Source: Bacteroidota bacterium (GTDB lineage: Bacteria; Bacteroidota; JABWAT01). Taken from it: a DNA stretch of 64,000 nt. The notes under the pieces are model-generated. The model ran no database searches. It was not told where the DNA came from and saw only the letters and a program-made list of their open reading frames with translations. The first letter of the stretch is position 1. Every line of letters begins with the position of its first letter. The stretch covers positions 322,098 through 386,097 of the forward strand of contig JABWAT010000002.1 in NCBI GenBank assembly GCA_013360915.1, in the 5' to 3' direction. Below, piece after piece: positions 1 through 64,000 of this stretch. The position numbers and the translations under genes are program-made.

Positions 1-1479
1 CTCATCAATCCGGGACAGCATATTTCTTCCTTCATCACCCGATTAACGGGAATTGATGACAGCATGGTGCTCGAAGCGCCCTCATTTGCCGATATCTGGC
101 CAGAGGTGGAGCGAATCATGACCGGACATTGGGTGGTGGCGCAAAACGCATCCTTCGACCGGGGAATGTTCCGCAATGAATGGAAAAGGCTTGGAATCCG
201 CGATCCTGGCTGGACCTGGTTGTGCACCGTCCGGTTGGGAAGGCGACTGTGGCCGGGCTTGAAAAGTTACAGTCTTTCCTCAATGGCCCGGTTTCATGGA
301 ATCCGAAACCCAAGGGCTCACCGGGCCATGGGAGATGCAGAAACCACGGCCTCGCTGTTTATTCTTCAGACCGATACCTTTATCGAAAAATTTCCGGATA
401 AGTCTTTGCAGGATCTGTCGAAGTTTCAGTATGGAAAGGTGGATGAAAACCGACCTCTGCCTGCAACAGTGGCCCGGCTGAAAGATCTGGTTTCTGAAAC
501 GTTTCCCTCCTCGGCCGGTGTCTATTGGTTCGAGGACACCCATGGGCGTATTCTCTACGTGGGAAAAGCAGTTGATCTGCGTTCGCGGGTGCTCAGTTAC
601 TTTACCGGCCGTCACAACCAGTCGTCTAAAAATCTCAAAATGATCCGGCTTGCCCGTCAGGTGCGGTTTGCAGAAACACAGACCGAACTGGGAGCGCTGG
701 TTCAGGAATCACGGCTGATCAAGCAGTATCAGCCACCGTATAACCGGTTGTTGCTTGATTATCAGAGTTACCCATTTCTGAAACTGGACCGCCGGCATCC
801 GTTTCCCCGTCTTGAGGCCACCCGCCATCTGAATGACCGGTCTGCAGATTACTACGGACCGTTTGCCAGTTCATTTCATGCAGGTGCCATACATGACTGG
901 ATGTTGGATACCGGCTGGTTGCGTCCTTGCGATGATTCCACCTTTGCCCGCGGAAAACTTTGTACTTACTATTCTCTGGGCAAATGTCCCGGGCCCTGCG
1001 CCGGTGAAATTTCCAAAGAAGCGTATGGAGAGCGGATTGATGTGCTGGCCGGATTTCTTTCGGGGGAAAACCGTGCGCTTACCGACTCACTGAACTCCCG
1101 GATGCAGGAAGCGGCAGCGAATGAGCAGTTTGAGTGGGCGGCTGTTTTGCGGGACCGGATCAGGGAACTTGGGCGGGTTTTTCTCTATTTCAACAGGGCC
1201 AATGGTCTGACCCGACAATCTCTGGTGGTTAAACACCCGCGTGCCGGTCAGCAGGAGGCCTTTGACTTTTATTTTATCCGGTTCGGTCTGCTGATTAATC
1301 ATGGTCATGTTGCTGGTCAGGAAGCGAACAGGGAATTTGAATTACAGCTATCCGAATTCAGGGAAATGGTTGCCTCCCAACCCCCTCCCGATCAGTTCGG
1401 TCCTGAAGCAGTGGATGAAATGCGGCTGGTATTAAACTGGCTGAACCTGCACAGAAAGGAACTTGAGATTCTTCTCTGA
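1..1479 (+). CDS. DnaQ-like 3'-5' exonuclease fused to UvrC-type GIY-YIG nuclease (5' end outside window)
   Basis: The reading frame is open from the first base, and the 21 codons before the first ATG (position 64) read as exonuclease-family sequence (LINPGQHISSF...LTGIDDSM), so the gene starts upstream. Visible order: rest of a DnaQ/epsilon-type exonuclease domain (QNASFD motif, then HRAMGDAETT carrying the last His/Asp pair), a linker, then a GIY-YIG domain (GVYWF...ILYVGKA at about residues 171-185). After that come the UvrC-like Cys-rich segment (CTYYSLGKCPGPC) and a UVR-like helical motif. The first acidic exonuclease motif (DxE) must lie off-window. Family knowledge: such exonuclease-GIY-YIG fusions are annotated as polymerase III epsilon-like or Cho/UvrC-like proteins. 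A role in DNA repair is inferred. It converges on rodA with a 4-base gap and no visible terminator. Confidence 0.9.
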   Translation, partial: LINPGQHISSFITRLTGIDDSMVLEAPSFADIWPEVERIMTGHWVVAQNASFDRGMFRNEWKRLGIRDPGWTWLCTVRLGRRLWPGLKSYSLSSMARFHGIRNPRAHRAMGDAETTASLFILQTDTFIEKFPDKSLQDLSKFQYGKVDENRPLPATVARLKDLVSETFPSSAGVYWFEDTHGRILYVGKAVDLRSRVLSYFTGRHNQSSKNLKMIRLARQVRFAETQTELGALVQESRLIKQYQPPYNRLLLDYQSYPFLKLDRRHPFPRLEATRHLNDRSADYYGPFASSFHAGAIHDWMLDTGWLRPCDDSTFARGKLCTYYSLGKCPGPCAGEISKEAYGERIDVLAGFLSGENRALTDSLNSRMQEAAANEQFEWAAVLRDRIRELGRVFLYFNRANGLTRQSLVVKHPRAGQQEAFDFYFIRFGLLINHGHVAGQEANREFELQLSEFREMVASQPPPDQFGPEAVDEMRLVLNWLNLHRKELEILL

Positions 1480-1483
1480 CTCC

Positions 1484-2713
1484 TCAGATAGAGGGCAGTT
1501 CATCCCGCTGCTGTGCATAAATGGCCAAAGCGGTGCCGGTGAATGCCATAAAGGTGAGCATGGAACTGCCACCGTAACTGACGAATGGCAACGGAATGCC
1601 GATAATGGGAAGCAGTCCCATGGTCATGCCCAGATTGATGAACAGGTGAATACCGATGACCAGAACCGTTCCCATCAGGAAAACAGAAGCAAAGCGGTTT
1701 TTGGTCTGACCAGCAATGGTCAGCAATCTTCCCAGCAGGACGGCAAAGGTGATTATCAGGATCATGCCACCGATAAAACCATATTCTTCCGCAATCACAC
1801 AGAAAATGAAATCGGTCCATTGCTTGGGAAGAAATCCCAGCTGGGTCTGCGTTCCTTCCATAAATCCCTTGCCAAACCATCCGCCCGAGCCAATGGCCAC
1901 TTCTGACTGAATTACATTATACCCTGCGCCTTTCGGATCGATGAAGGGATCGAGCAGAATCTCGAGCCGTTTCCGTTGGTGAGGAAGTAAAACGTTCTCG
2001 ATGAAGTAAACGGTACCGAATCCGGATGCCAGATTCATGGAAATGTAGAGAAGGGAATTAAACAGGTTGCTTCTTTTGGCGAAAATGAACAGGATTCCGA
2101 TGATGATGAATCCGACAAAGAAATAGAAATTGATAAACGCCAGTACTGCACAGATGACGGGAGAAATCAGAACGAAAGTGACCAGTTCATCCAGTCCGAC
2201 CCAGAAAAGCAGGGGAATGGTCATGCCTAGAAAAACGAGGGCGGTTCCGGTATCTGGCTGCATCAGAATCAGACCCACCGGAACAAGGATAATCAGGACG
2301 CCGACGATGGGCTGAACCCAGATATGGCGGCCTGCTTTTCCGATACTCAGATAATTGGCTACCATCAGCACCGTGGTATATTTCGTGAACTCTGAGGGCT
2401 GAATGCCGATCGGCCCGATGTAGAGCCAGGACTGACTTCCATATACTTCACGTCCGACGAGGAGCACCAGGACGAGCAGGATCAGGCTGATTCCATACAA
2501 CAGAATGGAAATGATCTGAAACATCCGCAGATTGATGAAGAAAAAGGAGACGGCCATGGCCAGAGAAATGACCACCCAGATCATCTGACGATAGAAATTT
2601 TCACTTACGCCCGAGTTAATGGTGGTGCTGAAAATGGCCAGAGAGCCGGCCGTGATCAGGATCAGAACACAGATAATGATGGTCCAGTCGATGGGTAAGG
2701 AACGTTTCAGCAT
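1484..2713 (-). CDS. rodA: RodA, SEDS-family peptidoglycan glycosyltransferase of the elongasome
   Basis: Polytopic inner-membrane protein of 409 residues with about ten hydrophobic segments. It polymerises lipid II into glycan strands together with PBP2. The SEDS signature is clear: the long extracellular loop contains YNVIQSEVAIGSGG and FLPKQWTDFIF, with the catalytic-type Asp at residue 301. The C-terminal FVSYGGSSML motif is also present. The start ATG lies one base after the stop of the PBP2 gene, so translation is probably coupled. It is the last gene of the ldcA-purN-purH-mreBCD-mrdA-rodA operon. Length and motifs are normal for RodA rather than FtsW, and the neighbouring mre genes support this. 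Confidence 0.96.
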   Translation of the reverse strand: MLKRSLPIDWTIIICVLILITAGSLAIFSTTINSGVSENFYRQMIWVVISLAMAVSFFFINLRMFQIISILLYGISLILLVLVLLVGREVYGSQSWLYIGPIGIQPSEFTKYTTVLMVANYLSIGKAGRHIWVQPIVGVLIILVPVGLILMQPDTGTALVFLGMTIPLLFWVGLDELVTFVLISPVICAVLAFINFYFFVGFIIIGILFIFAKRSNLFNSLLYISMNLASGFGTVYFIENVLLPHQRKRLEILLDPFIDPKGAGYNVIQSEVAIGSGGWFGKGFMEGTQTQLGFLPKQWTDFIFCVIAEEYGFIGGMILIITFAVLLGRLLTIAGQTKNRFASVFLMGTVLVIGIHLFINLGMTMGLLPIIGIPLPFVSYGGSSMLTFMAFTGTALAIYAQQRDELPSI

Positions 2714-2714
2714 A

Positions 2715-4568
2715 TCAGTCGGCGAACCTCAGGGAATCTGAACGGGTTTTCAGAACCGGTTGAGAGGAAATACGGGCCGCCGCTTCTTCTTCTTTTTTGA
2801 TAAAATCGGGTCCGTAGAAATAATATTTCAGCATCTGACGGGCAATGGGAAGCGCAGAAACCGCACCAAAACCACCATTTTCAATCATGACCGCAATGGC
2901 AATACTGGCCGAATCAACAGGTCCGAAACAGACAAACCAGGAGTGATCCTCGCCATGCGGGTTCTGGGCCGTACCGGTCTTTCCTGCCAGCCGGATATCG
3001 GGAAGTTTTGTTCCCCTGGCGGTTCCGGCTTCGACCACCTGAGCCATGCCGTCCTGCACAATTTTCAGATTGGATTCAGAAATGGGGATCCGGCGTGAGA
3101 TAATCGGGAGGGTTTCAGTTTTTCCTGTTTGTTTCCGGTAAATTTTTCTGACCAGATGCGGCTGATAATAGATTCCACCGTTGGCAATGGTGGCTGTCAT
3201 CATGGCTGACTGAAGTGGTGAAATACCAATTTCTCCCTGACCAATTCCGAGTGAAACAAGAAAACCACGGGTCCAGCCGTTGGGTCCGTAAACACGGTTG
3301 TAATAAGTGGTGTTGGGTATCAGGCCGGCCCGTTGTTCATAAAGGTCCAGTTCGGAAACCCGGCCGAGGCCAAACATCAATCCATAGGCATGTAACCGGT
3401 CGAGGGGAATTTTCAGTGCAAGCTGATAGAAAAATGAGTTACAGGATTTTTGAATGGCTGTTCTTACATCAATGGCACCATGCCGGCCGCCGTGGCATTT
3501 GAACCCGCGGTTTCCGAAATAAAATATGCCGTTGCAGTTTAGCTTTGTGGTCTCGGTAATAACCCCTTCTTCAAGGGCCGCCGCTGCCATCAGAGGCTTA
3601 AAAGTCGAGCCGGGCGGGTAACGGGTGAGGGTGGCACGGTTAAACAGTGGCTTGGTCGGATCACTGACCAGGTCACGCCAGAAGGCGGAGTTTTTTAGTC
3701 CGGAAAGCGCAGTCAGATCAAAGTCTGGTTTACTCACCATGGCCAGAATTTCTCCCGACCTGGGGTCGATGGCCACGGCGCCGCCTGCTTTGCCTTCCAT
3801 CAGACGCTCTGCATACGCCTGAAGGCCATCATCAATGGTCAGAAACAGGTCATCTCCATTGACTGGTGCCATGTTCAGTGAACCGTTATCAAGTTCGCCC
3901 ACAAGCTGACCGGTTGCGTTGACCAGCCAGAATTCATGCCCTTTAACACCCCTGAGGGCTGATTCATAGAATTTCTCCAGTCCGGAACCCCCCGTCATGT
4001 CGCCGAGGGCATAAAACTCAGGATTGGTCCGGATAATATCGGGAGTGACTTCTGCCAGATATCCGAACAGGTGACTGCCTTTCATCACGCCGGGATAGTT
4101 TCGCTTGGTATCCACCCGATAACTGACACCACGTAATTTCCAGGCCGATTCTTCAAAGGTGACCATGGTTGGGTAGGGAACATCTCTGAAGAGCACCGAT
4201 GGGACGAAAGGTGAATACCGTCTGGCTTCATCCAGTTTGGAATGGAAGGTAGCCGAGTCGGTTTGCAGAAGATCAATCAGAAGTCCGGTTTGTTCGGGCT
4301 GATAGTCCCGCGGAGTAACCGTCAGGGAATAAAACGGATAGGAATCGATGACCAGTTGATCATGCCGGTCATACATATTTCCCCGGATGGGAATGATGGG
4401 AATGTCGCGGATCGCATTTTTCCGCGATTCCTTCATAAACACATCGGCTTTAATCACCTGCAGGTAAAACAACCGGCCGGCCACAACCAGGAACAGGGAG
4501 ACACCCAGCACCAGAAACACCCGCTGCCTTCCGGTATTTCCCAGCCAGGATGTATTAAAAAACTTCAC
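2715..4568 (-). CDS. mrdA: Penicillin-binding protein 2 (elongasome D,D-transpeptidase)
   Basis: 617-residue class B PBP that cross-links peptidoglycan during side-wall growth, partner of RodA. One N-terminal membrane anchor (about residues 17-37) is followed by the PBP dimerisation domain (RGNMYDRHDQLV region) and the transpeptidase domain. All three catalytic motifs are visible: SxxK at S321-TFK, SxN at S375-C-N, and KTG at K530-T-G. The protein ends in a short basic/acidic tail. The ATG overlaps the mreD stop by four bases, and rodA follows after one base. PBP2 rather than FtsI is supported by the adjacent mreBCD and rodA genes. Confidence 0.95.
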   Translation of the reverse strand: MKFFNTSWLGNTGRQRVFLVLGVSLFLVVAGRLFYLQVIKADVFMKESRKNAIRDIPIIPIRGNMYDRHDQLVIDSYPFYSLTVTPRDYQPEQTGLLIDLLQTDSATFHSKLDEARRYSPFVPSVLFRDVPYPTMVTFEESAWKLRGVSYRVDTKRNYPGVMKGSHLFGYLAEVTPDIIRTNPEFYALGDMTGGSGLEKFYESALRGVKGHEFWLVNATGQLVGELDNGSLNMAPVNGDDLFLTIDDGLQAYAERLMEGKAGGAVAIDPRSGEILAMVSKPDFDLTALSGLKNSAFWRDLVSDPTKPLFNRATLTRYPPGSTFKPLMAAAALEEGVITETTKLNCNGIFYFGNRGFKCHGGRHGAIDVRTAIQKSCNSFFYQLALKIPLDRLHAYGLMFGLGRVSELDLYEQRAGLIPNTTYYNRVYGPNGWTRGFLVSLGIGQGEIGISPLQSAMMTATIANGGIYYQPHLVRKIYRKQTGKTETLPIISRRIPISESNLKIVQDGMAQVVEAGTARGTKLPDIRLAGKTGTAQNPHGEDHSWFVCFGPVDSASIAIAVMIENGGFGAVSALPIARQMLKYYFYGPDFIKKEEEAAARISSQPVLKTRSDSLRFAD

Positions 4569-5047
4569 CGCTGCCGGCTCCAGAAATAGAGCCGGAACAG
4601 AAAGGCAAACAACAGAGTGTAAAGTGTCTGTCCGCCCAGATATTTAATGATAAACTGCCAGACCGAATCGGCCAGGTACAGATGCATAAACCCCGAGTAA
4701 ATGAGGTAATGAAACACACAGCCGATGGCAAAAACCTGAAGAAACTGATTAGGAAGCCAGTTATTCAGTGGTTTTCCTTCGGTGTGGAAGGAACCCCAGA
4801 GGTACCCTGCGATGGTTTTTGAAAGGGCATTTACTCCCAGGAACCCGGTCGACATGTCCACAATCAGACCTGTCAGGAATCCGTAGCCCATTCCCACCAT
4901 GCGTCCGGTCTGAAAAGCCAGGGCAGCAATGGGGATCAGAACGATATCGGCGCGGATTCCGAACAGGACCAGCCGGTCTATAAAAAACGTCTGGACAGCA
5001 AGAACCGCCACGGTCAGAATGGTTAAAATGAAGAGGGTCCGGTTCAT
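4565..5047 (-). CDS. mreD: MreD, rod-shape membrane protein
   Basis: Small (160 residues), very hydrophobic protein with about five membrane spans, of the size and position expected for MreD, which links the MreC periplasmic scaffold to the elongasome. Sequence similarity in this family is weak; recognition rests on the hydropathy pattern, a GxGYGFLTGLIVDM-like central segment, and placement between mreC and mrdA. ATGA-type four-base overlaps join it to both neighbours. Confidence 0.88.
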   Translation of the reverse strand: MNRTLFILTILTVAVLAVQTFFIDRLVLFGIRADIVLIPIAALAFQTGRMVGMGYGFLTGLIVDMSTGFLGVNALSKTIAGYLWGSFHTEGKPLNNWLPNQFLQVFAIGCVFHYLIYSGFMHLYLADSVWQFIIKYLGGQTLYTLLFAFLFRLYFWSRQR

Positions 5048-5883
5048 GGGGCAGTCTCGGTGGTCAGTTCCGGAAGCAGGGTGGAATCGGCAGATTCTGC
5101 CCGGATGATGTAGACATGATCGGTTTTGGTGAGATCGACCATGGTTCTAACGCGGATGGTTTTGAAAAGCTGACGCGGATCGACATGGATGGAATCCACA
5201 ATGCCCACCGGAATGCCTTCGGGTGCAAAGGAACTGAACCGCGAGGTTACCACCGGATCTCCCTTTCTCACATCAGCCGTCTGGACAATGTTCGACAGGT
5301 ACACATGGCCGGGATGTTCACCATTCCAGGTAACAATTCCTTCCGTGTTTGTCCGCTGGATTCTGGCGCCCATTCTGAAACTTTTGCTGGTCATGAGTTG
5401 AATGAGTGCATAGTCGTCGGTGGCCAGAACGACCCGGCCGACACTTCCTTCCGAAGTACGGACGAGGCTTTGTTCACGGATTCCGGCTGAGGTTCCTTTG
5501 TTGACCGTGAAGTAATTTTCACGCTGGAACAATTCTTTCCTGATCACATCGGCCGGAATGAGATCCGGGTCATTGGCAGGTGAAAACCCAAGTTCCCGGC
5601 GGAGCCGGATGTTTTCGAGGCGGGCAGACCGGAGGCGGTAGACTTCTTCGCTTAACCGCAGGTTTTCCTGACGCAGCAGATCATTTTCCCGTATCGCATC
5701 GGTCAGACGTGTGATTCCGCCAACGGTTTCCTCAGCAGAAGCAAATAAACTGAAGGCCAGAGCTCTCAGCTGATTCATCTGCGGAATCTGATTCGAAAAA
5801 ATAAGCAGGTTGCTGATAATGACCAGAAGAACCAGCGTAATCTGGTCCCTGAAAGTCAGAATCAGTTCGATGAGTCGTTGCAT
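5044..5883 (-). CDS. mreC: MreC, rod-shape-determining periplasmic scaffold
   Basis: 279 residues: a single N-terminal membrane anchor (about residues 13-30), then a coiled-coil stretch rich in Leu/Glu/Arg (about 60-105), then the beta-rich MreC domain. The domain contains the recognisable GTSAGIREQSLV, GSVGRVV and GARI..T segments and a late GDPVVTSRF motif. It forms the periplasmic scaffold that positions PBP2. Located 31 bases after mreB and overlapping mreD by four bases. Confidence 0.94.
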   Translation of the reverse strand: MQRLIELILTFRDQITLVLLVIISNLLIFSNQIPQMNQLRALAFSLFASAEETVGGITRLTDAIRENDLLRQENLRLSEEVYRLRSARLENIRLRRELGFSPANDPDLIPADVIRKELFQRENYFTVNKGTSAGIREQSLVRTSEGSVGRVVLATDDYALIQLMTSKSFRMGARIQRTNTEGIVTWNGEHPGHVYLSNIVQTADVRKGDPVVTSRFSSFAPEGIPVGIVDSIHVDPRQLFKTIRVRTMVDLTKTDHVYIIRAESADSTLLPELTTETAP

Positions 5884-5914
5884 AACCGGTTACGGGGATT
5901 TCAACCGGACCTGA

Positions 5915-6943
5915 TCAGTACCGGCGCGCTTTAAGCAGAACGGCTTTGTACTTGTCGATGTCTTCGAGCACCCGGCCGGTTCCCCGGACCACGGCTGTGA
6001 GCGGATCATCGGCCACGTGAACCGGCAGTCCGGTTTCTTCGCGCACACGCTGATCGAGACCACGGATCAATGCACCACCACCGGTCAGCATGATACCACG
6101 GTCAAGAATATCGGCAGCCAGTTCCGGAGGGGTTCGTTCGAGGGCCAGACGGATGGCCGAAACAATTGCTTCGACCGGTTCATTTAAGGCATCGCGGATT
6201 TCGATTGAGTTTACATCAATGTTCTTAGGATTTCCGGTAACGAGGTCACGGCCTTTTACGGTCACCGTTTGCTCTTCTTCGAGAGGAGTGGCACTGCCGA
6301 TCAGTCGTTTAATGTTTTCGGCGGTTTTTTCACCCACCAGCAAATTGTGATTTCTGCGGAAAAACTGAATAATGGACTGATCCATTTCATCACCGCCAAT
6401 CCGGATGGATTCATCGACCACGATACCCGATAGGGCAATAACCGCGATTTCGGTGGTTCCTCCCCCGATATCCACGATCATATTTCCCACGGGTTGTTCC
6501 ACATCCAGACCAATTCCGATGGCAGCCGCCATGGGTTCGGCGATCAGGTAAACTTCCTTTGCACCCGAGTGTTCGGCCGAATCGCGAACGGCCCGTTTTT
6601 CCACTTCAGTCACACCGCTGGGAACACAAACCACCATTCGTCTGATGGAAGGGAACCAGGAGGTATTGACCTTGCGGATAAAACCACGGATCAGTTCCTC
6701 GGTCATTTCGAAATCGGCAATCACCCCGTCTTTTAAAGGACGGATGGTTACAATGTCTGCGTGGGTCTTCTCGTGCATCTGCCGCGCATCGGTTCCGATG
6801 GCCACCACCGATTTGGAAACACGGTCCACGGCAACGATAGAAGGTTCATTCAGCACCACCCCTTTACCGCGGGCGTAAAACAGAGTATTGGCTGTTCCAA
6901 GATCAATTCCGATTTCGGTGCTGAACAGATCAAAAAATCCCAT
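5915..6943 (-). CDS. mreB: MreB, bacterial actin homologue
   Basis: 342-residue actin-fold ATPase forming membrane-bound filaments that orient the cell-wall elongation machinery. It starts with the typical short amphipathic N-terminus (MGFFDLF) followed by the phosphate-1 motif IGIDLGTANT. It also carries the phosphate-2 motif VDIGGGTTEIAVI and the adenosine motif MLTGGGALIRGLD. The length is standard. The start lies 11 bases after purH on the same strand, so mreB has no room for a promoter of its own unless that lies inside purH. Confidence 0.97.
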   Translation of the reverse strand: MGFFDLFSTEIGIDLGTANTLFYARGKGVVLNEPSIVAVDRVSKSVVAIGTDARQMHEKTHADIVTIRPLKDGVIADFEMTEELIRGFIRKVNTSWFPSIRRMVVCVPSGVTEVEKRAVRDSAEHSGAKEVYLIAEPMAAAIGIGLDVEQPVGNMIVDIGGGTTEIAVIALSGIVVDESIRIGGDEMDQSIIQFFRRNHNLLVGEKTAENIKRLIGSATPLEEEQTVTVKGRDLVTGNPKNIDVNSIEIRDALNEPVEAIVSAIRLALERTPPELAADILDRGIMLTGGGALIRGLDQRVREETGLPVHVADDPLTAVVRGTGRVLEDIDKYKAVLLKARRY

Positions 6944-6954
6944 GAATCAATTCC

Positions 6955-8493
6955 TTAGTGTCTGAAATGTCTGATTCCAGTGAAAATCATTGCGAGGTTG
7001 TGCTCGTTGGCAGCATCGATCACTTCCTGATCTCTGATGCTTCCGCCCGGTTGAATCACAGCAGTGGCTCCTGCCCTGGCTGCTTCAATCACGCCATCGG
7101 CAAAGGGGAAAAACGCATCGCTGGCCACCACCGATCCTTCCAGAGAAAGACCGGCTTCTTTCGCTTTCCAGATGGCCAGTTTCGAACTGTCCACCCGGCT
7201 CATTTGTCCGGCACCAACCCCGAGTGTGCGCCGGCGACCACCATAGACAATGGCGTTTGATTTTACATGCCGGACCACCGTCCATGCAAAGATAAGGTCT
7301 TCGAGTTCATTCGGGGTCGGCTCGCGTCGGGTGACCACTTTCCAGGAAGCGGAATCGACTGGCTGTGAATCAGGGGTCTGTACCAGAAATCCGCCCGCAA
7401 TGCTTTTAATCTGCCATGGATAGGAACCCGCAACCGGTTTAAGTTGCCTGAGCAGCCGGCGATCCTTTTTCTTTTTTAACAGGTCGAGGACCTCGGAAGG
7501 AAATGCCGGAGCAATGATGATTTCGGTAAAAATTTCATTGATCCGCAAGGCCGTCTCCATATCCAGAGGACGGTTAACTGCAATGATTCCACCAAAGGGA
7601 GCCTGTTTGTCGGTTTCGTAAGCTGCATCCCAGGCAGCAGCCAGACTGCCGGCGCTGGCAACCCCGCACGGATTGGTGTGTTTGATGATGGCCAGAGCCG
7701 GGTCGGGAAATTCATCGGTCAGTTCAGCGGCTGCCTGAATATCGACCAGATTGTTGTATGACAGTTCCTTGCCATGAAGTTTGTCGAAATACTGATAAAA
7801 ATCGCCATACAAACGTGCCTGCTGATGGGCATTTTCACCATACCGCATCGATTCGGTGACAGGAACCGAAATTTGTAAATACGGTTTGAAAATGCTCTGA
7901 TCGGTCCGGCGGGAAAAATAACCGGCAATCATGGTGTCGTAATGGGCGGTGTGGGTGAACACTTTCACCATCAGATCGTAACGCAATGGATCGGGAAGAT
8001 CGTTTCCGTTTGAATCCATGGCAGCTATGATGCGGTCATAGTCATTGACATCGACGACCGGTGCTGTAAACAGGTAATTCTTCGCAGCAGCCCGCAGCAT
8101 GGTCGGCCCGCCGATGTCGACGTTTTCAATGGCTTCTTCCAGGTGCACATCGGGTTTCCGGATGGTGGCCTCGAACGGATACAGATTAACCACCACCAGG
8201 TCGATATCAGAAATACCATGAGCAGTCATGGATTCCCGGTCGGAAGGGTTGTTTTTACGGGCCAGAATGCCACCATGAATTTTCGGATGCAGGGTTTTCA
8301 GGCGACCATCCATCATTTCGGGAAAACCGGTGTACGATTCAACCGCCGTCACTTCAATGCCGCTCGATTTCAGAAGCTGATAGGTGCCGCCGGTTGAAAG
8401 CAGACTCACTCCCCGCTGAACCAGCGCTGAAGCGAAGGAAACAATTCCGCGCTTGTCCGATACCGATAACAGCGCTCTTTCAATGGTTTTCAT
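6955..8493 (-). CDS. purH: Bifunctional AICAR transformylase / IMP cyclohydrolase
   Basis: 512 residues. It catalyses the last two steps of IMP synthesis: formyl transfer to AICAR using 10-formyl-tetrahydrofolate, then ring closure. The N-terminal MGS-like cyclohydrolase domain (SVSDKRGIVSFA, STGGTY, MDGRLKTLHPKIHGGILARK) is followed by the transformylase domain (RYGENAHQ, the KHTNPCG catalytic Lys-His segment, and SDAFFPF). The start overlaps the end of purN by 14 bases. The gene is co-directional with purN upstream and mreB downstream, an operon joining purine synthesis to cell-wall genes. Confidence 0.97.
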   Translation of the reverse strand: MKTIERALLSVSDKRGIVSFASALVQRGVSLLSTGGTYQLLKSSGIEVTAVESYTGFPEMMDGRLKTLHPKIHGGILARKNNPSDRESMTAHGISDIDLVVVNLYPFEATIRKPDVHLEEAIENVDIGGPTMLRAAAKNYLFTAPVVDVNDYDRIIAAMDSNGNDLPDPLRYDLMVKVFTHTAHYDTMIAGYFSRRTDQSIFKPYLQISVPVTESMRYGENAHQQARLYGDFYQYFDKLHGKELSYNNLVDIQAAAELTDEFPDPALAIIKHTNPCGVASAGSLAAAWDAAYETDKQAPFGGIIAVNRPLDMETALRINEIFTEIIIAPAFPSEVLDLLKKKKDRRLLRQLKPVAGSYPWQIKSIAGGFLVQTPDSQPVDSASWKVVTRREPTPNELEDLIFAWTVVRHVKSNAIVYGGRRRTLGVGAGQMSRVDSSKLAIWKAKEAGLSLEGSVVASDAFFPFADGVIEAARAGATAVIQPGGSIRDQEVIDAANEHNLAMIFTGIRHFRH

Positions 8494-9136
8494 GTTGATT
8501 CCTGATTTTAAACTGGTTGTTTTCGATGGTCCAGGGGGTCGAGGTAATCAGATCGACCACCTGCGGGTATAGTTGGTGTTCCATGGTCAGAACCCGCTTC
8601 TGAAGGGAGTCAGGGGTATCGTCCTGCAATACTGGCACTGCTTCCTGTGCAATGATCGGTCCGGCATCGTAATCCGGGGTGACCAGGTGAACGGTGGCCC
8701 CCGTCAGTTTACAGCCGCGCTTCAAAACCGCTTCATGAACATGCCGGCCATACATACCGGGTCCGCCAAAGGCTGGCAGGAGAGAAGGATGGATATTCAG
8801 AATCCGGTTTTCCCATCGATGAACCGTGGAGTCGGGTAATTTTTTCAGATAACCAGCCAGGCAGATCAGATGAATGTCATTGTCCAGTAAAAGACTGTTT
8901 AACTGGTCTTCGTAGGCCTGTTGGGAATTGAACAGATCAGGTTTCAGAATCAGAAAGGGAAGACCAAGAGTGGCCGCACGGGATTGTGCCCCGGTACCGG
9001 CCCGGTTCGAAATCACCAGTTTTCCCCGGACCTTGCCTGGTTCCTGCCGGAAGACCTGTTCCAGATTTTCGAAATTTGATCCGCCACCCGAAACAAAATA
9101 TGCCACATTAACGGCGGAAAGATCCCAGATATTCAT
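8480..9136 (-). CDS. purN: Phosphoribosylglycinamide formyltransferase (GART)
   Basis: 218-residue PurN that transfers a formyl group from 10-formyl-tetrahydrofolate to GAR in purine synthesis. Visible family motifs: the N-terminal phosphate-binding FVSGGGSNFENL, the central NIHPSLLPAF containing the catalytic Asn and His, and GATVHLVTPDYDAGPII with the catalytic Asp. A C-terminal tail of roughly 25 residues extends beyond the compact domain. The gene overlaps ldcA by four bases at its start and purH by 14 bases at its end. Confidence 0.95.
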   Translation of the reverse strand: MNIWDLSAVNVAYFVSGGGSNFENLEQVFRQEPGKVRGKLVISNRAGTGAQSRAATLGLPFLILKPDLFNSQQAYEDQLNSLLLDNDIHLICLAGYLKKLPDSTVHRWENRILNIHPSLLPAFGGPGMYGRHVHEAVLKRGCKLTGATVHLVTPDYDAGPIIAQEAVPVLQDDTPDSLQKRVLTMEHQLYPQVVDLITSTPWTIENNQFKIRNQHENH

Positions 9137-10083
9137 TTATTATACTCCGAAAACCGGATTTTATATCCGTTCTTGCCAATGGTAAGCCGGGCATGTCCAC
9201 CAATGGGAACCGCCAGTTTCCCTGCCACATGGCCGAAGGGAAATCCGGTGAGAACCGGATAGGGCAACAGATTTCTGAAATGATTGATCACGTGGTCAAG
9301 GGTATATGGCCAGGCCGATCCGGGACCGGGAAGGCATTGATTGAATTCACCAAATAAAAGTGCTTTCTGACGGGAAAGAATGCCGGCGTGGTAGAGCTGA
9401 AACAGGAGTCTTTCAATCCGGTAAGGTTCTTCGTTAACATCTTCGATAAAAAGAATCCCGTCTTCCACCTCTGGCATCCAGGGAGTTCCGGTGGCAGCGG
9501 CCAGCAGAGAAAGGCAACCTCCCCAGATGGTCCCTTCTATGGTCTGACCCGAATATGGATGCGGGGTACTTACAGGTGGCATCGAAACCACCGGCTCGGT
9601 GAGTAACCGGGAAAGAAAATGCCAGCCTTCGTGACTGGAGAGATCACTTTTAAGGTCAACGGCGGCCATTGGCCCTGCAAAACTGACCATACCGGTCTTG
9701 GCAAGCAGTCCCAGATGAATCAGGGTGAAATCACTGAAACCAACCCAGGACTTTCCTCCCAAGGCCATTTGTTCCCAGGGAATCCGGTCCATAAGACGGC
9801 TGATGCCATATCCGCCGCGGGTGGCCATAATGACCTGCAGTCCGGGATCGGTCGCCGCCTGACGGATGTCGGAGAGGCGATCGGTGTCGGTTCCCGAAAA
9901 ATATTGCCAGCTGCCGCCCGCATTCCGGCCCGGACGGACGGTATGTCCATCGGCAGTGAGATGACGAATGGCCGACTGCAGATCACTGGCATCCCGGACA
10001 AATCCGGATGGTGAAATAAGTCCGATTGAAAACGGAGAAGTCAGGCGAAAAGGCAGGGCCCGGGGGGTGCTTGGGTTGTTCAT
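9133..10083 (-). CDS. ldcA: Muramoyltetrapeptide L,D-carboxypeptidase (S66 family)
   Basis: 316 residues from the ATG chosen here (10083). A longer frame exists upstream, but its first 37 codons lie over the promoter and have no family similarity. S66 serine peptidases remove the terminal D-Ala from recycled murein tetrapeptides in the cytoplasm. The nucleophile is visible in GFSDFT (S117). The Glu and His of the catalytic triad are plausible in FIEDVNEEPYRIERL and GFPFGHVAGK, and the RGGYG motif is present. As first gene of the operon leading to mreBCD it links murein recycling to synthesis. No signal peptide, which fits a cytosolic enzyme. Confidence 0.9.
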   Translation of the reverse strand: MNNPSTPRALPFRLTSPFSIGLISPSGFVRDASDLQSAIRHLTADGHTVRPGRNAGGSWQYFSGTDTDRLSDIRQAATDPGLQVIMATRGGYGISRLMDRIPWEQMALGGKSWVGFSDFTLIHLGLLAKTGMVSFAGPMAAVDLKSDLSSHEGWHFLSRLLTEPVVSMPPVSTPHPYSGQTIEGTIWGGCLSLLAAATGTPWMPEVEDGILFIEDVNEEPYRIERLLFQLYHAGILSRQKALLFGEFNQCLPGPGSAWPYTLDHVINHFRNLLPYPVLTGFPFGHVAGKLAVPIGGHARLTIGKNGYKIRFSEYNK

Positions 10084-10097
10084 GGAATTTGAAGCGG

Positions 10098-10129
10098 CAA
10101 AAATAGGTTTCGGGGCAGGGTAAATCAAC
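10098..10129 (-). promoter_or_regulatory. Bacteroidota-type promoter of the ldcA-purNH-mre operon
   Basis: On the minus strand: GTTG, 20 bases, TATTTTTG, an exact match to TAnnTTTG and one mismatch to the TTTG -33 box. It ends 14 bases before the ldcA ATG, giving a very short leader and supporting the internal ATG chosen for ldcA. It is the only good promoter seen for the eight-gene operon. Confidence 0.7.
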
Positions 10130-10139
10130 GAAATGACCG

Positions 10140-10171
10140 TTTGGAATTGGCCGGATAAAATGGAATGTTTG
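10140..10171 (+). promoter_or_regulatory. Candidate Bacteroidota-type promoter, divergent to the ldcA promoter
   Basis: TTTG, 20 bases, AATGTTTG: a perfect -33 box and one mismatch in the -7 box. The start of the next gene lies 36 bases downstream. It is back to back with the ldcA promoter, 10 bases away. Confidence 0.5.
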
Positions 10172-10207
10172 CCGCTTTTTCCTGCGGGAATCAATCAGGA
10201 CGAACGT

Positions 10208-11059
10208 ATGCTCAGTTTATTTGGTAAGAAAAAGTGGAAACCCGACTGGGTCTGGAACAGCCCGGGAGTGATCTGGCGGTTTATTTTATCGGAATCGGAC
10301 CTGCTGGTGATCGAAAACAGGGAGAAGGAAAAAAAACAGGTCAGTTTTTCTGCAATCCGTCTGTCAGATGGAAAAACAGTCTGGGAGGGAGTCCGGTTGG
10401 CCGATTCCTGGTTTGCAGGCATGGAAACAGTGGTGGGTGACCGGGTGTACCTGCATGGGTACCTCGACCCAAAGTTACCTGAACACGCAGGCGTTTATGC
10501 GCTGAACCTTTCCGATGGCCAATTGCTCTGGTATCATCCCGATCTGGCGTTTTATCATGCCGGTCCCGACACGGTCTGGGTGTATGATCCGCATCATCCG
10601 GACCGGCTTTTCACCGAGTTGGATCCGCAGACCGGCCACAGTCGCCGCAAACTGGATCCCGGAAACCCCGAGCCCGATCTGGCAAGGAGAAGCGAACCCG
10701 ACTTTCCCGGTTTCCTGACAGCCCGGTTCCCCGATAAATGTCTTCCCGGACAGGATGGTTTTGATTTGATGTCCTCCTGGATCACCACTTTTTCCCCTGG
10801 ACTGGAAACTGCTTTCGGGCTCGATATTCTGGATCTGGGGACAACCGTGCTGATCGGGTTTCATGTGTTAGAAAACCAGAACCGCCGGTATGATCTGGTT
10901 CAGGCAGATCCGCTCCGGGCCAGAATCACCCGGCAGACCACCCTTTCCACGCAACTCACAGGGCAGGCCGGCGATTTGTTTCTTGTGCGGGATGGAATTC
11001 TTCTGACCGTGAAAGAACGGAATCAGCTGGCCGGTTTCCGCTTAACTGACAGTCAATAA
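10208..11059 (+). CDS. Uncharacterised beta-propeller-like protein
   Basis: 283 residues from ATG 10208, which follows a CAGGA sequence; a longer frame from 10133 would begin before the -7 box and is not preferred. The protein is rich in aromatic and acidic residues and has repeated PQQ-propeller-like blocks of the form LSDGKTVW and LNLSDGQLLW (about residues 60-120), then LDPQTG. This suggests an incomplete or degenerate beta-propeller. There is no signal peptide, membrane segment or catalytic motif that I can recognise. It may belong to a Bacteroidota family of unknown function such as DUF4905, but that assignment is a guess. It precedes the molybdoenzyme gene by 38 bases, so it may be co-transcribed and act with it. 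Confidence 0.75.
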   Translation: MLSLFGKKKWKPDWVWNSPGVIWRFILSESDLLVIENREKEKKQVSFSAIRLSDGKTVWEGVRLADSWFAGMETVVGDRVYLHGYLDPKLPEHAGVYALNLSDGQLLWYHPDLAFYHAGPDTVWVYDPHHPDRLFTELDPQTGHSRRKLDPGNPEPDLARRSEPDFPGFLTARFPDKCLPGQDGFDLMSSWITTFSPGLETAFGLDILDLGTTVLIGFHVLENQNRRYDLVQADPLRARITRQTTLSTQLTGQAGDLFLVRDGILLTVKERNQLAGFRLTDSQ

Positions 11060-11060
11060 A

Positions 11061-11093
11061 CCTGACAAAACCAACCTGAATTGAGTATTTTCG
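11061..11093 (+). promoter_or_regulatory. Weak candidate promoter before the molybdoenzyme gene
   Basis: CCTG, 21 bases, TATTTTCG: two mismatches in the -33 box and one in the -7 box. It lies only 4 bases before the ATG at 11098, which would make the mRNA nearly leaderless. This is a marginal call. Confidence 0.25.
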
Positions 11094-11097
11094 GCCC

Positions 11098-13038
11098 ATG
11101 ACCTCAGAAACCATACAAACGGCCTGTCCGCGCGATTGCTACGAAGGGTGTGAAATACACGCCACCGTTGAGGGTGGAAAATTGGTAAAAATGGGAGGCG
11201 GTCCCGGCAATCCCTACACCGATTCCATCATTTGCCAGCGGGTCAGAAAATATGATGAAAGGGTGTATTCACCCGAGCGGATCACCCATCCGATGAAAAA
11301 AGTCAATGGGGAATGGCAACGGATTTCCTGGGATGAAGCCCTCGATTTGGCGGTTCAGGCCATCCGGTCGTCCATGAATCGTTACGGACCTCTCAGCATC
11401 TTGTCCTACCAATCGGCCGGATCCATGTCGGCCATGAAAATTCTTCATCACCGCTTTTTTAATTTGCTGGGCGGAGTCACCACCACCTGGGGAAGCATAT
11501 GCGGCGGAGCCTCCACAGCAGCACGTGTTGCATGCACCGGCGCCACGGTGATACAGGACCCGATGGATCTGAAACATTCCCGCGGAGTTATCCTCTGGGG
11601 CAGAAACCCCATTCATACCAGCATTCACCTGTTGCCGGTTCTGAGTGACCTTAGAAAACAGGGCGTCCCGGTTGTTCTGATCGACCCGATCTATTCCGAT
11701 TCTGTAAAATTTGTGGACAGATATTTCCAGATCCGTCCGAATGGAGATGGATTTCTGGCGTTGGCCATGATCAGAATCCTCATGGAAAAACGTCTGATTA
11801 ACCGGGCCTTTATCAGAAATCATACCGATGATTTCGATAAACTGGAAATGATTCTTCGTGAATACCCTCAGGAACTTTGCATTGAAAAATCCGGGCTGAC
11901 TGCTCAGGAGGTTGAAGAACTGGCGGTGCTCTATGGTACTGCGGATCCCTGTGCAATTCTGATGGGTTTCGGGGTTCAGCGGTATGTGGATGGAAACGAA
12001 GTGGTTGAACTGATTCACGCATTGGGTGCGGTGACCGGTCATATCTCGAAACGGGGCGGAGGAGTTTCCCATTCGACCGATGAATGGCGATTTTTCGATA
12101 CCTCGCTCGAAGCACGGGAACATGCCATTCACACCAGAAAAGTTTCAAAATCCCTGCTTGGGATTGATTTGCTGCGAGAGGTCAATCCGCCTGTGAAAGT
12201 GGCCTTTATACAGCTTGCAAATCCGGTGGCACAAACACCTAATTCTCCGTCCGTGATCCGTGCCTTTGAGCAGATGGATTGTGTGATTCTTGTCGATTCC
12301 TACCTGACTGATACAGCCACCTATGCCCATCTTTTCCTGCCCACCACCACGTTCGTGGAGGAGGAAGATGTCATGGGTTCCTATGGACATCCCTATCTGA
12401 CCTATATGCGTCCGGTTATCCCGCCGGTTGGTGAATCAAAAACCGATTTTGAAATCATGCAGCTCCTTGCTGAGCGGTTGGGACTCAAGGGAATGGAAGG
12501 ATCGGTTCAGGAGTGGATTGACCGACTGTTGAAACCAGTTCATGCCGATGGAATCAACCAGAAAACACTGTCTGAAAAGGGAACACTCCGAACCAGTGAA
12601 AAACCCATTCCTTTCGAAAATGGCCAATTTCATACCGATACGGGCCGGTTCAAATTCCTCAGAAAATACGATGCGTACCGGTATGAACAGGAATCGGTTT
12701 ACCCGATGTTTTTTATGACCGTTGCAGGTCCGAAAGCCCACAACTCACAATTGCTCGAAAAGTACCAGGACGGTTTCCCGGAAGCCTTCATTCACCCGGA
12801 AAACCTGGCGTATCCCGGCCTGAAAACGGGAGATGTGGTCGATCTGGTCTCCCGGGTCGGGTCCATGCGGGTGAAGGTGACCACCGATCACAGGCAACGC
12901 CGCGATATCGTTTTGCTTTACCGGGGCGGCTGGCTTAAAAAAGGCTGGGGTCCCAATGCGATTACCGAACCGCTGATGAGCCGGCAGGGCGGCGGTGCAG
13001 CTTATTACTCGACCCGTCTGACGATTCATCCGATATAA
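11098..13038 (+). CDS. Orphan molybdopterin-dependent oxidoreductase (DMSO reductase superfamily)
   Basis: 646 residues with the full Fe4S4/molybdopterin architecture. An N-terminal cluster site with Cys at 10, 14, 18 and 46 (CPRDCYEGC...CQR) is followed by the Mo-bisMGD catalytic domain (ISWDEALD, GRNPIHT, LILVD-type segments). A C-terminal MopB_CT/dinucleotide-binding domain (FHTDTGRFKF, HPENLAYPGLKTGDVV) completes it. The likely Mo ligand is C135 in SICGGAS. No Tat or Sec signal is present, so it should be cytoplasmic, and no electron-transfer or membrane-anchor subunit is encoded beside it. Substrate unknown; it resembles the poorly characterised thiosulfate/polysulfide-reductase-like branch more than formate dehydrogenase. 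Neighbours are a propeller-like protein and an SGNH hydrolase. Confidence 0.9.
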   Translation: MTSETIQTACPRDCYEGCEIHATVEGGKLVKMGGGPGNPYTDSIICQRVRKYDERVYSPERITHPMKKVNGEWQRISWDEALDLAVQAIRSSMNRYGPLSILSYQSAGSMSAMKILHHRFFNLLGGVTTTWGSICGGASTAARVACTGATVIQDPMDLKHSRGVILWGRNPIHTSIHLLPVLSDLRKQGVPVVLIDPIYSDSVKFVDRYFQIRPNGDGFLALAMIRILMEKRLINRAFIRNHTDDFDKLEMILREYPQELCIEKSGLTAQEVEELAVLYGTADPCAILMGFGVQRYVDGNEVVELIHALGAVTGHISKRGGGVSHSTDEWRFFDTSLEAREHAIHTRKVSKSLLGIDLLREVNPPVKVAFIQLANPVAQTPNSPSVIRAFEQMDCVILVDSYLTDTATYAHLFLPTTTFVEEEDVMGSYGHPYLTYMRPVIPPVGESKTDFEIMQLLAERLGLKGMEGSVQEWIDRLLKPVHADGINQKTLSEKGTLRTSEKPIPFENGQFHTDTGRFKFLRKYDAYRYEQESVYPMFFMTVAGPKAHNSQLLEKYQDGFPEAFIHPENLAYPGLKTGDVVDLVSRVGSMRVKVTTDHRQRRDIVLLYRGGWLKKGWGPNAITEPLMSRQGGGAAYYSTRLTIHPI

Positions 13039-13054
13039 TTCATTCAAAGACAAC

Positions 13055-15016
13055 ATGAAAAAAAAATCAACCACTCCTGAAAACGAAAAACTTCCTTCAG
13101 AGGGAAAAAAATATCCATTCGTTTTTTACATCATTCTGGTCAGTATCCCCATTCTCTTTTTTGTGTTGCTTGAAGTCGGATTAAGACTGGGAGGTTATGG
13201 CAGAAAAGTGGATGTGTGGATTCCGGTATCCAAACACTTTCCCGACCACATCTGTTTGAATAACTGGATTGCCAGCCGGTACTTTAATTCTATCACCACA
13301 CTGCCTTCTCCCTGGCCCGATGCATTTCAGAAAGAAAAAACGGATGATGTGTTCCGGATTTTTGTCATAGGAGAAAGCAGTGCGGCCGGTTTTCCTTACG
13401 ATCTCAATGCCACTTTCTCGAAGGAAATTCAACGCCGGTATTCCATTTTATTTCCTGAGAACAAAATTGAGGTGATCAATCTGGCATTTGCAGCCATCAA
13501 CAGCTATACCCTGCTGGATCTGACACCCGAGTTTATCAGCCAGAAACCCGATGTGGTGATTCTCTACGCCGGACACAACGAATATTATGGTGCGTTGGGA
13601 GTCGGTTCCACCGAAAGCATCGGCAGTAACCGGTGGCTGGTTAACCTCATGCTGGCTCTTGAGGAGTACCGTACCGTTCAGCTGATCCGTGATGGCATGG
13701 CCTGGCTCTATACCCAGACTGCCAAGTCGGATGGTGATGGTACCCTGATGGAAAGAATGGTGGGAGAGCAACTGATTCCTCATGGGTCAGAAATGGAACA
13801 GGCTGGAATTGACCAGTTTGAAGGAAACCTGCGTGACATGCTCGATCAGTACCGTGAGGCCGGAATTCCGGTGGTGCTTTCCACCCTGACGGCCAATCTG
13901 CGTGATCAGAAACCCTTTATTTCGAATGCAACCGACTCATTTCCGCCCGCAGACTCCGTGTTTTTTAAAGCTAAAAAGCTGATGGATACCGATTCGGTGG
14001 CTGCATTGAAAGCCTTTTCATTGGCAAGCGATCTGGACCAGTTGAAATTCAGAGCTCCCTCGGCCATAAATGATGTCATACGGTCGCTTGGAAAGGAATA
14101 CAGGTACCCGGTGGTTCCCATTGATTCCCTCATGCGGGGAATCAGTAAACATGGCATTCCCGGTGATGAACTTATGACCGATCACCTTCACCCGACCTGG
14201 GTGGGATACCGGATGATGGGGAAATGGTTTACCAGCTATCTTCTGGGCAATAACCTAAAACCAGAGGGACCCATGAATAACCTGACGCCCGGTCGCCTCG
14301 ATTCTATCACAACCATTCAGTACCCGCTTACCCGGTTCGACTTCCTGTCGGCCGAGTATAAAGTGGGCAAGCTGAAAAAAGGATGGCCGTTTGTAGAAAC
14401 GACCCTTTCTGCCAGTCTGGTGGTTAAACCTGCCGATTCCACAGATATCGAGGATGTTTACGCAGCCCGGTTTGTGAACCATGGTATCGGCTGGGAAGAA
14501 GCCCATGTGGAAATAGCAAACTGGTACCGCAGGCATAACCGGCTGGGTGATTATCTGAAACACATGGATGCCCTGCACTTCTTTGCCCCGTATAATGATT
14601 CACCCATCCGGCTGGCCTCAGAAACACTGATCGCTAAAAACCGTCTCGATCTGGCCCTGCGTTACCTGCACCGCCTTGAAAAAATTAACCCAGACAATTT
14701 TTCTGCCAAATGGCTTGGAATTTATTATCTGGCAGCCGGTCAGGCCGGGGTGGCGCTTCAATTTCTCGAATCCAGTTACAACCGGAATAATACCGATGCA
14801 CAAATGTTGTACAATTATGCCGGAGCCTTGTTGTACAACAATCAGGGAATCAGAGCGCTTTCCATTATTCGTGAATGTCTGAAACTGGCTCCCGATTTCC
14901 CCGGTGCCGCCGAGTTTGAACGGACACTCGTTCTGAAGTTACAGGATCAGAACCAGTTGCCGCCCTCAAAAGGGTTATTGAAAAAACCTTCAAAGAAATC
15001 CGGACTTTCCCGCTGA
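13055..15016 (+). CDS. Membrane-anchored SGNH/GDSL hydrolase with C-terminal TPR-like region
   Basis: 653 residues. A lysine-rich cytoplasmic start is followed by one membrane span (about residues 26-46) and an SGNH hydrolase domain outside the membrane. The catalytic Ser is S108 in GESSAAG, the oxyanion Asn is in YAGHNEYYG, and the D376-x-x-H379 pair is in TDHLHPTW. From about residue 450 the sequence becomes helical with TPR-like repeats (LRYLHRLEKINPDNFSA, LLYNNQGIRALSII). Such proteins often remove or add acyl groups on cell-surface glycans, but the substrate cannot be read here. It lies 16 bases after the molybdoenzyme gene and 2 bases before the ThiF-like gene, so it is in the same operon. 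Confidence 0.85.
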   Translation: MKKKSTTPENEKLPSEGKKYPFVFYIILVSIPILFFVLLEVGLRLGGYGRKVDVWIPVSKHFPDHICLNNWIASRYFNSITTLPSPWPDAFQKEKTDDVFRIFVIGESSAAGFPYDLNATFSKEIQRRYSILFPENKIEVINLAFAAINSYTLLDLTPEFISQKPDVVILYAGHNEYYGALGVGSTESIGSNRWLVNLMLALEEYRTVQLIRDGMAWLYTQTAKSDGDGTLMERMVGEQLIPHGSEMEQAGIDQFEGNLRDMLDQYREAGIPVVLSTLTANLRDQKPFISNATDSFPPADSVFFKAKKLMDTDSVAALKAFSLASDLDQLKFRAPSAINDVIRSLGKEYRYPVVPIDSLMRGISKHGIPGDELMTDHLHPTWVGYRMMGKWFTSYLLGNNLKPEGPMNNLTPGRLDSITTIQYPLTRFDFLSAEYKVGKLKKGWPFVETTLSASLVVKPADSTDIEDVYAARFVNHGIGWEEAHVEIANWYRRHNRLGDYLKHMDALHFFAPYNDSPIRLASETLIAKNRLDLALRYLHRLEKINPDNFSAKWLGIYYLAAGQAGVALQFLESSYNRNNTDAQMLYNYAGALLYNNQGIRALSIIRECLKLAPDFPGAAEFERTLVLKLQDQNQLPPSKGLLKKPSKKSGLSR

Positions 15017-15018
15017 TC

Positions 15019-16155
15019 ATGTTGAGTTCCGATGACCGGCAACGGTATGCCCGGCAGATTTCGCTCGATGAAATCGGAGAGACCGGACAGGAAAAACTCC
15101 GGGCTGCAAGGGTCCTGATAATTGGTGCCGGTGGTCTGGGTTCACCAGTGGCCTTGTTTCTGGCAGCAGCCGGAGTTGGGACACTTGGATTGGTGGATGG
15201 TGACCGGGTGGATGTTTCGAATCTTCAGCGCCAGTTGCTTTATGATACCGCCGATGCGGGGACCAGTAAAACCCAGGCGGCAGCACGGCGCATTCACCAA
15301 CTCAATCCGTCGGTTCAGGTTGAGGCTTATCCCTTCCGGTTGACACCGGAACATGCAATGGGATTGTTTTCCCGCTACGACATTATTGTGGATGGAACAG
15401 ATAATTTTCCTGCACGGTACCTGATCAATGATGCTGCAGTCCTTAGCCGGAAACCGGTGGTTTATGGCTCGGTTTACCGATTTGATGGACAGGTAACGGT
15501 TTTTGATTCCCGACAGGGGGCCTGCTACCGGTGTCTGTTTCAGGAAGCGCCTCCTTCCGGTGTAGTTCCTTCCTGCGTGGAAGGCGGCGTGTTGGGTGTT
15601 CTGCCCGGGGTGGTGGGAACCATGCAGGCAACCGAGGTTATCAAACTGATCACCGGAATCGGGAAGCCGTTGATTAACCGGTTGGTGCTTCTCAATGCTC
15701 TTCGCTGGGAATTTCAGGAAATCCGTCTGAAAAAAAATCCGGCATGCCCCATCTGCGGCCCTTCACCAGTGATTACCACCTTACAGGAACAACCTTTTTA
15801 TTGTCATCCGGGAGATGTTATGACTCAGAACAATCCGATTACTCAATTAAACCCACATGAATATTCCGAATGGAAAAAATCCAATCCGGTTCATCAGTTG
15901 ATCGATGTGCGCGAACCTGCCGAATATGCCGAAGTACGGGCCACAGGGACCACCTTGATTCCGCTCGGCTCTCTGTTAGCCCGGCAAAATGAACTCAATC
16001 CGGACATTCCTGCGGTGGTGATTTGTCGCAGTGGGGTCAGAAGTGCCAACGGGATTGCTGCACTGAAATCGGCTGGTTATAAAGGGGAATTGATCAATTT
16101 CGCCGGTGGTACCATCGGTTGGGTGGCAGCCGGATTTCCCACAGAAGCCGGCTAA
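15019..16155 (+). CDS. ThiF/MoeB-type E1-like adenylyltransferase fused to a rhodanese domain
   Basis: 378 residues. Residues 1-245 form the E1-like adenylation domain: GAGGLGSPVA nucleotide loop, DxDxVDxSNLQRQ-type segment (VDGDRVDVSNLQRQ), DGTDNFPARYLIND, and zinc Cys pairs CYRC and CPIC. After a linker, residues about 275-378 form a rhodanese domain (LIDVREPAEYAE) with its active Cys in VICRSGVRS. This is the MoeBR/MoeZ layout that activates a ubiquitin-like sulfur carrier (MoaD or ThiS) and passes sulfur to it. No carrier gene is nearby. Placement in the operon of a molybdopterin enzyme favours a role in molybdopterin synthesis, by inference only. It overlaps the next, convergent gene by four bases. 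Confidence 0.9.
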   Translation: MLSSDDRQRYARQISLDEIGETGQEKLRAARVLIIGAGGLGSPVALFLAAAGVGTLGLVDGDRVDVSNLQRQLLYDTADAGTSKTQAAARRIHQLNPSVQVEAYPFRLTPEHAMGLFSRYDIIVDGTDNFPARYLINDAAVLSRKPVVYGSVYRFDGQVTVFDSRQGACYRCLFQEAPPSGVVPSCVEGGVLGVLPGVVGTMQATEVIKLITGIGKPLINRLVLLNALRWEFQEIRLKKNPACPICGPSPVITTLQEQPFYCHPGDVMTQNNPITQLNPHEYSEWKKSNPVHQLIDVREPAEYAEVRATGTTLIPLGSLLARQNELNPDIPAVVICRSGVRSANGIAALKSAGYKGELINFAGGTIGWVAAGFPTEAG

Positions 16156-16787
16156 GAGGCCGATTGTAAACTGATTAATCTGGCAACCACATTTTCCAGT
16201 TGGTTTGTGATTGGTTTGCCGGTACCGTTCAGATTAATGGCCGTGTGATCACCGGTTTCGAGGAATTTTTTCATTCCCTGTTGGTTAACCCAATAGTAAA
16301 TTCCCCAATTCACAAAATCCCATTCCGGATCGTAGCCGTTCCATTCGTAATCCACATAGAACAGCTTCCCGCCAGTATGGATAAAATTAGCCGGAAACCA
16401 GTCGAGATTGATTCCGAGTACCTGTAAATGACGACTTAGCCTGAATATGAGGGGCCAGACGTCGTTTTTCAGAGTACCTGCGGCCACTTGTTCTGCTATG
16501 GTCGGTCCTTCCAGATAGGATTTCAGAAGCCACTCGGCCTTTTCATCATATTCCAGCAAGGCGGGAAGGTTTACCTGTGCCTCTTTTAGATGATGATAGG
16601 CCCTTATTTCGGCAGCAAACTTGTCGCCAAACTGATAATAACTGACAGGCTCATGGTGAATTTGCTTATAAACGGCAACCTGGCCGTTCCGTGAAACCAG
16701 CCAGGAATATCCCGATTTTCCTTTTCCAAGTAACTGAACCAGTTGCCATGGAGTTTCTTTCAGAAAGAGGGGGTCACCCGGTTTCAC
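16152..16787 (-). CDS. Kinase-fold protein (aminoglycoside-phosphotransferase-like), function unknown
   Basis: 211 residues with a compact protein-kinase-like fold signature. It has a Gly-rich loop GKGKSGYSWLV (about residues 18-28), an AVYKQI strand with the putative ATP-binding Lys, a catalytic loop NLDWFPANF (D129, N134) and a metal-binding Asp in YVDYEW (D146). The catalytic-loop His common in kinases is replaced, as in many small-molecule phosphotransferases. Substrate unknown. Its start overlaps the bshA stop by four bases, so the two proteins are made together. A link to thiol or sugar metabolism is inference. Confidence 0.7.
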   Translation of the reverse strand: MKPGDPLFLKETPWQLVQLLGKGKSGYSWLVSRNGQVAVYKQIHHEPVSYYQFGDKFAAEIRAYHHLKEAQVNLPALLEYDEKAEWLLKSYLEGPTIAEQVAAGTLKNDVWPLIFRLSRHLQVLGINLDWFPANFIHTGGKLFYVDYEWNGYDPEWDFVNWGIYYWVNQQGMKKFLETGDHTAINLNGTGKPITNQLENVVARLISLQSAS

Positions 16788-17914
16788 TCGCGGTCTTTCA
16801 GCAAATCGTGATAGAATGCTTCATACTGATCCACAATGGATGCTTCCTGGAAATCGAGAGACCGCTGATAGGCCCCTTCCCGGAATCGGTTCAGCGACTC
16901 GGGTGACTCCAGTATGGTCAGGGCATGACTGACCATCTGATCAATATTTCCCAATTCACAGAGAAATCCGCTTTTTCCATGTACATTCAGCTCGGGAAGT
17001 CCGCCCACGTTGCTCGAGATGACAGGGACCCTGCAAGCCATGGCTTCCAGTGCAGCCAGACCAAAGGTTTCGGTTTCGCTGGGAATCACAAAAACATCGG
17101 CAATGGAGAGCAACTCTTCAACGGCTTCATACTTGCCCATAAAGAAAGTATCATCCCAGATACCCAATTGACGGCAGAGGCGTTCGGCATCGCTCCGTTC
17201 GGGGCCGTCGCCAGCAAGAATGAGCCTGGCACGCTTAACTTTTCTGATTTCCCTGAACATGTGGATCACATCACTGACCCGTTTCAGCGGTCTGAAGTTA
17301 GAGACGTGAATAATGACGGGTTCGCCGCTGGGTGCGAAACGCTGCTTCAAACCAGGCTGATCGGTCCGTTGAAACCGCTGATGATCGACAAAGTTATGAA
17401 TGACCTTGATGTCACGGCGGATATTGAAAATGCGGTTGGTCTCCGATTTCAGGAAATGGGAGACAGCCGTCACCCCGTCACTCTGATCAATTCCAAATTC
17501 AACACTGGGAATGTAGTTCGGATCCTGCCCGATGAGGGTGATGTCGGTTCCGTGCAAAGTGGTTGCTACCCGGATGTCCCTGCCGTGGTTTTTCAGAATT
17601 TGTCTGGCCAGGTAGGCGCTGGTGGCGTGTGGAATCGCGTAATGCACATGCAGCAGATCCAGATTTTCATGAAGGGTCACATCGACCATTTTCGAACTCA
17701 GGGCTGTGTCGTAAGATGGATACTGGAAGAGGGGGTAGATGTTGACCTGAACTTCATGAAAAAACACATTCGGTGGAATGTGGGTTAAACGTGAAGGTTG
17801 CGCATAGGAAATAAAGTGAACACAGTGTCCTTTCCGGGCAAGTGAAAGTCCGAGTTCTGTTGCCAGGACACCGCTGCCACCAAAAGTGGGGTAACAGGTA
17901 ATGCCGATTTTCAT
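16784..17914 (-). CDS. bshA: N-acetyl-alpha-D-glucosaminyl L-malate synthase (bacillithiol step 1)
   Basis: 376-residue GT-B glycosyltransferase (GT4 family). The N-terminus MKIGITCYPTFGGSGVLATELG and the segments HVHYAIPHATSAYLA and TLHGTDITLIGQDP are characteristic of BshA rather than of other GT4 enzymes. The donor-site motif PSETETFGLAALEAMA is near the C-terminus. BshA joins GlcNAc from UDP-GlcNAc to L-malate, the first step to bacillithiol, a low-molecular-weight thiol found in Firmicutes and many Bacteroidota. bshB and bshC are not in this window. Transcribed divergently from the YigZ gene. Confidence 0.93.
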   Translation of the reverse strand: MKIGITCYPTFGGSGVLATELGLSLARKGHCVHFISYAQPSRLTHIPPNVFFHEVQVNIYPLFQYPSYDTALSSKMVDVTLHENLDLLHVHYAIPHATSAYLARQILKNHGRDIRVATTLHGTDITLIGQDPNYIPSVEFGIDQSDGVTAVSHFLKSETNRIFNIRRDIKVIHNFVDHQRFQRTDQPGLKQRFAPSGEPVIIHVSNFRPLKRVSDVIHMFREIRKVKRARLILAGDGPERSDAERLCRQLGIWDDTFFMGKYEAVEELLSIADVFVIPSETETFGLAALEAMACRVPVISSNVGGLPELNVHGKSGFLCELGNIDQMVSHALTILESPESLNRFREGAYQRSLDFQEASIVDQYEAFYHDLLKDRE

Positions 17915-17981
17915 GAAGTTCTGTTGCTGCTTGTGCGTGATTTTCTGCTTAAACGAATAAATGTAGTAAATTAATCCCGAT

Positions 17982-18617
17982 ATGTCCGATTCACAGTCGT
18001 CATCCGATTTCTATCTCACCATCAGAGAACCAGCCTCGGCCAGCCTGAAAGATACCGGAAGCCGGTTTCTTGGCTTATTATACCCCGTTTCAGCAGACGC
18101 AGAGGCAACCCGGCTACTGAACGAATGCCGGAAAAAATACTATGATGCCACTCACCATTGTTATGCCTGGCGGATCCGGAACGAACAAACAGGAAACATC
18201 ATCGAACGGACATCGGATGATGGGGAACCATCCGGAACGGCGGGCAAACCGATTTTAACGGTTTTGCATCATGCCGGATTGGAGAATATCCTCTGTATTG
18301 TGGTGCGTTGGTTCGGAGGGACCAAACTGGGCACCGGCGGATTGGTAAGAGCCTATTCTGATACAGCGAAAGGTGCCGTTGGTAACGCGGTTATTCTGCG
18401 GCAGTATACCTACGTAACCGGAATCATCACGGCCGATTTCAGCCAGGAAGCAGATTTAATCCGTATCTTCAGCCAAAATCAGGTAAGGATTCAATCGACA
18501 GACTATACTGATCAGATTACCATGTCCATCGGGATCCTTCCTTCGAAACTGGCTCTCGTACAAAGGCTGATCAAAGATCACTTCCGTAACCAGCTTGAAC
18601 TTGTATTACCTGAATAG
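17982..18617 (+). CDS. YigZ/IMPACT family protein
   Basis: 211 residues. The N-terminal UPF0029/Impact domain shows SRFLGLLYPV, CYAWRI, DDGEPSGTAGKPIL and VVRWFGGTKLGTGGLVRAYSDTA. A smaller C-terminal ferredoxin-like domain of the YigZ type follows (about 140-205). The family is conserved across bacteria and eukaryotes; the eukaryotic IMPACT protein regulates translation, but the bacterial role is unsettled. Transcribed divergently from bshA across a 67-base gap in which no clear -7 box was found. Confidence 0.9.
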   Translation: MSDSQSSSDFYLTIREPASASLKDTGSRFLGLLYPVSADAEATRLLNECRKKYYDATHHCYAWRIRNEQTGNIIERTSDDGEPSGTAGKPILTVLHHAGLENILCIVVRWFGGTKLGTGGLVRAYSDTAKGAVGNAVILRQYTYVTGIITADFSQEADLIRIFSQNQVRIQSTDYTDQITMSIGILPSKLALVQRLIKDHFRNQLELVLPE

Positions 18618-18625
18618 CATGTTTG
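18594..18625 (+). promoter_or_regulatory. Candidate Bacteroidota-type promoter of the outer-membrane-like protein gene
   Basis: CTTG, 20 bases, CATGTTTG. The -33 box and the first base of the -7 box each have one mismatch, and spacing is exact. It overlaps the end of the YigZ gene and is followed by an AAGGAG ribosome site 9 bases before ATG 18656. Confidence 0.45.
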
Positions 18626-18655
18626 ATTTAATTCATTAAAAAGGAGATCGTTTCA

Positions 18656-19951
18656 ATGCGTCTTATCGTGTCCCTTTTAATCGTCCTGTCCACCATACCA
18701 TCCTTCGCTCAGCTTCCCGCCGATCCCACTGGTTCTGTTATGACCGGCGGCCTGGGAATGACCTATGTTGATGGAAAACCCTACTTCCTCTTCAATACCG
18801 CTCCTGAATTGTCGTTTGGCCCCTGGGGTCTTGGACTCGATCTGAATTTGCGGATTTCGCCCGATGGAAACATCCGCGAGGAAGATTGGGATGAAGGATA
18901 TGATTTTATCCGGATCATCCGATATGTGAGATATGCACAGAAACGGGCCCCACTTTACGTCCGGGTAGGCCAGCTGACCAGTGCACGTCTTGGCCGCGGA
19001 TTGCTGATGTACAACTACAGCAACGGCATATCTTATGATGACCGTAAAATTGGTCTCGAGTTCGATATGCGCTTCGATAAATGGGGATTTGAAACCGTTT
19101 CCTCCAATGTGATTGGTGCCGATATCTGGGGCGGACGTGCTTACTTTATGCCACTGGCAGAAACCGGAATCCCTTTCCTGAGTTCCCTCGAAACCGGTGC
19201 CACTTTTATCATGGATATGAATGAAGATGGCAGAAAACTGAATGATGGGGGTATCATTACCGACAATCAGTTTACCGAAGCCAACCCGGTCACCGCTCTT
19301 GCCTTCGATGCCGGACTGCCCTTGCTTGATAATGATTTTATCGATTTCGGAATCTACACCGAATTTGGTCAGTTTGCCGGATACGGCTCGGGTGGAAGCA
19401 TGGGGCTGGAAACCAATCTGAAAGGACTGGGTTCGTTCCTGGCCATATCGGCCAAACTGGAGCACCGTATCAACGGTGATCAGTTCATCGCCAACTATTT
19501 CGGACCTTTCTACGAAGTGGAACGACTTACCAGACTGAGCGATACTCTGTACACCACAAAGCTGCAGGCTCTGAAGGATACAAAAAATCCCGGAAATGGC
19601 CTCTATGGCGGACTCACTACTACGATTCTTGGAACCCTCCAGATCCTCGGCAGCTATGAGGAAACCTACCGGATTAAGAATTCTGGTCTGCTCCACCTGG
19701 GCACCGATCTGGGAGACATGATTCCATCGGTTCTGGCCCGCGCCGATTATTACAAACGTGGTTTGTCGGCAGGTTCTTCGGTCTTTTCACTCGATGACAG
19801 AAGTTTGTTGACGGCTGAACTGGGTTATAAACCATATCCGTTCATGGTAGTTTCCATGTTCTACCAATGGACCTTCGTTCCTGAAGGGGATGGTGACTAT
19901 AAGGCCGTTTCAAAAGTGGAACCCAAAGTCTCCTTTGTATTCCGGTTCTGA
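18656..19951 (+). CDS. Putative secreted/outer-membrane beta-barrel protein
   Basis: 431 residues. A clear Sec signal peptide covers about residues 1-19 (hydrophobic core ending in SFAQ). The mature part alternates hydrophobic and polar residues, is rich in Gly, Tyr, Phe and Asp, and ends in FVFRF, a C-terminal aromatic residue typical of outer-membrane barrels. Segments such as YVRVGQLTSARLGRGLLM and GGRAYFMPL are reminiscent of barrel proteins from the Ignavibacteria/Bacteroidota side, but I cannot name the family. Function unknown. It has a strong Shine-Dalgarno (AAAAAGGAGA) and probably its own promoter. Translation and abundance are therefore likely high. Confidence 0.75.
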   Translation: MRLIVSLLIVLSTIPSFAQLPADPTGSVMTGGLGMTYVDGKPYFLFNTAPELSFGPWGLGLDLNLRISPDGNIREEDWDEGYDFIRIIRYVRYAQKRAPLYVRVGQLTSARLGRGLLMYNYSNGISYDDRKIGLEFDMRFDKWGFETVSSNVIGADIWGGRAYFMPLAETGIPFLSSLETGATFIMDMNEDGRKLNDGGIITDNQFTEANPVTALAFDAGLPLLDNDFIDFGIYTEFGQFAGYGSGGSMGLETNLKGLGSFLAISAKLEHRINGDQFIANYFGPFYEVERLTRLSDTLYTTKLQALKDTKNPGNGLYGGLTTTILGTLQILGSYEETYRIKNSGLLHLGTDLGDMIPSVLARADYYKRGLSAGSSVFSLDDRSLLTAELGYKPYPFMVVSMFYQWTFVPEGDGDYKAVSKVEPKVSFVFRF

Positions 19952-19972
19952 GAGTAGAAATTATATTTTTTT

Positions 19973-20074
19973 GAACGCAAAGAGAAAGGCAAGGAGCGCG
20001 CAAAGGTTTTTTTGATTTTAAATGCAAGAATCTCTGCGTGCTTTGCGACTGCCTTGCGTCATTGCGTTTAGTTC
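19973..20074. repeat. GCAAAG-type intergenic palindrome
   Basis: About 100 bases forming an imperfect inverted repeat. The left arm (from GAACGCAAAG at 19973, through GGCAAGGAGCGCGCAAAGG) pairs with the right arm (CTGCGTGCTTTGCG...CCTTGCG...TTGCGTT, ending GTTC at 20074). The centre is an A/T-rich loop. It lies between the outer-membrane-like gene and the malQ promoter and is probably folded as RNA or cruciform. Similar GCAAAG-rich palindromes recur as dispersed intergenic repeats in several environmental Gram-negative lineages (from memory). Only one copy is in this window. Confidence 0.7.
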
Positions 20075-20122
20075 CGCTTAGCAAACTGAAGCCTTAAATT
20101 CATATTAAAAAAGCGCTTTCAC

Positions 20123-20153
20123 TTTGACAAATCCGGCCGGTATGATACCTTTG
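20123..20153 (+). promoter_or_regulatory. Bacteroidota-type promoter of malQ
   Basis: TTTG, 19 bases, TACCTTTG: both boxes match the Bacteroidota consensus exactly, the best promoter in the window. The sequence also contains TTGACA at 20124-20129. A GC-rich hairpin (CCGGCTCAT...ATGAGGCCGG, about 20163-20182) and an AGAGG ribosome site follow in the leader. Confidence 0.8.
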
Positions 20154-20217
20154 CAGGTTCATCCGGCTCATCATGAGGCCGGTTTAGTCTGTAACAAACC
20201 AAAGAGGGTTATCTGTC

Positions 20218-21747
20218 ATGAAATTTGATCGTTCTGCCGGAATTCTGCTTCATCCAACCTCATTGCCTGGCCGGTATGGTATCGGCGATCTGGGCGATCA
20301 GGCTTACCGGTTTATCGACTTCCTCAAAGCCTCAGACATTGGTCTCTGGCAGGTATTGCCTCTTGGACCGACCGGATATGGTGATTCTCCGTATCAATGT
20401 TTCTCTGCTTTTGCCGGCAATCCGCTGATGGTCAGTCCGGATAAACTGGTTACCCAGGGCCTTCTCACCGCCGAAGATGTGCGGCAGGTTCCTGCGTTCA
20501 ATCCCCTCCAGATCGATTTCGGATGGGTGATTGGTTACAAAACCGATCTGCTCAGAAAAGCCTACCAGACTTTCTCCACCACCGAGGTTCTGAAAGACAA
20601 GAACTACCGTAAGGAATATACCAAATTCTGCAAGGCCAACGCTGCCTGGTTAGATGATTATGCGCTGTTCATGGCCGTTAAAAATCACCATGGTGGTGTT
20701 CACTGGAAAGAGTGGGCTGCTGATATCCGTCACCGGGTACCCAAAGCAGTGAAAGACTATACTAAAAAACTGGCTGGTGAAATTGAGTATCAGAAATTCA
20801 TCCAGTTCAACTTCTTTTATCAATGGAACGATGTGAAGGCCTACGCCAACGGTCAGGGAATTAAGGTGGTAGGGGACCTTCCGATTTTCATTGCCTATGA
20901 CAGCGCCGACTGCTGGGCGAACCGGCATTACTTCACAGTGGATGAAGACGGGCACCTCGAAACCTGTGCTGGTGTTCCTCCCGACTATTTCTCCCCGACC
21001 GGTCAGTTGTGGGGCAATCCGCTTTATCGGTGGGATGCCATGGAGGCCGATGACTTCCAATGGTGGCGTGACCGCTTCGCCAAATTGTTCGAAATCGTTG
21101 ATATCGTCCGTATTGACCACTTCCGCGGATTTGAAGCGTTCTGGGAAATCAAAGGAAATGCCAAAACCGCCGAAAAAGGGAAGTGGGTGAAGGCCCCGGG
21201 CAAGAAATTGTTTTCAAGTGTTCAGAAACACATGGGCAATCTTCCGATCATCGCAGAGGATCTTGGAGTCATTACCCCCGAAGTGGAAGCCCTCCGTGAC
21301 AAATTCGAGTTTCCCGGCATGAAAATCATGCAATTCGCTTTCGGAACCGATATGGAAACTAAATTCCTTCCTCACAACTTCATTCCGAATTGTGTGGTCT
21401 ACACCGGATCCCATGATAACGATACCACCCGGGCCTATTTTGACGTGGCCAAACGCGAAGCAGGAAAAAATGATATCTATGAGTTTACTCAGAAATATCT
21501 GAATTACTATGGCGAGGATCTGGTGGGTGAGCTGATCCGTGTGGGCTATGCCAGCGTGGCCGATACGGTTGTTTTCCCGATGCAGGATCTTCTGAATCTC
21601 GGAACCGAAGCCCGGATGAATTTCCCCGGAAAGCTCGGCGGAAACTGGTCCTGGCGCTTTTCATGGGAACAGGTTCCTTACGGTATTGCCGATCGTTATA
21701 AAGCGCTCGGTAAATTGTACGATCGTCCGCGGAAGGTAAAAAAATAA
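20218..21747 (+). CDS. malQ: 4-alpha-glucanotransferase (amylomaltase)
   Basis: 509-residue GH77 enzyme that transfers alpha-1,4-glucan segments between maltodextrins in the cytoplasm. N-terminal RSAGILLHPTSLPGRYGIGDLG and GLWQVLPLGPTGYG are diagnostic. The catalytic nucleophile lies in DIVRIDHFRGF, the acid/base Glu in IIAEDLGVITPEV, and the third acidic residue in YTGSHDNDTTRA. The length is that of the short bacterial amylomaltase without extra N-terminal modules. It stands alone with its own promoter; no glycogen or maltodextrin genes adjoin. AGAGG lies 14 bases before the ATG. Confidence 0.97.
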   Translation: MKFDRSAGILLHPTSLPGRYGIGDLGDQAYRFIDFLKASDIGLWQVLPLGPTGYGDSPYQCFSAFAGNPLMVSPDKLVTQGLLTAEDVRQVPAFNPLQIDFGWVIGYKTDLLRKAYQTFSTTEVLKDKNYRKEYTKFCKANAAWLDDYALFMAVKNHHGGVHWKEWAADIRHRVPKAVKDYTKKLAGEIEYQKFIQFNFFYQWNDVKAYANGQGIKVVGDLPIFIAYDSADCWANRHYFTVDEDGHLETCAGVPPDYFSPTGQLWGNPLYRWDAMEADDFQWWRDRFAKLFEIVDIVRIDHFRGFEAFWEIKGNAKTAEKGKWVKAPGKKLFSSVQKHMGNLPIIAEDLGVITPEVEALRDKFEFPGMKIMQFAFGTDMETKFLPHNFIPNCVVYTGSHDNDTTRAYFDVAKREAGKNDIYEFTQKYLNYYGEDLVGELIRVGYASVADTVVFPMQDLLNLGTEARMNFPGKLGGNWSWRFSWEQVPYGIADRYKALGKLYDRPRKVKK

Positions 21748-21780
21748 TTCTTTCGGGCATGGGACGTTTAATTGGTTCCC

Positions 21781-21812
21781 ATTGACTGGAAAAGAAAATC
21801 GTGTTATCTTTG
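21781..21812 (+). promoter_or_regulatory. Bacteroidota-type promoter of the tRNA-Lys/tRNA-Leu operon
   Basis: ATTG, 20 bases, TATCTTTG: an exact -7 box and one mismatch at -33. The tRNA-Lys gene begins 46 bases downstream. The precursor leader includes a small perfect hairpin (TCAGGC at 21832-21837 with GCCTGA at 21843-21848). Being in front of a tRNA gene makes this assignment firmer. Confidence 0.75.
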
Positions 21813-21857
21813 TCGCTCTTTAAAAAAGAAGTCAGGCTTCAGGCCTGATTTCCGGTT

Positions 21858-21930
21858 GGTTCCGTAGCTCAGTAGGTAGAGCAACTGCCTTTTAAGCAGT
21901 GGGTCGATGGTTCGAGTCCATCCGGAGCCA
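21858..21930 (+). tRNA. tRNA-Lys (anticodon TTT)
   Basis: 73-base cloverleaf. Acceptor strand GGTTCCG pairs with CGGAGCC (one G-U). The D arm contains AGCTCAGTAGGTAGAGC, the anticodon arm ACTGC-CTTTTAA-GCAGT reads TTT, and the T arm GATGG-TTCGAGT-CCATC is perfect. Discriminator A; no encoded CCA. Confidence 0.97.
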
Positions 21931-21935
21931 CAAAT

Positions 21936-22018
21936 GCCCAGGTGGTGAAATTGGTAGACACGCCATCTTGAGGGGGTGGTGCACTGCGTGCGTGCTGGTT
22001 CGAGTCCAGTCCTGGGCA
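21936..22018 (+). tRNA. tRNA-Leu (anticodon GAG)
   Basis: 83 bases with the long variable arm of a class II tRNA. Acceptor GCCCAGG pairs perfectly with CCTGGGC. The anticodon arm CCATC-TTGAGGG-GGTGG reads GAG, and the T arm CTGG-TTCGAGT-CCAG is intact. It begins 5 bases after tRNA-Lys, so both come from one transcript. CCA is not encoded. Confidence 0.96.
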
Positions 22019-22141
22019 CTCCTGATTATCCTTCCTTCCTGCTTTCTTCAGCCGATGGTCTTCATGAATTGCATGATTGACCAGCATTGATTATCCCAAG
22101 ACCGATTATTCTGAAACCAAAAGTCCTTTCTGTTTCCCTCT

Positions 22142-24229
22142 TTAATCGGAAGTTGTCTGGAACTGGTTTTTCAGGTGACGTTCAAAATGCCGGAAGATGG
22201 CTTCATATTGATGTTGCCATGCATCGGGATCTTTGAAACCATGATTTTCTGCAGGATAAAACTGAACATCAAACGGCTTCTTTTTCTGAACAAGCCGGTC
22301 CATCAGCTGAATCACATCCTGTACCAGTACATTGTCATCCACCATTCCATGAAGCAATAACAGGTGGTTCTTCAGGCTGTCTGCATAGGTGATGGGCGAT
22401 GTTTTCTCATAGATGGCCTGGTTGTATTTCTGCGGACCCAGGCGCTGTTCGGTATACCACCGGTTGTATAATTTCCAGTTTGCCACCGACCGGAGGGCGG
22501 CACCGGCTTTAAAAACATCCGGACTTTTAAACAGGCTCATCAGGGTAAGAAAACCTCCGTAGGAACCGCCGTAGATGCCGATCCTTCCGGGATCAACAGA
22601 GAGCGAATCGGCAAGGTAATGTGCAGCAGCCACACAATCCGACCAGTCCGGACCGCCCATGTCCTGAAAAACCGATACACGGTTTTCTCTTCCGTAACCT
22701 GCGCTTCCCGAGTAATCAATATTCAGGACCACATATCCCTGGCTGGCCAGAAACTGATTAAACAGGTATTCCCTCCAATAATAGCCGAATTCGTTGGTCA
22801 CATTCTGCAAATATCCCGCTCCATGTACAAACACCACTGCCGGATATTGTTTCTGGCGGTCATAACCTGGGGGAAGAAAGCGGTGGGCCGCAAAGATTTG
22901 CTTTGTTTCATGATTCAAGATGGAAATGGTTTCTGGCGGGGTCAGGCGAACGGTCCTTAACCGTTCTGGAACGGTACGGGTCACCACCTGTTCTTCTCCG
23001 GTTTTCAGATTCAGGACAACCAGTTCACCAGGAGAGGTCAGACTTGCCTTCAGGTAGACCAGCTTTCCTCCCTGATTGCTGATTCTAAGTCCTGTTCTCA
23101 TGGCATCGTCTTTGGTAAGCTTGTTGGGCAATGAACCAGCACGAACGGTATAAACATGCCGCTGATGCGGACTGTCCTGAGTCGATGTAAAGACCATTTC
23201 CTGTTTAACCGCCGGGTTCCAGAGCCAACTGTCGACTTCCCATTGCCCCTTTGTCCATGTGGATACCTGTTTCGTTTTCAGATGGTAGGTGTACAAATGA
23301 TTCCAACCGGTCATTTCATGTGTGAACCCGAGCAGCTGACCGTCCGGTGAGAAAGCAAATCCTTCAAACGTATTGATCCAGGCAGGATCGGAGTGAATAA
23401 AGATTGTATCGGCCTGCATGGATTTGAGGTTAATCAGTACCAGATGACGGGATTTCTGATCGATGGTGATAGTCGAGAAAGCCAGAAAGTCGCCTGATGG
23501 GGAAACGACGGCGGGTCCGCCGTACCCTGAAATCCAGCCGTCTGATGGCCAGCGGACTGTGGCGGATGAATCGGACCGGGTGATGAGAAAGCGGAATACT
23601 GGATGGGAGTAGCGTCTGCTTGGAATCGTTTTTACCTCAGGGGCTAACCAGTGAGGGACCATGTTCACACGAACCGAATCGGATTTCCATTCCTGCAGAA
23701 CCATTCCATTGATGGCAGGGGAGAAGCCAGTGAGAGAAACCGATTCCCCTGAGTCTGATTTCACCAGCCGCGAAGTGAAAAGGGGGCCATCTTTCTGGAT
23801 GGAATGTAGTTTCTGATCATCCAGAAGAAACAATGCACTCATATCTGGTTTTTCAACCACATCCGACAAGGACCCATGCGTGGCCGTAATCATGGTGGAA
23901 GGGGATCCCGATGTGAATCCCTGCCACAAATCTCCCTTGTCCAGAAACAGAAAAGTCGTTCCATCCGGTCGCCAGGAAACCAATCGGGATCCGGCCGATG
24001 CGGAAATCAGCCGGCGGTCACCGGTATCTATATTCTGAATCCACAACCTGGCCGTATCAGACCCGGATTCATCCCAATGAAACACCAGAAATTTTCCATC
24101 AGGAGAAAGCGATGGGTTCTCTGGCCGGTTTCCTGGCAGATAGGGTTTCTGAAAGATGGCATTCAGCGTCAGCGGGGTTTGTGTCAGTGGGGCGGACTGA
24201 AGCAGCAGTAAGAAGGTAAAAAAAATCAT
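22142..24229 (-). CDS. Exported S9-family prolyl-oligopeptidase-like peptidase
   Basis: 695 residues. A signal peptide (about residues 1-18) leads into a beta-propeller-like N-terminal domain with WD40-like PSLSPDGKFLVF and FSPDGQLLGF repeats. An alpha/beta-hydrolase domain follows from about residue 440. The catalytic Ser is S556 in GGSYGGF, the Asp is in HGMVDDNV, and His is H663 in ENHGF. The layout matches DPP IV/acylaminoacyl-peptidase-like S9 enzymes, which cut short peptides outside the cytoplasm. It has its own promoter and is not in an operon. Exact specificity (dipeptidyl or oligopeptidase) cannot be told. Confidence 0.92.
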   Translation of the reverse strand: MIFFTFLLLLQSAPLTQTPLTLNAIFQKPYLPGNRPENPSLSPDGKFLVFHWDESGSDTARLWIQNIDTGDRRLISASAGSRLVSWRPDGTTFLFLDKGDLWQGFTSGSPSTMITATHGSLSDVVEKPDMSALFLLDDQKLHSIQKDGPLFTSRLVKSDSGESVSLTGFSPAINGMVLQEWKSDSVRVNMVPHWLAPEVKTIPSRRYSHPVFRFLITRSDSSATVRWPSDGWISGYGGPAVVSPSGDFLAFSTITIDQKSRHLVLINLKSMQADTIFIHSDPAWINTFEGFAFSPDGQLLGFTHEMTGWNHLYTYHLKTKQVSTWTKGQWEVDSWLWNPAVKQEMVFTSTQDSPHQRHVYTVRAGSLPNKLTKDDAMRTGLRISNQGGKLVYLKASLTSPGELVVLNLKTGEEQVVTRTVPERLRTVRLTPPETISILNHETKQIFAAHRFLPPGYDRQKQYPAVVFVHGAGYLQNVTNEFGYYWREYLFNQFLASQGYVVLNIDYSGSAGYGRENRVSVFQDMGGPDWSDCVAAAHYLADSLSVDPGRIGIYGGSYGGFLTLMSLFKSPDVFKAGAALRSVANWKLYNRWYTEQRLGPQKYNQAIYEKTSPITYADSLKNHLLLLHGMVDDNVLVQDVIQLMDRLVQKKKPFDVQFYPAENHGFKDPDAWQHQYEAIFRHFERHLKNQFQTTSD

Positions 24230-24253
24230 ACATCATCCCGGATCAGAATGGCG

Positions 24254-24285
24254 CAAACATAAAGGCAGTGGGGTGTCATTTCAAT
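24254..24285 (-). promoter_or_regulatory. Bacteroidota-type promoter of the S9 peptidase gene
   Basis: On the minus strand: ATTG, 20 bases, TATGTTTG, an exact -7 box with one mismatch at -33. The ATG at 24229 is 24 bases beyond the -7 box. Confidence 0.7.
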
Positions 24286-24403
24286 GGCAACGCCCATTCG
24301 GGTTGATAATTTGACCCATGATTTCCCGGTTAATGGCGGATTCTGTGCCAGGGGAGTGCGTTCCGTTTAAAGAATTTCACCAGCCTTGCTCTTATCAGAA
24401 TAA

Positions 24404-24428
24404 AAAAGGGGCTTTGCGGGCCCCTTTT
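24404..24428 (-). terminator. Rho-independent terminator after the Fe-S oxidoreductase gene
   Basis: Perfect 9-bp stem AAAAGGGGC / GCCCCTTTT with a 7-base loop. On the minus strand it is followed by a run of T (TTTTTTATTCT), as expected for a terminator of the gene ending at 24515. A shorter T run exists on the plus strand. Confidence 0.75.
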
Positions 24429-24514
24429 AAAATCAGCAGGTTGGCTGATCGGGTATTCTACTGTTTCGATTCAGTGGCAATTCTGCAGTTGATCTCTGTT
24501 TGTCAGCCGTGGAT

Positions 24515-26545
24515 TTACCCGATCCGATCGGCCACAATCTCAGCAATGTCCTGAACTTTCACATCCGGCCGATCAGTTGACTTCACGCCATCATTCATCA
24601 TCGTCATGCAGAAAGGGCAGGCGGTCGCAACGGCGTCAGCGCCGGTGGCCACTGCTTCCTCGGCCCGTTCAATGTTGATTCGTTTTCCGATCTTTTCTTC
24701 CATGAACATGCGGGCACCACCGGCACCACAGCAGAGTCCTTTGTCTTTCGACCGGGGCATTTCCACTGGCTGCACACCTCCCAGAAAATCGAGAATCTCT
24801 CTGGGAGCATCATAGACCCCATTCGCCCGACCCAGGTAACAGGAATCATGGTAGGTGACCGTTCCGGTATCGGCTGTCTTCAGGTTCAGCTTTCCGTCTC
24901 TGATGAGCTGATTAATAAAATCGGTGTGATGAACCACTGTGTAATGGCCGCCAAAATCGCCGTATTCATTTTTCAGCGTGTTAAAGCAGTGAGGGCAACT
25001 GGTAACCACGGTTTTAAACTGATACTGACTCAGCATCTCGATGTTTTCGATCATGAGGGTTTCGGCCAGCATTTCATTACCGGCCCGCCGGGCCGGATCA
25101 CCTGTGCACTTTTCCTTTTTGCCAACGATGGCCCAATCCACACCCGACGCATTCAGAATGTGGGTAAGGGCACGGGTCACTTTTTTATACCGGTCATCAA
25201 AGGAGCCTGCACATCCCACCCAGAATAACACGTCTGTCTTTCCGCCTTTTTCGTCGATACGGGGCACGGTGAGTCCTTCTGCCCATTTTTCACGGTCCTG
25301 CGGATTAAAAGCCCACGGTATTCCCTTACTTTCCAGGTTATCGAACATGATTTTGAGCTCGGGCGAAACACGGCTTTCATTCAGAACCAGATGCCGGCGC
25401 ATGTCAATAATCTGGGGAACATGTTCAATCATCACCGGGCACTCGGTCATACAAGCCTGGCAGGTGGTACAGGCCCAGAGTTCCTCTTCGGAAATGTAGG
25501 AATCCACCAATAATTTTTCATTGGCTGCCTTCATCTCTGGTGAATCGGCTCCTTTTGCCTGCGCAGCCAGTTTTTCTGTTAAACGGTGACGGGTATCCAC
25601 AATAATTTTTCGGGGCGAGAGCGGTTTTCCGGTCAGATTCGCGGGACAAACCGATGTGCAACGACCGCATTCGGTACAGGTGTAACTGTCGAACAGTTGT
25701 TTCCAGGTCAGGTCCTCCACATCCTTTGCCCCGAAGGTGGGCATTTCCATGTCCGGGTTTTCTTCCATCTTCGTCATGGTTTCCATGATTCTGAGTGGTT
25801 CGAGTTTTCCCTGTGGTTTCAGCCGGGTAAAGTAAACGTTAAATACCGAGGTCAGTACATGAAGGTGCTTGGAATAGGGCAGGTAATTCAGGAAGGAAAA
25901 GACAATGATCATGTGGGCCCACCAGTAGAAGTAATAACCTTCTGCCGAGTCACCGCACAGCGAGGCAATGGCCTGGGTAACCGGTCTGATTTCCCAGGAA
26001 GAAGAAAACATTCCACCGAGATGATTGTAGTGCCAGGCGTATTGCAGAAAATACGTTTTCACCACACCTGCAATTAAAAACAGAATGAAAGTGGCATCTA
26101 ACTGACTTTTCAGACCCATTTCCCCCGTCCAGAGCCGGCGCGGACGCAGGACCCACCGGCGGAACAGCAGGGCAACGACCGCCACTCCAACCAGCAGTGC
26201 AAAGAAATCCTGGCTGATGGTAATCACCGAGTACAGCGGACCCAGAAAAGCAAAACTGAATGTGAAAACGTTATGCAGAAGTCCTTTGAAAATTTCTTCC
26301 ACCAACCCGAGCCCTAACACAAGAAATCCCCAGAAAACCAAAACATGGAGCAAACCGGCCATGGGCTCCCGCATGATCTTTGACTGACCGAGTGCGATCT
26401 TCAGCATGGCCAGAATCCGGTCACGGGGTTGGTCAAAACGGTCTTCAGGTTTTCCAATTCGAAGTCCGGTGATCAGCCGGCGGATGCTGATGGTAAAAAT
26501 GGTAAGGGCAATCAGGAGAAAGAGGAAATAAAGCAGACTGAACAT
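24515..26545 (-). CDS. Membrane-bound (Fe-S) oxidoreductase with CCG domains (HdrD/FadO-like)
   Basis: 676 residues. The first about 250 form a NarI-like membrane domain with five or so spans and His residues that could bind haem. Two 4Fe-4S ferredoxin motifs follow ([12 protein letters not shown] and [12 protein letters not shown]), then two CCG cysteine-rich domains (CAG...CTGDPARR...SCPHC and DSCYLGR...[10 protein letters not shown]...CPFC) like those of heterodisulfide reductase HdrD. Family knowledge: proteins of this layout pass electrons between a soluble donor, often electron-transfer flavoprotein, and quinones. No ETF or Hdr partner gene is adjacent. The spacing to its neighbours and the following terminator suggest a single-gene unit. 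Confidence 0.9.
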
Positions 26546-26665
26546 ACAAAGTCCTGTTGGCTTATGGGTTATTTGATCAGGATGGTCAAATGCCAGTGCC
26601 TGGAGTGGGGATCTCCGTTCACCAGGGGGTGAAACAGAGATGTGGCAGGTTCAGTAATTCCGAAA

Positions 26666-27568
26666 TCAGAATTCCAGAGTTCCCTGCAGAAGAATCCGGG
26701 CCGATCCACTGATTTCAACACCATGTGTTTTACCGTCCCGGATGTGAACGTTCACCTTTACTTCACCTTCACGGCTGATGGCTTCGCCCTGCTCACCGGT
26801 AAATGTGTATGTGCGGTTTTCAACCGAGGAAAGAACCGTACTTACCCAGTAGTGGGCCAGAATTCCGTTGACCAGTCCGGTGACCGGATCTTCATTGATT
26901 CCGGTTCCGGGTGAGAAATACCGTGAGTGAAAATTGGAAGAGGGCCGCATGGTCTCTCTGCAGAATGTGCTGACTCCGCGGAGTCCTTCATCGGCCAGAA
27001 TGCGTTTCAGATTCTCGAAGTTCGGGGCAATTTTCCGCAGGGTCAGCAATCCCAAAACCGGAATGATGAGCACGCGGGTATCTGATTTCATGATGGGCAA
27101 TCTGGAATCGATATCATTATCTGTGATTCCCAGATGCCTGAAAATGTCTTCCTGAGCTCCGCCAAACGGAGAAAGAGAGGGAACCGGAAGGTTAATCCAA
27201 ACAGACGGATCGGTTCCATTGGATTTGGAAAGACTGACTGCGAGCTGCCCGGATTTATATTCAAGATTGATGACCTGTACAAAGGTATCGGGTGGGGCAA
27301 TCATACGTTCTTTAATGAGGACGTTCACTGCAGCAAGGGTGCCATGACCACTGATTTCCAGTTCCTGAGCAGGGGAGAACCACCGCAGCCGGGCCACCGA
27401 TTCCCGGCTATCCGGTTTAAGGACAAAAACCGTCTCGGGCAGCGCCAGATCACGGGCGATGGCCTGCATATCGGAAGGTTTGAGTGAGTCTGCCCCAAGC
27501 ACCACTCCGGCCGGATTTCCCTTCATTGGCAGAGTGGTGAAGGTATTTACATGGAAATATTTGCGCAT
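26666..27568 (-). CDS. PhzF-family isomerase/epimerase-like protein
   Basis: 300 residues from ATG 27568 (MRKYFHVNTF). A longer frame starting at 27673 adds 35 residues with no family similarity and is not used. The PhzF fold is shown by GNPAGVVLGAD, the N-terminal catalytic-type Glu in LALPETVFV, SGHGTLAAVNVL, and the C-terminal NEDPVTGLVNGILAHY and SGSARI motifs. PhzF is a trans-2,3-dihydro-3-hydroxyanthranilate isomerase in phenazine makers. Most homologues, including this one outside any phenazine cluster, have unknown substrates. Confidence 0.9.
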   Translation of the reverse strand: MRKYFHVNTFTTLPMKGNPAGVVLGADSLKPSDMQAIARDLALPETVFVLKPDSRESVARLRWFSPAQELEISGHGTLAAVNVLIKERMIAPPDTFVQVINLEYKSGQLAVSLSKSNGTDPSVWINLPVPSLSPFGGAQEDIFRHLGITDNDIDSRLPIMKSDTRVLIIPVLGLLTLRKIAPNFENLKRILADEGLRGVSTFCRETMRPSSNFHSRYFSPGTGINEDPVTGLVNGILAHYWVSTVLSSVENRTYTFTGEQGEAISREGEVKVNVHIRDGKTHGVEISGSARILLQGTLEF

Positions 27569-27671
27569 GATTTCAGAAATATAAAAAAATAAATCCGATT
27601 TACCAGTCGGAATTTTTACCATGTTAATGCCACGCTTTGGTGGTTTGTTAACAGAATGGTAACAGAAAACC

Positions 27672-27703
27672 ATTGAACGGGTTTTTTCTGCCCCTTACCT
27701 TTA
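27672..27703 (+). promoter_or_regulatory. Bacteroidota-type promoter of the IVS-protein/miaA operon
   Basis: ATTG, 20 bases, TACCTTTA: one mismatch in each box with exact spacing. It ends 16 bases before ATG 27720. Confidence 0.6.
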
Positions 27704-27719
27704 CCCGCCGGAGTCCATT

Positions 27720-28157
27720 ATGCAAACCCATCCTCATGAAACCCGCCACAACCGAAAACCCGAAACTGTTGAAGATCTGGATATCTGGCAGAAATCGGAT
27801 CAGTTGTGTGAAGAACTGATCCGAAAGACCAAGTCCTTTCCCATCAGTGAATGGCCCGCACTGGGTCAGCGAATTAAAAATTCGGCAGCTGATGTCCCCA
27901 TCGAAATTGAAAAAGGGTTTTTAAAGCGGAATATTCAGGATAAAATACATCATTACCAGGCCGCTTTCGATTCGTTTATCGAGCTGCGTTACCTGATCAG
28001 ACTGAGTGAATCGATGGGATATATCAAAAAACCCGCTCCCTTGTACCGCCACATGCAGGAAATTGACCAGATGTTCACCGGACTGATCCGATCCATGGAA
28101 AAGAAGACGGGTCCCCGTACCCGTCCGGGTGGTGAATCGTCCGGAAGCGATGCCTGA
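27720..28157 (+). CDS. Four-helix-bundle protein of the 23S rRNA intervening-sequence (S23) family
   Basis: 145 residues. The core (about 18-120) shows the family pattern: DLDIWQKSDQLCEELIRKTKSFP, LGQRIKNSAADVPIEIEKGF, and a helix with AFDSFIELRYLIRLSES. The tail is short, basic and Gly/Ser-rich. Family knowledge: these proteins were first found encoded in intervening sequences of 23S rRNA genes and form pentameric helical bundles; stand-alone copies are common in FCB genomes and their role is unknown. No rRNA lies nearby. The end overlaps the chosen miaA start by 8 bases, and the only visible promoter is in front of this gene. Confidence 0.88.
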   Translation: MQTHPHETRHNRKPETVEDLDIWQKSDQLCEELIRKTKSFPISEWPALGQRIKNSAADVPIEIEKGFLKRNIQDKIHHYQAAFDSFIELRYLIRLSESMGYIKKPAPLYRHMQEIDQMFTGLIRSMEKKTGPRTRPGGESSGSDA

Positions 28158-29070
28158 ACCGTACCGAATCCTCGTTATCCTTGGGCCAACTGCCTCGGGA
28201 AAAACACACCTTGCTGTTTCCCTTGCCAGTCAGTTTAATGGCGAAATCATCAGTGCCGACAGCCGCCAGGTTTATCGTGGGATGGATATCGGCACCGGCA
28301 AGGATCTTCAGGAATACCAGACCCTGAAGGGCCAGGTTCCTGTTCATCTGATTGATTGCTGCGATCCCACCACAGACTATGACCTTTACCATTTTCAAAC
28401 CGATGCCCGACGGCTGATTGCGGATGTGACCTCCCGCGGGCACTTACCGGTTGTTTGCGGCGGAACCGGACTCTATCTGAGTGCCTTGCTTCAGAATTAC
28501 CAATTGGTCCCCTTGGGTCAGCCCGATTCTGCCTGGGACCTTATCCCCGATGAAAATCTGGTAAGTGAACTCTCAAAACGCCGGTCCCTTCACAATTCGA
28601 CCGATACCACCGACCGTAAACGCCTGATGAAGGCTCTGTCCATTGCTTCTTCCACATTGGCTCCTGAATCGTTTCCGCCCCTGAATCCTTTGGTAATCGG
28701 AATAAAGTGGCCCCGCCAGGAACTGTATGAACGGATTGGTCAACGCCTGAAATCACGTCTTGAACAGGGAATGATCGAGGAAACCAAACGGTTGCTTGCA
28801 TCGGGTGTTCCTGCAGAACGTCTTCGCTTTTTCGGACTGGAATATAAATGGCTTACCAACTTCCTGGAAGGGCAGATTTCCTTTACCGAGATGGAAACCG
28901 GTCTGTATCAGGCCATCAGAAAATTTGCCAAGCGCCAGGAAACCTGGTTCAGAAAAATGGAAAAGGAAGGAGTCCCGATCCGTTGGATTGAAGGCCGGGA
29001 ATTATCCTTTGGAAAGACCAGCCAGCTTGTGTATAACTGGTTAAAGGACCTGTCGTCAGATTTCAGTTGA
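28150..29070 (+). CDS. miaA: tRNA dimethylallyltransferase
   Basis: 306 residues from ATG 28150; a GTG at 28129 is possible but adds only seven residues of no similarity. MiaA transfers a dimethylallyl group to N6 of A37 in tRNAs reading codons that begin with U. The P-loop GPTASGKTHLA, the substrate motif SADSRQVYRGMDIGTGK, and VVCGGTGLYL are diagnostic. The C-terminal RRSLHNSTDTTDRKRLMKAL and KFAKRQETWFRK segments complete the family. The length is normal. It overlaps the IVS-family gene by 8 bases. Confidence 0.95.
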   Translation: MPEPYRILVILGPTASGKTHLAVSLASQFNGEIISADSRQVYRGMDIGTGKDLQEYQTLKGQVPVHLIDCCDPTTDYDLYHFQTDARRLIADVTSRGHLPVVCGGTGLYLSALLQNYQLVPLGQPDSAWDLIPDENLVSELSKRRSLHNSTDTTDRKRLMKALSIASSTLAPESFPPLNPLVIGIKWPRQELYERIGQRLKSRLEQGMIEETKRLLASGVPAERLRFFGLEYKWLTNFLEGQISFTEMETGLYQAIRKFAKRQETWFRKMEKEGVPIRWIEGRELSFGKTSQLVYNWLKDLSSDFS

Positions 29071-29168
29071 TTTGACTGTATCCGATCTCTATTTTGAAGA
29101 CTCTTTGCCGGATATGGGGTTTCCCTGTCCGGAACATGAATCCCCCAGTTTGAAATGAGTCTTTTTGA

Positions 29169-30455
29169 ATGACAGAAACACAGGTCACACCCGTATCAAC
29201 CTTCTATCGATCCGTTCATCTTACCGGCGATAAATCAGTCTCACACCGGGCTTTGATGTTTTCGGCCCTTCAGCCAGGAAAAACCCGTATTTACGGCCTT
29301 TCCGAAGCAGCTGATCCCATGTCCACCCGGTCGGTTTTACAATCTCTTGGCATTTCAATCGTTAAAAAGGAAAACTGGTGGGAAGTGGTGTCTCACGGAC
29401 GCCGTTCCTTTACCGCCAGTTCCGAGGTTCTCGATGTTGGCAACAGCGGAACCACCATCCGTCTGATGAGCGGTATTCTGGCCGGACAGCCATTCACCTC
29501 GACGCTGAACGGGGATGCATCCATTCAGAAACGTCCTATGAACCGTATTATCCGCCCCCTTCAGGAAATGGGTGCCGATATTCATGGAACTGCTAATGGA
29601 AAAACACCAATTGTGATTCATGGACGTGCACTTTCCGGAATGGATTACCGGATGGAAATTTCTTCTGCTCAGGTGAAAAGTTGTGTGTTGCTGGCCGGAC
29701 TTTTCGCCTCGGGAAAAACCATCGTGAGAGAACCAGTCCTTTCCCGTGATCATACCGAACGGATGCTGAATCTCAAAACCTGGACGGAAGATGGCTATTA
29801 TTGTGCGGAATCATCGCCTTCCCATGAATGGGAACCCGCCGATATTCACGTTCCCGGAGATCCATCCTCTGCAGCATTCTGGCTGGTGGCCGCGGCCATC
29901 GTTCCCGATGCAGTGGTCACGGTTTCAAATATTCTGCTGAATCCGACCCGAACCGGATTTATTAACGCACTCGAAGCCATGGGTGCTGATATTTCCATCG
30001 AGGAAACCGGCAGAATTGGTTCAGAACCCATTGGGTCGGTAACGTGTCGTTCCTCCCGGTTGAAAGGTATTGAACTCGGGGGAACTATCATTCCTTCCCT
30101 CATTGATGAAATTCCTGTTCTGTGTATTGCGGCGGCCATGGCAACCGGCCCCACCACCATTTCCGGTGCGGGTGAATTGCGGGTAAAAGAATGTGATCGG
30201 ATCGCGGCCATGGTCACGGGTCTGAAAGCCATGGGAGCCCAGGTAACCGAACTGACCGATGGCATGCGGATTGAAGGGGGAGTCCCGCTGAAGGGAACCA
30301 CCATCGACTCCTTTCATGACCACAGGATTGCCATGAGTTTTGCAATAGCCGGCCTCGTTGCTTCGTCACCCACACGCATTCTAAATGCTGACAGTGTCAG
30401 TATCTCCTATCCTGCATTCTGGAATACCTATTTTAATCATTCAAGTAAAGGCTGA
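29169..30455 (+). CDS. aroA: 3-phosphoshikimate 1-carboxyvinyltransferase (EPSP synthase)
   Basis: 428 residues. It joins shikimate-3-phosphate and phosphoenolpyruvate in the sixth shikimate-pathway step. Recognised by GDKSVSHRALMFSAL, LDVGNSGTTIRLMSG, SSAQVKSCVLLAGL, SRDHTERML, DIHVPGDPSSAAF, LIDEIPVLCIAAAMA, RVKECDRIAAM and DHRIAMSFAIAGL. The order covers both inverse alpha/beta domains, and all expected Lys, Arg and Asp positions appear present. A 98-base gap after miaA contains a hairpin (CCGGA 29108-29112 with TCCGG 29128-29132) but no good promoter. aroA is followed after 5 bases by an ABC ATPase gene. Confidence 0.96.
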   Translation: MTETQVTPVSTFYRSVHLTGDKSVSHRALMFSALQPGKTRIYGLSEAADPMSTRSVLQSLGISIVKKENWWEVVSHGRRSFTASSEVLDVGNSGTTIRLMSGILAGQPFTSTLNGDASIQKRPMNRIIRPLQEMGADIHGTANGKTPIVIHGRALSGMDYRMEISSAQVKSCVLLAGLFASGKTIVREPVLSRDHTERMLNLKTWTEDGYYCAESSPSHEWEPADIHVPGDPSSAAFWLVAAAIVPDAVVTVSNILLNPTRTGFINALEAMGADISIEETGRIGSEPIGSVTCRSSRLKGIELGGTIIPSLIDEIPVLCIAAAMATGPTTISGAGELRVKECDRIAAMVTGLKAMGAQVTELTDGMRIEGGVPLKGTTIDSFHDHRIAMSFAIAGLVASSPTRILNADSVSISYPAFWNTYFNHSSKG

Positions 30456-30460
30456 TTCCC

Positions 30461-31576
30461 ATGGCTGAAGTCATTCTGAAAAATGTCTACAAACAATACG
30501 ACAATGGCGTGTATGCGGCGAAGGATGTCAATCTCGAAATCCGTGACAAGGAATTTATGGTGCTGGTCGGGCCTTCGGGATGCGGGAAATCAACCACCTT
30601 ACGGATGGTGGCCGGCCTGGAGGCCATCTCATCCGGCGAGTTGTATATAGACGGCGTCAGAATGAATGATGTTCACCCGAAAGACCGGGACATTGCCATG
30701 GTTTTTCAGAATTATGCCCTGTATCCGCATATGAATGTCTATGAGAATCTGGCATTTGGACTCAAGTTGCGGAAATTTTCGAAGGAGGACATCCACCAGC
30801 GGGTGATGGAAGCCGCCGAAATTCTGGGGCTGACCGATTACCTGGATCGTAAACCGAAAGCCATGTCAGGAGGGCAGCGGCAACGGGTGGCGGTCGGACG
30901 TGCCATCGTAAGAAAACCCAAGGTGTTTCTGTTCGATGAACCGCTTTCTAACCTCGATGCCAAAATGAGAGTTCAGATGCGGACTGAAATTTCAAAATTG
31001 CATAAACGTCTCGATGCCACCATGATCTACGTGACCCACGATCAGGTGGAAGCAATGACCATGGGCGACCGGATCACTGTAATGAAAGATGGGGTGATTA
31101 ATCAGATCGATACCCCCTTGAACTTGTATAACCACCCGATCAACCGGTTTGTCGCCGGTTTTATCGGTTCTCCATCGATGAATTTTATGAACGGAACCCT
31201 GATTCAGAAATCCCACTTGACCTTTGTAGAAGAGGGATCCGGACTCGAGCTTGAAATTCCTGATCAGTATCATTCGGCTCTCGATGGATATGCCAACCGG
31301 CCATTGGTGCTGGGAATCCGCCCGGAAGACATTCATCTGAGTGGTGATAAAGCAGCCACTGATGCAACCAGCACCATTCTGGTCGAAGTGGTTGAACCCA
31401 TGGGAAATGAAATTTTCATCTATTTTAACTCCTCCTCAACCGGTAAAGGCGGCACCACTCTGGTTTGCAGAACCAATCTTCGCACCATTCCCCGCACGGG
31501 CGATATGATGCCCGTCGGTTTCGATATGGAAAAATTGCACTTTTTCGAGCAGGATTCCGGTTTGGCCATCCGGTAA
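30461..31576 (+). CDS. UgpC/MsmX-type sugar ABC transporter ATP-binding protein
   Basis: 371 residues. ATPase core with Walker A GPSGCGKST, Q-loop MVFQNYALYPHM, signature MSGGQRQRVA, Walker B VFLFDEPLSNLDA and the switch His in YVTHDQ. The C-terminal about 130 residues form the TOBE/OB region typical of the MalK/UgpC/MsmX group that energises carbohydrate importers. No permease or binding-protein gene is in the window, which is common for MsmX-type ATPases shared by several transporters. Located 5 bases after aroA. Confidence 0.92.
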   Translation: MAEVILKNVYKQYDNGVYAAKDVNLEIRDKEFMVLVGPSGCGKSTTLRMVAGLEAISSGELYIDGVRMNDVHPKDRDIAMVFQNYALYPHMNVYENLAFGLKLRKFSKEDIHQRVMEAAEILGLTDYLDRKPKAMSGGQRQRVAVGRAIVRKPKVFLFDEPLSNLDAKMRVQMRTEISKLHKRLDATMIYVTHDQVEAMTMGDRITVMKDGVINQIDTPLNLYNHPINRFVAGFIGSPSMNFMNGTLIQKSHLTFVEEGSGLELEIPDQYHSALDGYANRPLVLGIRPEDIHLSGDKAATDATSTILVEVVEPMGNEIFIYFNSSSTGKGGTTLVCRTNLRTIPRTGDMMPVGFDMEKLHFFEQDSGLAIR

Positions 31577-31634
31577 GGAATCCCTGACCGCCAGTCGGTT
31601 GTTTTAGTACGAAACGAATTGAAAGGAAAACACA

Positions 31635-32099
31635 ATGCTGACTGCCGGCTCTAAAGCTCCTCTGACCATCCGTGTGAAAGATCAGGATGGAAAAACCGTT
31701 TCACTGGCCGATTATAAAGGCAAGACGGTTGTACTGTATTTCTATCCGAAGGATGATACTCCAGGTTGTACCAAAGAAGCCTGTGCGTTCCGTGATGATC
31801 AGGCCGATCTGAAAGCGGCAGGCGTTCAGGTTATCGGAGTCAGCGGAGATGATGAAAAATCTCACGTGAAATTCATCGGCAAGTTTAATCTCAATTTCCC
31901 TCTTTGGGCCGATGTGAACAATGAACTCTCTTCTGCCTTCGGCGCGTGGGGCGAAAAATCCATGTACGGCCGCAAATACATGGGAATTCACCGGGTAACC
32001 TTTATTATCGGTCCGGATGGAACCATCCTGAAAGCCTATCCGAAGGTGAAACCTGAAACCCATTCACAGGAAATCCTGGCAGATCTGAAATCTCTCTGA
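31635..32099 (+). CDS. bcp: Thioredoxin-dependent thiol peroxidase (Bcp/PrxQ)
   Basis: 154-residue peroxiredoxin that reduces hydroperoxides. Peroxidatic C45 lies in [14 protein letters not shown] and the resolving C50 five residues on, the alpha-2 PrxQ arrangement. The later [10 protein letters not shown] and [13 protein letters not shown] segments are typical. The length is normal and there is no export signal. AAAGGAAAA lies just upstream of the ATG. The gene is preceded by a 58-base gap after the ABC ATPase and followed by the VapBC promoter region. Confidence 0.95.
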
Positions 32100-32134
32100 T
32101 GGCTTCCCTGTTTTCGTAATTTTTCCGGGTCATC

Positions 32135-32166
32135 CTTGACAGTGATTAAGTGTTGCTGTAAGTTTG
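32135..32166 (+). promoter_or_regulatory. Bacteroidota-type promoter of the VapBC-like pair
   Basis: CTTG, 20 bases, TAAGTTTG: an exact -7 box and one mismatch at -33. A CAGGGGGTGA ribosome site and ATG 32189 follow. An own promoter, usually autoregulated, fits a toxin-antitoxin operon. Confidence 0.7.
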
Positions 32167-32188
32167 TAATACAGGGGGTGATACAATT

Positions 32189-32440
32189 ATGAAAAGTTTC
32201 CGGTTACCAAAACAAATTGAATCTGACCTCGATTATGAGTCGGAACTGACAGGTAAATCCCGATCCGATGTGATCAGAGAAGCATTGGTTCAGTATCTTG
32301 CTGTTCAGCGGGAGAACCGCTCATCCTCCGATCTTGGGGAAGATTTATTTGGCACTGGCAGCAGTGGTGCCACAGATCTGTCGGTGACTTATAAAGAAAA
32401 ACTGGGACAAACCCTGAATGAGAAATTCGGTCCTCGTTGA
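32189..32440 (+). CDS. Ribbon-helix-helix antitoxin (CopG/VapB-like)
   Basis: 83 residues. The N-terminal ribbon-helix-helix DNA-binding domain (about 1-45: short beta strand FRLPKQIESDL, then two helices with TGKSRSDVIREALVQYL) is followed by a disordered Ser/Gly-rich tail that should wrap the toxin. It overlaps the PIN-domain gene by 23 bases, the usual order of antitoxin before toxin. Expected to neutralise the toxin and repress the operon promoter. No partner other than the PIN gene is near. Confidence 0.85.
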   Translation: MKSFRLPKQIESDLDYESELTGKSRSDVIREALVQYLAVQRENRSSSDLGEDLFGTGSSGATDLSVTYKEKLGQTLNEKFGPR

Positions 32441-32843
32441 TGCCGGTCCGCTGATTGCTCTGTTCGACAGAAGCGACCGGCATCATCTCCCGGTCAGGCA
32501 ATTGCTTCGTGATCAGCGGTTTAATCTCGTTACCACCTGGCCGGTGGTAACTGAAGCCAGTCATATCCTCCGGTTTGATGTCAATTGCCAGCTGGCCCTT
32601 CTGACCTGGATTGAAAGGAAAGGCCTGGGGATACTCGATATCGGATGGGAGGACGTGGGAGTGGTCAGGGAAATGGTCAGTAAATACCGGAATGTTCCGA
32701 TGGATCTGGCTGATGCCACCCTGGTTTATGCCGCCGAAAAATATCAGATTATGCGGATCCTCACCATGGATTCTGATTTTCATGTGTACAGAACCCAATT
32801 AAATGCAACTCTGAAAGCCATTTTCGTCAGCCAGAGTCCCTGA
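32418..32843 (+). CDS. PIN-domain ribonuclease toxin (VapC-like)
   Basis: 141 residues. Acidic PIN active-site residues are visible: D8 in VLVDAGPLIALFD, a Glu in VVTEASHIL, and Asp residues in MDLADATLVYAAEK and TMDSDFHVY. VapC toxins cleave tRNA or rRNA at defined sites; the target here is unknown. The whole domain appears intact. Its start lies inside the antitoxin gene (23-base overlap). It could instead be an orphaned PIN protein tolerated as housekeeping, but the tight pairing and own promoter favour a functional toxin-antitoxin module. Confidence 0.87.
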   Translation: MRNSVLVDAGPLIALFDRSDRHHLPVRQLLRDQRFNLVTTWPVVTEASHILRFDVNCQLALLTWIERKGLGILDIGWEDVGVVREMVSKYRNVPMDLADATLVYAAEKYQIMRILTMDSDFHVYRTQLNATLKAIFVSQSP

Positions 32844-32888
32844 ACCCAATTTCCTTTTCCTGATACCATCAACTGAATCCAGACTGCT

Positions 32889-33524
32889 TTGACCAGACAA
32901 CCATCACGCATCGTCGTTCTCTGTAACGGAGAAAAGCCAGATCCCGACCGGTTTAAGGCCGATCTGGCCGAATCAGACCTGTTTATCTGTGCCGATGGAG
33001 GAGCCAATTCTGCGGTTGAAGCCAGTCAGATTCCTGATGTGATTATCGGCGACTTTGATTCGGTCACTCCATCCACCCTGCAGGCCTGTCAATCTGCACA
33101 GTTGATCCGTCTGGATGATCAGGAAACCACCGATTTTGAAAAGGTTCTGACCTACATCGGTCAATGGCCCGCTGCTCAGGTAACGGTCTGGGGGGCTTTG
33201 GGTCTCCGGATCGATCATACCATCGGGAATTTATCTTCCCTCATCCGGTTGGCAGGAAAACGATCGGTTTACCTGAAATCGAACAATGCCCTCAGCTATT
33301 CCATTCCTTCCGGATTCAGTAAAACGTTTCCGCCGGGAAAAACCATTTCCTTAATCCCGATTCCTTCTGCCGGCGGAGTCAGGACCGTGGGTCTGCGATG
33401 GCCACTGCTGAATGAAACCCTCGAACTCGGATTGCGGAACGGAACCCTGAATGAAACGACCGGTGGTCCGGTACAGATCACATTCACATCGGGCCATCTG
33501 ATCCTCATGGAGATTGACGGGTGA
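32889..33524 (+). CDS. thiN: Thiamine pyrophosphokinase
   Basis: 211 residues starting at TTG 32889; no ATG gives a complete N-terminus. It transfers pyrophosphate from ATP to thiamine to make the coenzyme directly. Family motifs: ICADGGANSAVEA, PDVIIGDFDSV, LDDQETTDFEKVL and VWGALGLRIDHTIGNLSSL in the catalytic domain, then a beta-rich thiamine-binding C-terminal domain (SLIPIP, TGGPVQITFTSGHLILM). This enzyme needs free thiamine, so it implies salvage. Its stop overlaps the GTG start of the symporter gene by four bases. No TPP riboswitch was seen upstream. Confidence 0.92.
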   Translation: MTRQPSRIVVLCNGEKPDPDRFKADLAESDLFICADGGANSAVEASQIPDVIIGDFDSVTPSTLQACQSAQLIRLDDQETTDFEKVLTYIGQWPAAQVTVWGALGLRIDHTIGNLSSLIRLAGKRSVYLKSNNALSYSIPSGFSKTFPPGKTISLIPIPSAGGVRTVGLRWPLLNETLELGLRNGTLNETTGGPVQITFTSGHLILMEIDG

Positions 33525-34894
33525 CGCTCGCTCCGGCCGATTGGGCTGTTGTTTCGGCGTATGTGATTCTGCTGACCATACTTGGTTTTCTTACCATCAG
33601 AAAACAGGCATCAGCCGACAGTTTTCTTCTCGCCGGTCGGTCGGTAACGCTTCCTGGATTTGTGGTGACGCTGGTGACGACCTGGTATGGCGGCATTTTA
33701 GGCGTCGGCGAATATTCCTATCTGAATGGGATATCCGCCTGGGTGGCACTCGGACTTCCGTATTATTTCTTTGCCCTGATTTTTGCTTTCTGGCTGGCGC
33801 CGCGAATACATAAGTCGCGCCTTACCTCCATTCCCGATCAGATGGAACAGGCCTACGGCCGTCTTTCCGGGATCATCAGCGCGGTCTTTACTTTTTTTAT
33901 GGTGACTCCGGCCCCTTATGCCCTCATGAGCGGGGTTCTGATCAGTCTGGTTCTTCCCATCCCATTCTGGATGTCGGTGCTGATCAGCCTGGTTCTTTCC
34001 ACATTCTTTGTCGGATTTGGCGGGTACCGCTCTCTGGTGGTTACCGATTTTCTTCAGTTTGCCATGATGTATGCCGGGTTTGCCGCCATCCTGTTTGTAG
34101 CTTTCTTTTCGGTGGGCGGAACGGATTTTCTTCTGACCAATTTGCCTTCCGGACATCTGGACTTCGTTCCCGAAGGGAGCGGATGGACCCTTCTGATCTG
34201 GTTTTTTATTGCCTCTATGACTCTCGCAGATCCCGGTTTTTATCAGAGATGTTATTCTGCCACTTCACCGGTAGTCGCCAGGCGCGGAATCCTGATCAGC
34301 ATTGGATTCTGGTTTATTTTTGATGTGATGACGGTCCTGACCGGCCTGTATGCCCGTGCTTTAAGCGACCAGGTTTCTCCACCGAGTCATGCCTATCCGT
34401 TTCTGGGCGAGCAATTGTTACCCCCGGTTTTGAAGGGGCTCTTTTTTACCGGTATGCTGGCAACGGTCTGGTCAACGCTGAATGGTTTTTCCTTCCTGGC
34501 CGCTCAATCGATCGGCAGGGATTTCATGGGACGGCTGATCCCATCAACTGACAGGGAAGTCAGCCGCACAAGGTGGGCGCTGCTGCTGGTTACCGGATTG
34601 GCTTTTTGGCTTTCAGTCTGGTCTGAAACGGTAGTTGGAATCTGGTTCACGCTCGGCTCGGTGGTCTTGCCAGGTTTGCTGATTCCTTTGCTTTGCATTC
34701 ACGCAGGTTTTGTCGTGAATCACCCCGGAAAAGTGTGGTTGGTGCAGCTGGTCTCCGTGCTGATTGCTGCCTGCTGGACGTGGTTATTTCCATCCATTCC
34801 TGGTTGGAATCCGGAGTGGACCGGTCTGGCATTCTATCCGGGAGTGGTGACAGCAGCAGGTGGGATGATGGTACTCAGACTGAAAAGAACCTGA
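33521..34894 (+). CDS. Sodium/solute symporter (SSS family), candidate thiamine transporter
   Basis: 457 residues, about 12-13 hydrophobic spans, with the SSS hallmarks RKQASADSFLLAGRSV and GFGGYRSLVVTDFLQF, and ADPGFYQRCYSA. It starts at GTG 33521, which overlaps the thiN stop (GTGA), so translation is coupled. SSS proteins import solutes such as proline, pantothenate or sugars with Na+. The tight coupling to thiamine pyrophosphokinase suggests that the substrate is thiamine or a precursor; this is inference from context, not from substrate-site residues. It converges on the ZIP transporter gene with a 3-base gap. Confidence 0.88.
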   Translation: MTLAPADWAVVSAYVILLTILGFLTIRKQASADSFLLAGRSVTLPGFVVTLVTTWYGGILGVGEYSYLNGISAWVALGLPYYFFALIFAFWLAPRIHKSRLTSIPDQMEQAYGRLSGIISAVFTFFMVTPAPYALMSGVLISLVLPIPFWMSVLISLVLSTFFVGFGGYRSLVVTDFLQFAMMYAGFAAILFVAFFSVGGTDFLLTNLPSGHLDFVPEGSGWTLLIWFFIASMTLADPGFYQRCYSATSPVVARRGILISIGFWFIFDVMTVLTGLYARALSDQVSPPSHAYPFLGEQLLPPVLKGLFFTGMLATVWSTLNGFSFLAAQSIGRDFMGRLIPSTDREVSRTRWALLLVTGLAFWLSVWSETVVGIWFTLGSVVLPGLLIPLLCIHAGFVVNHPGKVWLVQLVSVLIAACWTWLFPSIPGWNPEWTGLAFYPGVVTAAGGMMVLRLKRT

Positions 34895-34897
34895 GTA

Positions 34898-35704
34898 TCA
34901 GCTCAGCAGAACCAGACTGGTTGCCATAACAGCCATTCCGGAAATCAGGCCGTAGATGGCAAGATGATGTTCCCCGTATTTCTCAGCAGTCGGTAACAAC
35001 TGATCCAGAGAGATGAAAACCATGATTCCAGCCACCATTGCAAATGAAAATCCCAGCATGGCAGGCGAAAAAACCGGTAATAAGACCAGAACTCCAATCA
35101 CGGCGCCAACCGGTTCCGACAATCCGGAAAGCAGCGAGTAACCAAAGGCTTTCCGACGACTGTTGGTTGCATACAAAACCGGGATCGCCACGGCAATGCC
35201 TTCCGGTATATTGTGGATGGCGACAGCAAGCGCAATTGAAAGTCCGATTCCCGTGTCATCCATCGCACTGAAAAACGTGGCTAGCCCTTCCGGAAAGTTG
35301 TGTATTCCGATGGCCAGTGCAGAAAACAGACCCATCCGAAGCAGTTTGTCGCGGTCGACGGCTTTTTCCATGTCCTTCAATTCATGAATTTCATGAGGAT
35401 TTTCAAAGGAGGGGACCAGCTTATCGATTAGGGCAATCAGGAAGATTCCCCCGAAAAAGAGCAAGGTGGTCAACACATACGCCAGTTTCTCACCATAGTC
35501 CGGGGTCAGGCTCAGACGTGCCTTCGGAAAAATTTCTATCATCGACACATAAATCATCACTCCTGCAGAAAAACCCAATGCCACAGATAGTACACGTGGA
35601 TTGGGTTTTTTCGACATCAGAACGATCAGGCCTCCGATGCCTGTTGCCAGACCGGCAAAGGTCGTCAGCAGGAGAGGAAAAAGGATCTGCGGAAAGTCGG
35701 ACAT
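34898..35704 (-). CDS. ZIP-family zinc/metal transporter
   Basis: 268 residues from ATG 35704 (MSDFPQILF); 19 upstream codons in the same frame overlap the pirin gene and are not used. It has eight predicted membrane spans. The two metal-site motifs HNFPEGLATF (span 4) and HNIPEGIAVA (span 5) mark the ZupT/GufA branch. A charged cytoplasmic loop (about 118-140) lies between spans 3 and 4. It imports Zn2+ and probably other divalent metals. It follows the pirin gene after 4 bases and is probably co-transcribed with it. Confidence 0.93.
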   Translation of the reverse strand: MSDFPQILFPLLLTTFAGLATGIGGLIVLMSKKPNPRVLSVALGFSAGVMIYVSMIEIFPKARLSLTPDYGEKLAYVLTTLLFFGGIFLIALIDKLVPSFENPHEIHELKDMEKAVDRDKLLRMGLFSALAIGIHNFPEGLATFFSAMDDTGIGLSIALAVAIHNIPEGIAVAIPVLYATNSRRKAFGYSLLSGLSEPVGAVIGVLVLLPVFSPAMLGFSFAMVAGIMVFISLDQLLPTAEKYGEHHLAIYGLISGMAVMATSLVLLS

Positions 35705-35708
35705 TGAC

Positions 35709-36578
35709 TCAGTCAAGATCCCCGAATTTACCGGAATTGAAATCCAGAATGGCCTGTTCAATTTCCTCGCGGGTGTTCATTACGAAAGGACCGTAGGAAG
35801 CAATCGGTTCCTGAATGGGTTCACCGGCCAGAATCAGGATGGTGGAAGACTCGCTGGTCCCGATGGTAAAGGTCTCGCCATCATTTTTCAAGCGGGCCAG
35901 GTGGTTCAGGGGGACTGATGTCTGATTGTTAATGGTCACCGATCCTTTCAAAACCAGAACCCCCGCATTGAAATGGGCAGGAAAGGACAATTCAACCGAA
36001 GCCCCGGGCTGAAGGAATCCATTAAACAGATGAACGGGAGAAAAGGTAAAAGCAGGTCCTTTCACACCCTGAAGCTCACCGGAAATGATATCAAAATATC
36101 CGGTATCATTTGGAAGCATGACCTTACCCATCATGGATTTTGTGAGGGCCTGGTACTTAGGTGGTGTCATTTTTGATCTGGCGGGAAGGTTTACCCACAA
36201 TTGAACCATCTGGAAAGGACCGCCTTTTCTGGAAAATTCCTTTTCATGGTACTCTTTATGAAGCAATCCGGAACCAGCGGTCATCCATTGAACATCGCCT
36301 TCTTCGATAACGCCAGAATTTCCTGCATTATCATGGTGGGCCACTTTGCCATGATAGGCAATGGTCACGGTCTCAAATCCGCGATGCGGGTGCGGACCGA
36401 CGCCTCTTGGCTGTTCGCGCGGAGAGAAATCGACCAGGGAATTGTAGTCCATCATAAGAAACGGACTTAAACCAGCAAATCCGATCTGTGGATTGGATGG
36501 GAAGAAATTATGAACTCTGAACCCATCACCAACCCAATGGACAGGCGGGGGTGCGACGACCAGATCAACGGTTCTCAT
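35709..36578 (-). CDS. Pirin family protein (bicupin, quercetinase-like)
   Basis: 289 residues. Two cupin domains: the N-terminal one carries the metal ligands in GPHPHRGFETVTI and the later HKEYHEKEF-type segment, while the C-terminal pirin domain has no clear metal site. Some bacterial pirins are quercetin 2,3-dioxygenases and others bind metabolic enzymes; the role here is not determinable. AAAAGGAGATTTC precedes the ATG, and a 14-base palindrome lies just upstream of that ribosome site, suggesting control by a repressor. It is followed by the ZIP transporter gene. Confidence 0.92.
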   Translation of the reverse strand: MRTVDLVVAPPPVHWVGDGFRVHNFFPSNPQIGFAGLSPFLMMDYNSLVDFSPREQPRGVGPHPHRGFETVTIAYHGKVAHHDNAGNSGVIEEGDVQWMTAGSGLLHKEYHEKEFSRKGGPFQMVQLWVNLPARSKMTPPKYQALTKSMMGKVMLPNDTGYFDIISGELQGVKGPAFTFSPVHLFNGFLQPGASVELSFPAHFNAGVLVLKGSVTINNQTSVPLNHLARLKNDGETFTIGTSESSTILILAGEPIQEPIASYGPFVMNTREEIEQAILDFNSGKFGDLD

Positions 36579-36592
36579 GGAAATCTCCTTTT

Positions 36593-36606
36593 CGTGTTAC
36601 AACACG
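36593..36606. promoter_or_regulatory. Perfect 14-base palindrome upstream of pirin (candidate operator)
   Basis: CGTGTT-AC-AACACG: two perfect 6-base arms with a 2-base centre, 15 bases before the pirin ATG and directly adjoining its AAAAGGAG ribosome site. The position, in the leader between the likely promoter and the ribosome site, suits binding by a dimeric repressor. No regulator gene of an obvious type adjoins. Confidence 0.45.
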
Positions 36607-36649
36607 CAATTTAAGGGAATGGTTCCCCGATTAAACCGGACTTTTGGAT

Positions 36650-37519
36650 CTACGGAAGAATCAGAGTGACAGTGACCGGGAAGTGATCGGATGGGTACCG
36701 TTGGTTAACTGAATGATCATCGACCAGGTAATCGAGTACGGTGGCCGACTCAGGAACAAACAGATAGTCAATCCTTGGGCCACCTGAAAAGGGAAACCGG
36801 AATCCGTTAAAGGTTCCTTCTGGTCCGGCAGGCTTCTTACGGGTGGCCAGTCTGGCATCGATAAACCGTTTCTGAAGGAGCTGAACAGAAAGTGCCTTGT
36901 CGGTGGCATTGAAATCACCCATGACGATGACTGGCAGGTCCGGATTGGAACGGGTGAGCGATGTGATGGCGGAAAGAACCAGTCTGGAGCCTTCCTCGCG
37001 GGCACGTTCCCCTTCATTATCGGCGTGCAGATTGAAGACCCAGAAGGATTTTCCCGATTGCTGATCACGGAACAGGGCTCCGGTGCAGACCCGAAGGTAA
37101 GCGGCATCCCATCCCTTGACGGGTTTATCAGGAGTTTGTGAGAGCCAGAAGGTGGAATCCTGCAGGACGGTTACCCGCATTGAATCGAACAGGATGGCAC
37201 AAAATTCTCCGCCTTTTTTCCCATCATCACGGCCTTTTCCAACAAAGCCGAAGGAGGGAAGGCGTGAGGTAAGGTCGGTCAACTGATGATAAAAGCCCTC
37301 CTGTGTTCCGATGACACTGGCACCCGAGGACCGGATGATTCTGGCAACTTCATCCTTCCGGTATTTCCATTGATTAAGACTGTCCGAAGCGATATCCAAC
37401 CGAAGATTCCAGGTGGTTAGCCGGATGGATTGGGAAAATCCCGTCGTGCAGATGGTGAGGATAAAACCAAAAAGAAACAGGCGGGTAACCACCTTCAGAA
37501 ACGGGTACTGGCCGGTCAT
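36650..37519 (-). CDS. Exported endonuclease/exonuclease/phosphatase-family protein
   Basis: 289 residues. A signal peptide (about residues 1-30, cleavage near GFSQ-SIRL) precedes an EEP-fold domain with TTWNLRLD, IGTQEGFYHQL (metal-binding Glu), NLHADNEGERAREEGS, VIMGDFNATD (catalytic Asp-x-Asn) and YPSDHFPVTVTL (catalytic Asp-His). All residues needed for Mg-dependent phosphodiester or phosphomonoester cleavage seem present. The substrate (nucleic acid, phospholipid or inositol phosphate) is unknown. Its start is 7 bases after the GAF protein gene, so the two are co-transcribed. Confidence 0.9.
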   Translation of the reverse strand: MTGQYPFLKVVTRLFLFGFILTICTTGFSQSIRLTTWNLRLDIASDSLNQWKYRKDEVARIIRSSGASVIGTQEGFYHQLTDLTSRLPSFGFVGKGRDDGKKGGEFCAILFDSMRVTVLQDSTFWLSQTPDKPVKGWDAAYLRVCTGALFRDQQSGKSFWVFNLHADNEGERAREEGSRLVLSAITSLTRSNPDLPVIVMGDFNATDKALSVQLLQKRFIDARLATRKKPAGPEGTFNGFRFPFSGGPRIDYLFVPESATVLDYLVDDHSVNQRYPSDHFPVTVTLILP

Positions 37520-37526
37520 CCTGATA

Positions 37527-38279
37527 TCAGCCTTTCAATTTTTCCATGTGATGAAGCAAGGCCGCAGCAGCAAGGGAAGCCAGTGCTTCGACGGTTTGCT
37601 GAAGGTAGGTATTGAATCCGATCACCTTGCCCGTTGCAGGATCGGAGGCATTGATCAGCTGAATCACACCAACCACATGGTCAGAAACATCCTTCATGGG
37701 AACAGTCAGGCACGAGGTGGTTTTGTAATTGTTTGCCTGATCAAACGAACGGGTTCCGGTAAAGTCGAAATCTTTGCTGCTGTACACATCGGGGATGTTG
37801 AGTGTTTTTCCGTTGATGCAAACCCAGGTGGAAGCAAACCGGTCGTTTGGTTTTCCGGTGGAATCATCCAGCGTTTTCAGGGGGGGAAGGTTCACTGGTT
37901 TGCCAGAGGTACCTCCGATATGAAAGCCAAGCGATTTGGTGCGCAACATGACAAACTTCAATTCATGGTTTCTGGCCCGAAGGTAAAGCGTTCCTCCGTC
38001 GGCGTGACAGATATCCTGTGCTTCATGCAACAGTTGTTCCAGCAGCTTATTCAGATCCTTCTCGGCCGCCATTCTGATTCCGAGTGGAATGACTTCTGTG
38101 ATCAGTTTTCTGGTTAGCTGATGCAGATAATTCAGTTCTTTAACGGTGTCGATCTGATATTTCGAGAGATAAACGGTGGGTTGGTTCCCAGACATGACTA
38201 CCGCAGTGTCCCCATCTGTAACCATTTTAAGAACGCTGTCTGTCTGATCCTTGAGTTGCTGGACGGTGATGGATTTCAT
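37527..38279 (-). CDS. Phd/YefM-antitoxin-like domain fused to a GAF sensor domain
   Basis: 250 residues. The first about 50 (SITVQQLKDQTDSVLKMV, then DTAVVMSGNQPTVYLSK) match the pattern of Phd/YefM antitoxin DNA-binding domains: strand, helix, helix, then the V-V-x-x-G-x-P-x-x-x-L hairpin. A short helical linker leads to a GAF domain (about 75-245) with ADGGTLYLR, SFDQ...YKTTSCLTVPM and GVIQLINA. There is no catalytic output domain. I infer a ligand-responsive DNA-binding regulator. No toxin gene adjoins. It has a GAGAGG ribosome site and a good promoter. Its GAF resembles those of the adjacent PP2C phosphatase and of the histidine kinase at 56 kb. Confidence 0.75.
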   Translation of the reverse strand: MKSITVQQLKDQTDSVLKMVTDGDTAVVMSGNQPTVYLSKYQIDTVKELNYLHQLTRKLITEVIPLGIRMAAEKDLNKLLEQLLHEAQDICHADGGTLYLRARNHELKFVMLRTKSLGFHIGGTSGKPVNLPPLKTLDDSTGKPNDRFASTWVCINGKTLNIPDVYSSKDFDFTGTRSFDQANNYKTTSCLTVPMKDVSDHVVGVIQLINASDPATGKVIGFNTYLQQTVEALASLAAAALLHHMEKLKG

Positions 38280-38308
38280 GTGACCTCTCCCGGAAAGTTA
38301 ACCTTTTC

Positions 38309-38340
38309 TAAAGGTAGGAGTCAGTCGGTTTGTTCACAAG
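38309..38340 (-). promoter_or_regulatory. Bacteroidota-type promoter of the Phd-GAF gene
   Basis: On the minus strand: CTTG, 20 bases, TACCTTTA, one mismatch in each box and exact spacing. It ends 29 bases before ATG 38279. Confidence 0.6.
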
Positions 38341-38376
38341 ACCCGGTTGTCGCTTTACTCAGAGGCAGAAAATATT

Positions 38377-39627
38377 TCAGGACTTCCTGATGATCAGAAT
38401 GGCCCGGTCATCATCGGCAGGTTTATCACCGGTAAAGCGGTCAATTTCGTTAAACAAACCGGTGACCAATTCACCGGGTGTCATGGCAGAACTTGTAAGG
38501 AGGTAAGTGCCCAATCGTTCCTCGCCGTACAAGTCGTCATCTTCATTGAAATTTTCGGTGATTCCGTCGGTAAACAAGGCGATCTGCCCGCCGGGTTCAA
38601 GAGTGATGGAATGCTCCTCATATTGAATTCCGCGCATGAGACCCAGAGGAGGTCCGGAAGCGGGAAAAATACAGGAAGCCGTGTCTGGAGTGACATAAAC
38701 CGGAGATGGGTGTCCGGCATTCACCCATCTGAGTTCATTGGTTGCCGGATTCAGCATAGCTGCAAAAAAGGTGATATACATGCCCGAGGCTGCATTCCGG
38801 TGGATCTGATGGTTAAGGCGGTAAGCCAGCAGTGCCAGGTTTCCAAGATCATGCAGACGGCTTTCAATAGCAGCGTGCAAGGTTGAAACCAGCAGGGCAG
38901 CAGGAATCCCATGACCACTCACATCTGCAATCACCAACAGAAAAGATCCGTTTTCCAGAGGAAAAACCTGCAGGTAGTCGCCCCCGACTTCATTGCAGGC
39001 CTGGTAGTGGTAGAGCAGAGAGTATCCCTGAATGGATGGAAGGTGGCGGGGTAACAATTGCTGTTGAATATCACGTGCAATATTTAATTCTTTCCGGAGC
39101 GAGGCCACCCGGAGGTTTTCTTCATGCAGCATGGCATTGGCAATGGCAACGGCGGAAATACTGCCCAGTAATCCGGCAAAATCGGCATCTTCCCGGGTAA
39201 AGGGTCCATTGTATTTATTGATCAGCTGAAGTACAGCCACCTGTTTTCCCTGACTGTTTCTGACCGGGAGAACCAACATGGACCGGGAGCGATAGCCGGT
39301 TCTTTTATCATTTTCAGAATTAAACCGCGGATCCTGATAAGCGTCTTCCAGAATAATCGTTTCACCGGTTTGTGCCACTGTACCGGCCAGCCCTTTTCCG
39401 AAAGGGAGTCGTATCTCGGTCATTTCTTCACCGGTAACGATCCTGGACCAGATTTCTTTACGGTCTTCATCCATCAGATAAAAGGTTCCACGGTCCACCC
39501 CCAGAGTATCGAGAATGTAGCGGAGGTTTTTGCTCAGTATTCCCGATAAATCGAGAGTGGAATTCAGAAAAAGGGCAGCTTCTGATAAAGCATTGAACCT
39601 GGCCTGAAGTCCGGGACGTTTGCTCAT
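38377..39627 (-). CDS. GAF domain / SpoIIE-type PP2C serine phosphatase
   Basis: 416 residues from ATG 39627 (MSKRPGLQ), chosen because the -7 box at 39664-39671 lies inside the longer frame that opens at 39735. A GAF domain (about residues 20-165: DRGTFYLMDEDRK, TGYRSRSMLVLP, VAVLQLINKY) is joined by a coiled segment (RKELNIARDIQQQLLP) to an RsbU/SpoIIE phosphatase domain. That domain has the metal-binding residues in NEVGGDYLQV and IADVSGHGIPAALL, plus LFTDGITE and DDRAILII. Such proteins dephosphorylate anti-sigma-factor antagonists in partner-switching. No anti-sigma or antagonist gene is in the window. Confidence 0.92.
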   Translation of the reverse strand: MSKRPGLQARFNALSEAALFLNSTLDLSGILSKNLRYILDTLGVDRGTFYLMDEDRKEIWSRIVTGEEMTEIRLPFGKGLAGTVAQTGETIILEDAYQDPRFNSENDKRTGYRSRSMLVLPVRNSQGKQVAVLQLINKYNGPFTREDADFAGLLGSISAVAIANAMLHEENLRVASLRKELNIARDIQQQLLPRHLPSIQGYSLLYHYQACNEVGGDYLQVFPLENGSFLLVIADVSGHGIPAALLVSTLHAAIESRLHDLGNLALLAYRLNHQIHRNAASGMYITFFAAMLNPATNELRWVNAGHPSPVYVTPDTASCIFPASGPPLGLMRGIQYEEHSITLEPGGQIALFTDGITENFNEDDDLYGEERLGTYLLTSSAMTPGELVTGLFNEIDRFTGDKPADDDRAILIIRKS

Positions 39628-39663
39628 AAGGTATTTAAAAAGGGTGGTGGTGAAGAAACCATG

Positions 39664-39671
39664 CAAAGATA
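39664..39671 (-). promoter_or_regulatory. -7 box of the GAF/PP2C phosphatase gene
   Basis: TATCTTTG on the minus strand, an exact TAnnTTTG match, 36 bases before the chosen ATG. The -33 region at the expected distance does not match TTTG, so this is a partial promoter call. Confidence 0.4.
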
Positions 39672-39777
39672 GGTAACCGCTGGTAACGGATGTTGCTGTT
39701 TCCTTAAAAAAGTCCGGTCCTTTTAAGAAGGTCATGCTGTATTTTTACAGATCAGACACAACAGACCGGAATTGGAA

Positions 39778-42240
39778 ATGACCTCCACTGCACTTCGCCC
39801 ACGGATCCGCCCTTTTTTCCCCATTTTTTTACTTTTCCTCTTTCCGTTTTTCTTTTCTGACGCACCTGCTCAATCCCTCTTCCGGGAAGGAGTATCTCCA
39901 TATCCTGAGGATCGTAACACCGACGTTCTTCATTACCGCATTGAACTGGATATGAAACTGGAGAAGCAGGGGGCCGATGGGGTGACCACCATAAAAACCC
40001 GGTTTTTATCCTCTGGCGATTCAATTGTTTGGTTTCATGCGGCCGGACTGTCCATCTCCTCGGTCAGGCAGGATGGTAAAGAAGTCCGGTTCGTGCAGGA
40101 GAACGAAAAAATAATACTGAATCTTACCGGAAAAACAATTCGCGGCAAACAGTCCAGTTTCGTCATCCGGTATTCATTTTCATACCCTGAACGCGGCATG
40201 TATTTCCGGTTTAAAACATCAGACACCCCCTGGCGGAAAACGCAGGTCTGGACACAGGGAGAAGATGCCGATAACCGATTCTGGTTCCCCTGTTATGATT
40301 TTCCAAACGATAAAGCGACCTCAGAGATTCTGGTCACAGTTCCGGATTCGCTGAAAGCCCTCAGCAACGGAAAACTGATGTCGAAGACACCAGTAAAAAA
40401 ACGTCAGGCTACCACCTGGCATTACCGGCTTGATCAGCCTCATTCCACCTATCTGATCATGCTGGCCATCGGTGATTATTCGGTGGTTTCGGCAAAGGCT
40501 GGAAAAATCCCCTTGTCTTATTGGCTGTATCCGGACCGGATTGAAGATGGCAAGCGAGGGTTTTCATATACTGCAGATATGATGAAAGCCTTTGAACAGT
40601 TCACCGACATGCCTTATCCCTGGGGATCGTATTCTCAGGTGGTGATTCAGGATTTTATGTATGGCGGAATGGAAAATACCGGGGCCACGACCATGAACGA
40701 TGAGTCGATCAACCTGGACCGGTTTGATTTGCTTGATCAGCAACCGGAAGGACTCGTTGCTCATGAATTGATTCATCAATGGTTTGGTAATGTGGTCACT
40801 CCGCGAGATTGGACCCATCTCTGGCTGAATGAATCGTTTGCCACCTATTTCGAAACCTGGTATTACCGTCAGAAAGGCTGGCTGGAAAAAGCGGAAACCG
40901 ATCTGTTTTACAACCAGCTTTCCGGGATGTATTCCGACCGGCAGCTGGGAAGAAAGCCCATTGTCAGTGAACAATCCTATGTGAACAACCTGTATCCGCG
41001 GGGAGGGGCAATCCTGTACTCGCTTGAATATGTGCTGGGACAGGAGGCATTCAGGGAGGCACTGAGGTATTATCTTGAAAAACATGCTTTCCAGCCGGTG
41101 ATTACCTCAGACCTGGTCATGGCTATCGAGGAAAGCACGGGCAAAAATCTGGATTGGTTTTTTGATCAATGGATTTACAAAGCCGGGTATCCGGAGTATC
41201 AGGTGGTGATGGATACGTTAACCAGGCCAGGCTTCCTTTCCATCCGTGTGATTCAGGAACAGGAGCAGGATTCCCTGACCGGCCTGTTCAGAATGCCGCT
41301 CGACTTTGAGATTGAGGACCAGAAGGGAGCAAAAACGGTCCGGGTTGAAAACTTCACCGCTGACACCACCTATTTTTTTCCTGTCAGCAATCCAAAGAAT
41401 GTCCGGTTGGATCCCGGAAATGCCATCATGAAAATGGTCACCACACAAAAGCCATTTGATTGGTGGATTTATCAGATCGGGAAGGCTGGCGATCTGGCCG
41501 GACAGGTTGAATCAATGGTTGCTTTACAGGACAGTCTGCACCGGACCGATGTTCAGCATTACTTCAGGCAAATTCTGATGAAAAGCCGGTATTCACTCTG
41601 CCGTGAAGAAGCCATCGGTTTTCTTGCCTCTTCCACGGAAATTCCGTCTGGTGATTTGCTGCAATCCGGACTAAAGGACCAGTCGGCTGATGTCAGACGC
41701 ATTGCAGCTGCATTTGTCTCGCGTCTGCCAGATAAAAAACAGGCATGGGACTTGGCTCATCACCATTTTCTGGCGGATTCCTCCTTTGCCGTCCGGCGGA
41801 CCGCTGCTTCGGCGCTTGCTGATCTGGATTCGCTTAAAGCATTGACCGCATTTAAAACCTGGATCAGAAGCCATCCCGATGAGCACAGGCTGGTTCCGGT
41901 GCTGTTGCAGAAAATCGGCTCATATGGTGTGTCACGGGACTTTTCGTTTCTTGAACCGTTTGCAAAACCGCCCCATCACCGGTCGATCCGCGATGCAGCT
42001 TTTTCTGCCATGAAAAGGACCGACCCGAAAAACCCGAACCTTCAGTCTCTCTGGATCAGGACCGTCCGATCGGACCCGGATGAGATCCTGAGACAATACC
42101 TGCTTTCAGATGCCTCATCCTTCCGGTCTGCTGAGTTGGAAACTTTATTGGGAGATCTGGCCAGAAATGAAAAAATCCATTCCGTAGCCCGCGAAGCAAA
42201 GTTGCAATTGCTCCGGATGGGACTGTCGGTAAACCGGTGA
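39778..42240 (+). CDS. Exported M1-family aminopeptidase with C-terminal HEAT-like repeats
   Basis: 820 residues from ATG 39778 (a TTG two codons earlier is possible). The signal peptide covers about residues 1-34. The M1 metallopeptidase domain has the exopeptidase motif GGMEN (296-300), zinc site H329-E-L-I-H333 with E352 as third ligand, and WLNESFATYFE. A beta domain follows, then about 260 residues of helical HEAT-like repeats (LKDQSADVRRIAAAFVSRL, VRRTAASALADLDS). It removes N-terminal residues from peptides outside the cytoplasm. The gene is followed by rnhA after 52 bases. Confidence 0.94.
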   Translation: MTSTALRPRIRPFFPIFLLFLFPFFFSDAPAQSLFREGVSPYPEDRNTDVLHYRIELDMKLEKQGADGVTTIKTRFLSSGDSIVWFHAAGLSISSVRQDGKEVRFVQENEKIILNLTGKTIRGKQSSFVIRYSFSYPERGMYFRFKTSDTPWRKTQVWTQGEDADNRFWFPCYDFPNDKATSEILVTVPDSLKALSNGKLMSKTPVKKRQATTWHYRLDQPHSTYLIMLAIGDYSVVSAKAGKIPLSYWLYPDRIEDGKRGFSYTADMMKAFEQFTDMPYPWGSYSQVVIQDFMYGGMENTGATTMNDESINLDRFDLLDQQPEGLVAHELIHQWFGNVVTPRDWTHLWLNESFATYFETWYYRQKGWLEKAETDLFYNQLSGMYSDRQLGRKPIVSEQSYVNNLYPRGGAILYSLEYVLGQEAFREALRYYLEKHAFQPVITSDLVMAIEESTGKNLDWFFDQWIYKAGYPEYQVVMDTLTRPGFLSIRVIQEQEQDSLTGLFRMPLDFEIEDQKGAKTVRVENFTADTTYFFPVSNPKNVRLDPGNAIMKMVTTQKPFDWWIYQIGKAGDLAGQVESMVALQDSLHRTDVQHYFRQILMKSRYSLCREEAIGFLASSTEIPSGDLLQSGLKDQSADVRRIAAAFVSRLPDKKQAWDLAHHHFLADSSFAVRRTAASALADLDSLKALTAFKTWIRSHPDEHRLVPVLLQKIGSYGVSRDFSFLEPFAKPPHHRSIRDAAFSAMKRTDPKNPNLQSLWIRTVRSDPDEILRQYLLSDASSFRSAELETLLGDLARNEKIHSVAREAKLQLLRMGLSVNR

Positions 42241-42292
42241 TTCTCCTGTTGCGTTTTGTTTTTAACAGGCGGTTTCCGGACTTTTGCATCCG

Positions 42293-42733
42293 ATGAAACC
42301 AGAAGTGATTATTTATACAGACGGGGCCTGCAGCGGAAACCCGGGACCTGGCGGGTGGGGAGCCATCTTACGGTTTGGTGAGCACCTGAAAGAATTGACC
42401 GGATCGGAAGCCAGGACCACCAATAACCGGATGGAACTGACGGCGGTTATCCGATCACTTCAGGCTTTGAAATTTCCATGCAGGGTTAAACTGCATTCGG
42501 ATAGTGCCTATGTCATCAATGCGTTCCAGCAGGGATGGATTGATGGCTGGATGGCGCGTAACTGGAAGAAAGCCGATCGTTCACCTGTTGAAAACCGTGA
42601 TTTATGGGAAGAACTGCTTGTTGCCATGGATGATCATGACATAGAGTGGATAAAAGTTAAAGGACACAGCAATGATACGTGGAATAACCGTGCCGATAAA
42701 CTGGCAACCGGCGCGATTCGCAAGGCTGGCTAA
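42293..42733 (+). CDS. rnhA: Ribonuclease HI
   Basis: 146 residues. It cleaves RNA in RNA-DNA hybrids. From ATG 42293 the catalytic residues fall at D10 (YTDGACSGNPGPGG), E48 (NNRMELTAV) and D70 (HSDSAYV), identical to E. coli numbering, which fixes the start; an in-frame TTG at 42284 would shift them. The C-terminal KGHSNDTWNNRADKLA gives the His loop and fourth Asp. The last 62 bases overlap the start of the lipoprotein gene in another frame. Confidence 0.97.
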   Translation: MKPEVIIYTDGACSGNPGPGGWGAILRFGEHLKELTGSEARTTNNRMELTAVIRSLQALKFPCRVKLHSDSAYVINAFQQGWIDGWMARNWKKADRSPVENRDLWEELLVAMDDHDIEWIKVKGHSNDTWNNRADKLATGAIRKAG

Positions 42734-43646
42734 CCTGCTGCTTGTATCGTCGCTGCTGGCACTTTTTGTTGGTTGTGATGATAAGAAAAGCGAACCGGTT
42801 CCCGTCACCAATCCTGATCTGACCGTGCTTTCGGGCCTGAAGGAGTTACCTTCCGGGGCCATTGCCGTTTGCTGGTGGGATCTGGCTGAAACGAGAAAAC
42901 AAACTGCCTTTTCCTCCTTCAGAACGGCCGTTTCTGAAGGATCTGATTCAAAGAAGAGCAACGATGGTCTGATGCCGTTTTTTGAGGCGGCTGGGATTGA
43001 TGTGCTGACCGATATGAACCGGATGGTGGGTGGTGCATGGCTCGCCCCCGATTCAAGCACCGATCTGTTGTTCATTTTCAGAGGGGATTTTGATCAGAAA
43101 CGACTTGCAAACCTGATGGAATCGCGTGAATCAGGCTGGAAAAAAATTCCGAATGGCGATTGGTGGTTTCAGGCGGAAGCCGGGGAAAAACTGAAGTTGA
43201 CCAATCAGCCCGATTTTGATGTACTCTATGATGGAAAAGGGGACTATGACATTCCCTTTGATACCTTCGATGGGGTTCCCGTCCGGAATCAGGGATTTAT
43301 CTGGATACGCGATTTCGGCGATCGTTCCTGGACCATGAATCAGTCTGGTGGTAGTCAGGTGACGGTGGACGGACAGGGATTCAAAGGATTATATGGAGCC
43401 TGGTACCTGAACGACCAGATCAATGCGGATTCCCGTCTCATTTTGAACGAGGATGAATCACCGATGCTGGCCAAGTTTATTCTTTCCTCTGCCATCAATC
43501 TGATTTCGCTGAAGTCTATCATTCTCAATGAAGAATCTGTTTCCAGTTTTATAGATATCCAGACCGACCAAAACACATTGTTATTTACCATCCGTATTCC
43601 TGCACGGTCGCTGGACCGATTGATGAATCAGGAGAGTCAACCATGA
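42672..43646 (+). CDS. Uncharacterised lipoprotein
   Basis: 324 residues. The N-terminus has a basic/hydrophobic stretch ending in a lipobox-like LFVGC with C35, so it is probably a lipoprotein, although the n-region before the core is long. The mature part starts with a charged DDKK segment (expected to favour outer-membrane sorting only in some lineages) and has the motif LPSGAIAVCWWDLAETR, which is similar in style to the DUF3352 type but not enough for an assignment. No catalytic motif seen. Its ATG lies 62 bases inside rnhA and its stop overlaps the next ATG (ATGA), so it is translationally tied to both neighbours. Confidence 0.75.
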   Translation: MIRGITVPINWQPARFARLANLLLVSSLLALFVGCDDKKSEPVPVTNPDLTVLSGLKELPSGAIAVCWWDLAETRKQTAFSSFRTAVSEGSDSKKSNDGLMPFFEAAGIDVLTDMNRMVGGAWLAPDSSTDLLFIFRGDFDQKRLANLMESRESGWKKIPNGDWWFQAEAGEKLKLTNQPDFDVLYDGKGDYDIPFDTFDGVPVRNQGFIWIRDFGDRSWTMNQSGGSQVTVDGQGFKGLYGAWYLNDQINADSRLILNEDESPMLAKFILSSAINLISLKSIILNEESVSSFIDIQTDQNTLLFTIRIPARSLDRLMNQESQP

Positions 43647-44551
43647 TCAAGTCACTAGATGAACTAAAGCCGAAGTCTGCTGCTGAATCGACTCAATTTA
43701 TTCCATGGATTGCCGTCATTGGTGGTGGTATCATGGGAAGAGGAATTGCTCAGACGGCTGCCTCGAACGGAATTGAAGTGACTCTGGTCGAGAAAAATGA
43801 AACGCTGGCCGAAAAGGCTCTCCGAACCCTTGAAACCAGCATGAATAAGGAAATTGAACGCTGGTCACTCACTGTCGGAGAGAAAAAATCCATATTGGCC
43901 CGCATTAAACCTTCTTCCAAAATGGAAGACATACACGATTGTCCCATTGTAATCGAGGCCATCAATGAGGATTTCGGGTTAAAGAAGCGGTTATTTCATC
44001 TGCTGGATAAAAACTGCCAGTCCTCGGCCATTTTTATCAGCAACACTTCAACATTGAACCTTAGTAAACTGGCAGAGGAAACTCAGCGGCCTGACCGGGT
44101 AATCGGTATTCACTTTCTGAATCCGGTACCCAAAATCCCGCTTGTCGAGCTGATCAGGGCAACCGGCACCAGTGAGGATACCGTTGTCAAGGTGAGAAAT
44201 TTCGCCGAAAAACAACTGGGCAAGCGTGTGGTCGAGGTGTTCGAATATCCCGGATTTGTCACCACCCGCGTGGTGATTCCCATGATGAATGAAGCCATGC
44301 ACGTGTACAGCGAGGGAATAGCCACGGCAGAGGGTATCGATACAGCGTTAAAGTTGGGTTACGGATTTCAGACTGGTCCGCTTGCCATGGCCGATATGAT
44401 GGGGCTCGATGATGTGCTCATGTGGGCCGAACAACTCTGGCAACAGCTTGGTGAACCCAAATTCAGACCGGCGCCAATCCTGAGAAGAATGGTCAGGGAA
44501 GGAAAACTTGGCGTGAAATCGGGTGAAGGTTTTTTCAAATATTCCGATTGA
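43643..44551 (+). CDS. 3-hydroxyacyl-CoA (3-hydroxybutyryl-CoA) dehydrogenase
   Basis: 302 residues. The Rossmann domain has an NAD loop IGGGIMGRGIAQTAA starting near residue 27, after an unusual extension of about 25 residues. Family motifs follow: VIEAINEDFGLKK, FISNTSTLNLSKLA (usually SNTSS), GIHFLNPVP with the catalytic His, and the C-terminal helical domain with GPLAMADMMGLDDV and GVKSGEGFFKY. It interconverts 3-hydroxyacyl-CoA and 3-ketoacyl-CoA. No thiolase or crotonase is adjacent. The start overlaps the lipoprotein stop by four bases. Confidence 0.93.
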   Translation: MIKSLDELKPKSAAESTQFIPWIAVIGGGIMGRGIAQTAASNGIEVTLVEKNETLAEKALRTLETSMNKEIERWSLTVGEKKSILARIKPSSKMEDIHDCPIVIEAINEDFGLKKRLFHLLDKNCQSSAIFISNTSTLNLSKLAEETQRPDRVIGIHFLNPVPKIPLVELIRATGTSEDTVVKVRNFAEKQLGKRVVEVFEYPGFVTTRVVIPMMNEAMHVYSEGIATAEGIDTALKLGYGFQTGPLAMADMMGLDDVLMWAEQLWQQLGEPKFRPAPILRRMVREGKLGVKSGEGFFKYSD

Positions 44552-44611
44552 GGATCTTTTGTGAAATGGTGCATAACGCATTTTGGGACAGAACTTTTAA
44601 GAGGGAATTTG

Positions 44612-44818
44612 ATGGAAGTAAAATATTTTGATGATTCCGACACCTTGTTTATTCAGTTTAACCAGAAACAAATTTCCGAGACCCGGGAATTAAATGAAAT
44701 TACGTATGTAGATTTTGATCATGAAGGTATTGTTGTTTCCATTACCGTTGAGCATGCCATGAAATCTATCAATCTCAACGATTTTTCATTTCGGAAAATT
44801 ACCAAACTAGTATCCTGA
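44612..44818 (+). CDS. DUF2283-family small protein
   Basis: 68 residues from ATG 44612, which follows AAGAGGGAA; an in-frame GTG at 44561 would add 17 residues with no family similarity. The sequence follows the DUF2283 pattern: VKYFDDSDTLFIQF, then LNEITYVDFDHEGIVVSITVEHA, a small beta-rich fold. Members are often found beside toxin-antitoxin genes or scattered singly; the function is unknown. It sits between a 3-hydroxyacyl-CoA dehydrogenase gene and ackA, 8 bases before the latter. Confidence 0.85.
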   Translation: MEVKYFDDSDTLFIQFNQKQISETRELNEITYVDFDHEGIVVSITVEHAMKSINLNDFSFRKITKLVS

Positions 44819-44826
44819 AAGACATT

Positions 44827-46032
44827 ATGCTCATATTGACTCTGAATTGCGGTTCCTCCTCCATTAAGTATCAGGTGATTGAACCCGAAAAAGAAACCAC
44901 ACGTGCCAAAGGATCGGTTGAGCGGATCGGGATGTCGGGAGCCATCCTTTCCAACCAGCGGGATGATGGTGACAATATCAAGGTAACCGGCGAAATCCTG
45001 GATCATATTCAGGCTCTGGAATACATTCTCGGGGTGCTTCTCAGTAAAAATCACGGGATCATCAGCAGCCTGGAAGAAATTTCTGCAATTGGTCATCGGG
45101 TTGTTCATGGTGGTGAAACATTTAACCAGTCGGTCCTGATCACTCAGCAGGTTTATAACCAAATCAAGGACTGCATCGAATTGGCTCCGCTTCACAATCC
45201 GGCCAATCTGAAAGGGATCGATGCCTGCATGAGAAATCTGCCGGGAAAACCCCAGGTGGCTGTATTCGATACCGCTTTCCATCAGACCATTCCTGAAAAG
45301 GCATTTCTGTATGGTCTTCCTTATGTGATTTATAAGAAGCACAAACTGAGACGGTATGGATTTCACGGTACTTCACACTTTTATGTGAGTACTCGATTAT
45401 ATGAAATTTCCGGTCTGACCATCCGGGCTTCAAAAGTCATCACGGTTCACCTGGGGAATGGGTGCTCCATGGCCGCGGTGGATAACGGACATTCCATCGA
45501 TACCAGCATGGGTTTCACCCCGCTCGAGGGACTTCTCATGGGCACCAGAAGTGGTGATCTGGATGCCTCGGCCATTTTGTATATCATGGGCAAGGAAGAA
45601 CTGACCCTGAATTCGGCCAATACTCTGCTGAACAAACATTCAGGCCTGATGGGTATTTCTGGTGTTTCTTCAGACATGCGTGAAATCATCCAGGAAATGG
45701 AATTGGGAGATAAGAAAGCCCGTGCCGCTTTCGAGGTGTTCTGTTACCGTGTGAAAAAATACATCGGTGCGTATGCTGCTGCTCTGGGAGGACTCGATGC
45801 CGTCGTCTTTACCGGCGGAATCGGGGAAAACTCCACCCACGTGCGGGAGCATGTTCTGGAAGATCTCAGCTTCATGGGAATTAAACTTGATAAATCCCTG
45901 AATCTGGACGGACCGAAAGAAAGACGGATTTCTTCAGAGGATTCCCGAGTTCAGGTCTGGGTCATTCCCACCAATGAGGAATTGGTGATTGCCCGTGATA
46001 CCCGCCGGATTATGGCCGAGCAGGTGGTGTAA
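44827..46032 (+). CDS. ackA: Acetate kinase
   Basis: 401 residues. It interconverts acetate + ATP and acetyl phosphate + ADP. The acetate-kinase signatures LTLNCGSSSIKYQV (N-terminus), AIGHRVVHGGE, FDTAFHQTIP, RRYGFHGTSH, VHLGNGCSMAA, TPLEGLLMGTRSGDLD, FTGGIGENS and the final IPTNEELVIARDT are all present. The phosphotransacetylase gene usually paired with it is not in the window. The stop overlaps the convergent GNAT gene by 23 bases. Confidence 0.97.
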   Translation: MLILTLNCGSSSIKYQVIEPEKETTRAKGSVERIGMSGAILSNQRDDGDNIKVTGEILDHIQALEYILGVLLSKNHGIISSLEEISAIGHRVVHGGETFNQSVLITQQVYNQIKDCIELAPLHNPANLKGIDACMRNLPGKPQVAVFDTAFHQTIPEKAFLYGLPYVIYKKHKLRRYGFHGTSHFYVSTRLYEISGLTIRASKVITVHLGNGCSMAAVDNGHSIDTSMGFTPLEGLLMGTRSGDLDASAILYIMGKEELTLNSANTLLNKHSGLMGISGVSSDMREIIQEMELGDKKARAAFEVFCYRVKKYIGAYAAALGGLDAVVFTGGIGENSTHVREHVLEDLSFMGIKLDKSLNLDGPKERRISSEDSRVQVWVIPTNEELVIARDTRRIMAEQVV

Positions 46033-46558
46033 CTATCGAAAGCCGGTACACCGGGTCCCGTTCGATCGTATCACCAAACTGGTAGTCAGAAAATCCGCAC
46101 CATTCAAAACCGGCCTTCCGGTAAAACCGGATGGCCCGTTCATTTCCTTCCCAGACTTTCAGCCACATCACATCACATTTCTTCTGCCGTGCTATCCGGA
46201 TGGCCTTTTCAAGCAATAACTGGCCGATTCCACGGCCATAGGAATCGGGGAGCGTATAAATCCGGTTCAGTTCACAGGGCGACTCTGCCTGCACACACTC
46301 ACAGGTTGAGCCGAAAACCACCCGGCCATACCCGACCATCCGGTTTCCGTTGAAAGCCAGAATGGTCACCTCATCCGGATTAGACAATTGAGAGTGGATA
46401 ACCGGCTCAGTCAGGTTTTTGCGGATATGCTGATCAATGATTTCCGGTTGAGTGGTGGATTCATAGGCAGCGCGAAAGGCCACGGAAGCCAGGTTTGCAA
46501 GGCCTTCTGCATCGTCCGGACTGGCCAGCCTGAGTTGAATTGTCTGACCGGAGGTCAT
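46010..46558 (-). CDS. GNAT-family N-acetyltransferase
   Basis: 182 residues from ATG 46558, which overlaps the proA stop by four bases (ATGA); the frame is open 11 codons further but those lie within proA. GNAT fold: RLASPDDAEGLANL at the N-terminus, the acetyl-CoA loop with DSYGRGIGQLLLEKAIRIA (variant of R/Q-x-x-G-x-G/A), and the C-terminal GNERAIRFYRKAGFEWCG. Substrate unknown. Translation is coupled to proA, so it may act in or be regulated with proline metabolism, though such couplings are often only operonic convenience. Confidence 0.9.
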   Translation of the reverse strand: MTSGQTIQLRLASPDDAEGLANLASVAFRAAYESTTQPEIIDQHIRKNLTEPVIHSQLSNPDEVTILAFNGNRMVGYGRVVFGSTCECVQAESPCELNRIYTLPDSYGRGIGQLLLEKAIRIARQKKCDVMWLKVWEGNERAIRFYRKAGFEWCGFSDYQFGDTIERDPVYRLSIVTPPARP

Positions 46559-47817
46559 GCGCGGATCTGCCCGGTTCCCTGAATGACCCACTGATAACTG
46601 GTCAGTTCGCGCAGCGCCATGGGTCCGCGGGCATGGAGTTTCTGGGTGGAAATTCCGATTTCGGCACCGAGACCAAATTCACCGCCGTCGGTAAAAGCAG
46701 TCGATGCATTCACATATACCACGGCAGCATCCACCCCTTCAATAAACCGGTTTGCTGCTTCCTGGTCGGCGGTGAGAACTGCTTCACTGTGACGCGAGCT
46801 GAACCGGGCAATGTGATCCAGCGCCTCATCCAGCGTGGCAACTGTTTTTACGGCCAGTTTGTAGTCGAGAAATTCGACACCAAAATCGCTCTCTGCCGCT
46901 GGAATCAGCTGGCCGCTGTATAACCCGTTTAAAGCTGAATAGGAGTCTTCATCTGCGTACACGGTGACCTGATGCTTTTTGCCAAGTTCTTCAAGCAGGT
47001 AGGGCAATTCATGAACCACTGACCGGTGAATGATCAGGGTATCCAGCGCATTGCACACCGATACCCGCCGGGCTTTTGCATTGGTGATTACCCGCCGGGC
47101 CATGTCACGGTCCAGTGCGGCATCCACATAGGTGTGAACAATGCCGGCACCAGTCTCAATTACCGGGATCCGTGCTTCCTTCCGGACGGCATCGATCAGT
47201 CCCTGGCTTCCGCGGGGAATGACCACATCAATCAGGCCGACTGCATTCAGAATAACAGGTAAGGATTCCCGGTCGGCAGGCGCCAGATAGCAGACATCTT
47301 CCAATCCGGCGGTTCTCAGCACTTTCTGAATCAGGCTATGAATAAACTGGTTGCTGTCCCATGCATCACGACTGCCCTTCAGAACGGAGGCATTTCCCGA
47401 TTTCAGACAAAGTGCAAACACATCAATGGTGACATTCGGCCGGCTTTCGAAGATGATTCCAATGACCCCGAGGGGTACCGATTTCCTGATCAGTTTCAGG
47501 TTGTTAGGAAGGTAACGGTCTTCAAGAATCTGGTTTAACGGACTGGGAAGCGAAGCAACCTTTCGCAAATCGGCCGACATTCCTGCTATCCGTTTCTCGT
47601 TCAGAAGCAGGCGGTCATATTTCGGATTGGAAGGATCCATCCGTGCCAGATCAAGTTTATTGGCAGCGATCAGATTCTGTGTTTCCTGGTCAAGCAGATC
47701 TGCCAGTTCAAGGATCAGGCGGTTAATTCCGTCGTCACTCAGGCGGGTTAACAACCGGCTTGCCTGTTTGACCCTGCTCAACTGCTCAAGAATGGTTTTT
47801 TCGGTGGAGTTACTCAT
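46555..47817 (-). CDS. proA: Gamma-glutamyl phosphate reductase
   Basis: 420 residues from ATG 47817 (MSNSTEKT), which follows GGATGA; three in-frame ATGs upstream (47820-47826) cannot be excluded. It reduces glutamyl-5-phosphate with NADPH, the second proline step. Motifs: KSVPLGVIGIIFESRPNVTID, LCLKSGNASVLKGSRDA, the catalytic Cys in KARRVSVCNALDTLIIH, YVNASTAFTDGGEFGLGAEIGISTQKLHARGPM. The gene overlaps the end of proB by a few bases and the GNAT gene by four. Confidence 0.95.
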   Translation of the reverse strand: MSNSTEKTILEQLSRVKQASRLLTRLSDDGINRLILELADLLDQETQNLIAANKLDLARMDPSNPKYDRLLLNEKRIAGMSADLRKVASLPSPLNQILEDRYLPNNLKLIRKSVPLGVIGIIFESRPNVTIDVFALCLKSGNASVLKGSRDAWDSNQFIHSLIQKVLRTAGLEDVCYLAPADRESLPVILNAVGLIDVVIPRGSQGLIDAVRKEARIPVIETGAGIVHTYVDAALDRDMARRVITNAKARRVSVCNALDTLIIHRSVVHELPYLLEELGKKHQVTVYADEDSYSALNGLYSGQLIPAAESDFGVEFLDYKLAVKTVATLDEALDHIARFSSRHSEAVLTADQEAANRFIEGVDAAVVYVNASTAFTDGGEFGLGAEIGISTQKLHARGPMALRELTSYQWVIQGTGQIRA

Positions 47818-48886
47818 GGTCATCATCCAGAAACAAATAATCGTAGTGAATCACCGGCTTTTTTCCTGATTGACCCATCCAGTCACGCAGTTTATCCGAT
47901 CCATACTGAGCCTTCCCGACACCCACTGGCTCGGAAGCAGGACCCAGAATACGGATCAGATCCCCGCGGTTAAAATCATTCACAATATCGGTAACACCAA
48001 CTGGTAAGAGGCTTCTTACCTGGGTCCGGTCGCGAAGGGCAGACAAGGCCCCGTGGTTTATGCGGATGGCCGGTTTTGCTTCGGCCTGAAAGGCAAGCCA
48101 CTTTTTGACTCCGGATGCTGCAGATTCAGCAACCAGTCGGGTTCCCCGTGATTTTCCGGTTACCAGATCGGTTAGTACACCGGGTTGCTTGCCATTGGCG
48201 ATGGTCACCGGAATTCCCATTCTGGCCGATTTAAGAGCAATCCGGTATTTTGTTTGCATTCCGCCCCGGCCAAAGGAGGATTTGGTGGGAGTTACAATGG
48301 TCAGTTTCTTTTCACCGGCTCTTATTTCGGGAATCTGCTCAGAGCCGGGTTCACCAGGCTGACCGGTAAAAATACCATCCACGTTGGTCAGAAGAACCAG
48401 ATGGCTGGCATTCATCATACCTGCAATCAGACCAGCCAATTCATCATTGTCGGTAAACATCAGTTCACTTACCGAAATCACATCGTTTTCATTAACGATG
48501 GGGATGATTTCATCGCGCAACAAGGCCTGAAAACAGTTCTTCATATTCAGATAGTGGTTTCGGTCCCTGAAATCTTCCCGTGTGGCGAGAACCTGTCCGC
48601 AAAAAAGGTGGTATTGCGAAAACAATTCGGCCCATCGGTTCATCAGACGCACCTGACCAACAGCGGCAAAAAGCTGCCGCTGAATGACCGGATTGGTTTC
48701 GGTGATATGCCGCAGAGCTGCACGACCAGAGCCGACAGCCCCGGAACTGACCAGAATGACCTGATTTCCTGCTTTCTTCAACTGGCTGATCTGGTCAACA
48801 AGCTGAGACATGGTGGTGATATCGGGACTTCCATCGGCACGTGAAACCACGTTGGTACCGACTTTGACAACAAAAAGTGAGGCCAT
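47810..48886 (-). CDS. proB: Glutamate 5-kinase
   Basis: 358 residues. The amino-acid kinase domain (VVKVGTNVVSRADG, ILVSSGAVGSGRAAL, NENDVISVSELMFTDNDELAGLIAGMM, GRGGMQTKYRIALKSARMGI) is followed by a C-terminal PUA domain (about 275-350). It phosphorylates glutamate, the first and feedback-regulated step of proline synthesis. It is transcribed proB-proA-GNAT. The 141-base gap to ppa on the other strand is A/T-rich but shows no good TAnnTTTG box. Confidence 0.95.
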   Translation of the reverse strand: MASLFVVKVGTNVVSRADGSPDITTMSQLVDQISQLKKAGNQVILVSSGAVGSGRAALRHITETNPVIQRQLFAAVGQVRLMNRWAELFSQYHLFCGQVLATREDFRDRNHYLNMKNCFQALLRDEIIPIVNENDVISVSELMFTDNDELAGLIAGMMNASHLVLLTNVDGIFTGQPGEPGSEQIPEIRAGEKKLTIVTPTKSSFGRGGMQTKYRIALKSARMGIPVTIANGKQPGVLTDLVTGKSRGTRLVAESAASGVKKWLAFQAEAKPAIRINHGALSALRDRTQVRSLLPVGVTDIVNDFNRGDLIRILGPASEPVGVGKAQYGSDKLRDWMGQSGKKPVIHYDYLFLDDDHE

Positions 48887-49027
48887 AATGAATAAAATTT
48901 CACTAAAATTGCGGATTTATAACCAAAATATCCAATATGGATACCGGAACGAATCGGATGTTAACCGGGCGGATGGTGCGAAAGAAGAAGGTTGTTACGA
49001 TATTCGGTGAAGATTATTGAGGAAAAA

Positions 49028-49708
49028 ATGAAAAAACGAGATCCGATCTGGAAACTGATGGGACATTTATATAAGCAACATCCATGGCACGGTGTCCAGA
49101 TTGGTGAGAAGGCTCCTGATGTGGTTGAAACCTACATTGAGATTGTTCCAACCGATACGATCAAGTATGAATTGGATAAGAAGACAGGTTATTTACGGGT
49201 GGACCGGCCCCAGCTTTTCTCGAACATATGTCCCACGCTGTATGGATTTATTCCGCAGACGTATTGCGACAAGCATGTGGCGGACTATTGCATGGAACGA
49301 ACAGGCAGGGAAGGCATTCATGGTGACGGAGATCCGCTTGATATCTGTGTGCTGACAGAAAAGGAAATCACGCACGGCGATATCTTTCTTCAATCTATCC
49401 CGATCGGAGGCTTCCGGATGATTGATGGAGAGGAAGCGGATGACAAAATCATTGCGGTCCTCAAAGGGGATGCCGTATACGGGGTCTGGGATGAAATCTC
49501 GGATGTTCCGCAGGGAATCGTGGAGCGGTTACGGCATTATTTTCTGACGTACAAATCCATTCCGGGAGAAACGCCGCGAAAAAAGGTGGAGATCACCCAT
49601 GTGTATGACCGTGAAGAAGCCCATGAGGTCATCAGACGGTCTCAGCAGGATTATCACGACAAATTTGGTGATCTGGAGGACCTGCTGACCGGCGCCCTCC
49701 GAAGTTAA
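49028..49708 (+). CDS. ppa: Inorganic pyrophosphatase (soluble, family I)
   Basis: 226 residues from ATG 49028, which follows TTGAGGAAAA; an in-frame start at 48992 lacks a ribosome site. It hydrolyses pyrophosphate to drive biosynthesis. The family I signature DGDPLDICVL with its three Asp residues is present, along with YIEIVPTDTIKYELDKKTGYL, LYGFIPQTYC and KIIAVLKGDAVYGVWDEISDVP. It is longer than the 175-residue E. coli enzyme, with an N-terminal extension. It converges on korB with a 4-base overlap. Confidence 0.94.
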   Translation: MKKRDPIWKLMGHLYKQHPWHGVQIGEKAPDVVETYIEIVPTDTIKYELDKKTGYLRVDRPQLFSNICPTLYGFIPQTYCDKHVADYCMERTGREGIHGDGDPLDICVLTEKEITHGDIFLQSIPIGGFRMIDGEEADDKIIAVLKGDAVYGVWDEISDVPQGIVERLRHYFLTYKSIPGETPRKKVEITHVYDREEAHEVIRRSQQDYHDKFGDLEDLLTGALRS

Positions 49709-51027
49709 ACGGTCTTCCCGAGAGAAATTCCAGCCCTGAATGCTTTCAGGGAGGTTTCCAGCCAGGCTGCCTTCTGATTTAAGGCGATGGCGGTTTCAAT
49801 GGCCTCTTCAGATAGCCAACCGGTTTTTGCCGCCAGAACCCCTGCAGCGACCAGTCCCAGTGAATTCCGGTCAATGGGTTTTGCGGTTGCTTCGAGCGGA
49901 AGCCTTAAAACCGTTGCTCCCGTCTGAAAGTCAGGCAACCCGGTTTCTGCAATCACCAATGATCCCGGTTTCATGGCCTGTATCAGCTTCAGGTCTTTTT
50001 TTAGTCCATCCACCGACAGCACGATAGCCGCATCGGGTGCCGTCATACCGGTATACCAGATGGATGATGGACTGATGATCACTTCGGCAGAAGAATAGCC
50101 GGTTTTCACGGTGATGGGGTAGTCATCTTTCTGGGTTGCTTCTGCACCGGAAAGAATGGCCGCCTGACTCAGAATCGAGGCCGTGCTTCTGATTTTCTGT
50201 CCGGCCCCACCGGTTACCAGCACCTCGGTTTGTCTGGAAACCAGACATGGAAATCGAGGTGAAAGGTCAATTGGGTTTTTCTCTTTTTTCGTGCTGACGG
50301 GTGTTTGCCTGACTGGGAGTGGTAACCGGTCTTTTCGTTCGAATCCGATCCCCATGGGCAGATGATGGGCATCCGAGATGTCCTGCATGGCTTTTTTATC
50401 CAGATCGTTCCGTGGACTGTAATAGGCGGTGCAGAATTCCCAGATATCGAGGATCGAGAAACCGGGATGACGGATGGCTTTAGCCATCAGGGAGGGCAGT
50501 TCGCGGTCAAATGTCGTGGTTCTTGCACCAAAGGCTCCGCCGCATAAACCAGCAAGTCCGATGATATCCAGCGGAAATTCCTGGTTTCCTCCCGATGTGG
50601 TAACGGTTAATCCCCCTGTCGGAGTGGTAACCGAATGTTCGCCGCCGGTCATACCGAAATTGAAATTATTAAACACCATCACGGTGATATCGATGTTTCG
50701 CCGGGCGGCGCTGATCAGATGAGCCCCGCCGATTCCGCATCCGCCATCACCCATCAGAACGATGACATCCAGTTCCGGATTTGCCAGTTTGATTCCGGTG
50801 GCATAGGTAACCGACCGGCCATGGAGTCCGTGAAAGGCATGAACATTGAAGTACTGATCGGATAGGCCCACACAGCCGATATCGGTTACCAGCACCGTTT
50901 TTAACGGATCGGCTCCCATCTGTTGAAACGCCTTATCCAGATGAGTCAGGTTGGTGGTGTGACCACATCCCGGACAGAAGGGAATCCGGGCATCCGGGAT
51001 CATGTAAGAGGTTGGAAGTTCAGACAT
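49705..51027 (-). CDS. korB: 2-oxoacid:ferredoxin oxidoreductase beta subunit fused to a gamma-type domain
   Basis: 440 residues from ATG 51027, preceded by a strong CGGGAGGTG. The N-terminal about 250 form the thiamine-diphosphate-binding beta subunit: FCPGCGH, the TPP motif GDGGCGIGGAHLISAARRN and NNFNFGMTGGEHS. After a linker (about 240-260) comes a domain like the gamma subunit (VTGGAGQKIRSTASILSQAA, GYSSAEVIISPSSI, DAAIVLSVDGL). With KorA it oxidises 2-oxoglutarate or another 2-oxoacid to acyl-CoA and reduces ferredoxin. No delta (ferredoxin) subunit adjoins. The start overlaps korA by 8 bases. Confidence 0.9.
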   Translation of the reverse strand: MSELPTSYMIPDARIPFCPGCGHTTNLTHLDKAFQQMGADPLKTVLVTDIGCVGLSDQYFNVHAFHGLHGRSVTYATGIKLANPELDVIVLMGDGGCGIGGAHLISAARRNIDITVMVFNNFNFGMTGGEHSVTTPTGGLTVTTSGGNQEFPLDIIGLAGLCGGAFGARTTTFDRELPSLMAKAIRHPGFSILDIWEFCTAYYSPRNDLDKKAMQDISDAHHLPMGIGFERKDRLPLPVRQTPVSTKKEKNPIDLSPRFPCLVSRQTEVLVTGGAGQKIRSTASILSQAAILSGAEATQKDDYPITVKTGYSSAEVIISPSSIWYTGMTAPDAAIVLSVDGLKKDLKLIQAMKPGSLVIAETGLPDFQTGATVLRLPLEATAKPIDRNSLGLVAAGVLAAKTGWLSEEAIETAIALNQKAAWLETSLKAFRAGISLGKTV

Positions 51028-52138
51028 GAGACACCTCCCGGAGAGCATTCAGAATCAGTGAAGGGTGGATCAGTTCAGAGTTGACCTGCGTGATCGGAAT
51101 GATTTCCTGCCCGGGTCTGGCCAACATCTTCAGCTCCCGAGCATATTGTTCCTGATTCATTTCTGGTACCCAGATTTTGTCAGCGTGCTTCATATAATGG
51201 GAAAGCAGGGTTTCCGGGACCGGCCACAAGGTCTTCAGGATCAGCAATCCAAGATCTGAATCTCCAGCCTCCTGCCAGGCCTGACGCGCTGACCGGGCAA
51301 CCACCCCATAGCAAACAATCAGGTTCCTTGGCACTTCAGGTCCATGGTATTCGTAAAATGTGCAGGTTTTTTCATCCAGTTTGGTCATCAGATGCTGATG
51401 AAGGCTGGCAAGGATCGCCGGAGATTTTGTCAGTTGTCCCGATTCATCATGGCTGCTGCCGGTAAACCGGGTGAGGAAGGGACTTCCGACTGGTTGGGGC
51501 GGAACGGGATGATCGTTGGAATAGCTGACCATTTTTCCGTTTCCTGAAGCCGGGATTGATTCTTTCACTGAAGGAGCCGTTAGCGTGGTCATCCGGTTCC
51601 GGTCGACTTTGACGCGGGTCTGTGCCAATTCCTTTGAGGACATAATGAAAACCGGTGTCCGGAACTGCCAGGCAAGACGAAAGGCTTCCCGGGTGAGCTG
51701 GTAGCAATCTTCTACCGAGGAAGGGGAGAGTGCAATGACCGGGTAGCCACCGCTGGTTATCCACCTTACAAACTGGATATCTCCGCTTGCATCCTTGGTT
51801 GCCGATCCGGTTGCAGGTCCCAGCCTTTGAACGTCAACAATGACAAGAGGGACTTCTCCCATAATGGCAAGACCAATATTTTCAGAGTACAAACTCATTC
51901 CCGGACCGCTGGTGGCAGTCAGTGCCTTCTTTCCTGACATGGCAGCACCAATGCAGAAACCAATGGAGGCAATTTCATCCTCACCCTGAATCGCCACACC
52001 GCCACGATCGGGCAATTGGCTCATCATGGAGAGTAATATCGGGGTGGCAGGGGTAATGGGATACCCGGCAAAAAAATCACAGCCGGCATCCAATGCACCC
52101 TGAACAACTGCATCGTTCCCATCAAGAAAATCGATCAT
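51020..52138 (-). CDS. korA: 2-oxoacid:ferredoxin oxidoreductase alpha subunit
   Basis: 372 residues. The pyrimidine-binding domain (FLDGNDAVVQGALDAGCDFFAGYPITPATPI) is followed by GEDEIASIGFCIGAAMSGKKALTATSGPGMSL, both typical of KorA/VorB-like alpha subunits without the fused gamma domain. Domain II (about 250-350) is also present. An AAAGGAAGTGA ribosome site precedes the ATG. 2-oxoglutarate is the usual substrate for this arrangement and would fit ferredoxin-linked TCA metabolism alongside the isocitrate dehydrogenase at 62.5 kb, but a branched-chain 2-oxoacid cannot be ruled out. Confidence 0.9.
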   Translation of the reverse strand: MIDFLDGNDAVVQGALDAGCDFFAGYPITPATPILLSMMSQLPDRGGVAIQGEDEIASIGFCIGAAMSGKKALTATSGPGMSLYSENIGLAIMGEVPLVIVDVQRLGPATGSATKDASGDIQFVRWITSGGYPVIALSPSSVEDCYQLTREAFRLAWQFRTPVFIMSSKELAQTRVKVDRNRMTTLTAPSVKESIPASGNGKMVSYSNDHPVPPQPVGSPFLTRFTGSSHDESGQLTKSPAILASLHQHLMTKLDEKTCTFYEYHGPEVPRNLIVCYGVVARSARQAWQEAGDSDLGLLILKTLWPVPETLLSHYMKHADKIWVPEMNQEQYARELKMLARPGQEIIPITQVNSELIHPSLILNALREVSHV

Positions 52139-52301
52139 GGTTCACTTCCTTTCAGGTTATGAAGATACAAGGCATCCGATCCTTTTTGGGTTAAATGTTT
52201 ATTAGCAACCTTCATAACCAGTCAACAGTCCGTCCATGGTGGATATTAGTTGAAAAACCGTCTAAATTAAGATCCGGTTGTCTGAATCGTCTGGAGGAAA
52301 C

Positions 52302-52814
52302 ATGTTCCGCTGGGTTGCAGGTTATTTGGTTGGTCTGCTCATCTTCGGGGTCCTTTTTCCGGCTTTGCTGATTGCGGCAGGGAAGCTTTATCCGGTTCCG
52401 TTGTTCTTTTTTCCGGCGATGGGTCAGTTGATTGCCCTTATGCTGTTTGTGCCGGGTCTGGTATTTGTTTTCTGGTCCAATCTGGATCTGGTTAAATACG
52501 GAAAAGGCGGTCCGGCCGATTTTTCTGGTTGGTCGATCAGTCCCCGAACCATCCATCTGGTGGTTAAGGGATCCTACCGATACACCCGGAATCCGATGGT
52601 TTTTGGGATATCGGGAATTTACCTGGCCATCTGTACCTGGATGAACAGCGCGATTGCGGCCGGCATCTGGATTCTTTTTCTGATTCTGGTGGCCCTTTAC
52701 ATCAAATGGGTCGAAGAACCGCGATTAATCAGGGATTTCGGTGATTCATACCGGCAATACCGCTGCCGGGTACCAATGTTGTTTCCATTTGCCTATTTCT
52801 ACCCGAAACTATAA
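52302..52814 (+). CDS. Isoprenylcysteine-carboxyl-methyltransferase-like membrane protein
   Basis: 170 residues from ATG 52302, which follows CTGGAGGAAAC, a near-perfect ribosome site. Four or five membrane spans. The conserved C-terminal block of the ICMT/phospholipid-methyltransferase superfamily is visible: GSYRYTRNPMVFGISG, then EEPRLIRDFGDSYRQYRCRVPMLFP. This binds S-adenosylmethionine and methylates a lipid or thiol acceptor. Bacterial substrates are mostly unknown. Single-gene unit, divergent from korA; a hairpin terminator follows. Confidence 0.88.
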   Translation: MFRWVAGYLVGLLIFGVLFPALLIAAGKLYPVPLFFFPAMGQLIALMLFVPGLVFVFWSNLDLVKYGKGGPADFSGWSISPRTIHLVVKGSYRYTRNPMVFGISGIYLAICTWMNSAIAAGIWILFLILVALYIKWVEEPRLIRDFGDSYRQYRCRVPMLFPFAYFYPKL

Positions 52815-52818
52815 AAAA

Positions 52819-52848
52819 AAAGGCTGACCAGTGGTGTGGTCAGCCTTT
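52819..52848 (-). terminator. Strong terminator between convergent genes
   Basis: Perfect 12-bp stem AAAGGCTGACCA / TGGTCAGCCTTT with a 6-base loop. On the minus strand it is followed by nine T (TTTTTTTTTATAG), making it the terminator of the ferritin-recR-ebfC-dnaX direction. The stem may also stop plus-strand transcripts of the methyltransferase gene, though there the T run is only three. Confidence 0.85.
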
Positions 52849-52905
52849 GCAGCAAACGTTCTGTTAAACGTCTGCAAGCTACTCGTATTTGTATCAGAAT
52901 TATGC

Positions 52906-53361
52906 TTATCCCTGAAAGCGGGCTACATCACCGGGTTTCCTGAGCATTTTGTCCACTTCACCAATGTGGCGTTCTTCCTGCTCAATCATCTTACGGGCGT
53001 ATTCTTCAAGCATGACATGCTCATCCTTCACGAGTTCTAGCAAATCATAATAATATTTCAGAGCCTTCCGTTCATGATAAAGCGCTTCACGAAGAATATC
53101 TCCTATATCATGTTTGTGGGTTTCGGTGAGTTCCCCGATTCCAAGTGACGGATGCTCACCGAAATGGGTGATCAGCTCTCCGGCTTCGTAAGCATGTTCC
53201 ATGGATTCGGCCGCCTGGTCCTTCATCCATTTGACAATCGGTATGCGGCTGTAGCCAAATACCATCATCGAGTAATGTGAATAATTGATGACGCCGGCCA
53301 GTTCTGTTTCCAGAATCTGGTTAAGGACACCCATGACTTTGTCTTTGTTTTTCAGTTCCAC
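52906..53361 (-). CDS. Ferritin-like / bacterioferritin-family iron-storage protein
   Basis: 151 residues starting at GTG 53361, selected because CGGAG lies 5 bases before it while the next ATG (53334) has none. Four-helix ferritin-like fold with the diiron residues spread over the helices: ETELAGVINYSHY, ESMEHAYEAGELI, LYHERKALKYY and IEQEERHIGEV. It resembles the bacterioferritin-like group, but a haem-ligating Met at the usual place could not be confirmed. It stores or detoxifies iron. It is the last gene of a run that begins with dnaX and lies 14 bases after recR. Confidence 0.88.
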   Translation of the reverse strand: MELKNKDKVMGVLNQILETELAGVINYSHYSMMVFGYSRIPIVKWMKDQAAESMEHAYEAGELITHFGEHPSLGIGELTETHKHDIGDILREALYHERKALKYYYDLLELVKDEHVMLEEYARKMIEQEERHIGEVDKMLRKPGDVARFQG

Positions 53362-53375
53362 AAGAGCTCCGCTGG

Positions 53376-53978
53376 TTAAAGTTTGATCCGTCCCTCCAGG
53401 GCACGGCTTAGAGTGGCTTCATCAGAAAATTCCAGGTCACCACCAACCGGAATTCCACGGGCGAGCCGGGTGACAATAAGACCGGGGAAATTTTTCATCA
53501 GTCTTGACAGGTAAAGTGTGGTCGCTTCTCCTTCCACATCTGGATTCATGGCCAGAATGATTTCCATGTCATCGCTTTTCTGGATTCTGTCGAGCAATGA
53601 CCGGATGTTGAGTTGCTCCGGTGTGATTCCATCCAGAGGAGAAATGGAACCTCCCAGAACATGATACACACCCTGGAAGTCATTGGTCTTCTCGATGGCG
53701 ATGACATCGGTTGGTTCTTCAACCACACAGATCTGATTTGGGTTCCTGCGGGGTGACAGACAAATTCGGCAGGTTTCATCATCGGTGATATTTCCGCAGA
53801 TGCTGCATTGTTTCACTTTTTCCTTAACGGCAAGAAGCGAGCCGGCCAGAAGATCGACTTCCTCCCGGGGTTGCTTCATCACGTGGTAGGCCAGCCGCTG
53901 TGCCGTTTTCCTTCCGATTCCGGGCAATTTTGACAGCTCATGAACCAGCGAGTCGAGGTGATCGGAAAGCCGGATCAT
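53376..53978 (-). CDS. recR: Recombination mediator RecR
   Basis: 200 residues: helix-hairpin-helix start (LSKLPGIGRKTAQRLAYH), a C4 zinc finger (CSICGNITDDETCRIC), a Toprim domain (ICVVEEPTDVIAIEK) and a C-terminal Walker-B-like/helical tail (VTRLARGIPVGGDLEFSDEATL). With RecO and RecF it loads RecA at gaps. The start directly follows the ebfC stop with no gap. The dnaX-ebfC-recR order is conserved widely in bacteria, which supports all three calls. Confidence 0.96.
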   Translation of the reverse strand: MIRLSDHLDSLVHELSKLPGIGRKTAQRLAYHVMKQPREEVDLLAGSLLAVKEKVKQCSICGNITDDETCRICLSPRRNPNQICVVEEPTDVIAIEKTNDFQGVYHVLGGSISPLDGITPEQLNIRSLLDRIQKSDDMEIILAMNPDVEGEATTLYLSRLMKNFPGLIVTRLARGIPVGGDLEFSDEATLSRALEGRIKL

Positions 53979-54317
53979 TCAAAAAAACTTATCCATTCCC
54001 GGAATATTGGGGAGCATGCCTGCATAGGCTTTTTTCATTTCATCGTTGCCAAGCTTTCCAGACTCTTCCACCGCTTTGTTAACAGCAGCCACTATCAGGT
54101 CTTCCAGCATTTCCTTATCGTTATCGGCCAAGAGTTGCGGATCAATGGCCACAGAAAGAATCCGCTGACGACCATTGGCAGTCACTTTCACCATTCCGCC
54201 GCCTGACTCACAGGTAATGGTTTTATTCTCAAGTTCGGCCTGTATTTTCTCGGCTTTTTGCTGCATGGCCTGCATCTGCTTCATCATTCCGGCCATGCCA
54301 CCTTTATTCATCATCAT
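53979..54317 (-). CDS. YbaB/EbfC-family nucleoid-associated protein
   Basis: 112 residues. It starts with the Met/Gly-rich segment common in this family (MMMNKGGMAGMMKQMQAMQQKAEKI is the helical arm), then the tweezer-like DNA-binding core (VKVTANGRQRILSVAIDP, DLIVAAVNKAVEESGKL). Family knowledge: dimers bind DNA and affect gene expression. Between dnaX (12 bases) and recR (0 bases), as in most bacteria. Confidence 0.94.
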   Translation of the reverse strand: MMMNKGGMAGMMKQMQAMQQKAEKIQAELENKTITCESGGGMVKVTANGRQRILSVAIDPQLLADNDKEMLEDLIVAAVNKAVEESGKLGNDEMKKAYAGMLPNIPGMDKFF

Positions 54318-54328
54318 ATAAGCGTCCT

Positions 54329-56113
54329 TTAAATGGGTTCAGCGTTAAAACGATCAACGATTTTCTTAAACAACGGGTTCGATTTTTTCAGTTCTTCAAA
54401 CACCACAGCCGGATCATCCTGCATGAAAGGGGCTGTTTCCTCATTGGTCAGGTCGGCACGAACGGCCGGATGAAAACCATAAAAAGCAGAAATGAGATCA
54501 GAAATTTCCATCCCATGGCGTTCGATCTGATTTTTTTCGAATGAGCGGTAGACCTTCAGGGTAACCAAAGACCCTTCAACCGATTCCGGATTGGCATGTT
54601 CAAGCACAGAGGCCAGGGCAATTTTCTGCTCCTGGCGAATTTTGTCAAGAAAGGCTGGCCAGCGTTCCATGAATTCGGCAAGGGACGGACTTTTCTGCGT
54701 AGCGGGCCGGGTCGTTTCCGGTTGTGCAGATGCCGGTACAGGTGCCGTTGAACGCGACCCTCTGAGGTCCGGAAAGCTGGGTTTCTGACCTTTAGAAGGT
54801 GACTGGTAAAGAAAGGGTTGAGCAGGCCCAGCGGCCGGAGTTTCGGTTTTAACCGGAGTGATCACAGGAATCTGATCGGGGGGCGGAACCGGAATCGGCA
54901 TGACCTGGGTGGCCTGCTCCGGAACCCGATAAGTCACGGAAGGTTCACTCTGACGGTTGGCAAGAGATTGTTCAAGTAGTTTTTCGGCCCGGCTCAGCTG
55001 TTTTAACACGTCCTGAACCGTTACAGTTTGCTCCATGGTGCAGAGCTTTGACAGCAGCAATTCAACCCGCAATCGCTGATTGGAGGCATTTTTGAGAATG
55101 GGTTCGGTTTCGGCCGTCAGATTTAATTGTCTGATCAGATCCATGTAATGAAAATGACTGGCGGTCCGGATGTACCGTTCCCGGAAACCATCCGAGATAT
55201 CGAGCAGGCCGGCATCACCGGTTGTGACCACGACCATCAGATTCCTTATGTGTTCGGCCAATCCCTGAACAAAATCGTGCAGATCATAACCACGGGCAGT
55301 CAGTTCATTAATAAACTGCAGGGCAGCTTTCACATCTCTGGCCAGAATGAAATCGGTGGTCTGAAAAAACAGTTCCTGCTCAACCACATTCAGAATCCGG
55401 CTTATTTCGGAACCGGTCAGCGTTTTTCCGAAAAAGGCCACCAGCTGATCCAGAATAGAAAGGGCATCGCGCATGGCACCATCGGCCTTGCGTGCAATAA
55501 TCAGCAGGCTGTTGTCGTCGGCAGTAATTCCTTCCTGTGATATGATGAATTTCAGCCGGTCGATGATTTCGGTGGTTGTGATACGCCGGAAATCGAACCG
55601 CTGACATCTGGAAAGGATGGTGGCCGGAACTTTGTGGATTTCAGTGGTGGCAAAGATAAAGACCGCGTATCCCGGTGGTTCTTCCAGTGTTTTCAGCAGT
55701 GCATTGAATGCACCGATGGAAAGCATGTGGACTTCATCGATGATGTAGGTTTTGTACTGTCCTTTTTGCGGCGGATACCGGAGGGCATCACGGATATCGC
55801 GGACGTTATCGACCCCATTGTTCGATGCACCATCGATTTCGAACAGATCGATAAACCGTCCATTCCGGATATCATTGCAATTGTCACAGGTGTTGCAGGG
55901 ATCGCCACCAACCGGAGCCTGACAGTTCAGCGCCTTGGCAAAAATTCTGGCGGCAGTGGTTTTTCCCACTCCACGCGGACCCGAGAAGATGTAGGAGTGC
56001 CCGATGCGTTTTTTTAAAATCGCATTCTTCAGAGTGGTACCTACATGGCTCTGGGCCACCACATCAGCAAAGGTATCCGGGCGCCACTTTCTGGCCGACG
56101 CCTGAAACTCCAT
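54329..56113 (-). CDS. dnaX: DNA polymerase III subunit gamma/tau
   Basis: 594 residues from ATG 56113, preceded by CCGGAGGATTC; an upstream in-frame ATG (56164) lacks this. AAA+ clamp-loader ATPase: Walker A GPRGVGKTT, zinc Cys set CQAP...CNTCDNC, Walker B IIDEVHML, sensor ATTEIHKV, and the SRC arginine-finger motif. A Pro-rich linker (about 400-480) leads to a C-terminal domain. A run of seven A (minus strand of 54531-54537) sits in the C-terminal part and could allow slippage, but it lies far beyond the usual gamma/tau boundary. Followed by ebfC and recR. Confidence 0.96.
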   Translation of the reverse strand: MEFQASARKWRPDTFADVVAQSHVGTTLKNAILKKRIGHSYIFSGPRGVGKTTAARIFAKALNCQAPVGGDPCNTCDNCNDIRNGRFIDLFEIDGASNNGVDNVRDIRDALRYPPQKGQYKTYIIDEVHMLSIGAFNALLKTLEEPPGYAVFIFATTEIHKVPATILSRCQRFDFRRITTTEIIDRLKFIISQEGITADDNSLLIIARKADGAMRDALSILDQLVAFFGKTLTGSEISRILNVVEQELFFQTTDFILARDVKAALQFINELTARGYDLHDFVQGLAEHIRNLMVVVTTGDAGLLDISDGFRERYIRTASHFHYMDLIRQLNLTAETEPILKNASNQRLRVELLLSKLCTMEQTVTVQDVLKQLSRAEKLLEQSLANRQSEPSVTYRVPEQATQVMPIPVPPPDQIPVITPVKTETPAAGPAQPFLYQSPSKGQKPSFPDLRGSRSTAPVPASAQPETTRPATQKSPSLAEFMERWPAFLDKIRQEQKIALASVLEHANPESVEGSLVTLKVYRSFEKNQIERHGMEISDLISAFYGFHPAVRADLTNEETAPFMQDDPAVVFEELKKSNPLFKKIVDRFNAEPI

Positions 56114-56203
56114 GAATCCTCCGGGAAAAGTGACAAAGTTACCGAACCGGGGTCCGGTATTCAAAGATCAGAGTTGGGGAACTGCCCGGTTTAAAACCAG
56201 GAT

Positions 56204-58087
56204 TTACAGAAAGGGATTCAGATTGGCCTGACTGACCGGCAGATGGATGGTGAAAAGAGATCCGGTTTCAGGTGCGGGTTGATACTTCAGGACGCCATTT
56301 AACCGTTGGACCATGTTGTACGCCACGAAAAGTCCCATACCAATATTTCCCTTCTGCTCATTGGTGGTGTAGAAGGCTTCAAAGATCCGGGGGGCCACTG
56401 TGGCAGGAATACCGGGTCCGTTATCACGAATGGTAATCGTCACGTAATCTTCGTTTCCATTTACCGAAATCCAAACCTGTCCATCCGGGTCGGGAATCGC
56501 CTGAACAGAATTTCTGAGGATGTTGGTCAGCACTATATGAAGCATGTCGGCGTTTGATTCGAGGCTGGTGCCGCCAGTGAACTGAACCTGGACTGGTAAT
56601 TTTCGGCCAAGGTCTTTTTCGAGAGACTGAACCGACATGTCAGTCACCAGTTTCAGATCAACTTGCTGAAGGGTGCTTTCAATCAGAAGCGAGAACGACA
56701 TGAGGGACCGGACAATACCGGTGATTTTGGCTGCCCCTTTTTCAATGATGACCGACAAAACCTCAATTTCATCGCTGATCTCGGCCAGATTGGTGCCCTT
56801 GGCATAATCAATCAGGCGTAAGATCACTTCCTTCAGGTCCTGAAGGTGATCCGGAAACGGGAGATTCGCTATTTCATTCCGATTGATCACTTTCAGCGAA
56901 GCGAGTACCGAGATGATGTGACTTACTTCGGAAACATCGGTTCTCAGTGGCTGTATGCTGTTTGAAATATAATTGATCGGGTTATTCACCTCATGAGCGA
57001 TCCCAGAAACCAATGAAACCAGACTGTTGAATTTCTCACTCAGTGTCTGGGCGGTCCGTTGAAACTGCTCCTGCAGGTTGCTGAATAGTTGCTTGTTTTC
57101 GAAAGCTACCGCAGCCTGTGACCCGAATGATTCGCTGATTTCCTTATCAAAATCGGAAAAGGGAATGACCACTTTCTCGGTGATTTCCGGACTGGTTAGT
57201 GCCACACCCGGTATACTTTTCTTATTAATCAGCTGCAGCACACCAATGATTTCGCGACGGTGGTTCTTAAGCGGAACCACCAGCATAGATTTGGTGCGGT
57301 ATCCCGATTTCTGATCGAAAGACCGGTTAAATGAAAAGGGAAGGTCCTTACCGATCTGATAAACGTCATTGAATTCAAGTGTTTCGCCATTCAGGGCACA
57401 GTAACCAGCCAGGCTGGTCGGCGTGATATCCATGACCTGGTTCTGAATGGGATCGGTTCCGATCGAGTAGTTCTTGGTGTAAATAAACCGCATCTGTTTA
57501 TTTTTTGAACTGACTTTGACCGGTAAATCAACTTTTTCCTTGGTCTCGAGAAAATACAGGGTTCCCGAGTCGGCATCGGTCAGTTCCAGAGCTACCCGAA
57601 GGATGGAATCGAGTACATTCTCGATATTCTGTTCGGTTGAGAGCGCAATGGCAATCTTATTCAACCGCCTCAGGTGCGTTTTGACTTCGTCGAATTCGTA
57701 TCGTTTCTCGTAGTAACGAAGAATTTTCGTTAACGAAATCTGAAGAGCCTTAGGGGACACCGTCGAATCAACAATGTCAGAAACAATTCCCCTGTCGAGT
57801 GCATGAACCAGATTTTCGGACAGAATCTTAGAATCATCGACAATTAGCCAATAGTAGTGCTCAAAATTTGGCAGGGAGGAAACAATGGCCTCATCGAACA
57901 GCGATTTGTCCGAAACGATAACAACCGGCTGGTTGGGAGGAATCGGGGCCAGCAACTCTTTCAGCAACTGAATGGTTGGTTGAGTGATCCGCTCCAGTGA
58001 GATGGGAATCGGGAAATTGGCAATAGCCGACAGCGGAAGTCCTTCCGTATCGAGTATATGAAGCCGGTAATCCCTGATTCTTGTCAT
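56204..58087 (-). CDS. GAF-domain sensor histidine kinase with receiver-like N-terminus
   Basis: 627 residues. The N-terminal about 130 have the size and alternating pattern of a response-regulator receiver (VVIVSDKS, YWLIVDDSKIL, LTKILRYYEKR) but without a clear phospho-acceptor Asp pattern. A GAF domain follows (about 150-320: ADSGTLYFLE, SFDQKSGYRTKSMLVVPL, GVLQLINKK). The kinase core has H365 in GIAHEVNNPINY, N box NILRNSVQAI, G1 DNGPGIP and G2 GNIGMGLFVAYNM. No transmembrane segment, so it is cytoplasmic. No cognate response regulator adjoins. Divergent from rmuC, 90 bases before dnaX. Confidence 0.9.
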   Translation of the reverse strand: MTRIRDYRLHILDTEGLPLSAIANFPIPISLERITQPTIQLLKELLAPIPPNQPVVIVSDKSLFDEAIVSSLPNFEHYYWLIVDDSKILSENLVHALDRGIVSDIVDSTVSPKALQISLTKILRYYEKRYEFDEVKTHLRRLNKIAIALSTEQNIENVLDSILRVALELTDADSGTLYFLETKEKVDLPVKVSSKNKQMRFIYTKNYSIGTDPIQNQVMDITPTSLAGYCALNGETLEFNDVYQIGKDLPFSFNRSFDQKSGYRTKSMLVVPLKNHRREIIGVLQLINKKSIPGVALTSPEITEKVVIPFSDFDKEISESFGSQAAVAFENKQLFSNLQEQFQRTAQTLSEKFNSLVSLVSGIAHEVNNPINYISNSIQPLRTDVSEVSHIISVLASLKVINRNEIANLPFPDHLQDLKEVILRLIDYAKGTNLAEISDEIEVLSVIIEKGAAKITGIVRSLMSFSLLIESTLQQVDLKLVTDMSVQSLEKDLGRKLPVQVQFTGGTSLESNADMLHIVLTNILRNSVQAIPDPDGQVWISVNGNEDYVTITIRDNGPGIPATVAPRIFEAFYTTNEQKGNIGMGLFVAYNMVQRLNGVLKYQPAPETGSLFTIHLPVSQANLNPFL

Positions 58088-58098
58088 AGTCTATCCGT

Positions 58099-58131
58099 TA
58101 AATTTAAGGAAACTTCCCGAGGATATGCAAT
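58099..58131 (-). promoter_or_regulatory. Candidate Bacteroidota-type promoter of the histidine kinase gene
   Basis: On the minus strand: ATTG, 21 bases, TAAATTTA, one mismatch in each box. It ends 11 bases before ATG 58087. Confidence 0.5.
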
Positions 58132-58193
58132 ACGGACTGGTTTTTAATGGACCGAAGACTGAAATTTACCGGCATGAATCCCAAAGGAGTGGT

Positions 58194-59534
58194 ATGGATC
58201 TGATTGGTCTTTTGGCCGGTTTTTTTGCCGGAGTGGTAGCTGGTGCGTTGTTGATCTGGTTCATTCAGAAAAGGGAACAGCAACGGTTAACCGGATTGTG
58301 GCAGGAAAGCAGGGAGCAGGCAGTCCGGTCGGAGCAACAGACCCTTGCTGCAGAACAGCAAGCCAACCGCTGGAAAACCGAGGCCGAATCTGCCCGGCAG
58401 ACCATTCTCGATCTGACGGCCGCTGCAGGGTCCCTGCGCGCAGAAAAAGAAGCGCTCATGGCCGAAAAGGCCAACTGGCAGACCCAGGTTCAGGGTATGC
58501 AGCAGCAATTGCAGGAGCAGTTTGAACTGATCAGTCACCGGGTGCTTCAGCGGACTTCCCAGGCCTTTTCGGAAACCAGTCAAGAGCGGATGTCGGCGGT
58601 CCTGACTCCCCTGAAGGAAAAAATCGAACAGTTCGAAAAGAAAGTCAGTGACAACTCGGTTCAGAGTGAAAGCAGTATCCGGGTGCTTCAGCAGCAGATT
58701 AAAGATTTGGGTGAACTGAACAAAAAAATCAGCACCGATGCCGAAAACCTCACTCTGGCCTTGAAGGGTGATAAAAAAATGCAGGGTAACTGGGGAGAAT
58801 TTCAACTCGAAACCCTGCTTGAAAAGGCCGGGCTGGAGAAGGGAATTCACTTTCAGACACAGGTATCTGCCGTTAATGAGGATGGAAACCGTCAACAGCC
58901 CGATGTGGTAATTCTGCTCCCGGATAACAAACATCTGATCATTGATTCAAAGGTATCTCTGGTCGCCTACACCAATTGGTATCAGGCCGAAACGGATGCG
59001 GATCGTGAACGATTTCTGCGGGATCATCTGGCCGCTATCCGGTCTCACATAAGGTTATTAAGTGATAAAAAATACGATCAGCTCGATGGATTAAATACGC
59101 CAGATTATGTGATGATGTTTATCCCGGTGGAACCTGCCTTTTCACTTGCGGTTCAGTCCGAGTCGGGACTGTATCTGCAGGCGCTCGAGAAAAACATTGT
59201 GCTCGTAACCACTTCAACCCTGCTGGCCACTCTCCGGACCGTTGCCAGCATCTGGAAACAGGAAAATCAGCGCCGGAATGTGCAGGAAATTGCCGATGAG
59301 GCTGGAAAGCTGTATGACAAGTTTCACGGATTCATGGAAGATTTCACACAGATCGGGGACCGGTTGGGCTCGACAAAAAAATCCTTTGATCAGGCCATGA
59401 ATAAACTGTCTGAAGGGTCGGGGAATATTCTCGGACGGTTCGAGAAAATGAAAAAACTGGGTGCACGTGCGTCGAAGCAACTGGACCGAACCCTCCTGGA
59501 TGCTGCCAAAGATGTGCCTGGAGAGACCTCATGA
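58194..59534 (+). CDS. rmuC: RmuC-family DNA recombination protein
   Basis: 446 residues from ATG 58194, which follows AAAGGAGTGG; the frame is open 23 codons further upstream without similarity. One N-terminal membrane anchor (about 4-26), a long Gln/Glu/Ala-rich coiled coil (about 28-180), then the RmuC nuclease-like domain (GNWGEFQLETLLEKAGL, QPDVVILLPDNKHLIIDSKVSL, DYVMMFIPVEPAF, TLLATLRTVASIWKQENQ). The family has a PD-(D/E)xK-like core; the E, D and D-x-K residues are visible. It limits inversions at repeats in E. coli. First gene of a four-gene overlapping operon. Confidence 0.94.
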   Translation: MDLIGLLAGFFAGVVAGALLIWFIQKREQQRLTGLWQESREQAVRSEQQTLAAEQQANRWKTEAESARQTILDLTAAAGSLRAEKEALMAEKANWQTQVQGMQQQLQEQFELISHRVLQRTSQAFSETSQERMSAVLTPLKEKIEQFEKKVSDNSVQSESSIRVLQQQIKDLGELNKKISTDAENLTLALKGDKKMQGNWGEFQLETLLEKAGLEKGIHFQTQVSAVNEDGNRQQPDVVILLPDNKHLIIDSKVSLVAYTNWYQAETDADRERFLRDHLAAIRSHIRLLSDKKYDQLDGLNTPDYVMMFIPVEPAFSLAVQSESGLYLQALEKNIVLVTTSTLLATLRTVASIWKQENQRRNVQEIADEAGKLYDKFHGFMEDFTQIGDRLGSTKKSFDQAMNKLSEGSGNILGRFEKMKKLGARASKQLDRTLLDAAKDVPGETS

Positions 59535-59878
59535 CACTCGATTCGCTGAGGATGTACTGTCTGGGACTTCCCGGGGTTACCGAAGACCTGCCTTTTGATG
59601 AGGACACCCTTGCCTTCCGCATTGGGGGTAAGATTTTTCTTCTGACCAGTCTGACCGAAACCACCACAATGAATGTAAAATGTGACCCTGAGCGAGCCAT
59701 TGAACTGAGGGAAACCTGGCCGGAAGAGGTGATTCCTGGGTATCACATGAATAAGAAACACTGGAATACGGTTTCTTTAACCGGACGGTTGAATGATGAT
59801 TTTCTGAAGGACCAGATTCTGCACTCCTATCAGTTGGTGAAAGGACCGGCCGGGAAAAAGAGGACTTCTTCGCGCTGA
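59531..59878 (+). CDS. MmcQ/YjbR-family protein
   Basis: 115 residues, whole-length match to the MmcQ/YjbR (DUF419) family: LRMYCLGLPGVTEDLPFDEDTLAFRIGGKIFLL, then CDPERAIELRETWPEEVIPGYHMNKKHWNTV and a helical C-terminus. CyaY-like fold; a DNA-binding role has been suggested for the family but is not established. Its ATG overlaps the rmuC stop by four bases, and its stop overlaps the next ATG by one (TGATG). Confidence 0.93.
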   Translation: MTLDSLRMYCLGLPGVTEDLPFDEDTLAFRIGGKIFLLTSLTETTTMNVKCDPERAIELRETWPEEVIPGYHMNKKHWNTVSLTGRLNDDFLKDQILHSYQLVKGPAGKKRTSSR

Positions 59879-60639
59879 TGACTGATTTTCTTGAGGCTGT
59901 GAATCTGGCTGCCCATCAGCTGACCATTTTTCTGGTGATTCCTGCACTGGCCGGACTTTTTATCTACCTGATGGAAGTTTGGATCTCGGGACGGCTGATG
60001 ACAGCTTTTGGTGAAAAGGCGATCTGGCTGACTGCTTTAACCGGAACCCCGGTTCATGAATTTGCCCATGCAGCCGCCTGTGTGCTTTTTCGCTGCAGAA
60101 TCAAGGAAATCAAATGGCTGACTTTCGACCCTGACTCTCATGTGCTGGGCTATGTCACCTATCAGCATCAACCGATGAATCCGTTTCACTGGATCGGAAG
60201 ACTCGTTATCGGTTTTGCTCCGCTGCTGGTTGGATTTACGATTATCGGAATCCTGTTTTACCTGTTGCCCGCCTCTGCCACCACAGATAAATGGTGGATG
60301 GTACCGGTCGAAAAAACCCTTTCTCTGGTTTCCGGCCTTGTCGTCTGGACCTGGTGGCAGTGGTTATTGGCATGGGTCCTTCTGGGAATCGTGGTTCACA
60401 TGGCCCCCAGTCTTCAGGATCTGAAAGGAATCTGGGCCGGATTGATTCTGATCATCGTTCTTCTGGTCCTGATTAACTGGGCCGGAAAGGTCTGGTCTTT
60501 TTCCTTGCCATCTGTCCGTCCGGTGATTCCGATAATGATTCAGATTACCGGATTTGGAATCCTGATCTCGGCAGGATATGCCCTGGTCATCACTCTGCTT
60601 ACCGCTCCGATCATCCGGATCAGAACAGGACATTGGTAA
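59878..60639 (+). CDS. Polytopic membrane protein with an HExxH zinc-peptidase-like motif
   Basis: 253 residues with about six membrane spans. H60-E-F-A-H64 lies near the start of a span (TPVHEFAHAAACVLF), as in membrane-embedded zinc metallopeptidases of the M50/site-2-protease kind. A following loop (DPDSHVLGYVTYQ) and a later HWIGRLVIGFAPLLVG span could hold the third ligand. The classic LDG motif of site-2 proteases was not found. Function is therefore uncertain: a membrane metallopeptidase is plausible, an inactive relative is possible. It is coupled to mmcQ (one-base overlap) and to the FAD oxidoreductase gene 1 base on. Confidence 0.75.
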   Translation: MTDFLEAVNLAAHQLTIFLVIPALAGLFIYLMEVWISGRLMTAFGEKAIWLTALTGTPVHEFAHAAACVLFRCRIKEIKWLTFDPDSHVLGYVTYQHQPMNPFHWIGRLVIGFAPLLVGFTIIGILFYLLPASATTDKWWMVPVEKTLSLVSGLVVWTWWQWLLAWVLLGIVVHMAPSLQDLKGIWAGLILIIVLLVLINWAGKVWSFSLPSVRPVIPIMIQITGFGILISAGYALVITLLTAPIIRIRTGHW

Positions 60640-60640
60640 T

Positions 60641-61690
60641 ATGAAAGACTTGCTGATAGTGGGACAGGGATTGGCCGGAAGTGTGCTGGCCCTGAAAGCC
60701 TGGCAGCGCGGCCTGGAATTTATGGTCTCCTCAGATCCGGCAAGACCTTCCTGGACGCGCATAGCCGCAGGATTGTTTAATCCGGTTACCGGAAGGCGGT
60801 TTGTAAAAACGTGGATGGCGGATACCCTTTTCGAGGAAATTTATCAGTTTTATCCATGGGCTGAATCGGTTTTGGGTGATGGCCTCTACCATCCAAGGCC
60901 TATTTACCGGGTCTTTACATCCCGCCAGCAACGTCTGGAATTTTTGAATAAAGTGGATCAGGAACCGATGGGCCGGTTTACACCTCAGGTGTTTGAAAAG
61001 GGGTATTTGCCAGAGACCATCCACCATCCGGAAGGCGGATTGTTTATCCCGGGCGGCGGATGGGTCGATCTGCCACGGTTTGTACAGGAAGCAGCCATGT
61101 GGCTGAAATCGCATGGTCGGATTCTTGACCATCTGGTCACCCCCGATGAGGTGATCTGGCATGATGATCATGCGGTCTGGAATGGTCAATCCTGGCGGAA
61201 GGTGATTTTTGCCGAAGGAGCCCGGGCCGATCAGAACCGGTTGTTTGCTCACCTGCCATTTGTTCTCACCAAGGGAGAGGTGCTCACGTTGAAGGTCCCC
61301 AACCTGGAACTGAACGGTGTGGTCAGCCGCGGAAAATTTATTTTACCGGTGGGTAATGACCTTATCAAAGTTGGTTCAACGTATTCCTGGGATGATACCG
61401 ATCCCGTTCCGACCGAAGAAGCCAGAAAAGACCTGGTCACCGGATTTGAGGAGATCTGCCGGTTGCCTTACGAAATCGTACACCATCAGGTGGGAATCCG
61501 GCCAACGGTGAAGGACCGCCGACCGTTTATTGGCATGCACAGCGAATTTTCCTCTGCGTGTATTTTTAATGGATTGGGGACCAAGGGCGTTTCTCTGGCG
61601 CCATACTGGGCCGATCGGGCGCTTGATCACCTTTTTGACGGAAAACCGCTGGATAAGGAAGTAGACATCAGGCGGTTTGGGGAAAATTGA
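60641..61690 (+). CDS. FAD-dependent oxidoreductase (DAO family)
   Basis: 349 residues from ATG 60641. The N-terminal FAD loop LLIVGQGLAGSVLALKAW is followed by SWTRIAAGLFNPVTGRRFVKTW, and the C-terminal GIRPTVKDRRPFIGMH and NGLGTKGVSLAPYWADRALDHL complete the amine/amino-acid oxidase-like (DAO) fold. The substrate is unknown. It resembles the FAD domain of MnmC more in fold than in a proven role. It closes the rmuC operon. The longer frame that opens at 60578 overlaps the upstream gene and lacks similarity. Confidence 0.88.
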   Translation: MKDLLIVGQGLAGSVLALKAWQRGLEFMVSSDPARPSWTRIAAGLFNPVTGRRFVKTWMADTLFEEIYQFYPWAESVLGDGLYHPRPIYRVFTSRQQRLEFLNKVDQEPMGRFTPQVFEKGYLPETIHHPEGGLFIPGGGWVDLPRFVQEAAMWLKSHGRILDHLVTPDEVIWHDDHAVWNGQSWRKVIFAEGARADQNRLFAHLPFVLTKGEVLTLKVPNLELNGVVSRGKFILPVGNDLIKVGSTYSWDDTDPVPTEEARKDLVTGFEEICRLPYEIVHHQVGIRPTVKDRRPFIGMHSEFSSACIFNGLGTKGVSLAPYWADRALDHLFDGKPLDKEVDIRRFGEN

Positions 61691-61717
61691 TCAGAATTCT
61701 CTGATAAAGTATATTTA
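61686..61717 (+). promoter_or_regulatory. Bacteroidota-type promoter of the FISUMP lipoprotein gene
   Basis: ATTG, 20 bases, TATATTTA: one mismatch in each box and exact spacing. It overlaps the last codons of the preceding gene and ends 31 bases before ATG 61749. Confidence 0.55.
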
Positions 61718-61748
61718 GTCTTTATAATTCTGAAATCGTGGAAAAAAT

Positions 61749-62444
61749 ATGTTGGTTCCAATTAAATCCAGTGTGGTTCTTTTTTCTTTAGTTTGCGTTT
61801 TTTCAGGTTGTGGAGAGGGAAGTTCTGAGTCGGAGGACTCAATTCCGACCCCAAAAAAGGGTTTAAACTTTAACGGATATACCTATTCAACGGTTATAAT
61901 CGGAAAGCAGGAATGGACTACAGAGAATCTACGGACGACTACCTTTTCTAATGGGGTGAAAATTAAAAAACTAAGTCAAAGTGACCCTTGGCCATCCGAT
62001 ACCACCGGTGCTTTTTGTGCCTATGACTACAATGAAACGTTCGTTTCTTCAAATGGATACCTATATGATTGGTATGCCGTCGGGTCAGGATTGTTAGCAC
62101 CTGCGGGATGGCGGGTTGCAACCGATCAGGACTGGAAGACACTTGTTGATTCGATAGGGGGGAATATAACTGCTGCTACCAAGCTGAAATCAACAGATGG
62201 TTGGGGTAAGGATAATAATGGTACCAATGAATTTGGGTTTAATGTCTTACCTTCAGGCTATAGGACAGGGGATCTTGGGACTTTTCATAATTCTGGTACA
62301 ATAGGATACTTCTGGAGTTCAACCGCATATAATGAAGGAAATGCCTGGTCCCGTGATATTCGGGGCAATTCATCACAAGTGACTCGCGATCCAGACGATA
62401 AACGAAATGGATATTCCGTAAGGCTCGTCAGGGATATTAAATAG
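61749..62444 (+). CDS. FISUMP-domain lipoprotein
   Basis: 231 residues. The lipoprotein signal ends FSGC (C21) and is followed by a Ser/Glu/Asp-rich linker. The remainder is one Fibrobacter-succinogenes-major-paralogous (FISUMP) domain: IGKQEWTTENLRTTTFSNG, YDWYAVGSG, LAPAGWRVATDQDWKTLVDSIGG, GFNVLPSGYR, YFWSSTAYNEG and the final GYSVRLVRD. The fold is C-type-lectin-like, surface exposed, function unknown. The gene is visibly richer in A+T than its neighbours (AATAATGG, TTTAATG stretches), which suggests acquisition by transfer or a recently expanded family. It has its own promoter. Confidence 0.93.
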   Translation: MLVPIKSSVVLFSLVCVFSGCGEGSSESEDSIPTPKKGLNFNGYTYSTVIIGKQEWTTENLRTTTFSNGVKIKKLSQSDPWPSDTTGAFCAYDYNETFVSSNGYLYDWYAVGSGLLAPAGWRVATDQDWKTLVDSIGGNITAATKLKSTDGWGKDNNGTNEFGFNVLPSGYRTGDLGTFHNSGTIGYFWSSTAYNEGNAWSRDIRGNSSQVTRDPDDKRNGYSVRLVRDIK

Positions 62445-62472
62445 CCGTGAATGATCTTTAGGGCTCAATACC

Positions 62473-63477
62473 CTAACCAAGACGTGACAGAATTCCACCT
62501 GTGAATGACTCGGTGTTACCTTTACCTCCCACATCGCGCGTGCAAACCGTCTTATCTGCCAGGGTATCAATCACCGCTTTCCGGATCCGGTCGGCGGCTG
62601 TTTTTTCTCCGAGATAGTCCAGCATCATGCAGGCCGAAAAGAGAAAGGCCGTCGGATTGGCTTTACCCTGACCGGCTATATCGGGGGCCGATCCGTGGAC
62701 AGCTTCGAATATGGCCCCCGTTGATCCGATGTTGGCAGAGCCGGTAACTCCCAGTCCGCCGACCAGACCCGAAGCCAGATCGGAAAGAATATCACCAAAC
62801 AGATTGGTCGTCACCACCACATCAAAGCGTTCGGGCCGCACCACCATCTGCATGGCGCAGTTATCCACAATCATGTCTTCAAACTGGATGGTCGGGTAGG
62901 CGCTGGCCAGTTCCTGTCCGATTTTGAGGAAAAGGCCGGTGGTCAGTTTCAGGATATTGGCTTTATGTACCAGTGTGACTTTTTTACGACCGTTTGCAAC
63001 CGCATATTCAAACGCTGCCCGGATGATCTTTTCACTGGCCTCCCGGGAAACAACCGCCTTGCTTTCCGCAATGGTCTGATTGGCGTCGAGCCATTGTTCC
63101 TGCCCGATGTACAATCCCTGCGTATTTTCCCGGAACATGACCAGATTGACAGACCGGAATGGGGTTTCCACCGACGGGATCGAAAATGCTGGCCGGATGT
63201 TGCAGTACAGGTCAAACATTTTCCTGAGAGTTACATTCACCGACCGGTACCCGCCACCCACCGGAGTGGTTAAGGGACCTTTCAATGCGACCTTATACAA
63301 CTTGATTTTATCCAGGGTGTCTTCAGGCAGGGGGTCGCCCACCGCATCGACCGCTGCCATTCCTGCCAGCGCAGGAATCCACTGAATGGGTACACCTGAT
63401 TTTTCCAGAATGATCTGAACGGACCGGGTGATTTCGGGTCCGATACCATCGCCGGGAATGAGAACGATCTGATGCAT
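62473..63477 (-). CDS. NAD-dependent isocitrate dehydrogenase-like enzyme
   Basis: 334 residues from ATG 63477, preceded by CAGGTGTGCT; an upstream in-frame ATG at 63522 is less likely. The beta-decarboxylating dehydrogenase fold is shown by IPGDGIGPEI, GPLTTPVGGGYRSVNVTLRK, the substrate loop FRENTQGLYIGQEQ, the catalytic Lys in VTLVHKANILK, VDNCAMQMVVRPERFDV, TTNLFGDILSDLASGLVG and FEAVHGSAPDIAGQGKANP. The TPVGGGYRSVNVTLRK and FRENTQGLY segments fit isocitrate better than 3-isopropylmalate, though homoisocitrate remains possible. Cofactor preference for NAD is inferred. Confidence 0.85.
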   Translation of the reverse strand: MHQIVLIPGDGIGPEITRSVQIILEKSGVPIQWIPALAGMAAVDAVGDPLPEDTLDKIKLYKVALKGPLTTPVGGGYRSVNVTLRKMFDLYCNIRPAFSIPSVETPFRSVNLVMFRENTQGLYIGQEQWLDANQTIAESKAVVSREASEKIIRAAFEYAVANGRKKVTLVHKANILKLTTGLFLKIGQELASAYPTIQFEDMIVDNCAMQMVVRPERFDVVVTTNLFGDILSDLASGLVGGLGVTGSANIGSTGAIFEAVHGSAPDIAGQGKANPTAFLFSACMMLDYLGEKTAADRIRKAVIDTLADKTVCTRDVGGKGNTESFTGGILSRLG

Positions 63478-63661
63478 AGCACACCTGCTGTTTGTTTGAG
63501 GTTTTTTACCTGATTTCTGCAAGGTAATTCAGTTTGAGCCGCTTTGAAAAACCAGTGATCCGATTCGGTTGAAAACTGAACGACAGATCGAATTAACTGA
63601 ACATTGCGTATCCGGGTTAGTCCCTCGGTTCGTAATTTGATTGTTCATCGGGTAATGAACT

Positions 63662-64000
63662 TCATTTTTCGTTCCTGTACTTACAACATTCAGGTAAGTT
63701 ATTGTATACGTCGGTACTGGACTTAAATTTGTCGGTATCATGCCCGGCTTTGGCAATGGCTTTTTGCACAACATCGATGCTGGTTCTTTTCGGTTCATAC
63801 TCGATGTGAATTTTTCTGGAGTCAGAATTCCATGAAGATGAAATAACCCCATTTACAGCATTCGCAGCCATTTCGATGCGTTCCTGGCAAAGTTCACAAT
63901 TACCTTCCACAGTAAATGTAGCATGCTGAATCATTCCAGTGGCGGGGGTGACTGTCTTGGTGGATGCAATTTCCTTTTCTTCAGAGTATTGCCTGCTGTG
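63662..64000 (-). CDS. Heavy-metal-associated (HMA) domain protein, probably truncated by the window edge
   Basis: The recognisable part is an HMA domain with the metal site GNCELC and the C-terminal signature HDTDKFKSSTDVYNNLPECCKY. An ATG at 63934 would give a 90-residue protein, but the frame stays open through 22 more codons to the window edge (HSRQYSEEKEIASTKTV...), and no ribosome site precedes that ATG. The gene therefore probably begins outside the window with a signal peptide or another domain. It binds Cu, Hg or Zn ions. The extra CC pair near the C-terminus resembles MerP/CopZ-like proteins of Bacteroidota. Confidence 0.8.
   Translation of the reverse strand, partial: HSRQYSEEKEIASTKTVTPATGMIQHATFTVEGNCELCQERIEMAANAVNGVISSSWNSDSRKIHIEYEPKRTSIDVVQKAIAKAGHDTDKFKSSTDVYNNLPECCKYRNEK

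Follow-up and report, generated by a model that had tools for sequence, protein, structure and literature searches.

A predicted Phd-type antitoxin fold joined to a GAF domain, with no toxin gene beside it, in a small lineage of Bacteroidota

The N-terminal domains of Phd/YefM antitoxins are operator-binding dimers, and R10 and R31 of YefM are important DNA-contact residues (PMC4803016). In PDE GAF domains, the NKFDE motif marks, and is required for, the binding of cyclic nucleotides (PMC11977230). Here, we describe a protein that joins a predicted Phd/YefM domain to a GAF domain. Its gene lies at 37527..38279 on the minus strand of the window, as we call the whole 64,000-nucleotide stretch of DNA that was analyzed; the listed open reading frame (ORF) has an ATG start and encodes 250 amino acids, and orthologues were recovered from three other genomes (G001, G002, and G003). 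Residues 1 to 45 (38145..38279, minus strand) make up the predicted Phd/YefM domain, which is VapB46-like and was assigned using AlphaFold2, Foldseek, hhalign, and a reciprocal profile search. They are followed by a helical connector (residues 46 to 73; 38061..38144, minus strand), one unbroken long helix in the full-length model, and by a GAF domain at about residues 74 to 242 (37554..38060, minus strand), delimited using Pfam and alignments. Residue numbers count Met1, which is missing from the first row of alignments A1 and A2, where columns are one lower. The GAF assignment is unambiguous (PF01590, residues 75 to 241, E=2.6e-12, 47.9 bits against a cut-off of 22.4), as a sequence-only reading of this DNA had it when it placed a GAF sensor after the N-terminal domain. 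That reading also did not recognize the architecture as a described class, and we found no description of a Phd and GAF combination in the literature searched; PADLOC returned no match. The parts are known, and their combination, a toxin-free Phd-GAF protein with an eroded DNA patch, is new in that literature.

The N-terminal 50 or so residues had been read as matching the Phd pattern. In Pfam, the PF02604 match to residues 1 to 40 is below threshold (E=0.031, 14.5 bits against a curated cut-off of 29.8), and a scan of the four Phd-GAF orthologues returned only one weak Phd match (E=0.14); such a sequence-to-HMM match would not by itself prove a Phd domain. AlphaFold2, given an alignment of the four native orthologues only, modeled the N-terminal 61 residues with a mean pLDDT of 80.6 and predicted the beta-alpha-alpha-beta-beta-alpha order found in Phd. 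The best 50 matches listed by Foldseek for this model against the PDB were all antitoxin or toxin-antitoxin entries, headed by the VapB46 N-domain (0.7 to 1.0 A over 37 to 38 residues) and with P1 Phd also among the leaders; the full-length model likewise gave antitoxin matches. The very small size of the domain kept every Foldseek E-value at 0.01 or weaker, and the weight of this model-based evidence lies in the uniformity of the match list rather than in the E-values. Aligned by hhalign with 22 real Phds gathered from Bacteroidota genomes, the N-terminal profile matched end to end with 88.5% probability and a score of 32.9, exceeding all of 300 column-shuffled controls (best score, 26.2; mean, 10.3). 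A profile of the four N termini alone picked up standalone ORFs of ~80 amino acids in other families, with E-values down to 1e-9. The three of these that were tested are Phd antitoxins by Pfam (PF02604, E=1e-10 to 1e-13), and a PIN toxin gene lies directly downstream, mostly overlapping the antitoxin ORF by a few bases, at all five homologue loci tested (L104, L105, L109, L111, and L113). Structure prediction, with VapB46 as the closest match, the profile alignment, and the N-terminus-only search thus bear out the Phd pattern, and we take the antitoxin fold, as modeled, to be real.

Full-length orthologues occur in four of four sampled genomes of the class (two genera), the three from other genomes being 56 to 58% identical to the window protein; none was found in the other 391 of 395 Bacteroidota sampled. 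A chance fusion or an assembly artefact is excluded by these full-length orthologues, which have the same two-domain order, a feature that the sequence-only reading had proposed looking for. Two of the relatives were identified as Bacteroidetes MAGs in a contig scan, and scans of genome contigs, viral contigs, and plasmids yielded no Phd-GAF protein beyond the same-lineage orthologues. As far as could be searched, with limited reach outside the phylum, the protein therefore appears confined to one small lineage. A Leptospira GAF-HD protein, with an apparent N-terminal match (residues 6 to 60), was rejected as a homologue since the matched region lacks the Phd pattern. Identity to the window protein is 65 to 68% in the GAF domain versus 13 to 27% in the Phd part. 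For the Phd domain of the two closest orthologues (G002 and G003), pN is 0.098 and pS is 0.607, a rough ratio given that dS is near saturation. Purifying selection on this domain is weaker than on the GAF domain, but because it persists, the domain is not decaying.

The DNA-contact patch was compared, without gaps, with those of the 13 closest standalone antitoxins, in which positions 10, 30, and 37 are basic in 13, 12, and 12 proteins, respectively. The window protein has Lys at residue 10 (38250..38252), Ser at residue 30 (38190..38192), and Tyr at residue 37 (38169..38171; all minus strand), and the orthologues have P/E/L, I/D/Q, and I/D/Q. The basic residue is therefore gone at positions 30 and 37 in all four proteins and at position 10 in three, with an acidic residue at position 30 in three, while the hydrophobic core and G23 are retained. 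Among the 22 further Phds, position 10 is always Arg or Lys; only about half of them have Arg in the column matching position 30, so that the loss at position 30 alone is not decisive. If R31 of YefM corresponds to position 30, as we presume, the window protein keeps one of the two YefM contact residues (K/S) and its relatives keep neither (P/E, I/D, and I/D). The window protein also has Lys at position 2, which together with K10 makes residual DNA binding possible. Surface charge of the whole N-domains was compared as well, but the position-specific comparison was used instead. Overall, the Phd domain has been kept yet altered, with its DNA patch eroded. The earlier proposal of a DNA-binding regulator thus stands as to the Phd fold and is weakened as to DNA binding. 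Neither a palindrome common to the four upstream regions nor a TGTACA core was found in them. An upstream motif, TGAAATATTT, is present in three genomes, but we do not claim it as a conserved operator: it is AT-rich, two of the three genomes are close relatives, the window copy runs into both the stop codon of the phosphatase gene and a terminator-like hairpin whose frequency does not exceed chance expectation, and the form tested has just five genomic occurrences, with no clear meaning.

The closest relatives of the GAF domain are those of HD-GYP and histidine-kinase proteins of the same class, of similar proteins elsewhere in Bacteroidota, and of a Leptospira HD protein. NKFDE is mostly kept (N-K...F-x3-D-E) in these nearest relatives. 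In the window protein, the motif is degenerate (N210, A211, F222, L226, and Q227, with only N and F left), and it is lost in all four Phd-GAF orthologues, with similar residues in each. Because of this loss, cyclic nucleotides are a poor guess at the ligand and, judged from the sequences, unlikely; the suggestion of cyclic-nucleotide control loses ground accordingly. The window protein has three cysteines (C91, C154, and C190), each invariant among the orthologues; they may point to redox or metal sensing, although we regard this as only a lead. The GAF part of the full-length model has low confidence, and the model is uninformative on coupling. Elsewhere in the window, a GAF-histidine kinase (56204-58087, minus strand) has a GAF domain that belongs to these nearest relatives and keeps the NKFDE motif.

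No toxin gene was found by Pfam next to the Phd-GAF gene, in line with the sequence-only reading; its neighbors encode a phosphatase and an exo/endonuclease-family protein, and no conserved toxin-like partner was seen beside the orthologues. The GAF/SpoIIE (PP2C) phosphatase gene (38377-39735, minus strand) is 97 bp away on the same strand and has an M1 aminopeptidase gene (39772-42240) on its other side. The phosphatase gene separates the other two in the window genome only. In all three relatives, the Phd-GAF gene is directly divergent from the aminopeptidase gene, across an intergenic stretch of 78 to 136 bp, and adjoins a symporter/thiamin-pyrophosphokinase/peroxiredoxin/ABC/aroA block. 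Except where Pfam was applied, these neighbor names, including M1 aminopeptidase, are presumed from our reading of the window proteins. The downstream gene on the same strand encodes an exo/endonuclease-family protein in the window, a histidine kinase in G001, and a carboxypeptidase-regulatory-like protein in G003, with none in G002. With same-strand neighbors that differ and a phosphatase gene missing from this place in the relatives, there is no conserved operon partner across the window and the three relatives. G001 encodes, on another contig, a GAF-SpoIIE protein 44% identical to the window phosphatase. Other genes in the window include an RHH (CopG-type) antitoxin gene and an overlapping PIN toxin gene (32189-32843, plus strand), a VapBC-like pair located between the peroxiredoxin and thiamin-pyrophosphokinase genes and missing there in the three relatives. 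A small DUF2283 protein gene (44561-44818, plus strand) lies between 3-hydroxyacyl-CoA dehydrogenase-like and acetate kinase-like genes; in the relatives examined, no counterpart of at least 80 amino acids was seen at this place. At another locus (L031, 1429-2201), the genome has its single standalone Phd that scores over threshold, followed by an overlapping PIN_3 toxin gene.

We give a probability of about 0.48 to the reading that an antitoxin domain has been reused as a dimerization or partner-binding module of a GAF sensor in the cytosol. A VapB46/Phd-type antitoxin would have contributed its dimer-forming N-terminal domain, grafted onto a GAF domain of the type found in GAF-HD-GYP and GAF-histidine kinase proteins. 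The toxin-binding C-terminal tail is absent, with the GAF domain coming after the N-domain, and its loss, together with that of most of the DNA-contact patch, would leave dimerization or partner binding as the most likely role of the Phd fold. The GAF domain would respond to a ligand or a redox change, and the signal would pass along the long connector helix and alter both the dimer geometry of the Phd domain and its contacts. A stricter version, in which these proteins are a toxin-free class with a Phd dimer or protein-interaction module, DNA binding lost, and possible three-cysteine sensing (redox, metal, or NO), we consider rather unlikely. The data do not choose firmly between the leading reading and a one-component transcription regulator, in which operator DNA is bound through the Phd domain under the control of the GAF ligand. 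Such a regulator is a tentative but credible candidate: the Phd/YefM N-domains studied bind operators as dimers (PMC4803016), the fold is confirmed, K10 and K2 are retained, fast N-domain evolution could reflect shifting operator specificity, and the divergent intergenic stretch of the relatives could hold an operator. The eroded basic positions and the upstream regions, with neither a shared palindrome nor the TGTACA core, argue against it.

A trans-acting antitoxin against a distant PIN toxin, in which the GAF domain has taken the place of the toxin-binding tail, would fit the PIN pairing of the nearest Phd relatives and the Phd-PIN and RHH-PIN pairs of this genome. It is nevertheless improbable, since the neutralizing tail is absent, each PIN gene already has its own antitoxin, and the RHH-PIN pair is missing from that place in relatives that retain Phd-GAF. 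The sequence-only reading suggested that the protein may be an output or co-sensor in the pathway of the neighboring GAF/SpoIIE phosphatase. Adjacency on one strand in the window would fit this; with that adjacency in none of the three relatives, we reject the tie on synteny and see very little chance that it is real. Least probable of all is a chance resemblance to Phd, with the N terminus being just a GAF cap: Pfam scores below the cut-off would allow it, but Foldseek, hhalign with its shuffles, and the profile search all yield Phd antitoxins.

If the leading reading is true, the protein shows a toxin-antitoxin part exapted into signaling without its toxin, and it offers a neat way to test for uses of the Phd fold beyond DNA and toxin binding. 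Annotating such proteins as antitoxins or DNA-binding regulators by fold only may be wrong. Compared with the VapB46/Phd/YefM N-domain (PF02604; PDB 6jqy, 4zlx, and 3hs2), Phd-GAF is alike in predicted fold, in register over about 40 residues, and in the retained hydrophobic core and G23, the conserved Gly, but it scores under the Pfam cut-off, has mostly lost the basic contacts, and lacks both toxin-binding tail and toxin gene. Its GAF domain is 26 to 35% identical to those of the GAF-HD-GYP and GAF-histidine kinase proteins of Bacteroidota and Leptospira, with which it shares a similar long loop before a 'GK-LNI-DVY' stretch; unlike them, it has lost NKFDE, has three private invariant cysteines, and is without a catalytic domain. 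A similar combination, of an antitoxin element and an accessory domain with a proposed sensor role, occurs in multidomain antitoxins (PanA with Phd-C, for example), but they keep the Phd-C toxin-binding tail and an adjacent toxin (PMC10440598), whereas Phd-GAF has only the N-domain and no toxin.
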